Assembly (NCBI GenBank): GCA_903933915.1
Contig: CAIZLW010000232.1
Span: 1-40,851, forward strand
DNA from: an uncultured beta proteobacterium
GTDB taxonomy: Bacteria > Pseudomonadota > Gammaproteobacteria > Burkholderiales > SG8-41
DNA: 40,851 bases
Direction of reading: 5' to 3'
A program made the translations under genes and the position numbers. The notes beneath the pieces are model-generated. The model worked only from the letters and a program-made list of their open reading frames with translations, was not told the origin of the DNA and searched no databases. This document shows positions 1-40,851 of this stretch, piece by piece (within the stretch, counting starts at the first letter, position 1; each line of letters begins with the position of its first letter).

Positions 1-72
1 CAGGACTTCAAACAATCAGATCAATGGAGAGTACTGAAACTGCGGGGGGGGTATTGCGGAGGTGAAACTTTA

Positions 73-102
73 CGAAGCGGAAACTGACGAAGCGGAAACT
101 GA
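73..102. repeat. Two exact tandem copies of a 15-bp unit
   Basis: The unit cgaagcggaaactga occurs at 73-87 and again, unchanged, at 88-102. Related fragments (gaaactgcgg, a run of eight G, tattgcgg) lie just before, at 35-60. The patch sits immediately downstream of the microprotein terminator and codes for nothing I recognise. Confidence 0.85.
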
Positions 103-136
103 AAATGCGGAAGCCGGGGTTACCCGGCTTCCGCAT
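102..136 (-). terminator. Strong hairpin terminator after the Lys/Ala-rich microprotein gene
   Basis: A perfect 14-bp stem (105-118 with 123-136) closes on a 4-base loop. It starts 5 bases past the microprotein stop codon on the minus strand. The tail downstream on minus is only moderately T-rich (TTTCAGTTTC), so efficiency is uncertain, but the stem itself is unambiguous. Confidence 0.75.
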
Positions 137-140
137 AACA

Positions 141-209
141 CTACTTCTTCTTAGCTACTTTTTTCTTGGCTACTTTCTTTTTAGCTTTCGCTTTTTTCTT
201 CGCTGCCAT
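141..209 (-). CDS. 22-residue Lys/Ala/Val microprotein, histone-H1-tail-like
   Basis: This minus-strand ORF encodes 22 residues. After Met-Ala-Ala every residue is Lys, Ala or Val, with 13 lysines in blocks such as KKKVAKKK. The ATG at 209 is preceded by an excellent Shine-Dalgarno sequence (AAGGAG, 6 bases away). A promoter lies about 145 bases upstream and a hairpin terminator directly downstream, so it forms a complete small transcription unit between lysA and the window edge. The composition resembles the C-terminal tails of bacterial H1-like proteins, which bind DNA or RNA through charge. No fold or enzymatic motif is possible at this size. Function is inferred from composition only. It is shorter than most gene callers' cut-off. 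Confidence 0.7.
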   Translation of the reverse strand: MAAKKKAKAKKKVAKKKVAKKK

Positions 210-245
210 AATCGTCTCCTTGAAAGTTAACTTAGGCATCGTTTG

Positions 246-331
246 AGTGCGGCTTTTGTTCCGCACTACCATCCCACGATTCTCTGGAACATTTCACATC
301 GCTGTTACTGTGTTCCACCAATAAATTGGTG
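246..331 (-). promoter_or_regulatory. Structured 5' UTR of the microprotein gene
   Basis: The predicted leader (about 346 down to 210) carries two clear hairpins: a 7-bp stem with 8-base loop (246-252 with 261-267) and a 7-bp stem with 2-base loop (316-322 with 325-331). The rest of 210-484 holds only the promoter and a weak inverted repeat near 418-439. A long structured leader for a 22-codon gene suggests post-transcriptional control, which is inference. Confidence 0.45.
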
Positions 332-352
332 AAAACCGTGTGCGGTGCGCCA

Positions 353-382
353 ATTCTATGCTATGACGAAAAAAAAATGCAA
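353..382 (-). promoter_or_regulatory. Sigma-70-type promoter for the microprotein gene
   Basis: On the minus strand a TTGCAT box (377-382) and a TAGAAT box (353-358) are 18 bases apart; the spacer contains a run of eight T. The predicted start is near 346, giving an untranslated leader of roughly 137 bases. Confidence 0.55.
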
Positions 383-484
383 CAACTTTGTAAAGAATGA
401 TTGATTTCGTAAATCCGGTTGTGGGTTAAGTACCACAACGCGATTCAACAAAAAATCACCATCAGTGCGCATTTTCGGCAGCCG

Positions 485-1732
485 TTAATCGGGTAAACGA
501 TGCTCCGCAGCGATCAACTGGGCGATCGTTTCGCGATCACGGATCGAATACACCCGTTCGCCATCGACCATGATTTCCGCCGCGCGCGGGCGGGTGTTGT
601 AGTTGGAAGACATGCTCATGCCGTAAGCGCCGGCAGATGCAATCGCAATCAAATCCCCAGGATTTACCGAGAGTTGGCGATCACGCGCGAGGAAGTCGCC
701 GCTTTCGCAAACCGGACCGACGATGTCGTAGACGCGTCCGCCGGGCGGCGTGTTGCGTAGCGGCAACACGTCATGCCAGGCTTCGTACAGCGCCGGACGC
801 ATCAAGTCGTTCATGGCGGCATCGACGATGGCGAAATTGCGATCCTGGCCGTGTTTCAGATACAGCACTTCGCTGAGCAGCACGCCGGCATTCCCCGTCA
901 GCAGCCGTCCCGGTTCGAACAGCAGCTTTTGCGTGCGACTGCCGAGCGTCCGGAGCACTGATTTTGCATATTCGGTGACCGGTGGTGGTGTTTCATCGCG
1001 ATAGCGGATGCCCAGGCCGCCGCCCAGATCGATGTGGTGCACTGCGATGTCGTCGGCCGCCAGCGCATCGACCAGTGCCAGCACTCGCTCCAGTGCGGCA
1101 ACGAACGGCGTGACTTCGGTCAGCTGCGAACCGATATGACAATCGACGCCGTCAATGCGCAGGTGCGGCAGTTCGCGGGCGCGGCGGTACACCGTCAGCG
1201 CATCGTCATAGGCCACGCCGAACTTGTTGTCCTTGAGTCCGGTGGCGATGTAGGGGTGGGTTTTGGCATCGACATCCGGGTTGACGCGCAGGCTGACCGG
1301 TGCGGTGACGCCCATTTCGCCGGCAACCCGGTTCAGCAGTTCCAGTTCGGGTGCCGATTCAACGTTGAAGCACAGGATGCCGGCCTGCAGCGCCGCGCGC
1401 ATTTCAGTGGCGGTTTTGCCGACGCCGGAGAACACGATTTTGCGCGGGTCGCCGCCGGCGGCCAGGACCCGGGCCAGTTCGCCGCCGGAAACGATGTCAA
1501 AACCGCTGCCGAGGCGGGCGAATACATTGAGCACGCCGATGTTGGGATTGGCTTTGACGGCATAACACAGCAGGTGATCACGTCCGGCGAAAGCGGCATC
1601 GAAGTCGCGCCAGGCGGTTGTCAGCGCCGCGCGTGAATAAACATAGCAGGGCGTGCCGAATTGCGCGGCAATGCGCGCCAGCGGTACGTTTTCGGCGTGC
1701 AATGTGCCGTCGCGGTATTGGAATTGGCTCAT
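485..1732 (-). CDS. lysA: Diaminopimelate decarboxylase
   Basis: LysA converts meso-diaminopimelate to L-lysine and CO2 using pyridoxal phosphate; it is the last step of lysine synthesis in the cytoplasm. The 415-residue protein has the fold-type III decarboxylase layout. The PLP lysine is Lys60 in CYAVKANPN, HIGSQ is at 199-203, the phosphate-binding GGGLGI at 237-242, EPGR at 273-276, and the second-subunit cysteine motif CESGD at 342-346. Length is normal for the family. Its ATG overlaps the lptM stop (ATGA), so it is probably translationally coupled. The lptM-lysA pair is a common proteobacterial arrangement. Confidence 0.97.
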   Translation of the reverse strand: MSQFQYRDGTLHAENVPLARIAAQFGTPCYVYSRAALTTAWRDFDAAFAGRDHLLCYAVKANPNIGVLNVFARLGSGFDIVSGGELARVLAAGGDPRKIVFSGVGKTATEMRAALQAGILCFNVESAPELELLNRVAGEMGVTAPVSLRVNPDVDAKTHPYIATGLKDNKFGVAYDDALTVYRRARELPHLRIDGVDCHIGSQLTEVTPFVAALERVLALVDALAADDIAVHHIDLGGGLGIRYRDETPPPVTEYAKSVLRTLGSRTQKLLFEPGRLLTGNAGVLLSEVLYLKHGQDRNFAIVDAAMNDLMRPALYEAWHDVLPLRNTPPGGRVYDIVGPVCESGDFLARDRQLSVNPGDLIAIASAGAYGMSMSSNYNTRPRAAEIMVDGERVYSIRDRETIAQLIAAEHRLPD

Positions 1733-1884
1733 GGCGGGGTCGTCGTGGTGTCAGCCGGTGGCGCTGGTTGGGTTGTTACCGGTTTTCCGGCCGGCGGTTT
1801 CTGGCCCGGCAGGTACAAGGGGCCCTTGTGGCCGCAACCGGCCAGCAGTGCAGCGACGATCAGGAACAGCAGCTTGGAATGCAA
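1729..1884 (-). CDS. lptM: Small lipoprotein LptM (YifL-like)
   Basis: This is a 51-residue lipoprotein with a TTG start at 1884; no in-frame ATG is available upstream. A short hydrophobic signal (residues 4-16) ends in the lipobox LAGC, with Cys17 as the lipidation site. It is followed by GHKGPLYLP, the signature of the LptM family, and a Pro/Thr-rich tail. In E. coli LptM helps the outer-membrane LPS translocon LptD/LptE mature. The stop codon overlaps the lysA start in ATGA. The extended -10 promoter at 1913-1921 gives a leader of about 20 bases. Identification rests on the lipobox plus KGPLYLP motif and on position next to lysA. Confidence 0.85.
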   Translation of the reverse strand: MHSKLLFLIVAALLAGCGHKGPLYLPGQKPPAGKPVTTQPAPPADTTTTPP

Positions 1885-1912
1885 GGCGGACTCGACTGGA
1901 ATAGTGGCAAAA

Positions 1913-1921
1913 ATTTTAGCA
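1913..1921 (-). promoter_or_regulatory. Extended -10 promoter for lptM-lysA
   Basis: The minus strand reads TGCTAAAAT here, an extended -10 element, about 22 bases before the TTG start of lptM. I see no good -35 box, which is usual for extended -10 promoters. It lies in the 59-bp gap after the metallopeptidase gene. Confidence 0.45.
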
Positions 1922-1943
1922 CAGCGTCTTGCGGCGTCACGGT

Positions 1944-2696
1944 TTATAGCAGCAGGTAGCGCTGCGTATCGCGGCGCAACGCGGCACGGCGGTCGGCGTA
2001 ATCAGGAACCAGCGCGGCAACAGCAAGCCAGAACGCCCGCGAGTGATTCATCTGGCGCAGATGCGCGACTTCATGCGCGGCGACATAGTCTATCCATGTC
2101 AGGGGGGCCTGGATCAGTCGCCAGTTCATGCTGATGCGGCCGCTGACGTGACAGCTGCCCCAGCGCGTCCTCGCGCTTGACAGACGCACTGCCGGGGCTG
2201 ACAGCCCGAGTTGCACGCTGAAATCGGCGCAGCGTTGTGTGTACAGATCCAGCGCCTGCCGTTTCAGCCAGTTTCTGACCCGGGTTTCGACGGCCTTGGG
2301 CGTCAGTGCCGGCGGTCCGACCAGCAGACAGTCGCCGGTGATTTTCGGCGCATCGATGCCTGACTGCATCACCAGCGACAGGGGTTGTCCGATGAACATG
2401 ATCTGTTCACCCGCAGCCCAGCTGCGGGGCGGCGGCCGTTTCTGCTGCCAGTCACCGACTTTGCGCAGCACCCACACTGCATGTTCGCGCAGGAGGCTGT
2501 CAATCGCCTGCTGCGGCGCCGCCAGCGGTGCGGCGACACGCAGGCCGCGTTCGTCGATCAACAATGCAATGGAGCGGCGGCGCGGGCTGCGCCGCAGCGT
2601 GTAGCTGACGCGCTGGTCGCCGAGTTCGATGAATTCTTCGGCGGTGGATGTGACTTTATGCCGGTCGCGGGTGTTCATTGCCGCGCAGTGTGCCAT
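1944..2696 (-). CDS. YgjP-like zinc metallopeptidase (SprT/WLM-type)
   Basis: This 250-residue cytoplasmic protein belongs to the M48-related YgjP family. The zinc site is HEVAH at 208-212 followed by the NHS motif at 217-219, matching the family pattern HExxH-x4-NHSxxFW. The conserved TRWGSC segment is at 177-182 and INWRL-like MNWRL at 190-194. The physiological substrate of the family is not established. The chosen ATG (2696) directly follows the plsC stop; a second ATG seven codons in is possible. It is part of the minus-strand operon ending in plsC and this gene, before the separate lptM promoter. Confidence 0.88.
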   Translation of the reverse strand: MAHCAAMNTRDRHKVTSTAEEFIELGDQRVSYTLRRSPRRRSIALLIDERGLRVAAPLAAPQQAIDSLLREHAVWVLRKVGDWQQKRPPPRSWAAGEQIMFIGQPLSLVMQSGIDAPKITGDCLLVGPPALTPKAVETRVRNWLKRQALDLYTQRCADFSVQLGLSAPAVRLSSARTRWGSCHVSGRISMNWRLIQAPLTWIDYVAAHEVAHLRQMNHSRAFWLAVAALVPDYADRRAALRRDTQRYLLL

Positions 2697-3410
2697 TCAG
2701 CGCGTATCGAGGTGTGGCATTTCATTTTCGATCCAGTCTTCCACCCGTCTGGTCAGTGATTCTGCGTTGTCGTCCGGCTGGATCAGCGGCCCGATGCTGA
2801 CTGTGATCATTCCCGGGTATTTCAGAAACGCATTCTTGCCCCAGCGCAGCCCGGCGTTATGCGCCACCGGCAGCACCGGCGTGCCGGTCTGCACCGCCAG
2901 GCGTGCGCCGCCGGCGCGGTACTTGCCGCGTTTGCCGGGTGCGATGCGTGTGCCTTCCGGGAAGATGACAATGTAGAAACCGGCGGCCAGCCGCTGCCGG
3001 CCCTGATCGACCAGTTGCTGCAGCGCCTGGCGGCGCGAACTGCGGTCGATCGCAATCGGCGACAGCATGGCCAGTCCCCAGCCGAAAAACGGCACCCGCA
3101 GCAATTCCTTCTTGAGCACCCACACCTGCGGCGGAAAAATCAGCTGGAAACCCATGGTTTCCCATGCCGACTGATGCTTGGCGAGGATGATGCAGGGTTG
3201 TTGGGGAATGTTTTCGGCGCCGATGACCCGGTAGCGGATGCCGCAGATCACCCGCGACGCCCACATCACCCAGCACGTCCACACGGTAATGATGCGGTAG
3301 CGCGTCAGCGCCGGCAGCGGAAACGTCAGCAGCGCGATGACGGCAAAAACGGGGGTAAGCAGGAGCTGGAACGCGGCAAACAGGCTGGAACGGATAACGA
3401 CCTGGATCAT
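2697..3410 (-). CDS. plsC: 1-acyl-sn-glycerol-3-phosphate acyltransferase
   Basis: PlsC acylates lysophosphatidic acid to phosphatidic acid at the inner membrane during phospholipid synthesis. The 237-residue protein has an N-terminal hydrophobic segment (about 5-35), the acyltransferase motif I KHQSAWE, and motif III FPEGTR. Motif I reads H-x4-E rather than the textbook H-x4-D. The ATG at 3410 overlaps the gmhB stop as ATGA, which supports this start over a longer upstream frame. gmhB-plsC pairing fits envelope construction. Confidence 0.92.
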   Translation of the reverse strand: MIQVVIRSSLFAAFQLLLTPVFAVIALLTFPLPALTRYRIITVWTCWVMWASRVICGIRYRVIGAENIPQQPCIILAKHQSAWETMGFQLIFPPQVWVLKKELLRVPFFGWGLAMLSPIAIDRSSRRQALQQLVDQGRQRLAAGFYIVIFPEGTRIAPGKRGKYRAGGARLAVQTGTPVLPVAHNAGLRWGKNAFLKYPGMITVSIGPLIQPDDNAESLTRRVEDWIENEMPHLDTR

Positions 3411-3940
3411 TGCAGCAGGCTGCGCACAGCCTCGGCGAGGTCGGCGTGCACCACGGTGCCTTCCGGCAGATCGCCATCCTTGCGGGTTTTTTTGCCTTTG
3501 CCGGTCAGCACCAGCACCGGTTGCGCGCCGACCGCGGCGCCGGCCTGCAGGTCGCGCAGCGAATCGCCGATAAACGGCACGCCGTCCAGGCTCACGCCAA
3601 AGCGCTTGGCAATCTCGTCGAGGAGGCCGGGGCGGGGCTTGCGACAGGCGCAACCGGCATCCTGGGCGTGCGGACAGTAGAAAATGCCGTCAACCCGGCC
3701 GCCGACCAGACTCAGCGCACGGTGCATCTTGTCGTGAATCGCGTTCAGCGTGGCCATGTCGAACAGCCCGCGGCCGATGCCGGACTGATTGGTGGCGACC
3801 AGCACGCGGTAGCCCGCCTGGTTGAGCAGGGCGATGGCTTCGAGGCTGCCGGCAATGGGCTTCCATTCCTCCGGGCTCTTGATATACGACGCGCTGTCGT
3901 GATTGATGACACCGTCGCGGTCGAGGATGACGAGTTTCAT
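3407..3940 (-). CDS. gmhB: D-glycero-beta-D-manno-heptose 1,7-bisphosphate 7-phosphatase
   Basis: GmhB removes the 7-phosphate in ADP-heptose synthesis for LPS inner core. The 177-residue HAD-family protein has the nucleophile motif LDRDGVIN at residues 6-13, the second motif ATNQSGIGRG around 49-58, the Cys/His zinc cluster CPH-x5-CAC, and the GDS motif IV (FIGDSLRDL). These zinc cysteines distinguish GmhB from other HAD phosphatases. ATGA overlaps occur with glyS before it and plsC after it. Confidence 0.94.
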   Translation of the reverse strand: MKLVILDRDGVINHDSASYIKSPEEWKPIAGSLEAIALLNQAGYRVLVATNQSGIGRGLFDMATLNAIHDKMHRALSLVGGRVDGIFYCPHAQDAGCACRKPRPGLLDEIAKRFGVSLDGVPFIGDSLRDLQAGAAVGAQPVLVLTGKGKKTRKDGDLPEGTVVHADLAEAVRSLLQ

Positions 3941-6021
3941 GCGGCGAGTTTGGAAATGTCTGCAACGCGGTTCATCAGCGTGCCCAGTTGTTGCAGCAGT
4001 GCGGCGCGGTTGTTGCGTACTGCTGCGTCATCCACCATCACCATGACTTCAGTGAAAAAACGATCCACGGCGGGCTTGATGTTGGCCAGCAGTTGCAGGG
4101 CTTCCTGGTATTCGCCGGCGCTGAAGTGTTTTTCAGCCTGGGGTGCAAGCTTTTCCAATCCGTCCATCAGCGCGATTTCCGCGGCCTCGGTCATCAACGC
4201 GCGGTCGGGGGCGACGACCTTATGGCGGATGTCTTCGTTCTTGTTGATGATGTTCAGCACCCGCTTGTTGGCTGCTGCCAGATCTTTCGCTTCCGGCAGG
4301 CTTGCGAATGCGCGTACCGCAGCCAGGCGCAGCGGCACCTGGTGCAGCAGCTGTGGCCGCTGGCTCAGCACCGCATCGATTTCCTGCGCCGTGTAACCGG
4401 CATCGGCGAAATAGCCGCGCAGGCGCTCGAACACGAAAGTCTGGAGATCTGCGCCGGCATCGGCCAGCTTGAGTTCTTTCGGGAAGACTTCAAACGCCTC
4501 TTTGATCAGGTCAGCCAGCGACAGCGGCAGATCGCGTTCAATCAGGATGCGGATGACGCCCAGCGCGTGGCGGCGCAATGCAAACGGATCGCGGTCGCCG
4601 GTCGGCAGCTGGCCGATGCCGAACAGGCCGGCCAGTGTTTCCAGCTTGTCGGCGATGGCGACGGCGCAGGAGATCGGGTGTTGCGGCAACTGGTCGCCGG
4701 CGAAGCGCGGTTGGTAGTGTTCGGCGATGGCGTTGGCAATCGCCACCGGCTCTCCATCGTGCAGCGCATAGTAGCGGCCCATGATGCCCTGCAGGTCCGG
4801 GAACTCGCCGACCATGCCGGTGACCAGATCGGCCTTGGCGAGACGGGCGGCGCGACCGGTGGCAACATGATCCGCCCCCAGTGCGCGGGCGATTGCGCTG
4901 GCCAGCTGTGCGACGCGCTCAACGCGTTCAAGTTGTGAGCCGAGCTTGTTGTGGTACACCACCTTGCCCAGCCGCGAAATCCGCGCTTCCAGGCGTTCCT
5001 TGCGGTCCTGGTTGTAGAAAAACCGCGCATCGTCCAGCCGCGGCCGCACCACGCGCTGGTTGCCGCTGATGATGTGCACCGGATCGGCGACCTGCATGTT
5101 GCTGACGATCAGGAAATGGTTGGTGAGTTTGCCGGCGCCGTCGAACAGCGGAAAGTATTTCTGGTTCTGGCGCATGGTCAGGATCAGACATTCCTGCGGC
5201 ACTTCGAGGAAGTCCGCGTCGAATGCGCCTACGTATACCGACGGATGTTCGACCAGTGCGGTGACTTCGTCGAGCAGGTCGGCGTAGGTGCCCAGCGTTC
5301 CTTGCTGCTTTTTCGCTTCGGCCTGCAGCAGGCCATCGATGGTGGCGCGGCGTTTGGCGAAATCGGCGACGACCTTGCCCGAAGTTTCCAGAATGCTTTC
5401 GTAGTGCTCGGCGTCGGCGATGGTCAGGGTGGACTCACCCATGAAGCGGTGGCCGCGCGTAGTGTTGCCTGAGACGATGCCGAGTACAGTGCCGGGTACG
5501 ATGGATTGGCCGTGCAGCATCACCAGGCCATGGACCGGACGCACGAACTCTGCGTCGCCGTCGCCCCAGCGCATCATTTTGGCGACCGGCAATTTTTTCA
5601 GTGCGGCTTCGACTTTGCCGGCCAGCGTTGCAGACAGGGCGCTACCCGTCGCCGTTTTACGGCAGGCGAACACCTTGCCTTTTGGCGTGTCGATTTGCAG
5701 CAAGTCTTCAACAGCAATACCGTTCTTTTTGGCAAAACCGGCCAGCGCCGGTGTCGGCTTGCCATCCTTGTCGAGGCCGACTTTGACCGAAGGCCCCTGC
5801 ATTTCGAGCGCTTTGTCCGGTGACTGTGCCAAGACCTGTGTGGCTTGCACGGCGAGCCGTCGTGGCGTCGCGAAAACGCACGACTGGCTGTCAGCGGCGA
5901 GAAAACCGTCCTGCGCCAGATCATCGGTCAGCGCCTTGCGCAACGCTTCCCCCAACCGCGCCAGCGATTTCGGCGGCAGCTCTTCGGTCAGCAGTTCGAC
6001 CAGCAGCGTGGCAGTGGTCAT
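3937..6021 (-). CDS. glyS: Glycyl-tRNA synthetase, beta subunit
   Basis: GlyS is the large subunit of the alpha2beta2-type glycyl-tRNA synthetase and carries the tRNA-recognition regions. The 694-residue product begins [18 protein letters not shown], the typical beta-subunit N-terminus. Family segments such as [26 protein letters not shown] and [12 protein letters not shown] are present. The frame is open about 190 bases further upstream, but that part lies inside glyQ and is not coding; the ATG at 6021 overlaps the glyQ TGA as ATGA. The two subunits are therefore likely made in fixed ratio by coupling. Confidence 0.97.
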
Positions 6022-6893
6022 GATGCGCGCACCATCGGAAAGCCGAGCTTCTCGCGTGATTCGTAATAGGCCTGTGCGACGGTGCGGGACAGCGTGCGCA
6101 CGCGGCCGATGTAGGCCGCACGTTCGGTGACTGAAATCGCGCCACGGGCATCCAGCAGGTTGAAGGTGTGCGAGGCTTTCATCACCATTTCGTAACCGGG
6201 CAGCACGCACTGGGCTTCTATAAGCCGTTTCGCTTCTTGCTCATATTCGCCGAAATGGCGGAACAACATGTCGACGTCCGACAGTTCGAAGTTGTAACGC
6301 GATTGTTCGACTTCATTCTGATGGTAGACGTCGCGGTAGGTGACGCCGGGTGTCCAGGTCAGGTCGAACACCGACTCGACGTCTTGCAGGTACATCGCCA
6401 GGCGTTCGAGACCGTAGGTGATTTCGCCGAGCACCGGTTTGCACGACAGGCTGCCGACTTCCTGGAAGTAGGTGAACTGGGTGACTTCCATGCCGTCCAG
6501 CCAGACTTCCCAGCCCAGACCCCAGGCGCCCAGCGTCGGCGATTCCCAGTCATCTTCGACAAAGCGGATGTCATGCACTTTGGGGTCGATGCCCAGCGCG
6601 CGCAGCGAATCCAGATACAGTTCCTGGATGTTGGCTGGCGACGGTTTGAGCACGACCTGATACTGGTAGTAGTGCTGTAAACGGTTGGGGTTGTCGCCAT
6701 AACGACCGTCTTTCGGGCGGCGCGACGGCTGCACAAAAGCGGCTTTCCAAGGTTCGGGGCCGATGGCGCGCAGAAAGGTGGCGGTATGAAAGGTGCCGGC
6801 GCCGACTTCCATGTCGTAGGGTTGCAGCAGGGCGCAGCCCTGGCGGTCCCAGAACTGGTTCAACGTCAGGATAATTTGCTGGAAAGTTTGCAT
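6018..6893 (-). CDS. glyQ: Glycyl-tRNA synthetase, alpha subunit
   Basis: GlyQ is the catalytic subunit that activates glycine. The 291-residue sequence starts [20 protein letters not shown], followed by [13 protein letters not shown] and the highly conserved [19 protein letters not shown] stretch. Length is normal. A start further upstream in the same frame was rejected because it would run into lnt and lacks family sequence. It has its own promoter at 6920-6948. Confidence 0.97.
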
Positions 6894-6919
6894 TGCGGCA
6901 GGCCTGCGGTAAGCCGCGA

Positions 6920-6948
6920 ATTTTACAGGGTTTGCGGCACCGCGCCAA
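6920..6948 (-). promoter_or_regulatory. Promoter for glyQ-glyS-gmhB-plsC
   Basis: On minus, TTGGCG (6943-6948) and TAAAAT (6920-6925) are separated by exactly 17 bases. The predicted start is near 6913, about 20 bases before the glyQ ATG. It lies in the 67-bp gap after lnt, one of the few real gaps in the block. Confidence 0.55.
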
Positions 6949-6960
6949 AGGCGCAGACGC

Positions 6961-8469
6961 TCATTTTCCCGGCGGTTTGCGGCGGCGCCAGGCGATGCCG
7001 ATGGCGAAAACACAAAGCGCCAGCGCGGCGAGATTGCCCCAGCGCACGAACGGCGTCGCGCCGCGCATGCCGGGTACGTCATGTGTCAGCACGGTGCGGG
7101 TGAATTCGGCCGCGGCGGCTTCGACGCGGCCATCGGGCGCGATGACCGCAGTCACGCCGGTGTTGGTGGCGCGCAGCATGTAACGCCCGGTCTCCAGCGC
7201 GCGCATCTGTGCGATCTGCAGGTGCTGCTGTGGCGCGATCGAGCGACCGAACCAGGCGACGTTGCTGACATTGACCAGCAAGGTGGCCTGCGGCAACTGG
7301 CGGATGATTTCTTCGCCGAAGGCATCCTCGTAGCAGATGTTGATGGCGACCTGCTCGCCGGCTACGGCCAGCGGCTTTTGTTCGATGCCGCCGCGGGCAA
7401 AATCCTGCAGCGGGATGGCCAGCTGCGAAACAATCGCACCGAGCAGCGGTCGCAGCGGGATGAACTCGCCGAAGGGCACCAGATGTTGCTTGCGGTAGGT
7501 TTGGCTGTCGGCGCTGCCGAGCGAGACCACGCTGTTGTAATAATCACCCTGCGGCAGGCGTTCCGGAATGCCGAGCAGCACGTCGCCGTTGTTGCGCCGG
7601 CCATGTGCGGCAAGGGCATCAAGATATTCCGCCGGTACATCGCGCAGGAACAGCGGCAGCGCGGTTTCCGGGAGGATGATCAGCCGCGCATCGCTGGCGC
7701 GCACCATGTGCAGATAGGTTTCCAGCGTGCTGCGCAGATGGTCTTCACGCCACTTCAGGTCCTGTTCGATATTGCCCTGGAGCAGGCTGACGGTGACGCG
7801 AGTACCGGTGGCTTCGGTCCAGGCCACGGTTTTGAGCGCGGCGCCGGTGATCCAGATGAGCATCAACGCGGCAAGCCACGGCCGAACACTGCGCAGACGC
7901 GATCGCAGCGCTGCAAACCGGATCAGCGACAACGCACCGGCGGTGGCAATCAGCAGCAGGGTCACGCCGTGCAGGCCGAGTATGGGCGCATAACCGGCCA
8001 GCGGACTGGCGGGCGCCTGCGAGTAACCGGGGTTGAGCCATGGAAAGCCGGTGAACAGCCAGCTGCGCAGCCATTCGATCAGCGTGAAGGCCGCGGGCAC
8101 GAACACGATCCAGTGCAACGCCGGCGACAGCGTAAAGCGCCGGCTCAGATAACCGATGATGGCCGGATGCAGCGCCAGGTAGGCGCAGAACAGCAGGGTG
8201 ACCGCGCCGCCCAGCGGCGCCGGCATCGCGCCGAAGGTGTGCAGGCTGACATAAACCCAGGACACGCCGGCGACAAACCAGCCGAGGCCGAAGGCGAAAC
8301 CGGTGAGCGCGGCGGCACGCGCATCAGCGGCGCGCTGCCAGAGCAGGAACAGTCCGGCAAAGGTCAGCAGCGGCAGCGGATAAAACCCGAATGGCGCGTA
8401 GCCGGTGACGGTGAGTGCGCCGAGGCCTGCGGCGAGGGCCCACTCGGCGGTACGGCGTGGCGTCGGCAT
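6961..8469 (-). CDS. lnt: Apolipoprotein N-acyltransferase
   Basis: Lnt adds the third acyl chain to the N-terminal cysteine of lipoproteins in the inner membrane. The 502-residue protein has a membrane N-terminal half with several hydrophobic helices (to about residue 215) and a periplasmic nitrilase-like domain. The catalytic triad is visible: Glu268 (ILPETALP), Lys327 ([12 protein letters not shown]) and Cys379 ([12 protein letters not shown]). It follows corC, the usual corC-lnt order. The 49-bp gap upstream contains one of the AT-rich 26-bp blocks. Confidence 0.96.
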
Positions 8470-8495
8470 CGGGATTTATCGGGGCATATCTAAAA

Positions 8496-8521
8496 TATCA
8501 ATAAAAACAAATACTTGTTTA
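8496..8521 (-). repeat. AT-rich 26-bp block upstream of lnt (copy 1)
   Basis: It matches 22 of 26 positions with 23116-23141. It fills most of the 49-bp gap between corC and lnt and includes the corC stop codon. The local AT content is far above the surrounding sequence. It could hold a promoter or be a leftover of a dispersed element. Confidence 0.6.
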
Positions 8522-9355
8522 TGCGGCCGGCTTGTCGAGTTTTTTCGTGACCTGCAGCAGGTAAACGCGCCGGCTGTCGGCACGCAGCACGCGGAAGCTC
8601 AACTGGTCCACCGTCAGCTGTTCGCCGCGCTTGGGCACGCGGCCGAAGCGTTTGAGCACCAGGCCGCCGACGGTGTCGAATTCTTCATCACTGAAGCTGG
8701 TGCCGAAGGATTCGTTGAAGTCGGCGATTTCGGTCAGCGCCTTGACGCGGTAGATGCCGCGCTTTTCCTGGACGATGTTGTCTTCGGCCTCATCGAAATC
8801 GTATTCGTCCTCGATGTCGCCGACGATCTGCTCGAGTACGTCTTCGATGGTGATCAGGCCGGCAACGCCGCCGTATTCATCGACGACGATGGCGATGTGG
8901 TTGCGGTTCTTGCGGAATTCCTTGAGCAGCACGTTCAGCGGTTTCGATTCCGGGATGAACACCGACGGGCGCAGCATGTCGCGGACGTCGAATTCTTCCT
9001 CGCCCGCGTAATAACGCAGCAGGTCTTTTGCCAGCAGGATGCCAATAACGTCGTCCTTGCCTTCGCCGATTACCGGGAAGCGCGAGTGCGCGGTTTCGAT
9101 GACCAGCGGAATGAAGCGATCCGGGGGGTCATTGACATCGATCACGTCCATCTGCGCGCGCGGCACCATGATGTCGCGCGCCTGCATTTCGGAGACCTGC
9201 AGCACGCCTTCGACCATGGCCAGGCCGTCGGCGTCGAGCAGGTTGTTGTCATGCGCCGAGCGCAGCAGCGTCAGCAGCTGTTCGCGGTCTTCGGGTTCGC
9301 GCAGCAGGAATGCGGAGAGGCGTTCGAGCAGCGTGGGTTTGTGCGGTTCATCCAT
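8519..9355 (-). CDS. corC: CorC/HlyC-type CBS-domain transporter-associated protein
   Basis: This 278-residue protein lacks the N-terminal membrane DUF21 domain and matches the short CorC type: an N-terminal helix region, a pair of CBS domains (about residues 65-185, starting at ARDIMVPRAQM), an acidic linker rich in Asp/Glu, and the C-terminal CorC_HlyC domain (about 200-275). CorC is linked to magnesium and cobalt export and cyclic or adenine nucleotides often bind such CBS pairs. The ATG at 9355 has no Shine-Dalgarno sequence; its 5' region is made of C-rich 15-bp repeats. Confidence 0.93.
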   Translation of the reverse strand: MDEPHKPTLLERLSAFLLREPEDREQLLTLLRSAHDNNLLDADGLAMVEGVLQVSEMQARDIMVPRAQMDVIDVNDPPDRFIPLVIETAHSRFPVIGEGKDDVIGILLAKDLLRYYAGEEEFDVRDMLRPSVFIPESKPLNVLLKEFRKNRNHIAIVVDEYGGVAGLITIEDVLEQIVGDIEDEYDFDEAEDNIVQEKRGIYRVKALTEIADFNESFGTSFSDEEFDTVGGLVLKRFGRVPKRGEQLTVDQLSFRVLRADSRRVYLLQVTKKLDKPAA

Positions 9356-9362
9356 AAGGGGG

Positions 9363-9422
9363 CTGTAATGCGGGGGTCTGTAATACGGGGGTTTGTATTG
9401 CGGGGGTCTGTATTGCGGTTCA
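9363..9422. repeat. Four tandem 15-bp units between ybeY and corC
   Basis: Units at 9363-9377, 9378-9392, 9393-9407 and a partial one at 9408-9422 follow the pattern ytgtawtgcgggggt on the plus strand (on minus: C5-G-N-A-T-T-A-C-A-G-like). The first two differ by one base. The last unit runs over the ybeY stop codon (9420-9422). The array fills nearly all of the gap before the corC start. Confidence 0.85.
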
Positions 9423-9899
9423 TCCGCCGCGGACGGCGGATGTTTCAGGGGATTGGTAGGGGTCAGGATACCCGAAGCGGGCGAGCAGGGTGCGTTCGCG
9501 CCGTTCCATCACCGCGGCATCCTGGTTGTTCTCGTGGCCGTAGCCCTGGAGATGGAGCAGGCCGTGGACGATCATGTGCGCGTAATGCGCGGTTACCGGT
9601 TTGCGCTGCATGCGCGCTTCGCGGGTGATCACCGGCGCGCACAGCGCCAGATCGCCTTCCAGCGGCGCGTGATCGCGGAACACGAAGGTCAGCACGTTAG
9701 TGGCGTAATCCTTGCGGCGGTAACTGCGGTTGAGCAGCCGGCCTTCGGCCTGGCCGACGATGCGGATGGTGACCTGTGCATCGACGCTCAGCGCAGCACG
9801 CGCCCATTGGCGGATACGCGCGGGGGTCGGCACATTGCGGGCAGTCGATGCGTTCTGCACCGCGATCTGCGGCGCGCGTTTTTGTTTTGCCGTGCTCAA
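9420..9899 (-). CDS. ybeY: rRNA maturation endoribonuclease YbeY
   Basis: YbeY is a zinc-dependent RNase involved in 16S rRNA 3'-end processing and 70S quality control. The 159-residue protein contains the family motif HGLLHLQGYGH, whose three histidines bind the metal, after the strand NVLTFVFRD. The start is TTG at 9899, overlapping the phoH stop as TTGA; no better ATG exists nearby and the N-terminal length fits. It is co-transcribed with phoH, its usual partner. Confidence 0.95.
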   Translation of the reverse strand: MSTAKQKRAPQIAVQNASTARNVPTPARIRQWARAALSVDAQVTIRIVGQAEGRLLNRSYRRKDYATNVLTFVFRDHAPLEGDLALCAPVITREARMQRKPVTAHYAHMIVHGLLHLQGYGHENNQDAAVMERRERTLLARFGYPDPYQSPETSAVRGG

Positions 9900-10861
9900 T
9901 CGTCACCGCGCCGCTTGTCGGTCTTGCCGTATTTGTCGTACGCATTGACGATGCGCTGCACCAGCGGATGACGCACGACGTCGGTTGAATCGAAAAAGGT
10001 GAAGGCGATGCCGCGCACTTTTTTCAGTACGGCCTGCGCTTCCACCAGCCCGCTGATCTGGCCCTTGGGCAGGTCGATCTGGGTGACGTCGCCGGTAATC
10101 ACCGCCTTGCTGCCGAAACCGATGCGGGTGAGGAACATTTTCATCTGCTCGCGCGTGGTGTTCTGCGCTTCGTCGAGGATGATGAAGGCGTGGTTCAGCG
10201 TGCGGCCGCGCATGAACGCCAGCGGTGCAACCTCGATGGCCTGGCGCTCGAACATCTTGGCGACCTTGTCGTAGCCCATCAGGTCGTAGAGCGCGTCATA
10301 AAGCGGGCGCAGGTACGGGTCGACTTTCTGCGCCATGTCACCCGGCAGGAAGCCGAGGCGTTCGCCGGCCTCGACCGCCGGCCGCACGAGAATGATGCGC
10401 TGCACGGCATCGCGCTCCAGTGCATCCACCGCACAGGCGACCGCGAGATAGGTCTTGCCAGTGCCGGCGGGGCCGATGCTGAAGGTGATGTCGTGTTTCT
10501 GGATGTTGATCAGGTATTCGTTCTGCCGCGGCGTGCGGCCGTGCAGATCTTTTTTCAAGGTGATCAGCCCGGGTGAGGGCACGGCGGCATGCGCGGCGCC
10601 TTTGTGACCGGCTTCGATCAGCGCCAGCTGCACTGCATCCAGCGACAGCGGATCGGCGGCCTTGTCGTAGAAATCGCGCAGCACCCGCGTCGCGATGCGG
10701 GTGCGATCGGGCGTGCCGGTCAGCGCGAAATGCTCGCCGCGGCGGGTGATGCCGACATCGAGCGCGGTTTGGATCTGGCGCAGATTCTCATCGAGCGCGC
10801 CGCACAGGTTGGCGAGCCGGTGGTTGTCGACCGGGGTGAAGCTGATTTCAGCGGGTTTCAA
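9896..10861 (-). CDS. ybeZ: PhoH-family ATPase (PhoH/YbeZ)
   Basis: This 321-residue protein is the YbeZ type of PhoH-like ATPase, a presumed RNA-linked NTPase that works with YbeY. Walker A is GPAGTGKT at residues 130-137 and the Walker B-like DEAQN at 230-234. The N-terminus ([19 protein letters not shown]) is typical of betaproteobacterial members. The start is TTG at 10861 and overlaps the miaB stop as TTGA, the same unusual junction as phoH-ybeY. Confidence 0.94.
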
Positions 10862-12204
10862 TGGGCGGCGATACTGTTTTCAGTGATGGGCTCGCCGCGC
10901 AGCGTATGGGCCGATACGGCGGAGATGGTTATTTCGGTGAAGGTGCCGATCAGGTCGCGCGGACCGGCGAAATTGACGACACGGTTGTTGTCGGTGCGCG
11001 CGGCGAGTTCGGTGGCATCGCGGCGCGAGGCGCCATCGACCAGCACGCGCTGGCGGGTGCCGACCATGCTGCGGCTGATGATCCGGGCCTGCGCATTGTT
11101 TTTCTGTTGTAGTTGCTGCAGGCGCTCCATTTTGACTGCCTGCGGCGTGTCATCGGCGAGGTCCGCGGCGGGCGTGCCCGGGCGGCGACTGTAGACGAAA
11201 CTGAAGCTGGCATCGAAGCCGATATCGTCGATCAGTTTCAGGGTTGCTGCGAAATCGGCTGCGGTTTCGCCGGGAAAGCCAATGATGAAATCCGACGAGA
11301 TACAGATGTCCGGCCGTGCTTCACGCAGCCGGCGCACGATGGATTTGTATTCGAGTGCGGTGTAGCCGCGTTTCATCGCGGCGAGAACGCGGTCGGAGCC
11401 GGATTGCACCGGCAGATGCACATGGCTCACCAGTTGCGGGATGCACGCATGGGCCTCGATCAGTCGCGGTGTGAATTCCTTCGGGTGCGACGTCGTGTAG
11501 CGAATGCGTTCAATGCCCGGGATTTCGGCGACATATTCCAGCAGCAGCGCAAAATCGGCGCCATCGGCTTCGCCGTCGACCGGCGCGCGCCAGGCGTTGA
11601 CGTTCTGGCCGAGCAGCGTTACTTCTTTGACGCCCTGGGCAGCCAGTTCTGCAACTTCCGTCAGCACATCGTCGAACGGTCGCGAGATTTCTTCGCCGCG
11701 GGTGTAGGGCACGACGCAGAACGAACAGTATTTGCTGCAGCCCTCCATGATCGATACGAAGGCGGTGACGCCGTCGACGCGGGCGGGCGGCAGATGATCG
11801 AATTTTTCGACTTCGGGAAATGAGATGTCGACCTGCGCTTGTCCGGACGCGCGGCGCGCCGCGATCAGCTGCGGCAGGCGGTGCAGTGTCTGCGGGCCGA
11901 ACACCACGTCGACATACGGCGCGCGTTTGACGATGGCCGCGCCTTCCTGGCTGGCGACGCAGCCGCCGACGCCAATGATCAGCCGGGGGTTCGCCAGTTT
12001 GAGTTCATGGATGCGGCCGAGGTCGCTGAACACTTTTTCCTGCGCTTTTTCGCGCACCGAGCAGGTATTGAGCAGAATGACGTCGGCTTCTGCCGGATTG
12101 CCGGTCTGCGTCAGGCCTTGATGGGCGTGCAGCACATCCGCCATCTTGGCCGAGTCATACTCGTTCATCTGGCAGCCGAAGGTTTTGATGTAAACCTTGC
12201 CCAC
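10858..12204 (-). CDS. miaB: tRNA-2-methylthio-N6-dimethylallyladenosine synthase
   Basis: MiaB is a radical SAM methylthiotransferase that modifies A37 next to the anticodon. The 448-residue protein has the N-terminal MTTase domain with cysteines in [24 protein letters not shown] and GGCVASQEG, the radical SAM triad CSKYCSFC, and a C-terminal TRAM domain. The start is GTG at 12204, matching the usual N-terminus ([16 protein letters not shown]). It follows the small secreted protein gene after three bases. Confidence 0.97.
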
Positions 12205-12207
12205 GGC

Positions 12208-12522
12208 TTACTTCTTCGCGCGGTCGAACCGGGCTTCTTCCTCTGGCGTCAGCACAACGATGCGCAGGATTTCGCCGTTGCGATCGAGTTCATAGATGAC
12301 CTCCGAGCCCGGCCGCAGTTGACCGTGGGTAATCCGGCGGTTGGCGGCGTCAAAAATGAGGCCGCCCGGCGCGAGCCGGTGCGCTTCCTGGTTGAGCATG
12401 ACCATCGGCAGCATTTGCTGGGTGCCGATTTCCGCGCGCTTGGCATTGGCGGGCAGCGTGCGCTGCGCCCACGCCATATTGGCGGCGGCCAAAAAAGTCA
12501 ATAAAAGCAGAAACTTACGCAT
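12208..12522 (-). CDS. Small secreted protein of unknown function upstream of miaB
   Basis: The 104-residue product has a clear Sec signal peptide: MRK, a Leu/Ala-rich core, and a likely cut after AWA (about residue 19). The mature part has no cysteine and no motif I recognise; it ends in a charged helix-like segment (EEEARFDRAKK). An upstream GTG at 12528 is possible, but the ATG at 12522 gives the better signal peptide. It lies between tRNA-Met and miaB in the same direction with three bases to miaB, so it is probably in the operon. Its location in the periplasm is well supported; its role is not. Confidence 0.85.
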   Translation of the reverse strand: MRKFLLLLTFLAAANMAWAQRTLPANAKRAEIGTQQMLPMVMLNQEAHRLAPGGLIFDAANRRITHGQLRPGSEVIYELDRNGEILRIVVLTPEEEARFDRAKK

Positions 12523-12583
12523 GGCCACACGATAACACGAGAGGCTGGAGCCGGCAACGAAACGGCTGCCGGCAAAAAAGAAA

Positions 12584-12659
12584 TGGTGGCGAGTCAGGGA
12601 TTTGAACCCCGGACCAATGGATTATGATTCCACTGCTCTAACCACTGAGCTAACTCGCC
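12584..12659 (-). tRNA. tRNA-Met (CAU), elongator type
   Basis: A full 76-base cloverleaf is seen on the minus strand with CCA encoded. The acceptor is GGCGAGT paired with ACTCGCC, the D stem GCTC/GAGC, the anticodon stem GTGGA/TCCAT with loop ATCATAA (anticodon CAT), and the T stem CGGGG/CCCTG with loop TTCAAAT. The perfect 1-72 pair argues against the initiator tRNA. A tRNA-Ile with modified CAU cannot be excluded from sequence alone, but the body resembles elongator Met. Confidence 0.93.
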
Positions 12660-12674
12660 ACGGGAAGGCCGGGC

Positions 12675-12703
12675 AGTCTAAGGAGCGGGGGTATCCTTGT
12701 CAA
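12675..12703 (-). promoter_or_regulatory. Strong promoter for tRNA-Met
   Basis: A consensus TTGACA (12698-12703) is 17 bases from TAGACT (12675-12680) on minus, with a very GC-rich discriminator just before the tRNA. GC-rich discriminators are typical of stable-RNA promoters under stringent control, which is an inference here. Confidence 0.8.
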
Positions 12704-12804
12704 GCTGAGAAAACCGCATCAACCCCAGGTTTTCCCTGAAAAATCCGTGCCTTGACCGTTTTTTGCCGATTTCCTGACTTCCGGGCTTCTGACCCCGCAA
12801 CCGA

Positions 12805-14001
12805 ATGAATACTGCAACTGCTAATAGAAACAATGTGAACCTGCACGATGTCGCGATCATCGGTGGCGGGCTGGTGGGCGCCAGCCTGGCTCTGGCTTTA
12901 CAGCCGGCCGGGCTGAATGTTGCGCTGGTCGAGCCGCAGCCGGCAGCCGTAACGGCGGATGGGGACTGGGACAGCCGCATCTATGCGATCAGTCCGGGCA
13001 ATGCCGCTTTCCTGACGCGGCTGGGTGTCTGGACAAGGCTGGATCCGCAGCGGGTGCAACGCGTCGAAACAATGGTCATATCCGGTGACCGACGCGACAG
13101 CCGGTTGCAGTTCAGTGCCTACGATGCAGGATTGCCCGAACTCGCCTACATCGTCGAGAGCAGTGCGCTGCAGCGTGCGATGCTCGATATGATCGCCGTC
13201 GAGCCGGGCGTTTGCATGTTGTGCCCTGCACAGGCGACAGGGCTCGCCGTAATGGATGACGCTGCCCGGGTGACGCTGGCCGACGGTTCTTTGCTGGATG
13301 CGCAACTGGTGGTCGGCACCGACGGTCGTGATTCGCTGGTGCGGCGCGAGGCGGGTATCGACGCGAAGATCAGCGATTACCGGCAATCCGGCGTGGTGGC
13401 CAACTTCGCCACCGAAAAGCCCCATCACGGCAGCGCTTTTCAGTGGTTTTTCGAAGACGGCATTCTCGCGCTGCTGCCGTTGCCGGGCAACCGGGTGTCG
13501 ATGGTGTGGTCGACTTCCGAAGAATATACGCAGACGTTGTTGTCGCTGGATGCGCAGGCGCTCGCGGATCGCGTGGCTGAGGCCAGCGGCGGCGCCGTGG
13601 GCATGCTGCAGCTGATGACGCCGGCGGCGGCTTTCCCGCTGCGTCTGGCGAAAATTGCGCGCCTGGTGTCGGCGCGTCTCGCGCTCGCCGGCGATGCCGC
13701 CCATAATGTTCACCCGCTGGCGGGGCAGGGCGTGAACCTGGGTTTTCGCGATGTGCGTGTGCTGGCCGAAGTGCTGGCGAGTCGTGCGCCGCGCCAGGAT
13801 TGCGGCGATCTGGCGCTGCTGCGCCGTTACGAACGGGCGCGGCGCGAAGATATTGCCGCCATTGCCATGAGCACTGACGCGTTGCAGAAACTTTTCGGCT
13901 CGCGGTCGGTCTTGTTATCCGGGGTACGCAATTTCGGCCTTGGCGCGTTAAACCAACTGCCGGTCCTGAAGAACCTGCTGATCCAGCACGCGGTGGCCTG
14001 A
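12805..14001 (+). CDS. UbiH/UbiF/VisC-family FAD-dependent hydroxylase
   Basis: This 398-residue flavoprotein monooxygenase most likely hydroxylates the ring of a ubiquinone precursor. The FAD dinucleotide-binding motif IIGGGLVGAS is at 18-27, the DG-type motif (VGTDGRDSLVR) near 172, and the second FAD motif LAGDAAHNVHPLAGQGVNLGFRD near 295-315, which is diagnostic for the family. Which ring position it acts on (UbiH, UbiI, UbiF or the broad UbiM) cannot be told. It faces away from tRNA-Met and begins the plus-strand run; coq7 later in the window covers the C6 step. Confidence 0.9.
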   Translation: MNTATANRNNVNLHDVAIIGGGLVGASLALALQPAGLNVALVEPQPAAVTADGDWDSRIYAISPGNAAFLTRLGVWTRLDPQRVQRVETMVISGDRRDSRLQFSAYDAGLPELAYIVESSALQRAMLDMIAVEPGVCMLCPAQATGLAVMDDAARVTLADGSLLDAQLVVGTDGRDSLVRREAGIDAKISDYRQSGVVANFATEKPHHGSAFQWFFEDGILALLPLPGNRVSMVWSTSEEYTQTLLSLDAQALADRVAEASGGAVGMLQLMTPAAAFPLRLAKIARLVSARLALAGDAAHNVHPLAGQGVNLGFRDVRVLAEVLASRAPRQDCGDLALLRRYERARREDIAAIAMSTDALQKLFGSRSVLLSGVRNFGLGALNQLPVLKNLLIQHAVA

Positions 14002-14046
14002 TCGCCGCACCTGTCAACAACGAGCCTCGTGCTCAGGAAATTATTC

Positions 14047-14757
14047 ATGTTCATCCGAAATGTTCTGGCGCTGTGTATCGGCCTTGCTTTTGTTTTTCAG
14101 GCTTGGGCTGACGAAAGCATCGTCCGAAAGAATTTTCAGTCGCGTTTCCCGGGCATGAAAATCGAATCGATCGCGCGTACGCCTTTTCCCGGGCTGTATG
14201 AGGTGGTGTTTGACGGGCAGGTGGTTTACACCGATGAAAAACTCGCTTATTTGATGAACGGCAACCTGTTTGATCTGCGCACAACTCAGGAGCGCAACCT
14301 GACGCAGGAACGCCGCGACCAGATGGCCACCGGCGCGCTGGCCAGCGCCCAGGGCAACGCCATCAAGCGGGTGCGCGGTAACGGCAAGCGCGTGGTTTAT
14401 ACCTTCGAAGATCCGAACTGCGGCTATTGCAGGGAACTGCAGAAGGAACTCAATAAGATGACCGACGTTACCGTCTACACCTTCCTGCTGCCGATTTTGT
14501 CGCCGGATTCGGTCGAAAAATCGAAGGCCGTCTGGTGCGCCAAGGATCGTTCACGAACCTGGGATGATCTGATGAACAAGGCGGCGCTGCCGGCAAATGC
14601 CGCGAAAAACTGCACAACGCCGCTCGAAGAAAATGCCGCGCTGGCAAAACGTTTCGGCGTTCGCGGTACGCCGGCGATTTATCTGGCGAACGGCCAGCAG
14701 ATTGGCGGCTTTTTGCCGGCCGACAAGATCGAGCAGGCGCTGGCCGCCCTCAAATAA
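14047..14757 (+). CDS. dsbC: Thiol:disulfide interchange protein DsbC
   Basis: DsbC is the periplasmic disulfide isomerase. The 236-residue protein has a signal peptide (residues 1-20, cut after QAWA), an N-terminal dimerisation domain, a linker, and a thioredoxin-like domain with the active site CGYC and cis-proline motif RGTPAIYL. A second cysteine pair is present at WCAKD and NCTTP, as in E. coli DsbC. The ATG at 14047 was preferred over a GTG at 14029 because it has an AGGAAA ribosome site at the right distance and gives a normal signal peptide. Confidence 0.95.
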   Translation: MFIRNVLALCIGLAFVFQAWADESIVRKNFQSRFPGMKIESIARTPFPGLYEVVFDGQVVYTDEKLAYLMNGNLFDLRTTQERNLTQERRDQMATGALASAQGNAIKRVRGNGKRVVYTFEDPNCGYCRELQKELNKMTDVTVYTFLLPILSPDSVEKSKAVWCAKDRSRTWDDLMNKAALPANAAKNCTTPLEENAALAKRFGVRGTPAIYLANGQQIGGFLPADKIEQALAALK

Positions 14758-14784
14758 CACCGCACGATTTCATGTAGTCCGTCG

Positions 14785-15396
14785 ATGATTGCCGGCGCGT
14801 GGAACGCATCACCGGCCGGCCGCTGGCCGTGGCGACGCCTGCTGCCGGCGTTGATCGCGTCGGCGCTGGCGCATTACCTGATCGTTGACGGCTGGCCGCC
14901 ATCCGGCGGCATAGCGCATGTTCCCGCGGCAAGGCTGCAACTGCAGGCCCAGCTGGAATTGCCGGGCGAACCGCTTGTGGTGCCGGAGATCCGGTCGGGC
15001 GAACGACCCGTTGAGCCGATACTGGCGCCGCCGGCGGCGCCAGCGGTAGCGACGCCGCCGGCTGTTGCGGCCGTCGAGCGGCAGCCTGCGCCAAGCGCGG
15101 GTGCCGCAGTGCCTGATTCGCGCATTTATCCGGCGCGCGAACTGGACCGTTATCCGTTCCCGCTGGCGCCGCTGGATCTGCGTGCCGTCCCGGGCCAAAT
15201 GGGTATTGTGCGTTTCTGGATCACGATCGACCCCGCCGGCAATGTGGTTGATGTTGAGCGGGTTGAAAACGATGTGCCGGCGGCCCTGGCGTCGCTGGCC
15301 CGCCAGTTGCTGCTGGCGACACGATTTGAGCCCGGGGTCAAGGAAGAGCGTCCTGTAAAGTGCCGGATTTTGCTGGAACTGCGCTACGGATCGTGA
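14785..15396 (+). CDS. Membrane-anchored protein with TonB C-terminal domain
   Basis: The 203-residue protein has a basic N-terminus, one membrane helix (about 17-36), a Pro/Ala-rich linker (70-115), and a TonB-type C-terminal domain (about 120-203) with GQMGIVRFWITIDPAGNV and a strand-helix-strand end. The layout is that of an energy transducer, but there are no exbB/exbD genes beside it. It may act with distant ExbBD or have another periplasmic role. The start lacks a strong ribosome site. Confidence 0.78.
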   Translation: MIAGAWNASPAGRWPWRRLLPALIASALAHYLIVDGWPPSGGIAHVPAARLQLQAQLELPGEPLVVPEIRSGERPVEPILAPPAAPAVATPPAVAAVERQPAPSAGAAVPDSRIYPARELDRYPFPLAPLDLRAVPGQMGIVRFWITIDPAGNVVDVERVENDVPAALASLARQLLLATRFEPGVKEERPVKCRILLELRYGS

Positions 15397-15430
15397 GTGT
15401 ATTGACGTCGGTTACGGCGGCGCTTTGGGT

Positions 15431-15436
15431 TAAAAT
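15431..15436 (+). promoter_or_regulatory. Possible -10 box before the metallo-hydrolase gene
   Basis: TAAAAT stands in the 159-bp gap (15397-15555) between the TonB-like gene and the metallo-hydrolase gene. I see no convincing -35 box at 17 bases, so this is only a candidate start point for the signalling cluster. A 24-codon ORF in the gap (about 15470-15541) looks like chance. Confidence 0.25.
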
Positions 15437-15555
15437 TGTCTTCTACCTTCATTTTGCGAAAGCGCAGCATGAGCACCTCGTCAGGGGCCCATAACGCTGT
15501 TTCCTGCTCCGCGAGCGCATTGGCGCCAGCGGTGAGTTCCTAGGTTCAGCACATC

Positions 15556-16326
15556 ATGCGTCTGCGCATACTCGGCTGCTCCGGCAGCATCGGCGGACAA
15601 CAGCACCGGACGACTTCGTTCCTGCTGGATCAGGATATCCTTATCGATGCAGGCACCGGTGTCGGCGAGCTTTCCCTGGCGGAACTGGCGCTGATCGACC
15701 ATGTGTTTGTGACGCATTCACATCTGGATCACGTCGATTCCATTGCCTTCGTTCTGGACTCCGTCGGCGCGTTGCGGCCGAAACCGCTGACCGTGCATGC
15801 CACGGCGCCGACGATCGGGATTCTGAAAAAGAACCTGTTCAACTGGGACATCTGGCCCGACTTCACGGTGATTCCGACCCCTCAGGAACCGTTCATGCGT
15901 TACCAGGAAATAGCCGTCGGCAACGTCATCGACATCGGCAAAGGGCGCACGATTACCGCGTTACCGGCCAACCATACGGTGCCCGCGGTCGGTTACTGGC
16001 TGAACAGCGGGAAAGGCAGCCTGGTGTTCAGCGGTGATACCGGTCCGAACGATGCGTTGTGGGAGGTCGTCAACGGCGTCGACAATCTGAAATACCTGAT
16101 TATCGAAACCGCTTTTTCCGACAAGGACCGCCGTCTCGCCGAACTGGCGCTGCATTTGTGTCCGTCGATGCTCGGCGAGGAACTGGCGAAGCTGAAGCGT
16201 CCGGCCGAGGTTTACATTACTCACCTCAAGCCCAGCGAAATCGAACTGACGATGCAGGAGATCGAAGAGCTTTCCACCCCGGTTCCGCCCCGGCTGCTGC
16301 ATAACAACCAGGTTTTCGACTTCTGA
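15556..16326 (+). CDS. Metallo-beta-lactamase-fold hydrolase, putative 3',5'-cyclic-nucleotide phosphodiesterase
   Basis: The 256-residue cytoplasmic protein has the metal site THSHLDHVDS (HxHxDH) at about residues 53-62, a later metal-binding histidine in PANHTVPAVGY, the FSGDTGPN aspartate motif, and a C-terminal YITHLKP histidine. The N-terminus MRLRILGCSGSIGG and the THSHLDH context resemble class II cyclic-nucleotide phosphodiesterases and related MBL proteins. That it cleaves cAMP is inferred from family resemblance and from the adenylate/guanylate cyclase three genes downstream. It heads the signalling cluster. Confidence 0.8.
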   Translation: MRLRILGCSGSIGGQQHRTTSFLLDQDILIDAGTGVGELSLAELALIDHVFVTHSHLDHVDSIAFVLDSVGALRPKPLTVHATAPTIGILKKNLFNWDIWPDFTVIPTPQEPFMRYQEIAVGNVIDIGKGRTITALPANHTVPAVGYWLNSGKGSLVFSGDTGPNDALWEVVNGVDNLKYLIIETAFSDKDRRLAELALHLCPSMLGEELAKLKRPAEVYITHLKPSEIELTMQEIEELSTPVPPRLLHNNQVFDF

Positions 16327-16432
16327 TGCGGAATGCGGGCGCGGCTTGTGCGTCCGCCGGTCAGCACGGAGAATTTCCTCAGGGGCGCCGCGGATCCGGC
16401 GCAGGCATTTCAGCAGGCATTCCAATTCCAAG

Positions 16433-17677
16433 ATGAAAAAAGAAGTCCCAGTAGAAAAACTCGAATTCGGCGTGTTCATCGCCGAACTGGACCGCCCATG
16501 GACGGAAACGCCGTTCATGTACCAGGGCTTTATCCTCAGCAACGAGAAGCAACTGGAAGCGCTGAAGAAATACTGCAAAAAAGTTTATATCGACCTCGAG
16601 AAGGGGCCGGACCTTCCCGATCGCAGTCAGTTGCTGACCGGTGACGTGGGCGGTCCGCCGAAGCCGCCGCCCCCGCTGGGCCCCAGTGTACTGACCACCA
16701 TCAAGACCAGGGTGGCCTACCGTGAACAGGCCACGGTTGATGAAGAGTTGCCGGTGGCCCGTACCGCGCAGCGCCAGACCGAGGTCGTGCTCAAGGAAAT
16801 CATGAGCAACGTCGAAGCCGGCAAGGCACTCGATGCGCCACGGGTGCAGGAGGCGGTGACCAGCATGACGGACAGCGTGGTGCGCAATCCGGACGCGATG
16901 ATGCTGCTCGCCAAACTCAAGCAGAAGGGCGGGCATACGCTGGACCGTGCTTTCGGCGTATCGATTTACATGCTGACTTTCGGACGTTTTTTGCAATTGC
17001 CGCGCGAACAGCTTGATCTGCTGGGCATGGTCGGCCTGCTGCAGGACGTCGGCATGACCGCGGTGCCCGAGGAAGTGGTGGCCAAGAAGGGGTCGCTCAG
17101 CAAGGTCGAGCTGATGGTGTGCCGCAGCCACATTACCCATTCGGTGGCGATACTCAGGGACACTCCGGGACTGCCGCCCGAACTGCCTGCACTGGCGGCG
17201 CTGCATCATGAGCGGTATGACGGCAGCGGCTACGACAAGGGGCTGAAGGGAGATCAGATCGGTCTGTTTGGTTCGATCGCCGGCCTGGTCGACTGTTTCG
17301 ACGCGATGATTCATACGCGGTCCTACGGCGAAGTGTATTCGCCGTCGAACGCGCTCAATTATCTGTATAACGCGCGCAACAGTCTGTTCGACGGCCCGTT
17401 GGTCGAGCAGTTCGTGCAATGCATCGGCATTTTCCCGGTCGGCGCTCTGGTCGAGCTGAATTCCGGCGAGATCGGCATCGTGATCGCGCAGAATATGGTG
17501 CGGCGCCTGCTGCCGCGGGTGATGGTGGTTCTCGACGCAAAAGGCAACCCGTTGCATCCGCAGATGATCCTCGATCTGGCGCAGGAGCCGAAGGCCTCGC
17601 CGGGTGTTCCTTACCGCATCAAGCGCACTCTGGAGCAGGGCAGTGTCAACATTGATCCCTCCGAATTCTTCCTCTGA
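16433..17677 (+). CDS. DUF3391 / degenerate HD-GYP domain protein
   Basis: The 414-residue protein has an N-terminal DUF3391-like region (about 1-60), a Pro-rich linker (74-84), an HD-GYP domain (about 140-335) and a small C-terminal extension. HD-GYP enzymes hydrolyse c-di-GMP with a metal centre. Here the HD pair reads QD (Gln204-Asp205 in GLLQDVGM), GYP reads GYD (266-268 in HHERYDGSGYD), and the first histidine expected near 172-176 is absent. His233, His236 and the HHE at 258-260 remain. It is probably a sensor or partner, not a working enzyme. The gene overlaps the next by 35 bases. The ATG lacks a good ribosome site. Confidence 0.87.
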   Translation: MKKEVPVEKLEFGVFIAELDRPWTETPFMYQGFILSNEKQLEALKKYCKKVYIDLEKGPDLPDRSQLLTGDVGGPPKPPPPLGPSVLTTIKTRVAYREQATVDEELPVARTAQRQTEVVLKEIMSNVEAGKALDAPRVQEAVTSMTDSVVRNPDAMMLLAKLKQKGGHTLDRAFGVSIYMLTFGRFLQLPREQLDLLGMVGLLQDVGMTAVPEEVVAKKGSLSKVELMVCRSHITHSVAILRDTPGLPPELPALAALHHERYDGSGYDKGLKGDQIGLFGSIAGLVDCFDAMIHTRSYGEVYSPSNALNYLYNARNSLFDGPLVEQFVQCIGIFPVGALVELNSGEIGIVIAQNMVRRLLPRVMVVLDAKGNPLHPQMILDLAQEPKASPGVPYRIKRTLEQGSVNIDPSEFFL

Positions 17678-19409
17678 AACGACCGACGGCGAAGCCGCCC
17701 CCAGCCTCGATGCGCTGACGGCGCGGCTTGCCGAGGAATTCGGCGCCGGACCCGACACCTTATCAACCGTCGCCGCGGTGTTTGCCGATGTGCGCGAGCT
17801 CGCACCGGACCTGTTCGTACCGGCCGCCGGCGCTCTGGATGCGGCGTTTGCCAAAGCCGGCGCCGGTCCGGCACCGATTATGGCGGCGCTGGGGGAATGG
17901 GCGCTTGATGCCGAGGGCGAACCGCTGGAGCGCATGCGCCGCGACTGCCAGCGTTTCCAGGCGGCGATGACCCGCGGTGCACTGCGCTTGTACGCGGCGG
18001 AGCCGGAACGTTGCGCGGACAGCCTGATTGCCCTGCAGCGCTTCAACTTCCTGCAACTGGCCCTGCTGGCGTCGCTGGCCGCGCGTGGCCAGGATGAGGG
18101 CGGCGTGGTGCGCACGCTGCCGACGCCTGAATACGCGTCGTTCATGGAAATTTTCCGCACTGCCATCGAGACGCACAAGCAGGACGGCAAACACCTCGCC
18201 CTGTTGCTGCTGCAGGTCGGTAAAACCGAGCAGATCGACCGCCAGTTGGGCCTGCAGAAAGGCGAGGCGTTCATGCTGCGGGTGACGCGGCGTATGCGCG
18301 AGGGTGTGCTGCGCAAACAGGATCAGCTGGGCCGTATCAGCCGCGACCAGTTTGCCTGCTTGTTGCCGCGCATCGCCGGCGAAGGCGTGGCGATACTCGC
18401 CGCCAACAAGGTGCTCGGTGCTCTGGAAGCGCCGATTCCGCTCGGCGATCGTTCGTTTGATACCGATGCGGTGATCGGCATTGCGTTGTTTCCGGAGCAT
18501 GGCAGCGACCCGCAGACGCTGGTGCGCAATGCCAAACTGGCCGTCAGGGAAGCGCGCAACGCGCCGGGTCGCACGGTTGTTTATGATCCGGCCCATGGCG
18601 CCAGCGAGGAGCGCGAGATGCGCTACGAATCCCGCCTTCGCATGGCCTTGGAGCAGGGTACGCTCGGCCTGGTGTTCGAACCGCAACTCGACGCGCAGTC
18701 GGGACGCATCGGCGGGCTCGACTGCATCCTGCGCTGGACCGATACCGAACTCGGCGAGGTATCCGAAGCGCAGGCCCTGCAGACCGCAGAGACTTCGGGG
18801 GTGATCCGCGAACTGACCTGGTGGATCTTCAACAATGCCTTGCGTCAGGGCGCCGAGTTTGCGCGCGCCGGACTCGAGTGCAAGCTGGGGCTCAAGGTTT
18901 CCGCGAGCGGACTGTTGCAGCCGGATTTTCCCGAGTTCGTCGATCGTGCACTGCGTACCTGGGGCGTGCCGCCGGGACGTGTGGTCATCGGCATTCATGA
19001 GACTGCGATTGCGGGGGATCTCGGTCCGGTCAAGGACGCGCTGTCAAGGCTGAAGCGGCTGGGTGTGCGTCTGGGCATCGACGGGTTTGCCACGGGCGCA
19101 TCGTCGCTGAGCAATCTCGCGCAATTGCCGTTCGATGAACTGAAGCTGAGCGCGAGTTTTGTCACTGACATGCAGCGTTCGGAAATCCACAACAAACTGG
19201 TGCGCGCGCTGGTCAGACTTGCGCGCGATCTCGGATTCAGACTGACGGCGGAAGGTGTCAACGACGGGCAGACGGTAGTGGCGTTGCTCGGCATCGGTTG
19301 CGAACGCGTACAGGGCGCGCATGTCAGTGAGCCGTTGACTGCGCAGGACATCCTGATTTTTGAACAAAGCGGTTCGGGACTGGCAAAACTGCGTCTGTCC
19401 GACCTTTGA
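17643..19409 (+). CDS. Degenerate GGDEF-EAL domain protein
   Basis: This 588-residue protein has a helical N-terminal region (1-150), a GGDEF-like domain (about 165-315) and an EAL-like domain (about 330-575). The cyclase signature is SRDQF (233-237) in place of GGDEF. The EAL signature is DCI (360-362), the metal-binding Asn is Lys418, the DD pair is DG (480-481), and the Asp after the lysine motif is lost (Ser503). Glu453, Lys501, Glu537 and Gln557 are kept. Both activities are therefore doubtful; nucleotide binding may remain. The GTG at 17643 has a GGAG site seven bases upstream and overlaps the HD-GYP gene, so translation is likely coupled. Confidence 0.85.
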   Translation: MSTLIPPNSSSETTDGEAAPSLDALTARLAEEFGAGPDTLSTVAAVFADVRELAPDLFVPAAGALDAAFAKAGAGPAPIMAALGEWALDAEGEPLERMRRDCQRFQAAMTRGALRLYAAEPERCADSLIALQRFNFLQLALLASLAARGQDEGGVVRTLPTPEYASFMEIFRTAIETHKQDGKHLALLLLQVGKTEQIDRQLGLQKGEAFMLRVTRRMREGVLRKQDQLGRISRDQFACLLPRIAGEGVAILAANKVLGALEAPIPLGDRSFDTDAVIGIALFPEHGSDPQTLVRNAKLAVREARNAPGRTVVYDPAHGASEEREMRYESRLRMALEQGTLGLVFEPQLDAQSGRIGGLDCILRWTDTELGEVSEAQALQTAETSGVIRELTWWIFNNALRQGAEFARAGLECKLGLKVSASGLLQPDFPEFVDRALRTWGVPPGRVVIGIHETAIAGDLGPVKDALSRLKRLGVRLGIDGFATGASSLSNLAQLPFDELKLSASFVTDMQRSEIHNKLVRALVRLARDLGFRLTAEGVNDGQTVVALLGIGCERVQGAHVSEPLTAQDILIFEQSGSGLAKLRLSDL

Positions 19410-19435
19410 TCCGTTCAGCCGCCGGGAGTGCGTAG

Positions 19436-21793
19436 ATGGAGATCAGCGCCGAAGTCGTCCGTGGCATTCTCGAGCACCGGCTCACGCCGGCAGCTGTCGA
19501 GCGCCTGCTGGCCGAGTTGCCGGACGCCGGCAAGGCCCAGTTGCTGTTGCGCATTGCCGCCGTGGCACGCCGCAACACTGCGCTGGTCAATGTCGCGAAC
19601 CGCGTTTCCGACACGCTGTCGCTGGATGTTCTGTTTACCCGCCTGCTGGAGGTGGTGACGGCATCGCTTGATGCCGAACGCAGTTCGCTGTTCCTGCACG
19701 ATGCCGAAACCGGCGAGTTGTTTTCCCGTGTGATGCAGGGCAATGCCGTGGGCGAGGTGCGTTTTCCCGTTGGCCAGGGCATTGCGGGTTCGGTATTCAC
19801 CAGCGGTCGCGGCGAAATCATCCCCGACGCCTATGCGGATCCGCGCTTCAACCGCTGGGTCGATACCGAAACCGGTTACCGCACCCGTAACCTGCTGTGC
19901 GTGCCGATCCGCAACAACCGCAATGAAGTCATTGGCGTTACCCAGGCGCTGAATAAACGCACGGGTGAATTCGACACTGAAGACCAGCAGGCGCTCGAGG
20001 CGCTGGCTTCGCAGGCCGCCGCCGCGCTGGAAAACGCGCGCATGTTCGAGCGGGTCGAGCGCTCACAGCGCGAGGAGGCGCTGCTGCTGGATGTGGTCAG
20101 CTCGATCACATCAGAAATCAAGCTTGATCCGTTGCTTGAAAAAATTCTTGCGGCAGCGACGCTGCTGCTCGGCGCCGACCGCGGGGCACTGTTCCTGTAC
20201 GATGTCGCAAGCAACGAATTGTGGTCGCGGGTCGCCGGCGGCGAGGGATCGGGTGTCATCCGTTTTCCCGCTGGTGTGGGCATTGCCGGAGAATGTTTCA
20301 CCACCGGAAACTGCATCAATATCGACGATGCCTATCGCGATCCGCGCTTCAATCAGGCCGTGGACAAGGACACCGGTTACCGCACGAGCAACATCCTGTG
20401 CATGCCCATCGCCACCCGCGGCGGCAACAAGGTCGGCGTGATGGAGATTCTCAACAAGAAAGAGGGCATGTTCACCGCCGGCGATCAGCGGCGCCTGGAA
20501 GCGCTGTGCGCGCAGGCGGCGGTGTCGATCGAGAACGCACAACTGTTTGAAGATGTCAGCGATTCGCGCAATTACAACGAAAGCATCCTGCGCAGCATGA
20601 GCAATGGCGTGGTCACGCTCAATGCCGGCAACGTTGTCAGCAAGGTCAATCAGTCGGCGTTGCGCATTCTGCAGCGTGCCGAAAGCGACGTGCTGGGGCT
20701 CCAGATCAGCGAAATCTTCAAGGGCCCCAACAGCTGGGTGACCCACAGCCTCGACAAGGTGCAGCGTACCGGACGCACCGACAGCACGGTCGATTCCGAC
20801 CTGGTGCTCGGTGTGCGGCAGGCGGTGTCGGTCAACATGACGGCCGTGCCGCTGCAGGACATGCGTGATAAACGCATCGGTTCGATGCTGATCATGGAGG
20901 ACATCACGCGCGAGAAGCGGTTGCGCAACACGATGTCGCGCTATATGAGCAAGGCCGTGATGGACGAGCTGCTGGAAGGCGGTAACGCGGCGCTGGGCGG
21001 CGTTAATCGCGAGGTCAGTGTGCTGTTTTCCGACATCCGCGGGTTTACCACCATGTCCGAGCGGCTGGGCGCGCGCGAAACGGTGGCCATGCTCAACGAC
21101 TACTTCACCGACATGGTCGACGTCGTTTTTGCGCATAACGGCATTCTCGACAAGTATATCGGCGACATGATCATGGCGGTGTTCGGATCGGTGCGCTCGC
21201 GCCAGGATGATGCGGCGAACGCCGTGATGGTCGGCAGCCGGATGATGATGGCCTTGCGCGAACTCAACCTGCGGCGGGCCGCGGTGGGGCAGGAGCAGAT
21301 CAACATCGGCATCGGCATCAGCACGGGCGATGTAGTGGCCGGCAGCATCGGCTCGCCCAAGCGGCTGGAATATACGGTGATCGGCGACCGGGTCAATCTT
21401 GCCGAGCGTCTGCAGAATGCCAATAAATATTACGGCACGGGCGTGCTGATGTGCGAGACGACGGCAGCGCGGTTGCGCACGCCGGTGCGCATGCGCGATC
21501 TGGATCTGATTCGCGTCCGCGGCATGCAGAGGCCGGTATCCCTGTGTGAAGTGCTGGAACACCATACCGCGGAAAGTTTCCCGCATATGGACGAGGTGAT
21601 TTTCGCTTTTGCCGAAGCGGTCGCCCACTATCGCGACCGCAATTGGGATCAGGCGATCCGCCTGTTCAGCGAGGCGCTCAAGGCCAATCCCGCCGACCGA
21701 CCGTCCAGCCTGTATCTCGAGCGCTGCGAAATCTATCGCAAGACGCCGCCGCCTGCGGACTGGGATGGCGTGTGGTCGCTGAAATCGGATTAA
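19436..21793 (+). CDS. GAF-GAF-PAS class III adenylate/guanylate cyclase
   Basis: The 785-residue protein has GAF1 (about 65-200), GAF2 (230-366), PAS (380-490), a class III cyclase domain (520-705) and a TPR-like helical tail (715-785). Catalytic residues look complete: metal Asp533 (LFSDIRGF) and Asp577 (YIGDMIMAVFG), Lys573 (LDKYIGD), and VNLAER with Asn654 and Arg658. Lys573 and Thr647 in EYTVIGD fit ATP use. Both GAF domains end in NK-x4-F-x3-D (173-183 and 340-350), like the cyclic-nucleotide-binding GAF signature. The order matches cyanobacterial CyaB1. A GGGAG ribosome site precedes the ATG by seven bases; the EAL gene ends 26 bases before. Confidence 0.9.
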   Translation: MEISAEVVRGILEHRLTPAAVERLLAELPDAGKAQLLLRIAAVARRNTALVNVANRVSDTLSLDVLFTRLLEVVTASLDAERSSLFLHDAETGELFSRVMQGNAVGEVRFPVGQGIAGSVFTSGRGEIIPDAYADPRFNRWVDTETGYRTRNLLCVPIRNNRNEVIGVTQALNKRTGEFDTEDQQALEALASQAAAALENARMFERVERSQREEALLLDVVSSITSEIKLDPLLEKILAAATLLLGADRGALFLYDVASNELWSRVAGGEGSGVIRFPAGVGIAGECFTTGNCINIDDAYRDPRFNQAVDKDTGYRTSNILCMPIATRGGNKVGVMEILNKKEGMFTAGDQRRLEALCAQAAVSIENAQLFEDVSDSRNYNESILRSMSNGVVTLNAGNVVSKVNQSALRILQRAESDVLGLQISEIFKGPNSWVTHSLDKVQRTGRTDSTVDSDLVLGVRQAVSVNMTAVPLQDMRDKRIGSMLIMEDITREKRLRNTMSRYMSKAVMDELLEGGNAALGGVNREVSVLFSDIRGFTTMSERLGARETVAMLNDYFTDMVDVVFAHNGILDKYIGDMIMAVFGSVRSRQDDAANAVMVGSRMMMALRELNLRRAAVGQEQINIGIGISTGDVVAGSIGSPKRLEYTVIGDRVNLAERLQNANKYYGTGVLMCETTAARLRTPVRMRDLDLIRVRGMQRPVSLCEVLEHHTAESFPHMDEVIFAFAEAVAHYRDRNWDQAIRLFSEALKANPADRPSSLYLERCEIYRKTPPPADWDGVWSLKSD

Positions 21794-21817
21794 GTCCCGG
21801 TTTTAGCAGTCGAAGGT

Positions 21818-23074
21818 TTATTCGCAAAAGCTGAAGTCCACCGCCGGCGTGCGCCCGGAAATCCGTTCGGCCAGCGCCGCACCGGCGCCGCAAGACTGCG
21901 TCCAGCCCAGCGTGCCGTGCCCCGTGTTGAGCCACAGGTTGCGGTAGCGCGTGCCACCGATGTACGGCACGTTTGATGGGGTCGCCGGGCGCAGTCCGGC
22001 CCACAGCAGTGCGTGATCAGTGTCGGCGGCGCCGGGAAACAGCTCGCTGACCCGGCGCAGGATGGCATCACAGCGCGCCGCCGTCAGCGTCGTGTCGTAA
22101 CCGGTGAATTCTGCCGTGCCGGCGATACGCAGCCGTTCGCCGAGGCGTGAATACACCAGCTTGTGTTCATCGTCGGTCAGTGAAACTGTAAAGGCGCGCT
22201 GCGGATTCACGATCGGCAGCGTCACCGAATAACCTTTCACCGGATAGATGCGCAGATTGATGCCCAGCGGACGCATCAATGCGGCGCTGCGCACGCCGAG
22301 GCACACGACGCAGCCTTCGAGGTTCAGCTGTTCTGTGGAGCCGTCGGCCAGCCGCAATTTCACGCTGGCGATACTTCCGCCCTCGCCCGGCAGCAGCGTT
22401 TCAACGGCTGTGCCAAAGCGGAAGTCCACACCCAGTGCCGTGCATCGCGCCGCGAGTTCAACAGTGAAGCGATGGGCGTCGCCGGATTCATCGTGTGGCG
22501 AGTAGGTGCCACCCGCGATACGGCTGCGCTGCGGCGCCAGTGCCGGTTCGATCGCGATGCATTCCTCTGCAGATTTGGATTCCAGCGTGCAACCCGCGTC
22601 GCGCATCAATTGCGCCGCGTGCTGCGCGGCGCGCCATGCGTCGGGTCTGGTGTAGAAATGCAGGATGCCGCGCGTCTGCTGGTCGTACTGGATGCCGGTT
22701 TCGGCACGCAGTGCCTGCAGCGTGGCACGGCTGTAGTTGCCCAGCGCCACCAGTTGGCGGATGTTATGGCGCAGCCGCGCTGGCGTGCATTGGCGCAGGA
22801 ACGCGAACCCCCAGCGCCATTGCTGCCAGTCGGCGCGCAGGCGGAACAGCAGCGGCGCATCCTCGCGGCCAAGCCAGCGCAGGATTTGCAGCGGTGCCTG
22901 CGGGTTGGCCCAGGGTTCGGCGTGCGACACCGAAATCTGCCCGCCGTTGGCAAACGAGGTTTCCAGTCCCGGACCCTCGCGCTGGTCGATGACGGTGACT
23001 TGGTGGCCGGCTTTGCGCAGGTACCACGCGGTGGCAATGCCCGTGACCCCGGCGCCGAGAACAACGATTTTCAT
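21818..23074 (-). CDS. dadA: D-amino-acid dehydrogenase, small subunit type
   Basis: DadA is a membrane-associated FAD enzyme that oxidatively deaminates D-amino acids such as D-alanine and passes electrons to the quinone pool. The 418-residue protein starts with the FAD motif VVLGAGVTGIATAWYL, followed by the DadA signature SFANGGQISVSHAEPWANP. The C-terminus has GLRPATPSNVPYIGG and NTGHGTLGWT, also typical. It is transcribed toward the cyclase gene with a 24-bp gap and no clear terminator. One of the AT-rich 26-bp blocks lies 42-67 bases upstream. Confidence 0.95.
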   Translation of the reverse strand: MKIVVLGAGVTGIATAWYLRKAGHQVTVIDQREGPGLETSFANGGQISVSHAEPWANPQAPLQILRWLGREDAPLLFRLRADWQQWRWGFAFLRQCTPARLRHNIRQLVALGNYSRATLQALRAETGIQYDQQTRGILHFYTRPDAWRAAQHAAQLMRDAGCTLESKSAEECIAIEPALAPQRSRIAGGTYSPHDESGDAHRFTVELAARCTALGVDFRFGTAVETLLPGEGGSIASVKLRLADGSTEQLNLEGCVVCLGVRSAALMRPLGINLRIYPVKGYSVTLPIVNPQRAFTVSLTDDEHKLVYSRLGERLRIAGTAEFTGYDTTLTAARCDAILRRVSELFPGAADTDHALLWAGLRPATPSNVPYIGGTRYRNLWLNTGHGTLGWTQSCGAGAALAERISGRTPAVDFSFCE

Positions 23075-23115
23075 CGGCGCATGAAATCCTGGTTTGTGGA
23101 GGGCAATGAAAAAAA

Positions 23116-23141
23116 CATCAATAAAAACATATATTTATTTA
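23116..23141 (-). repeat. AT-rich 26-bp block upstream of dadA (copy 2)
   Basis: This block matches 22 of 26 positions with 8496-8521 upstream of lnt, in the same orientation to the gene. Both share atcaataaaaaca on plus. The 110-bp gap 23075-23184 otherwise shows no gene. Confidence 0.6.
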
Positions 23142-23184
23142 ATAGCATGCGCTTACTTTACGGGCCTCTGGCAGGGGCGGTCAT

Positions 23185-24570
23185 TCAAGCGGGCCACAGC
23201 GCCGGATCGCTGCCCAGCGGCACGGGCGGCCGCTCCCAGCGCGCCGGGGTATCGCTCATTTGCACCACTGGTTTGAGGTGGCGCAGCGAGCCGAAGAGGG
23301 ACGGCGATTCAGCATAGAGATCGGCGATTTCGGCGGCAGGCGGCACCATGCTTGCAACAGTATCTTCCCGGCCAAGGGCGGCGGTCATTTCGCGGATCCA
23401 TGCGGATGTGCGTTCCAGCGACAACTGCACATGCCAGGAGCCGCCTTGCTGTGCGCGACGTTGCAGTGCGAGCATCGCGCCGAATGCGCCCAGATAACCG
23501 GTCAGGTAATCCAGCGGCTGGCAGGGCAGGCGCGCCGGATCACCGCTACCCGTCCAGGTCAGTCCGCTGGCGGCGGCCACCAGGGTGTCGTAACCGCGGC
23601 GCTGCGCCCATGGACCGGCCCGTGAAAAGGCACTGATCGTCACGTAAACAATGCCGGGCCGCCGTTCGGCCAGCGCTGCCGGTGAAAAGCCGCGCCGTTC
23701 CAGCGCGCCCGGGCGATAGGCATTGAGAAATATATCGGCATTGTCAATCAGGCCGTGCAGCGCATGTACGCCGGCCGCTGTATCCAGATCCACCGCGCAG
23801 GAATGTTTGCCGAAGCCGGTGTCGATTACCAGCGATTCGATCGACGGCAGGTGTGTCGCACCAACTTGCAAGACGGTGGCGCCATGTTCGGCCAGCGTGC
23901 GCGCGGTCATCGGTCCGGCGATGACCCGGGACAGATCGAGTACGCGGATATCGGAAAGCGGGCGCGCGGCGCTGGCCGGCGGCTGCGGCGGCGCATCGCC
24001 GATCCGGGTGATTTCAATCAGCGGCAACGCCGTCGTGGCGCGCGCCTGCGGGTGCGATTCCCAGGCCGCGGGCGTGCGCACGACCACGCCGCACAAGCCA
24101 CGCTGGCCTGCGGCATCCTCGATGTCCGCCGCCGACCAGGTCGCCAGCGCAGCACGCAGGGCTGCGGGATCGTTGGGCACGTCGAACAGTTTCAGCAATC
24201 CGTCGCGCAGATGCGCGAAATTGCCGTGCAGGTATACCCACTCGCCGTCGCGTACCCGGTAATAACCGGTAATCGGGTCCCAGGATTTCACGGCTTCGCC
24301 GTTGACGCGGAGGTAAGTCGCCGAGGTCATCGCCAGCGTTGCAGCGCGGGTGTCGACCCCGACCTGCTGCAGTTTGCCGCCGCGTAACTGCCATAGCGCC
24401 GCGGCGGCCAGTCCGGTGGCGCCCAGCGCAGCGCTGGCGAGTGTGCCGATAGGCAGTGACGTCGGCAGCATGTTGGCAGACGGTGCGATCTGCAACGCGG
24501 ACAGCGGGGCGTCGCGCCAGCCGGCGCTGTCGAGGATTGAGCGCAAGGCGCGCTGCGTACGCTCAGACAT
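23185..24570 (-). CDS. CaiB/BaiF family III CoA-transferase
   Basis: The 461-residue protein carries the family III core from about residue 190 (RPLSDIRVLDLSRVIAGPMTARTLAEHGA), then NADIFLNAYRPGALERRGFS and RRGYDTLVAAASGLTWTGSG, where the Asp in GYD is the expected catalytic residue. The first 180 residues contain a second piece that resembles part of the same fold (ALWQLRGGKLQQVGVDTRAATLA), so the protein looks like a rearranged or double form. Substrate is unknown. It lies between mltA (14-bp gap) and dadA; a link to amino-acid breakdown is possible but not shown. Confidence 0.87.
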   Translation of the reverse strand: MSERTQRALRSILDSAGWRDAPLSALQIAPSANMLPTSLPIGTLASAALGATGLAAAALWQLRGGKLQQVGVDTRAATLAMTSATYLRVNGEAVKSWDPITGYYRVRDGEWVYLHGNFAHLRDGLLKLFDVPNDPAALRAALATWSAADIEDAAGQRGLCGVVVRTPAAWESHPQARATTALPLIEITRIGDAPPQPPASAARPLSDIRVLDLSRVIAGPMTARTLAEHGATVLQVGATHLPSIESLVIDTGFGKHSCAVDLDTAAGVHALHGLIDNADIFLNAYRPGALERRGFSPAALAERRPGIVYVTISAFSRAGPWAQRRGYDTLVAAASGLTWTGSGDPARLPCQPLDYLTGYLGAFGAMLALQRRAQQGGSWHVQLSLERTSAWIREMTAALGREDTVASMVPPAAEIADLYAESPSLFGSLRHLKPVVQMSDTPARWERPPVPLGSDPALWPA

Positions 24571-24584
24571 ATTCTTTGAACGGG

Positions 24585-25847
24585 TCAGTTTGCAGCGCCA
24601 TTGACCGGATAACCGGCCGGCAACAGCACCCACATCCGCAACGACTGTTTCATGCGGCCGGCTTCGCGGCCGGCGTCATCGCCGTAACCCCAGAAGAAAT
24701 CGGCGCGCACCGCGCCGCGGATCGCTGATCCGGTGTCCTGCGCGAGCATCACCTGGTTCAACGGTTTTGCACTCAGCGGCCAGGTGGTGGCGAGGAATAC
24801 CGGCGCGCCCAAGGGCACGAAGCGCGGATCGACGGCAATCGAGCGGCGCGTCGTCAACGGCACACCCTGCGCGCCCAGCGGACCGCCCAGGCCCGGCGGC
24901 AGTTCACGGAAAAACACATAACGCGGGTTGTAGTCGAGCACGGCACGCAGTTTGTCGGGATTTTGCTGCGCCCAGGCTTTGATGCCCTGCATCGATGCGC
25001 GATCCGGCGTCAGTTCGCCGCGGTCGATCAACAGGCGGCCGATCGAACGGTAGGGGTGCCCGTTGTGATCGGCATAACCGACGCGCATCACGCTGCCGTT
25101 TTCGAGATCGAGGCGGCCCGATCCCTGGATCTGCAGAAAGAACAGTTCGACGGGATCGTCGACCCAGGCGATTTCGCGGCCGCGCAACGGCGCAGCACCG
25201 GCTTCAATCTGCATGCGGTCAAAATAAGGCACCACGCGTTTGCCGTCGATGCGCGCCCGTGCGCGTGCATCGCGCGGCTCGGCGCTGAACGCCGGCAGAT
25301 CGAGCGTCAGCAGATCATCGGGTACGCCGTAAACCGGATAACGGTAGCGTGCAGACGGTGTGCGGCTGCCGCGCAGCAGCGGTTCGTAATAACCGGTGGC
25401 GAGCCCCTCGCTACCGCCGTCCGGTTGCAGCAACTGGTGGGGCGTGAACTGGGTTTCGAAAAAGCGCCGCGCCTGCTCGCGGTTGGGCCGTTGCAGCGTA
25501 GCGGCTGCGGTGCATACCGATCGCCAGACTTCCTGCGCTTTCAACGTGCCGCAACTGATCAGCAGCGCGCCCCAGGCTGCCGCCGGATCGTCATCGCGCC
25601 AGCCCGGCAGGTCGGTCCAGGCGCCGCGCCGCAGATGACTGGCGGCGAGCGGGGCCGTGGGCTGTGTGGCCACCGGTGGTTCGGGTTGTGCTGGCGATGG
25701 CGCAGGCGTGGGCGCGATCACCGCTGCCGGCACCGGCGGTTCTACGGGTTTTTCCGGTGTGGCACGGCAGGCGAGCAGTGCAACTGTGCCGGCGAGCGCG
25801 GTGAGCAACGTCCGCAGCCGCAGTTTGTTAAAGTCGGGTTTATGCAT
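24585..25847 (-). CDS. mltA: Membrane-bound lytic murein transglycosylase A
   Basis: MltA cuts peptidoglycan glycan strands and forms 1,6-anhydro ends at the outer membrane. The 420-residue lipoprotein has a signal with lipobox LLAC (Cys27), a Pro/Ala-rich linker, the MltA domain (GYYEPLLRGSRTPS, FFLQIQGSGRL) and the C-terminal 3D domain with AQDTGSAIRGAVRADFFWG containing the catalytic aspartate. The ATG at 25847 was chosen over an upstream start because it gives a normal lipoprotein signal. It overlaps the methyltransferase stop by eight bases. Confidence 0.95.
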   Translation of the reverse strand: MHKPDFNKLRLRTLLTALAGTVALLACRATPEKPVEPPVPAAVIAPTPAPSPAQPEPPVATQPTAPLAASHLRRGAWTDLPGWRDDDPAAAWGALLISCGTLKAQEVWRSVCTAAATLQRPNREQARRFFETQFTPHQLLQPDGGSEGLATGYYEPLLRGSRTPSARYRYPVYGVPDDLLTLDLPAFSAEPRDARARARIDGKRVVPYFDRMQIEAGAAPLRGREIAWVDDPVELFFLQIQGSGRLDLENGSVMRVGYADHNGHPYRSIGRLLIDRGELTPDRASMQGIKAWAQQNPDKLRAVLDYNPRYVFFRELPPGLGGPLGAQGVPLTTRRSIAVDPRFVPLGAPVFLATTWPLSAKPLNQVMLAQDTGSAIRGAVRADFFWGYGDDAGREAGRMKQSLRMWVLLPAGYPVNGAAN

Positions 25848-26595
25848 CGGCAAATCCAGGCGAAAGACAGGGCGCAATGAGCGGATTGATTTGGTTTTTG
25901 ATCGAAGTCGGCGTGGCGGTTTCGCTGCTGGTCGGCATCGTCTGGCTGACCTGGCCGCGTCGCGAGGAGGATGACTCCGATGCTTCGGGAAAATCCTGAG
26001 CTGCCGTTTTTTCCAGCGTGATCAGGCGGAACCAGCCGCCGGCCATCGCCGGCTGATCGTCGATCACCCGCAAACCGGTGACGCCGGCGAGCACGTCCTC
26101 GAATACGACGTCGGTCCTGGTGGCAATCCGCCGCATCAGCGGATTGAGCATCCGGCGCAGCAGGGCGGCCTCGCCGCGGCGCAGGAATTTATCCAGCACG
26201 AACAGTTTGCCGCCGGTGCGCACGACCCGCGCGGATTCGCGCAGCGCGGCGCGGCTGTCGGGCACGATGGCCAGGATCAGATGCAGCAGCACATGATCGA
26301 CACTGTCATCCCGGAACGGCAGGCGCTGGCTGTCGCCCTGTATCCATTGCACGTCCAGTTTGCCGCGGCGCGGCTGCGCCCGGTCGAGCATGGCGCGGGT
26401 AAGGTCAAGCGCAGTGTACCGATGCGTCGCCGGCAGCAGCGGCAGATCGAGCCCGGTGCCAATGCCATTGAGAAAAATATGCGCGCCGGCCGAAGGCAGT
26501 CGGGCGAGACTGCGCGCCCGCACGCGGGCCAGCGCAGGGCCGATCAGCCAGTCGTAGACCGGTGCGAGCCGTGTGTAGCTGGTGCGGAGCGACAT
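25840..26595 (-). CDS. Class I SAM-dependent methyltransferase (UbiE/PmtA-like)
   Basis: This 251-residue protein starts MSLRTSYTRLAPVYDWLIGP, typical of UbiE or phosphatidylethanolamine methyltransferase relatives. The SAM-binding motif I reads FLNGIGTGLDLPLLP, an imperfect form of the GxGxG loop, followed by YTALDLTRAML and the motif LPFRDDSVDHVLLHLIL. Residues after about 205 are Ser/Thr-rich and without family likeness; this tail lies opposite a small plus-strand ORF. The frame nevertheless ends in an eight-base overlap with mltA. Substrate (phospholipid or quinone) is unclear. Confidence 0.82.
   Translation of the reverse strand: MSLRTSYTRLAPVYDWLIGPALARVRARSLARLPSAGAHIFLNGIGTGLDLPLLPATHRYTALDLTRAMLDRAQPRRGKLDVQWIQGDSQRLPFRDDSVDHVLLHLILAIVPDSRAALRESARVVRTGGKLFVLDKFLRRGEAALLRRMLNPLMRRIATRTDVVFEDVLAGVTGLRVIDDQPAMAGGWFRLITLEKTAAQDFPEASESSSSRRGQVSQTMPTSSETATPTSIKNQINPLIAPCLSPGFADA
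25877..25999 (+). CDS. Candidate 40-residue single-pass membrane protein, antisense to the methyltransferase tail
   Basis: The plus-strand frame encodes 40 residues: a membrane helix (about 4-26, VGVAVSLLVGIVWLTW) followed by a basic PRR and an acidic tail (EEDDSD). An AGGG site is six to seven bases before the ATG. It lies wholly within the 3' end of the methyltransferase gene on the other strand, whose encoded tail there looks non-native. Wobble positions coincide on both strands, so third-base composition cannot decide which is real. Confidence 0.45.
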   Translation: MSGLIWFLIEVGVAVSLLVGIVWLTWPRREEDDSDASGKS

Positions 26596-26620
26596 GCGCG
26601 CGGAACCCGGGCGCGACCGT

Positions 26621-27001
26621 TTAGTGCAGCACGCGCGGCACCGACAGCGTGAACTCGGGGATGGACGCGTCAAAGCGGGTGCCGTCGTCGGCGACCATCT
26701 GGTAACTGCCGCGCATCGTGCCGACGGGCGTCGTCAGCATCGAGCCGCTGGTGTATTCGAAGCTTTCGCCGGGTTTCAGCTTGGGCTGTGCGCCGACCAC
26801 GCCCTGGCCTTTGACTTCCTGCACCAGGTTGTTGGCGTCGGTGATGATCCAGTGCCGGCTGAGCAGTCGCGCGGGTACTGCACCGGTATTGGTGATGGTG
26901 ATGGTATAGGCGAAGGCGTAGCGCCCTGCATCGGCATCCGACTGCTCTGCAATGTACAGGGCGCGGGGTGAAACGCTGATCTGGTATTTGGATTCGGTCA
27001 T
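26621..27001 (-). CDS. apaG: ApaG protein
   Basis: ApaG is a small beta-sandwich protein linked to cobalt/magnesium resistance; its exact reaction is unknown. The 126-residue protein starts YQISVSPRALYI and contains the conserved segment GQGVVGAQPKLKPGESFEYTSG and GTMRGSYQM. Length is standard. It diverges from rpe over a 102-bp gap (27002-27103), which must hold promoters for both but shows only a TAAAAT at about 27071 on plus. Confidence 0.95.
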   Translation of the reverse strand: MTESKYQISVSPRALYIAEQSDADAGRYAFAYTITITNTGAVPARLLSRHWIITDANNLVQEVKGQGVVGAQPKLKPGESFEYTSGSMLTTPVGTMRGSYQMVADDGTRFDASIPEFTLSVPRVLH

Positions 27002-27103
27002 GGCCCTATTCTCGCATTCACGGCGCGGCGGCGGAAGTTGGCATTCGCTTCATTGGACCGCCAGAACAGGTAAAATCCCCCTGAACCGAATCCGGATATC
27101 GTC

Positions 27104-27766
27104 ATGACCCACCGCATCGCGCCCAGCATCCTGTCCGCCGACTTCGCCCGTCTGGGTGAGGAAGTGAAAGCCGTCGTCGCAGCCGGCGCGGATATCATCC
27201 ATTTCGACGTGATGGACAATCACTACGTACCCAATCTGACCATCGGGCCGATGGTCTGCCAGGCGATCCGCCCGCTGGTCCAGGTGCCGATTGACGTGCA
27301 CCTGATGGTCAAGCCGGTCGACCGCATCATCCCGGATTTTGCCAAGGCCGGCGCCAACATCATTTCCTTCCACCCCGAGGCCTCCGAGCACATCGACCGC
27401 ACCATCGGCCTGATCAAGGAGCAGGGTTGCAAGGCTGGACTGGTGTTCAATCCGGCCACGCCGCTGGATTATCTCGACCACGTGCTCGACAAGCTCGATC
27501 TGGTGCTGATCATGTCGGTCAATCCGGGTTTCGGCGGGCAGTCGTTCATTCCGGGGGCGCTGGCGAAAATCAAGGCCGTGCGCGAGCGCATCGCGCGCAG
27601 CGGCCGCGATATCTGGCTGGAAGTCGATGGCGGCGTCAAAACCGACAATATTGCCGAGATCGCCAAAGCCGGCGCCGACACATTTGTTGCCGGTTCCGCT
27701 ATTTTTGGTGCCAAGGATTACAAGGCCACCATCACGGCGATGCGCACGGCACTCGCCCAATCCTGA
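27104..27766 (+). CDS. rpe: Ribulose-phosphate 3-epimerase
   Basis: Rpe interconverts ribulose 5-phosphate and xylulose 5-phosphate in the pentose phosphate pathway. The 220-residue TIM-barrel protein has the N-terminal [34 protein letters not shown] with metal ligands, DVHLMV, and [14 protein letters not shown] and EVDGGV near the C-terminus. It starts the rpe-gph-trp cluster, an order common in betaproteobacteria. Confidence 0.97.
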
Positions 27767-27823
27767 CTTTCTTTCGTGTTCAATGTGCGGTTTCGGCCGC
27801 ACAGGCATCCTGTTACCGTAAAA

Positions 27824-28510
27824 ATGAAAAACCAGTTTCCGCTGATTGTCGAGGCCGTGATGATCGATCTCGACGGCACGCTGCTCGACACCATTCCCGA
27901 TCTCGCCGCCGCCACCAACCTGATGCTTGAAGCACTGGGCGAGGCCGTGTTGCCGCTGGATACCGTGCGCAATTTTGTCGGCAAGGGCATCCCGCGGCTG
28001 GTCGAACGTGCGCTGGCGCGCGACATCGATGGCCACGCCGGCACCGAGACCCTGGCGCGCGCGCTGCCGGTGTTCGAGCGGTTTTATACCGAGGTCAACG
28101 GCCGCCACACGACCATGTATCCGGGCGTGCGGGAGGGCCTCGAGCAGATGCAGGCTGCGGGATTTCGTCTGGCCTGTGTCACCAACAAGGCGGGTGCGTT
28201 TACGGTGCCCTTGCTCGAGCGCATGGGTTTGGCTCAATTTTTTGAACAGACGGTTTCCGGCGATACGCTGGCGCGCAAGAAGCCTGATCCGATGCAGTTA
28301 TTGCATGTCTGCCAGCAGTTCGGCATTGCCCCGGCGCGCATGCTGATGGTCGGCGATTCGGGCAACGACGCGCTGGCGGCGCGGGCTGCCGGTTGCCCGG
28401 TGTTCTGCGTGCCTTACGGTTACAACGAGGGCCACGATGTGCATGGCCTTGATGTTGATGCTATAGTAGGCGCGCTTACTGATTGTATCCCTTTGATTAG
28501 AAAGCCTTAA
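27824..28510 (+). CDS. gph: Phosphoglycolate phosphatase
   Basis: Gph dephosphorylates 2-phosphoglycolate. The 228-residue HAD hydrolase has the nucleophile motif MIDLDGTLLDT, a helical cap, CVTNKA, KKPDP and the acidic motif MVGDSGND. The ATG at 27824 was chosen because an upstream GTG would add sequence foreign to the family. The 3' end holds an extended -10 element that could drive trpE. Confidence 0.94.
   Translation: MKNQFPLIVEAVMIDLDGTLLDTIPDLAAATNLMLEALGEAVLPLDTVRNFVGKGIPRLVERALARDIDGHAGTETLARALPVFERFYTEVNGRHTTMYPGVREGLEQMQAAGFRLACVTNKAGAFTVPLLERMGLAQFFEQTVSGDTLARKKPDPMQLLHVCQQFGIAPARMLMVGDSGNDALAARAAGCPVFCVPYGYNEGHDVHGLDVDAIVGALTDCIPLIRKP
28459..28467 (+). promoter_or_regulatory. Extended -10 element for the trp genes
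   Basis: TGCTATAGT lies in the last codons of gph. The start would be near 28474, giving a leader of about 148 bases before trpE, a size typical of attenuator leaders. I see no -35 box at the usual distance. Confidence 0.4.
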
Positions 28511-28512
28511 TC

Positions 28513-28569
28513 ATGCTGCCCTCGATAAAGTGCGAAATCCGGACTGGAGCCTGGCGCTGGCGTTGCTGA
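28513..28569 (+). CDS. Possible Trp leader peptide with Trp-Arg-Trp
   Basis: An 18-codon ORF in the gph-trpE gap reads [18 protein letters not shown] and stops 52 bases before trpE. Two of its last five codons are TGG, far above the expected frequency of Trp in 18 residues. The ribosome site is weak. Part of the ORF (28527-28537) can pair with 28595-28605. A second frame (GTG at 28530) runs into the trpE start as ATGA and also contains TGG codons, so the leader reading is not unique. Confidence 0.4.
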
Positions 28570-28608
28570 ACACGCGTTTGCCGCCGCACCGCCCTTTCGT
28601 ACTTTTTT
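28527..28608 (+). promoter_or_regulatory. Candidate trp attenuator structure
   Basis: Bases 28527-28537 (AAAGTGCGAAA) pair with 28595-28605 (TTTCGTACTTT) over 11 positions with one G-U, and the second arm runs into TTTTTT (28603-28608). The 57 bases between are GC-rich and can fold internally (GGCG repeats with CGCC repeats). This could be a terminator-like or anti-SD structure, opened or closed by a ribosome on the leader ORF. Confidence 0.35.
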
Positions 28609-28621
28609 CGTGGAGCAAGAC

Positions 28622-30100
28622 ATGACCGAATCAGAATTCAATCGCCTCGCCGCAGCGGGTTACAACCGCGTGCCGCTGGTGCTCGAGACCTACGCCGATC
28701 TCGACACCCCCCTGTCGATCTACCTGAAGCTTGCCAATCAGCCGCAAACCTATCTGCTGGAATCGGTGGTCGGCGGCGAACGCCATGGTCGTTATTCCTT
28801 CATCGGACTGGCCGCACGCACCCGTATCGAAGTTCGCGGCTATGACTGCATTGAAATCGTCGATGGCCGCGAGATCGCGCGCGAACGTGCCGAGGATCCG
28901 CTGACCTTTGTCGAGAAATACCTGCAGCGCTTCAAGGTCGCGACCGATCCGCGGCTACCGCGGTTCTGCGGCGGCCTGGTCGGTTATTTCGGCTATGACA
29001 CCGTGCGTTATATCGAGAAACGGCTGGCCAGTGGCGCGAACAAGCGTGATGAACTGGGTACGCCGGATATCATGCTGCTGGTGTCGGAAGAAATCGCCAT
29101 CGTCGACAATCTGTCGGGAAAACTGTCGCTGGTGGTTTATGCCGAACCGGGCAAGCCCGGCGCCTATGCCGCTGCGCACCAGCGGCTCGCGGAACTGCTG
29201 GAAAAGCTGCGGGCGCCGGTCAAACTTCCCGGAAGTGCGCCGACGAAATCGGAGCCTGCGGTATCCGGATTTGGCGAGGCGGCCTATTACAAGGCGGTTG
29301 ATCGCGCCAAGCACTATATTTTCGAAGGCGACATCATGCAGGTGGTGCCGTCGCAGCGCATGAGCAAGCCCTTCCACGCGACGCCGCTGTCGCTGTACCG
29401 TGCGCTGCGCACGCTGAACCCGTCGCCATACATGTTCTACTTCGATTGCGGCGATTTCCATGTGGTCGGTGCTTCGCCCGAGATCCTCGCCCGGCTGGAA
29501 GGTGACATCGTGACGGTGCGGCCGATTGCGGGCACCCGTCGCCGAGGTGCGACACCGGAAGAAGATGCCGCGCTGGCGGAAGAACTGCTGGCCGACGCCA
29601 AGGAACGCGCTGAACACATCATGCTGGTCGATCTTGGCCGCAACGATGCCGGCCGTGTCGCCGAGACCGGCAGCGTGCGCGTCACCGAACAGATGGTGAT
29701 TGAACGGTATTCACACGTGATGCACATCGTATCCAACGTCGAGGCGCGGCTGAAGCCGGGATTGACGGCGATCGACGTGCTGCGCGCGACGTTCCCGGCA
29801 GGCACCGTGTCCGGCGCACCGAAAGTGCGCGCGATGGAAATCATCGACGAACTGGAGCCGGTCAAACGCTGCATCTATGCCGGCGCCGTCGGTTATCTGG
29901 GATTCCACGGCAACATGGATGTGGCTATCGCGCTGCGCACCGCTGTGGTCAAGGACGGGAAGCTGCATGTGCAGGCGGGCGGCGGTGTCGTTGCCGATTC
30001 GCAGCCCGAGGCCGAATGGCAGGAAACACAGAGCAAGGCGCGGGCGCTGCTGCGGGCGGCGGAAATCGCCGAAGCCGGCCTCGACACCCGGCTGGATTGA
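28622..30100 (+). CDS. trpE: Anthranilate synthase component I
   Basis: TrpE makes anthranilate from chorismate with ammonia from TrpG. The 492-residue protein has the feedback site [18 protein letters not shown] near residues 48-65 and catalytic segments [44 protein letters not shown] and [25 protein letters not shown] site lies six bases before the ATG. trpG follows after ten bases. Confidence 0.97.
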
Positions 30101-30110
30101 GGAGAGCGCC

Positions 30111-30683
30111 ATGCTGCTGATGATCGATAACTACGATTCATTCACCTACAACCTGGTGCAGTATTTCGGCGAACTCGGCGAAGACATTGCCGTCCACCGT
30201 AACGATGAAATCACGCTCGACGACATTGCGCGGATGAAGCCGGCGCGCATCGTGGTGTCACCGGGGCCCTGTACGCCGAATGAAGCAGGGGTATCAGTGC
30301 CGGCGATCAAGGCGTTCGCCGGTAAGATTCCGATCCTCGGCGTCTGTCTCGGCCACCAGAGCATCGGCCAGGCCTTCGGCGGCAAAATCATTCACGCTAA
30401 GCAACTGATGCATGGCAAGACCTCGTTGATCCAGCACGAGGGTGCGGGGGTGTTCCGCGGTCTGCCGCAGCCTTTTTCGGCGACCCGCTACCACTCGCTG
30501 GTGATCGAGCGTAGCAGTCTGCCGGAATGCCTGGAAGTGACGGCATGGACCGAAGACGGTGAAATCATGGGGGTGCGCCACAAGACGCTGGCGGTCGAGG
30601 GCGTGCAGTTCCATCCCGAATCGATACTGACTGAACACGGCCATCAGATGCTGAAGAATTTTCTGGAGGATGCCCCGCGATGA
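30111..30683 (+). CDS. trpG: Anthranilate synthase component II (glutamine amidotransferase)
   Basis: TrpG supplies ammonia from glutamine to TrpE. The 190-residue class I amidotransferase has [14 protein letters not shown] at the N-terminus, the oxyanion motif [12 protein letters not shown], the nucleophile motif [15 protein letters not shown] and the His-Glu pair in VQFHPESI. It may also serve folate synthesis, as in other bacteria with a single trpG/pabA. Its stop overlaps the trpD start as ATGA. Confidence 0.97.
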
Positions 30684-31702
30684 AGCCGCAGGAAGCGCTG
30701 ACACGCATCATTGAACACCGCGAAATTTTTCATGACGAAATGCTGTCGCTGATGCGGCAGATCATGAGCGGTGAGGTGTCGCCGGTGCTGATCGCGGCGC
30801 TGGTTTCCGGGCTGCGCGTGAAAAAGGAAACCATCGGTGAAATCGCTGCGGCGGCGACGGTAATGCGCGAATTCGCCACCCACGTAACAGTGCCGGATGT
30901 GCCGGAGCTGATTGATACCTGTGGCACCGGCGGCGATTCGGCGCATACCTTCAATGTGTCGACCACGGCGATGTTCGTGGCGGCGGCGGCCGGCGCGAAG
31001 ATTGCGAAACACGGCGGACGCTCGGTATCCAGCAAGTCGGGCAGCGCCGACGTGCTGGAGCTGCTGGGCGCCAACATCAACCTGAAGCCCGAAGCCGTTG
31101 CGCAGTCGATTGCCGAAACCGGCATCGGCTTCATGTTTGCACCGAATCATCACAGCGCGATGAAACATGCCGCGCCGGTGCGCCGTGAACTGGGCGTCAA
31201 AACGATTTTCAATATCCTCGGCCCCTTGACCAATCCTGCGGGTGCCAAACAGCAGGTGATGGGTGTGTTTCATGCGGATCTGGTCGGTATCCAGGCGCGC
31301 GTGCTGCAGCGCCTTGGCAGCCGCCGCGTGATGATTGTTCACGGGCTTGAAGGACTGGATGAACTGTCGATCAGCGGTCCGACGGCCGTTGGCGAACTGA
31401 AGGACGGCGCGGTGCGCGAATACATGGTGGCGCCGGCGGATGTCGGCCTGAAGACCCACAACAATGCGGCGATCCGTGTCGACGGCGTCGAACAGTCGCG
31501 CGACATGATGCTCGGCGCGCTGGACAACAAGGACGGTGCGGCGCGCGACATCGTAGCGCTGAACGCCGGCGCCAGCATTTACATCGCCGGCAAGGCGCCG
31601 ACGCTGGTGGACGGTGTACAGCAGGCGCTGGCGGCGATCGCCAGCGGGGCCGCGCGCAAAAAGCTCGACCAGTTCGTCGCGTTCACGCAAAGCCATGGCT
31701 GA
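30680..31702 (+). CDS. trpD: Anthranilate phosphoribosyltransferase
   Basis: TrpD joins anthranilate to PRPP. The 340-residue protein has the PRPP motif [35 protein letters not shown], and [41 protein letters not shown] overlap with trpG and an eight-base overlap with trpC show a coupled unit. Confidence 0.97.
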
Positions 31703-32507
31703 CATCCTGCAACGCATCCTGGCCGTCAAGGCCGAGGAAATTGTCGCGGCGCAGGCGCTGGTGTCGCTGGCGCAGGTGCAGGCCGCGGCCCGCGCGGCCT
31801 CACCAGCCCGCGACTTTACCGGCGCGATGCGCTCAAGAATTGCCGCAGGCCGGTCTGCGGTGATTGCCGAAGTCAAAAAAGCCAGCCCGAGCAAGGGCGT
31901 GCTGCGCGACCCGTTTGATCCGGCGGCGATTGCCGCCAGTTATGAGCGCAATGGCGCGGCCTGCCTTTCGGTACTCACCGACCGCCAGTTTTTTCAGGGC
32001 AAGCTCGACGACCTGAAGGCGGCGCGCGGCGCGTGCAAGTTGCCGGTGCTGCGCAAGGACTTCATGATGGATCCGTACCAGATCTATGAAGCCCGTGCGG
32101 CCGGCGCCGACTGCATCCTGCTGATCGTGGCCGCGCTGAGCCCGGAGAAACTGCATGAACTCGAAGCCGTGGCGCTCGAACTCGGCATGTCGGTGCTGAT
32201 CGAGGTCCATGACGGCGTCGAGCTCGAAACCGCCCTGCAATTGAAGTCGCCATTGATCGGCATCAACAACCGCAATCTGCGTACGTTCGAAACTACGCTC
32301 GACACGACCATTGGCCTGTTGGCGAAAGTGCCGGCCGGCCGTCTGGTGGTTACGGAAAGCGGTATCCTGAAGCCTGAGGATGTCACGCGAATGCGTGCGC
32401 ATCAGGTACATGGGTTCCTCGTCGGCGAAGCGTTCATGCGCGCGACCGACCCCGGCGCCGAGTTGGAGAGACTGTTCGGGAAGATAACTTGTAATAAGGC
32501 GGACTAA
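31695..32507 (+). CDS. trpC: Indole-3-glycerol phosphate synthase
   Basis: TrpC closes the indole ring. The 270-residue TIM-barrel protein has [13 protein letters not shown] (catalytic Lys and Glu), [53 protein letters not shown] and VTESGI, all standard. There is no trpF domain fused to it. trpF, trpB and trpA are not in the window. Confidence 0.97.
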
Positions 32508-32508
32508 G

Positions 32509-33135
32509 ATGCTGCGTATCGACGATCTGATCATCGGTTTCGACAAGGGCCTGCGTACGGTATTTGCCCAGGCACGCAGTGTGCGGCCCATTCCCGGCGA
32601 GGCGTTGCCTGAAGCCGATATGGACACGGCGCAGCGTGCGCAGGCCGCGGCGCTGATGCGCGTCAACCACAGCGGCGAGATCTGCGCACAGGCGCTGTAT
32701 CAGGGGCAGGCGATGACCGCGCGCGACAGCGGTGCCCGCGCAGCGCTGGAGCAGGCGGCGCAGGAAGAAACCGAACATCTGGCGTGGACCGAGCGCCGCA
32801 TCAACGAACTGGGCGGCCGCAAGAGCCTGCTCAATCCGTTCTGGTATGCCGGTTCATTTGCCATCGGCGCCGCTGCGGGTTTGCTCGGCGATAAATGGAG
32901 TCTGGGCTTTCTTGCGGAAACCGAACGTCAGGTCGTGCGCCATCTGGAAGGTCATCTCGGCCGGCTGCCTGTCGTCGACGAAAAGAGCCGAGCGATCGTC
33001 GAGCAGATGCGTGATGACGAAGCGCGTCACGCCACCACCGCACTGGAACATGGCGGCGCCGAACTGCCGGCGCCGGTCAAGGCGGCGATGCAGGTTTCAT
33101 CGAAAGTGATGACTGGAGCAGCCTACATTCTGTAG
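32509..33135 (+). CDS. coq7: Demethoxyubiquinone hydroxylase (Coq7)
   Basis: Coq7 hydroxylates the ring of demethoxyubiquinone with a di-iron centre. The 208-residue protein has the paired iron-binding motifs: [31 protein letters not shown] and DDEARHA. A hydrophobic stretch (about 113-128) may sit in the membrane surface. It starts one base after the trpC stop, so it is read with the trp genes; the link is more likely positional than functional. Confidence 0.95.
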
Positions 33136-33149
33136 GCCGCGGTCACGGC

Positions 33150-33575
33150 TCAGGCCGCGCCCGTTTCGCGGATTTCGAAGTCGTGGGTGATGTCGGCGGT
33201 CTTGCCGAGCATGATTGACGCCGAGCAGTATTTTTCCGCGGTCAGGTGGACTGCGCGTTCAACCTGCGCCGGTTTCAGCCCGTTGCCGGTGACGATGAAA
33301 TGAAAATGGATTTTGGTGAAGACCTTGGGGTCTTCCTCGGCGCGTTCGGCATCGATTTCGACGACGCAGTCGGTCACCGGCGCGCGTGATTTGCGCAGGA
33401 TGTGCACCACGTCATAAGCGGTGCAGCCGCCGGTGCCCATCAGCACCACTTCCATCGGCCGCGGTCCCAGGTTGCGGCCGCCGCCTTCCGGCGCGCCGTC
33501 CATGACCAGCGCATGGCCGCTGCCGGATTCGGCGATGAATGAAACGTTTTCAACCCACTTGATGCGTGCTTTCAT
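33150..33575 (-). CDS. OsmC/Ohr-family protein
   Basis: The 141-residue protein belongs to the OsmC superfamily of thiol-dependent peroxidases. It has GRNLGPRPMEVVLMGTGGCTAYDVVHIL, whose Cys is the family's first conserved cysteine, and KYCSASIMLGKTADI with the second. This matches the YhfA-like branch better than Ohr. A good GGGAG ribosome site precedes the ATG. It converges with coq7 over 14 bases. Confidence 0.88.
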   Translation of the reverse strand: MKARIKWVENVSFIAESGSGHALVMDGAPEGGGRNLGPRPMEVVLMGTGGCTAYDVVHILRKSRAPVTDCVVEIDAERAEEDPKVFTKIHFHFIVTGNGLKPAQVERAVHLTAEKYCSASIMLGKTADITHDFEIRETGAA

Positions 33576-33586
33576 GAAATCTCCCG

Positions 33587-34354
33587 TCAGGCTTGCGCGA
33601 GCAGGCGCAAACGATACCAGACCATGCCGATGGCTTCGTGGAAAAAAATCGAACTGTCGCGAAGACCGGTGAAATTCGGCAGGAAATCCAGCGCCGTCAA
33701 TTTCGCGCGCTCACCAGTGGCATGCGCCGTCGTCGCCGGAATGACTTCAAACCCCGCGCGCTCAAAAACCAGGATCGAGCGCGGCATGTGCCAGGCGTGT
33801 GTGACCAGATGGATGCGGTCGATGTTTTCCTGCGCGAGAGTCTCCCGGCTCAGGCGTGCATTTTCCAGCGTATTGGCCGAACGTCCTTCGCGCCAGCGCA
33901 CCGGCACACGGAAGGACTGCTCCAGCACCTGCGCCATCAGTTCGGCTTCATTGGTTCTGCTGCCGTCCGGGCTGCCGCCGCTGACCAGCAGGGGTAGTCC
34001 GGTATCGCGGTGCAGCTGCGCGGCGTAGCGCAGTCGCACCAGCGTCGCGGCAGACACCGTGTCGCCGCCGTATTCGGGCGCAGCAGGGTAACGGCCACCA
34101 CCCAGCACTACGATTGCCTGGGCCGGTGCGGATGCCGGCGCTGCGCGGTGAGGGGTTTCCCATTGCTGGAGCAGAAAGGTTCCGGTCAGCGGCATCGACA
34201 GCAGGTAGAGGCCGGTTGTTCCGGTGATCAGCAGTCCCCGGCTGGTCCGCGGAAGCCTGCGGCGGAGGGTCAGACCGGCAGCCAGTGCGATAAAAAGAAA
34301 TCCCGGAGGGGTCAGCAGGGCAGTCAGAGCGTTGGTTAATAGCCAGGAAATCAT
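33587..34354 (-). CDS. YdcF/ElyC/SanA-family DUF218 envelope protein
   Basis: The 255-residue protein has two N-terminal membrane helices (about 5-28 and 38-60) and a periplasmic DUF218 domain: AIVVLGGGRYPAAPEYGG, LLVSGGSPDGSRTNEAELMAQVL, SANTLENARLS and LVTHAWHMPRSILVFERAG. This layout is closest to ElyC, which affects peptidoglycan synthesis and lipid carrier use in E. coli. The ATG is preceded by AT-rich sequence without a ribosome site. Confidence 0.88.
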   Translation of the reverse strand: MISWLLTNALTALLTPPGFLFIALAAGLTLRRRLPRTSRGLLITGTTGLYLLSMPLTGTFLLQQWETPHRAAPASAPAQAIVVLGGGRYPAAPEYGGDTVSAATLVRLRYAAQLHRDTGLPLLVSGGSPDGSRTNEAELMAQVLEQSFRVPVRWREGRSANTLENARLSRETLAQENIDRIHLVTHAWHMPRSILVFERAGFEVIPATTAHATGERAKLTALDFLPNFTGLRDSSIFFHEAIGMVWYRLRLLAQA

Positions 34355-34429
34355 ATAACTATATGTTTATAAATGAAATTTTATTAATTTCCGGATTGCG
34401 CCCGCACTTATTTGTTGCGGTACAGCAGT

Positions 34430-34459
34430 TTGACACATCCACTTGATTTCCCATAGAAT
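34430..34459 (+). promoter_or_regulatory. Promoter for rplM-rpsI
   Basis: A consensus TTGACA (34430-34435) is 18 bases from TAGAAT (34454-34459). Transcription would begin near 34466, about 35 bases before the rplM ATG, which has an AGGA site. The rest of the 146-bp gap is AT-rich with no gene. Confidence 0.75.
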
Positions 34460-34500
34460 TCGCGGTTTCCCTGAATCACCAAGAACGCGCAGGAACAAGT

Positions 34501-34929
34501 ATGAAGACCTATTCCGCAAAACCGAGCGAAGTAACCCGCGACTGGTACATCGTCGATGCTTCCGACAAAGTGCTGGGCCGGCTCGCTTCTCAAATCGCGC
34601 ATCGTCTGCGTGGCAAACACAAGCCCGAATTTACGCGCCACATCGACACCGGCGATTTCATCGTCGTCGTCAATGTTGAAAAACTGCGCGTCACCGGCAA
34701 CAAGGCCAAGGACAAGCTGTATAACCGCCACAGCGGTTATCCCGGCGGTCTGTACACGACCAACTTCGAGAAGATGCAGGCCAAACATCCTGCGCGCGTG
34801 CTCGAGAAGGCCGTCAAGGGCATGCTGCCCAAGGGACCCTTGGGCTATGCGATGCTGAAAAAGATGAAGGCCTATGCCGGTACGGATCATCCGCATACCG
34901 CGCAGCAGCCCAAGACCCTCGAAATCTAG
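34501..34929 (+). CDS. rplM: 50S ribosomal protein L13
   Basis: L13 is an early-assembly protein of the large ribosomal subunit. The 142-residue sequence has the family start [51 protein letters not shown] and [17 protein letters not shown]. Length is standard. It is followed after 12 bases by rpsI, the universal pair. Confidence 0.98.
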
Positions 34930-34941
34930 GATTAAGACACC

Positions 34942-35337
34942 ATGGCAGCAGTTCAAAAGAACTATGGCACCGGCCGCCGCAAAAGCGCAGTGGCCCGCGT
35001 GTACCTGAAGCCCGGCACGGGCAGCATCGTCGTCAACGGTAAGCCGGTGGACGAGTTTTTCTCGCGGGAGACCGGCCGCATGGTTGTGCGCCAGCCGCTC
35101 GTGCTGATCGAAAAGCTCGATAGCTTTGATATCTCCGTCAACGTCAACGGTGGCGGTGAGTCCGGACAGGCCGGCGCTGTGCGCCATGGCATCACCCGTG
35201 CACTGATCGATTATGACGAGACGCTGAAGCCCGTGCTGCGTAAAGCAGGCCTGGTGACCCGCGACGCCCGCGAAGTGGAGCGTAAAAAAGTCGGTTTGCG
35301 CAAAGCGCGGCGGCGTAAGCAGTTCTCCAAGCGTTAA
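34942..35337 (+). CDS. rpsI: 30S ribosomal protein S9
   Basis: S9 lies at the ribosomal P site, with its C-terminal tail touching tRNA. The 131-residue protein has [37 protein letters not shown], and the basic end [17 protein letters not shown] with the invariant SKR tail. A hairpin terminator follows. Confidence 0.98.
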
Positions 35338-35362
35338 CGCGCTCTGGAAGAACCGAAGTTCG

Positions 35363-35390
35363 GACAAGGCCGCCTCAGGGCGGCTTTGTC
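35363..35390 (+). terminator. Hairpin after rpsI
   Basis: A 12-bp stem with one G-U pair (35363-35374 with 35379-35390) closes on loop TCAG, 25 bases after the rpsI stop. The tail GTCTCTGG is not T-rich, so it may be a weak terminator or an RNA-stabilising hairpin. Confidence 0.6.
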
Positions 35391-35410
35391 GTCTCTGGCG
35401 GTAATGTTGC

Positions 35411-35480
35411 TATGGTGCGGTTGCTATGGTGCGGTTGCTATGGTGCGGTTACCACGGCGCGGTTGCTATGACGCGGTCGT
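35411..35480. repeat. Five tandem 14-bp units upstream of argC
   Basis: The unit tatggtgcggttgc is exact at 35411-35424 and 35425-35438, then decays at 35439-35452 (one change), 35453-35466 and 35467-35480. The array lies between the rpsI hairpin and the argC ribosome site. A 14-bp period is not a multiple of three, so it is not a coding repeat. Confidence 0.9.
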
Positions 35481-35533
35481 CGCAACACGACGTTTGAATC
35501 AGCTGTTTTGGCCGGTTGGAGAGGAGGCAGCGC

Positions 35534-36574
35534 ATGACTGGGAAGACCATCAAGGTTGGTATCGTCGGGGGCACCGGATATACCGGTGTCGAACTGCTGA
35601 GACTGCTGGTGCAGCATCCGCACTGCGAATTGCGTGCGATCACTTCACGCAAGGAAGCCGGCATGGCGGTGGCGGAAATGTTTCCGAACCTGCGCGGCCA
35701 TGTCGACCTGAAATTCAGCGAGCCTGCTGCGGCCGGCCTCGAAAAATGCGATGTCGTTTTTTTTGCCACCCCCAACGGGGTGGCGATGCAGGAGGCGCGC
35801 GCGCTGGTCGATGCCGGCGTACGCATTGTCGATCTCGCTGCTGATTTCCGCATCCGTGACGTTGCGCTGTGGGAGCAGTGGTACAAGATGAAACACGCCT
35901 GCCCGGAACTGGTGGCCGAGGCGGTTTATGCCTTGCCCGAAATCAACCGCGAGCAGATCCGCAAGGCGAGAGTCATCGCCAATCCCGGTTGTTATCCGAC
36001 AGCGGTGCAGCTCGGCTTTCTGCCGCTGCTGGAGGCGGGCTGCGTCGATCTTGATCACCTGATCGCCGACGCCAAATCCGGCGTGTCGGGTGCCGGGCGC
36101 AAGGCCGAGACGCATATCCTGCACGCCGAAGCTGCGGATAATTTCAAGGCGTATGGCGTTCCGGGACATCGCCACCATCCGGAGATTGCGCAGGGGCTGG
36201 CGCGTGCCGCAGGCCGCGACGTGAGCCTGGTATTCGTGCCGCATCTGACGCCGATGATCCGCGGCATCCATGCCACGCTGTATGCGCAGCTGACGAAGCA
36301 AGTCGATCTGCAGGCGTTGTACGAAAAGCGTTACGCCGGCGAAGCCTTTGTCGACGTCATGCCGGCCGGCAGTCACCCCGAGACGCGTTCGGTGCGCGGC
36401 GCCAATCAATGCCGCATTGCCGTGCATCGCCCGCAGGGCGGCAACACGGTGGTCGTGCTGTCGGTGATCGACAATCTGGTCAAGGGCGCCGCTGGGCAGG
36501 CCGTGCAGAACATGAATCTGATGTTCGGCCTGGCGGAAGACGCCGGTCTCAAACAGGTCGCGTTGCTGCCGTAA
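35534..36574 (+). CDS. argC: N-acetyl-gamma-glutamyl-phosphate reductase
   Basis: ArgC reduces N-acetylglutamyl phosphate with NADPH in arginine synthesis. The 346-residue protein has the nucleotide-binding start [18 protein letters not shown], the active-site motif [12 protein letters not shown] with the catalytic Cys, and GVSGAGRKA and HRHHPEI. The ATG at 35534 has GAGGAGG six bases upstream and fits the family start. Confidence 0.97.
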
Positions 36575-36578
36575 CGGC

Positions 36579-37328
36579 ATGAACCGCAAACTTAAAACCT
36601 TCCTGCGCCGGTTCGGCATCGATGCGCCGCAGCTGTCGGTGCGTCCTCACATGCCGTGGTACTGGCGCTGGATGGGTATGGTCGCGATAGTCGCGGCCAC
36701 CTGCGGTGTGGCCTGGTTCACCTATGATTTCGGTCTTGAATACGCCGGCTTCCGCAAGGGCGAGGCCACAAAGCTGCGTGAGCAGCTGGATGAAACCGTG
36801 CGCCGCCAGCAGGACGAACTGGCGGAACTGAATGCGCGCACGGCCGCGGCCGAGCGCCAGTTGCAGATGGAACGCGCGACTTATGGGGATCTGGCGAAAC
36901 AGGTCAAGGCGCTGGCGCAGGAGAATGCGACGCTGAAGGAAGACCTTGCGTTTTTCCAGTCACTGACTGCCACCGGCAAAGAGGGAGCGATCAGCGTCAA
37001 CCGCTTCCGCATGTTGCCCGAGTCTGTGCCGGGGGAATACCGCTACCAGCTGCTGCTGGTACAGGCCGGGGAGCGCGCCAAGGAGTTTCATGGCCGGCTG
37101 CAGTTTGTATTGAACCTGCAGCAGGATGGTCGTAAAGTGACCCTGATGCTGCCCGAATCCGGGCGTGCCGATACGTCGAAAGAGTATCAGGTCAATTTCA
37201 AGCTGTTTCAGCGGGTTGAAGGTTTGTTCCGGATCGCACCCAATGCCACGGTAAAGGGGTTGCAGGTCCGGATCTTTGAAGGCAATTCCGATACACCGAA
37301 GTTGACGTACAACGTCACCATTTCCTAG
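36579..37328 (+). CDS. Membrane-anchored coiled-coil protein (DUF6776-like)
   Basis: The 249-residue protein has a short cytoplasmic N-terminus, one membrane helix (about 31-48), a coiled coil (about 58-128, heptads with Leu, Glu and Arg), and a beta-rich C-terminal domain (130-249). I recognise no catalytic motif. The gene sits four bases after argC and 12 before a bactofilin gene. That pairing suggests a role in placing or anchoring a bactofilin in the envelope, which is inference from position. Confidence 0.82.
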   Translation: MNRKLKTFLRRFGIDAPQLSVRPHMPWYWRWMGMVAIVAATCGVAWFTYDFGLEYAGFRKGEATKLREQLDETVRRQQDELAELNARTAAAERQLQMERATYGDLAKQVKALAQENATLKEDLAFFQSLTATGKEGAISVNRFRMLPESVPGEYRYQLLLVQAGERAKEFHGRLQFVLNLQQDGRKVTLMLPESGRADTSKEYQVNFKLFQRVEGLFRIAPNATVKGLQVRIFEGNSDTPKLTYNVTIS

Positions 37329-37340
37329 TTGGAGGCTCCC

Positions 37341-37754
37341 GTGTTTGGCAACAAAAACAAACCCAATAAACCCCAGAATCGCATCGATTGCCTGATCGGT
37401 GCCGGCACTCAGATCAAGGGCGACATGACATTCGACGGTGGTTTGCGCGTTGATGGGCGCGTCCACGGCAACGTCATTTCGGTTGAAGGTAAACCCGGAA
37501 CCCTGGTTCTTTCGGAAGCCGCCCGCATCGAGGGTGAAATCCGCGTCTCGCACGTGGTTATCAACGGTACAGTGGTCGGTCCGGTGCATGCCGCCGATTA
37601 TGTTGAACTACAGAGCAAAGCCAATGTCACTGGTGATGTCTATTACCGGACGCTGGAGATGCATCTGGGCGCCGTCGTCCAGGGCCGGCTGGTTTATCAG
37701 GACGATACCAAGACCGACAAGGTCGTTCAGTTCAAACCCGCCACGGCGGATTGA
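37341..37754 (+). CDS. Bactofilin-family cytoskeletal protein
   Basis: Bactofilins polymerise without nucleotide and help shape cells or localise wall enzymes. The 137-residue protein has the DUF583 beta-helix core (about 15-115) with repeats such as GDMTFDGGLRVDGRVHGNV, ARIEGEIRVSHVVINGTVVGPV and LEMHLGAVVQGRLVY, flanked by short disordered ends. The GTG at 37341 was chosen because GGAGG is five bases before it; a TTG 12 bases upstream overlaps that site. Confidence 0.92.
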   Translation: MFGNKNKPNKPQNRIDCLIGAGTQIKGDMTFDGGLRVDGRVHGNVISVEGKPGTLVLSEAARIEGEIRVSHVVINGTVVGPVHAADYVELQSKANVTGDVYYRTLEMHLGAVVQGRLVYQDDTKTDKVVQFKPATAD

Positions 37755-37788
37755 CCCACAGCAGCAGCGACGGTGATAATAGGTTATC
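37751..37788 (+). promoter_or_regulatory. erpA promoter with overlapping palindrome
   Basis: TTGACC (37751-37756) and GATAAT (37775-37780) are 18 bases apart. A palindrome GATAA-TAGG-TTATC (37775-37788) covers the -10 box and reaches about the start site, where a repressor would act. It does not resemble the IscR sites I know. Confidence 0.5.
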
Positions 37789-37816
37789 GTCTGCGTAACC
37801 GAATCAGGAGCAAGTC

Positions 37817-38173
37817 ATGAATGCAGTCTCTGAAGTTGTGATGCCGGCACCGCTGGTCTTCACCGAAAATGCGGCCGCCAAAGTGCGCCAGCTGATTGAT
37901 GAAGAAGGCAACACCGAACTGAAACTGCGCGTGTTCGTCACGGGCGGCGGCTGCTCGGGTTTCCAGTACGGGTTCACTTTTGATGAAGTCGTCAACGAAG
38001 ATGACACGGCGTTGCAGAAAAGCGGCGTCACGCTGCTGATCGATCCGATGAGCCTGCAATACCTCACCGGCGCCGAGATCGACTATCAGGAAAATGTCGA
38101 AGGCGCGCAGTTCGTGATCAAGAATCCGAACGCCAGTTCAACCTGCGGCTGCGGCTCGTCGTTCTCCGCATAA
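37817..38173 (+). CDS. erpA: Iron-sulfur cluster insertion protein ErpA
   Basis: ErpA is an A-type carrier that delivers Fe-S clusters to proteins such as IspG. The 118-residue protein has the three cluster cysteines in [11 protein letters not shown] and [10 protein letters not shown] at the C-terminus. An AGGAG site precedes the ATG. A strong terminator follows. Confidence 0.96.
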
Positions 38174-38193
38174 GCAGCAGTCCAATGCTGATC

Positions 38194-38226
38194 CGACGGG
38201 GGCCTTGAGTCCCCGTTGTTTTTTTG
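38194..38226 (+). terminator. Intrinsic terminator after erpA
   Basis: A stem of about nine pairs (38194-38202 with 38210-38218, including ACGGGG/CCCCGT) is followed by TTTTTTT. It separates erpA from the convergent anmK gene. Confidence 0.85.
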
Positions 38227-38236
38227 TGGCGGGGTT

Positions 38237-39325
38237 TTATGCCGGATAGATGGCGCCGAGCACGCGCGGCCCGCGCGCGCCGGTAACTCGCGGCAGGTTG
38301 CCGGGTTCCCCGGCCAGTGCCCGTGCCGCCAGCCAGGCGAACGCAGCAGCCTCCACCGCTTCAGCGGCAATGCCGAGGCTGTCGGTGACGTCGATACGGC
38401 GTCCCGGCAGCAGCGCTGAGAGCCGCGTACGCAGCGCATCATTGCGGGCGCCGCCGCCGCAAAGATAAATCTCCGTGGCCCCGGCGCAATGCGCATCCAG
38501 CGCGCGCGCAATGCCTGCGGCCGTCAGTTCGCACAGGGTGGCCTGCACATCTTCTGCCCGCTCATTCCCGGACAGCGCGCTGCGCAGCCAATCGAGATTA
38601 AAGGTTTCGCGTCCCGTGCTTTTCGGCGGCAGGCGCTGGAAAAAGGGGTGGGCCAACAGGCGTTCGCCCAACTCGGGTAGTACGCGCCCGCTCGCGGCCC
38701 ATGCGCCACCCGCATCGTAAGCCTGGGTCAGGTAAGTCATGATCCAGCCGTCCATTAGTGCGTTGCCGGGGCCGCAGTCGAAGCCACTGACTTCCCCATT
38801 CACCGGCAGGAAACTGATGTTGGCGATGCCACCGATATTGACGATGGCGCGAGCCCGTTGCGGTGATGCGAACACCGCCCGGTGAAAAGCCGGCACCAGT
38901 GGCGCGCCTTCGCCACCGGCGGCGATGTCGCGGCTGCGGAAATCACAGATCACACGGATTGCAGTGAGTTCGGCCAGCAGCGCGCCGTTGACCAGTTGGG
39001 TGGTGTAGCCGCTCTGCGGCTGGTGGCGCACGGTCTGGCCGTGACAGCCGATCGCGTGGATGTCTTTCGCGGCAGCACCGGTTTGCGCAAGCAACGTTTT
39101 CACGATTGTGGCATAACCCAGCGACAGCGCATTGGCGGCCTGCGCCGCGCGATGCAGTTCGTTGTTACCGGGCGTGTTCAGCGCCAGCAGTTCATCGCGC
39201 AACTGCGGCGGAAAGGGCTGGTGGACCAGCGTGCGCAACGCGGGTGCAGTGCCGAGTTCGACCAGTGCGGCATCGATGCCGTCCATGCTGGTGCCCGACA
39301 TCAACCCGATATACAGACCGGGCAT
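38237..39325 (-). CDS. anmK: Anhydro-N-acetylmuramic acid kinase
   Basis: AnmK phosphorylates and opens 1,6-anhydro-MurNAc in cell-wall recycling. The 362-residue protein has the ATP motif YIGLMSGTSMDGIDAAL at the N-terminus, CHGQTVRHQP, NIGGIANISFLP, GFDCGPGNALMDGW and ICGGGARN-like YLCGGGARND. The ATG at 39325 is preferred; a GTG just before it adds one residue. MltA elsewhere in the window makes the anhydro sugar it uses. Confidence 0.95.
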   Translation of the reverse strand: MPGLYIGLMSGTSMDGIDAALVELGTAPALRTLVHQPFPPQLRDELLALNTPGNNELHRAAQAANALSLGYATIVKTLLAQTGAAAKDIHAIGCHGQTVRHQPQSGYTTQLVNGALLAELTAIRVICDFRSRDIAAGGEGAPLVPAFHRAVFASPQRARAIVNIGGIANISFLPVNGEVSGFDCGPGNALMDGWIMTYLTQAYDAGGAWAASGRVLPELGERLLAHPFFQRLPPKSTGRETFNLDWLRSALSGNERAEDVQATLCELTAAGIARALDAHCAGATEIYLCGGGARNDALRTRLSALLPGRRIDVTDSLGIAAEAVEAAAFAWLAARALAGEPGNLPRVTGARGPRVLGAIYPA

Positions 39326-39336
39326 CACGGAAGGAA

Positions 39337-40653
39337 TTATTGTGCGGCGGTGGTGCGCACTTGCCGCACCAGGGCCAGGCGTTCGGCCAGCGGGCGGGCG
39401 TTTTCATCGAACGCGGCGCGGTGTTGCTGCGCCAGCGGCGGGGCTGGCGGCATCGCGACCCGCAGGGGGTCTTGATGAACGTCGTTGGTGCGGAATTCGT
39501 AATGCAGATGCGGTCCGGTGGCGATGCCGGTGCTGCCGACAAAACCGATCACGTTGCCCTGGACGATGCGTTTGCCTTTTTGCATGCCCGGGGCGAAGCC
39601 GGACAGGTGACCGTACCAGGTGGTGTATTTCGATTGGTGGCGCAGCACGACGAGGTTGCCGTAGCCGCCCTGCCGGCCGACGAACTCAATGATGCCGTCG
39701 CCGGTGGCCCGGACACGGGTGCCGGTGGGGGCGGCGTAATCGACGCCCTTGTGCGCGCGCCAGGTCTGCAGCACCGGATGAAAGCGCGACATCGTGAAGC
39801 CGGAGCTGATACGCGAGAATTCCAGCGGCGAGCGCAGGAAGGCCTTGCGGATGTTCTTGCCGTCCGGCGTGTAGTAACCGCCTTCGCCATCGGGATTCTG
39901 GAACCAGACGGCTTGGAAGGTCTTGCCGTTGTTGACGAATTCAGCGGAGAGTAGACGTCCGGTCTTCACCAGCTCGCCCTGGTGATACTGGACTTCGTAG
40001 ACGGCGGCGAAGCGGTCGCCTTTGCGCAGATCGCGGTGGAAGTCGATGTCGGTGGAGAATACTTCTGCAATCTGCACCGCAACAGCTTCTTTCATGCCGG
40101 CAACATCGGTGGCGGCAAACAGTGACGATCTGATTTCACCGGAGCGCATTTCCAAGCGGGTTTCGATTTCGGCGGCGCCTTCCGAAACCACCAGCGCGTC
40201 ACCTTCACGGTCGATTTTCAGCAACTGGGTGCCGTTCAGGTAGCGCAGCGCGAGCAACTGGCCGGCGGCGGTGGTATGGGCGCGAATCGTGCGGCCAGGA
40301 ATCAGGCGGTACAGCAGGCGGGCCTCGGAGGTGCGTTGCAGCACCTGGCCGGCACTGGCGTCGTCGATTTGCAGCCGCTGCAATATGGAGGCAATGGTGT
40401 CGCCACGTTCGATGCGGGCTTCGCGCCAGTAGCTTTCTGTCGCATCGCCGGCGGACGGCAGTGCCGGCAGGGCGATCTGTTCGACAACGCTGGTGCGTTC
40501 AATGGTGTCGGTGATGGTGTCCGGTGCAATACCGAAGGCGGCCATGATGCCGACAAACGGCAGCAGCAGCGCGAGCAAACCGCGACGCAACGCGCTGCCG
40601 TGAAGCAGGGCGCCAAGCTTTTGCGCTAAAATCGCGAATCGCGCGTGAGGCAT
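39337..40653 (-). CDS. M23 peptidase, MepM-like murein endopeptidase
   Basis: The 438-residue protein has an N-terminal membrane anchor (about 25-48), a LysM-like/OapA-type middle region (ARIERGDTIASILQRLQI near 85-100), and a C-terminal LytM domain with the zinc ligands in HKGVDYAAPTG and GPHLHYEF. It probably cuts peptidoglycan cross-bridges. The ATG at 40653 has an AAGGA site; a second ATG six bases upstream is less well placed. Its position between anmK and tyrS is common in betaproteobacteria. Confidence 0.93.
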   Translation of the reverse strand: MPHARFAILAQKLGALLHGSALRRGLLALLLPFVGIMAAFGIAPDTITDTIERTSVVEQIALPALPSAGDATESYWREARIERGDTIASILQRLQIDDASAGQVLQRTSEARLLYRLIPGRTIRAHTTAAGQLLALRYLNGTQLLKIDREGDALVVSEGAAEIETRLEMRSGEIRSSLFAATDVAGMKEAVAVQIAEVFSTDIDFHRDLRKGDRFAAVYEVQYHQGELVKTGRLLSAEFVNNGKTFQAVWFQNPDGEGGYYTPDGKNIRKAFLRSPLEFSRISSGFTMSRFHPVLQTWRAHKGVDYAAPTGTRVRATGDGIIEFVGRQGGYGNLVVLRHQSKYTTWYGHLSGFAPGMQKGKRIVQGNVIGFVGSTGIATGPHLHYEFRTNDVHQDPLRVAMPPAPPLAQQHRAAFDENARPLAERLALVRQVRTTAAQ

Positions 40654-40726
40654 GCGCATCCTTGTTGATTTGCAACGGATTTGGGACGAATTGGCGACCC
40701 GGTTTGCAGCGAAAATTTCAGGCCCC

Positions 40727-40735
40727 AGTTTAGCA
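40727..40735 (-). promoter_or_regulatory. Extended -10 promoter for the M23 peptidase gene
   Basis: The minus strand reads TGCTAAACT; a weak -35 (TTTTCC) lies 17 bases further up. The start would be about 67 bases before the ATG at 40653. Confidence 0.4.
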
Positions 40736-40811
40736 GAAACCCCGCACCCGGAAAACCCGTTTTTTGCCCCCATTCAGTCCTGAAAAAACCTGAAAAAAGT
40801 CTCCGAAACCC

Positions 40812-40851
40812 ATGACCACCATCGACGGCCAGATCGAGATCATCCGCCGCG
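40812..40851 (+). CDS. tyrS: Tyrosyl-tRNA synthetase, N-terminal fragment cut by the window edge
   Basis: Only 13 codons are present (MTTIDGQIEIIRR). The QIEIIRR start and the position divergent from an M23 peptidase next to anmK fit tyrS in betaproteobacteria. The call rests mainly on context because the catalytic HIGH motif is outside the window. Confidence 0.65.
   Translation, partial: MTTIDGQIEIIRR

Follow-up and report, generated by a model that had tools for sequence, protein, structure and literature searches.

What do two degenerate enzymes of c-di-GMP turnover do beside an apparently working nucleotide cyclase? The question is raised by four co-directional genes, which together span positions 15556-21793 on the forward strand of the window, the whole analysed stretch of 40,851 nucleotides from an uncultured beta proteobacterium (contig CAIZLW010000232.1). 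The first gene encodes an MBL-fold, class-II-PDE-like phosphodiesterase (15556-16326), followed by a DUF3391-HD-GYP pseudo-enzyme (16433-17677), a GGDEF-EAL pseudo-enzyme whose N-terminal domain is helical (17643-19409), and a GAF-GAF-PAS-class III cyclase (19436-21793). The outer two were assigned by Pfam, solved relatives, and motif reading, and the two pseudo-enzymes by Pfam and alignment to solved relatives. The HD-GYP open reading frame begins at TTG 16346, and the alignment of relatives starts at ATG 16433; the GGDEF-EAL gene starts at GTG 17643 or, alternatively, at 17604. A previous interpretation of the letters alone (the sequence-only reading) had pointed to overlaps and short gaps. 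These apply to the last three genes, with a 35-bp overlap between the HD-GYP and GGDEF-EAL genes (given the start at 17643) and a cyclase gene beginning 26 bp past the EAL gene, but the MBL and HD-GYP genes are spaced by 106 bp. A consensus scan of positions 14700-22000 gave no excess of promoter-like (2 vs. 1.6 expected) or terminator-like sites (5 vs. 7.2 expected), and the search for riboswitches and other RNAs in 14000-23000 gave no Rfam match at the gathering threshold. A plasmid-borne locus was dropped, since megablast gave no plasmid match. A defence system was dropped as well, because among the four proteins scanned only the cyclase matched PADLOC (PycC models, best 82 bits); the MBL, HD-GYP, and GGDEF-EAL proteins, considered as Pycsar effectors, had no match at E 0.001.

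The cyclase matches GAF (two stretches), PAS, and Guanylate_cyc (5e-25) in Pfam; a weak TPR_2 match near the C-terminus stays under its cut-off. The catalytic motifs FSDIRGFT (21026-21049), LDKYIGD (21146-21166), and EYTVIGDRVNLAER (21368-21409) were all found by motif reading on the forward strand. The residues D, D, K, T, N, and R, which we take to be the two metal aspartates, the lysine and the Thr/Asp of the adenine site, the asparagine, and the arginine, are invariant in 37/37 window-type cyclases, which confirms the intact catalytic site claimed before. With the full residue set of class III adenylate cyclases, the protein is predicted to synthesize cAMP. Its best solved relatives include PDB 1ykd and CyaB (3r5g), GAF-containing class III adenylate cyclases that likewise combine a tandem GAF with a class III domain; unlike this type, the window cyclase is linked to c-di-GMP-type pseudo-enzymes.

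The second protein matches DUF3391 (3e-24) and HD_5 (9e-25). Aligned to its solved relatives, it carries H, R, Q, and M in place of E185, H189, H221, and K225 of PmGH, and the equivalents of D222, H250, H276, H277, and D305 are kept. The HD motif thus reads QD (LQDVGM, 17039-17056, forward strand), and GYP reads GYD (within 17204-17236, forward strand). Among the 37 HD-GYPs of the clade that carries the MBL gene (MBL clade), R stands at H189 in 36 and Q at H221 in 36. In PmGH, the exchanges H189A and H221A are described as essentially abolishing activity (PMC4159591). Judged by H189, H221, D222, H250, H276, and H277, the window protein is predicted not to be an active HD-GYP c-di-GMP phosphodiesterase. 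It resembles Bd1817, an inactive HD-GYP protein that has the fold without the activity; according to the same source, it is the GYP tyrosine that is missing in Bd1817, whereas the window protein lacks the HD histidine and H189.

The third protein (GGDEF 3e-18, EAL 1e-51) is altered in both domains. Motif reading gave ISRDQF (18336-18353, forward strand) where GGDEF is expected and GLDCILRW (18714-18737, forward strand), without EXLXR, where the EAL motif is expected. GG(D/E)EF was found in 0/101 pairs versus 13/17 generic controls, the frames of which were first picked by motif, potentially favouring EXLXR and GGDEF, and gave the same counts when chosen by phmmer. By its SRDQF, the window GGDEF domain is without the signature of an active diguanylate cyclase. 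Compared with solved relatives, the EAL domain shows DCI for EAL, K for the aligned N, DG for DD, KLS for KID, and FEP for YQP. For the catalytic set E(AL), N, E, DD, K, and E, placed in columns according to PDB 5m3c, the window reads DKEDGKE versus ENEDDKE, so that, on these residues, it is predicted not to be an active EAL c-di-GMP phosphodiesterase. Pfam and the alignments to solved relatives thus bear out both the four co-directional genes and the residue losses of the two pseudo-enzymes proposed by the sequence-only reading.

In its usual form, the idea that the pseudo-enzymes sense c-di-GMP makes the pair a receptor that binds the messenger via the EAL domain in the manner of LapD or FimX and switches the cyclase on or off. 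Degenerate EAL domains are described as receptors (PMC10333796), and EXLXR is kept in 18/28 pairs of the clade termed 'QD' that have neither MBL nor an adjacent cyclase. Against this stand the linked pairs, in which EXLXR is kept in 3/31 cases in the MBL clade (with or without cyclase) and in 2/16 other cyclase-adjacent pairs (5/47 overall) versus 17/17 generic GGDEF-EAL controls; this and the other contingencies were counted over rows as they stand, ignoring descent. The window itself shows DCILR at this position, plus FEP for YQP, and departs from the FimX/LapD-type receptor signature; the EAL domain is an unlikely c-di-GMP sensor. The better candidate is the I-site of the GGDEF domain. An RxxD resembling an I-site (RKQD) ends five residues ahead of SRDQF and marks a putative c-di-GMP binding site; RxxD is also present in the degenerate-GGDEF receptors PelD and PopA (PMC10333796). 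It is present in 34/34 and 43/43 (total 77/77) pairs of the QD clade versus 8/17 generic controls; because it is also common outside this clade (19/24), its weight as a sign of binding is low.

The helical N-terminal domain (17646-18128, forward strand, six predicted helices) gave no match in the Pfam search. It was found in 34/34 MBL-clade rows, weakly in 1/43 other Q-type rows, and in 0/25 others. A role as globin sensor was rejected: globins lead the Foldseek matches, but their E values are no better than 0.15 and their TM no higher than 0.47 among the 50 matches listed, and the window domain contains no histidine. Trp85, Cys101, and Cys123 are invariant in 34/34 aligned domains. The two cysteines allow for an explanation in which the pair senses a signal that is not a cyclic dinucleotide (e.g., redox or metal via these residues, or a partner protein) and relays it to the cyclase, with no role for c-di-GMP. 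The loss of the catalytic and EAL binding residues fits this explanation, too. It is rendered rather doubtful by the invariance of RxxD across the QD clade, by the lack of a confident Foldseek match for the structure of the helical domain, and by the absence of this domain from cyclase-adjacent pairs outside the MBL clade.

The MBL-fold protein matches Lactamase_B_2 (1e-18) and PDEase_II (1e-11). Its metal motif THSHLDH (15712-15732, forward strand) is followed by the later H, D, and H. The pattern [T/S]HXHXDH, reported as the motif of atypical class-II PDEs (PMC9293780), is present together with the other metal ligands in 35/35 pair-linked MBL proteins. PF12706 and this motif are shared with the atypical class-II PDEs Rv1339, YhfI, and C. 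glutamicum CpdA; unlike this type, the window protein falls below the cut-off of NCBIfam NF041851 (51 bits, cut-off 400) and also matches the PDEase_II family, as well as, in a short stretch only, the yeast-type PDE1 4ojv. Relatives of the MBL gene come after another class III cyclase in 15/16 loci read, a selection out of 94 genomes with a match (CHASE2 in that cyclase was shown at one of these loci). By its motifs and families, the protein is of a class-II-PDE-like type, in agreement with the cyclic-nucleotide phosphodiesterase first supposed.

The HD-GYP/GGDEF-EAL pair is widespread across the order. When "intact" is defined by the seven core residues only (L108 was counted as intact despite an altered loop 6) and the 34/131 HD-GYP rows without readable EAL are left out, the EAL domain is intact in 23/23 readable pairs outside the QD clade and degenerate in 71/74 within it. 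Orthologues with intact residues in the same neighbourhood, named beforehand as evidence against a retained pseudo-enzyme pair, did not turn up: among the linked pairs, the EAL domain could be read in 46, and no pair of these is intact. HD-GYPs identical over the last 150 residues were counted once, which gave 134 rows; those above 220 bits were tabulated (131), and those above 240 bits were used for a tree (n = 127). In this tree, the MBL clade comprises 37 rows, another clade comprises 54 and has EAL-intact rows close to its base, and a minimum of three EAL state changes is required; the tree was built by a quick method, and the fork of the 54-row clade has a support of 92 only. EAL degeneration in the QD clade is most simply explained by separate losses. 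The dN/dS values of the HD-GYP and EAL proteins were 0.026-0.094 and 0.039-0.146 in five genus comparisons, each below UbiH, and 0.14-0.26 and 0.16-0.20 in three comparisons beyond the genus, where synonymous sites are near saturation, as in most genus pairs; the clearest non-saturated comparison is L171 (pS 0.22-0.37). This shows purifying selection on both proteins and, with the alignments, substantiates the claim that the pseudo-enzymes are conserved as such.

For the comparison of loci, the best 80 of 243 relatives were used, with genes outside the window called by a simple ORF script and labelled by phmmer. In the QD clade, the association of cyclase and pair recurs in three gene orders, with the window-type cyclase downstream (window genus and two g98 genomes), upstream, or convergent. 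In family f11, an HD-GYP gene (E no higher than 1e-100) lies no more than 2 kb from 17/20 window-type cyclases (61-66% identity), and 19/20 are linked after contig reading; the genes are thus not mostly apart, as the wording of the sequence-only reading would have had it for refutation. The cyclases of 45-48% in this family share a contig with HD-GYP in 0/30 cases; 18 of these 30 are in genomes with an HD-GYP match. In the window genus, the cyclase adjoins the pair in 14/19 HD-GYP-bearing genomes (2 across contig ends). The other five are without a full cyclase beside the pair; G172 has a remnant of 112 residues, and G159, G160, G164, and G165 gave no cyclase match at 1e-60. The pair occurs more often than the cyclase: the window-type cyclase is missing in 31/48 f11 and 36/53 f1 genomes with an HD-GYP match, counts that take in pairs outside the QD clade too. 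In one QD-clade lineage, it is located elsewhere in the genome. Another 17 genomes were picked because they carry the pair, and in 16 of these no cyclase adjoins it; the cyclase is present but non-adjacent in 13 of the 17 and missing in 3, and the rule that the cyclase is either adjacent or missing was dropped for this reason. Two cyclase paralogues of 58-59% and the cyclase of G198 are unlinked to the pair; the cyclase tree was made before the unlinked cyclases of the 17 genomes were found.

The MBL gene joined the pair once, is found there with or without cyclase, and persists when the cyclase is missing. It goes with the pair, not with the cyclase, and the exact four genes were seen together in two genera of one family only. 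The four-gene set as a single indivisible system was abandoned; the comparison gives separable layers. The neighbourhood might also be common by vertical descent, with no common function. The gene orders sit in separate tree groups, which leaves few independent linkage events, and the 13/17 genomes with the cyclase apart point in the same direction. Shared descent does not readily account for the same partners in three different orders, for a cyclase that is in the same genome even when apart from the pair, or for a 45-48% type that is never on an HD-GYP contig; we consider it very unlikely.

Our main reading, to which we give about even odds (a probability of roughly 0.5), is that the catalytically dead pair is a hub that controls the adenylate cyclase, with the MBL protein clearing cAMP, the whole being a cAMP control module. 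The HD-GYP member would have lost its HD histidine first and the EAL domain its catalysis afterwards; the pair would have survived as a regulatory complex without catalysis, which would bind the GAF-GAF-PAS adenylate cyclase and set its activity. The MBL-fold class-II-like phosphodiesterase would have joined the pair in the window's family, so that in the window's genus a single locus would encode both cAMP synthesis and cAMP hydrolysis, on either side of the hub. c-di-GMP, if it enters at all, would probably do so through the degenerate GGDEF domain, at its RxxD I-site, rather than in the EAL pocket. Operon expression, physical contact, the direction of control, the ligand, and cAMP as the product are parts that we infer. 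That the dead pair travels with an apparently working cyclase suggests that it was retained to control cAMP, not c-di-GMP. A possible extension, put forward tentatively, is a switch of messenger: a c-di-GMP-hydrolysing pair may have lost its activity more than once and become an I-site c-di-GMP relay that sets cAMP synthesis, to which a class-II-like PDE was added in one family.

Cross-talk between c-di-GMP and cAMP is mostly known via gene expression, with Bd1971 of Bdellovibrio as a case at the protein level. Bd1971 is described as a cAMP-sensing EAL phosphodiesterase and thus, as here, joins both messengers in one system; there, the EAL enzyme is under cAMP control, whereas here dead enzymes adjoin a presumed cAMP maker (PMC6717892). 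Dead domains retained for regulation are also described for FimX, LapD/BpfD, PelD, and PopA (PMC10333796). Unlike in these, two separate dead proteins are present here, the neighbour is a nucleotide cyclase, and EXLXR is mostly lost. No described system of this kind was found in a literature search in which subscription journals were thinly covered. The locus in uncultured betaproteobacteria, where the dead pair has stayed beside an adenylate cyclase despite several rearrangements, would be a compact and testable instance of a direct c-di-GMP/cAMP link at the protein level and an example of enzymes turned regulators. Surviving relatives allow for comparison: the EAL domain is intact in some and degenerate in others, and the cyclase may be present or missing. 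If the switch of messenger is true, the locus would be a hard-wired c-di-GMP-to-cAMP converter built of dead enzymes.

The source genome of the window is 3.8 Mb in size. The cluster comprises genes for a class-II-phosphodiesterase-like MBL-fold protein (MBL, 15556–16326), a DUF3391-HD-GYP protein (16433–17677), a GGDEF-EAL protein (17643–19409), and a GAF-GAF-PAS class III cyclase (19436–21793). Genes for UbiH, DsbC, and a TonB_C protein are located upstream, and a D-amino-acid dehydrogenase is encoded downstream on the opposite strand. The residue losses claimed for the HD-GYP and GGDEF-EAL proteins in the sequence-only reading were confirmed by comparison of residues. In the numbering of PmGH, a solved active HD-GYP protein, H, R, Q, and M replace E185, H189, H221, and K225, and the motif reads GYD; D222, H250, H276, H277, and D305 are retained. 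An excerpt of the PmGH study reports that H189A or H221A essentially abolished activity (PMC4159591). The EAL domain displays DKEDGKE instead of the seven core residues ENEDDKE, and the GGDEF motif is SRDQF.

The pair of HD-GYP and GGDEF-EAL genes is old and the decay is newer. A GGDEF-EAL gene follows the DUF3391-HD-GYP gene in 25 of the 35 HD-GYP ORFs first examined, and this arrangement is widespread in the order Burkholderiales. The table of distinct HD-GYP proteins (n = 131) was picked as matches and not at random, and the EAL domain was unreadable in 34 of the 131. Five metagenome bins with the locus (L208, L211, L247, L254, and L270) are titled Bordetella parapertussis or Chitinophaga pinensis and look mislabelled. 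A tree of 127 HD-GYP proteins, calculated with a quick method, contains a clade with Q almost always in place of the HD histidine (QD clade, support 98). It consists of an EAL-less group, the 37-row MBL clade (support 100), and a clade of 54 rows (support 92). Readable EAL domains in the QD clade number 71 degenerate and 3 intact; outside it, all 23 are intact and none is degenerate. Sorting on the HD residue alone gave 70 degenerate and 2 intact for Q, and 1 degenerate and 24 intact for any other residue. All 23 EAL-intact pairs beyond the QD clade also lack the HD histidine, which is replaced by L (16), M (3), A (2), F (1), or S (1). Because the three EAL-intact rows of the QD clade (L283, L320, and L108, the last with an altered loop 6) branch close to the base of that 54-row clade, the simplest reading is that the EAL domain decayed separately in the two large groups (three changes). 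The residues lost also differ between these groups.

An excerpt of a review assigns EXLXR to degenerate-EAL receptors and RxxD to degenerate-GGDEF receptors, and its entry on CsrD/MshH gives EXMXR, without binding (PMC10333796). Of the pairs lacking Q, 22 of 23 retain EXLXR, as do 17/17 generic GGDEF-EAL controls and 18 of the 28 pairs of the QD clade that have no MBL and no adjacent cyclase. It is retained in 2 of 16 pairs that adjoin a cyclase but lie outside the MBL clade, and in 3 of 31 pairs within that clade. The I-site RxxD is present in 34/34 MBL-clade rows, 43/43 other QD-clade rows, 19/24 others, and 8/17 generic controls. From these counts, the EAL binding signature looks to have been given up where MBL or the cyclase adjoins, while the I-site residues persist; the presence of RxxD does not by itself prove c-di-GMP binding, and counts from related rows are not independent observations. 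GG(D/E)EF was found in none of 101 pairs, but in 13 of 17 generic controls. The EAL proteins of the MBL clade possess an additional N-terminal domain of six predicted helices (window 17646–18128, mean pLDDT 84.6, no Pfam match), which has two cysteines invariant in 34/34 proteins and gave no confident match in a structural search.

All metal ligands are kept in the pair-linked MBL proteins (35 distinct), whose motif matches atypical class-II phosphodiesterases. An excerpt on one of these, Rv1339, reports activity in lysates against cAMP and cGMP and none against c-di-GMP (PMC9293780). The gain of MBL needs one change on the HD-GYP tree, and MBL tracks the pair whether the cyclase is present or absent. 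In 15 of the 16 loci inspected, its relatives come after a different class III cyclase; at L150, a locus with a 58% MBL paralogue in the window's own genome, this cyclase carries a CHASE2 domain. L150 (G000:C54, 8033–17850) and L151–L165 represent a recurrent gene neighbourhood in the order, with genes at L150 for a CHASE2-Ser/Thr kinase, PP2C, FHA, the CHASE2-class III cyclase, the PDE-like MBL protein, and a GAF-MshEN-T2SSE ATPase. L151 adds a GAF-HD_5 gene after this set; domains were read in these two loci, and the others have a similar layout.

Relatives of the window cyclase fell into two groups, one of 58%–100% identity and mostly full length (window-type), the other of 41%–50% identity with alignments from about residue 45 or later; a few alignments begin at about residue 6–30 and some at about 200. 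Seven loci of this second group (L139–L145) were read, and none has an HD-GYP label. At L140, a GGDEF-EAL gene is located nearby on the opposite strand. A small coiled-coil-looking gene precedes the cyclase in six of the seven; the domain scan covered the one at L139.

In the window's genus, HD-GYP is present in 19 of 21 genomes; the cyclase follows EAL on the same contig in 12 and across a contig break in two more, one has a cyclase remnant, and four lack a cyclase match at 1e-60. The remnant (112 residues; L170, 6459–6797, in G172) lies behind an otherwise complete MBL-HD-GYP-EAL set. In genus g98, the cyclase occurs with the pair in G200 (MBL cut) and G201 (MBL beyond the contig end), and on a different contig in G198. 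In family f11 (98 genomes), HD-GYP lies within 2 kb of 17 of the 20 cyclases of 61%–66% identity, in two further orders, with the cyclase immediately upstream in ten and convergent behind EAL in seven. Contig reading added G504 (cyclase convergent with EAL) and G472 (partial HD-GYP adjoining); in G470 the cyclase is at the contig end. Two cyclase paralogues of 58%–59% are unlinked to the pair. None of the 30 f11 cyclases of 45%–48% shares a contig with an HD-GYP match (E at most 1e-100), although for 18 of them the genome does have such a match. The three gene orders fall into separate groups in a cyclase tree (48 rows). At L335 (219–4023; G185, window's family), an EAL gene is convergent with a cyclase that is split between two reading frames (61%–64% identity).

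The dependence between pair and cyclase is one-sided. HD-GYP-positive genomes without a window-type cyclase amount to 31 of 48 in f11 and 36 of 53 in family f1, counts which also take in pairs outside the QD clade. Among 17 further genomes picked from pair loci, 16 of them without an adjacent cyclase, a window-type cyclase was found elsewhere in 13 (62%–64%; in three of them apparently some 20 kb from the pair on a shared contig), was convergent in L244, and was absent in three, including that of the EAL-intact L283. Surroundings of the cyclase when apart from the pair were read at L323 (5264–14056) and L324 (9313–10851). L323 encodes a methyladenine glycosylase, a CoA-ligase/ATP-grasp/acetyltransferase fusion protein, an AMP-binding enzyme, and another cyclase that matches hemerythrin weakly; the AMP-binding domain was read in L324 too, and gene sizes are similar in several of L322–L334.

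The genes are recurrently linked and under selection. In five genus comparisons (Nei–Gojobori, synonymous sites partly saturated), dN/dS was 0.042–0.074 for MBL, 0.026–0.094 for HD-GYP, 0.039–0.146 for EAL, 0.050–0.165 for the cyclase, 0.101–0.156 for DsbC, and 0.124–0.243 for UbiH. HD-GYP and EAL were below UbiH in all five comparisons; EAL exceeded DsbC in two.

The individual parts are of known kinds, and the combination was not found in the literature searched. The sequence-only reading had proposed that the pseudo-enzymes sense c-di-GMP or a related ligand and tune cAMP production, with MBL clearing the product; we infer a pair–cyclase contact, the direction of control, and the ligand. 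Because the window's genome contains five further cyclase-domain matches and 15 cNMP-binding domain matches, cAMP signalling is plausible in this organism. The dead c-di-GMP enzymes of the pair would best be explained as a regulatory hub, with an adenylate cyclase as the partner.
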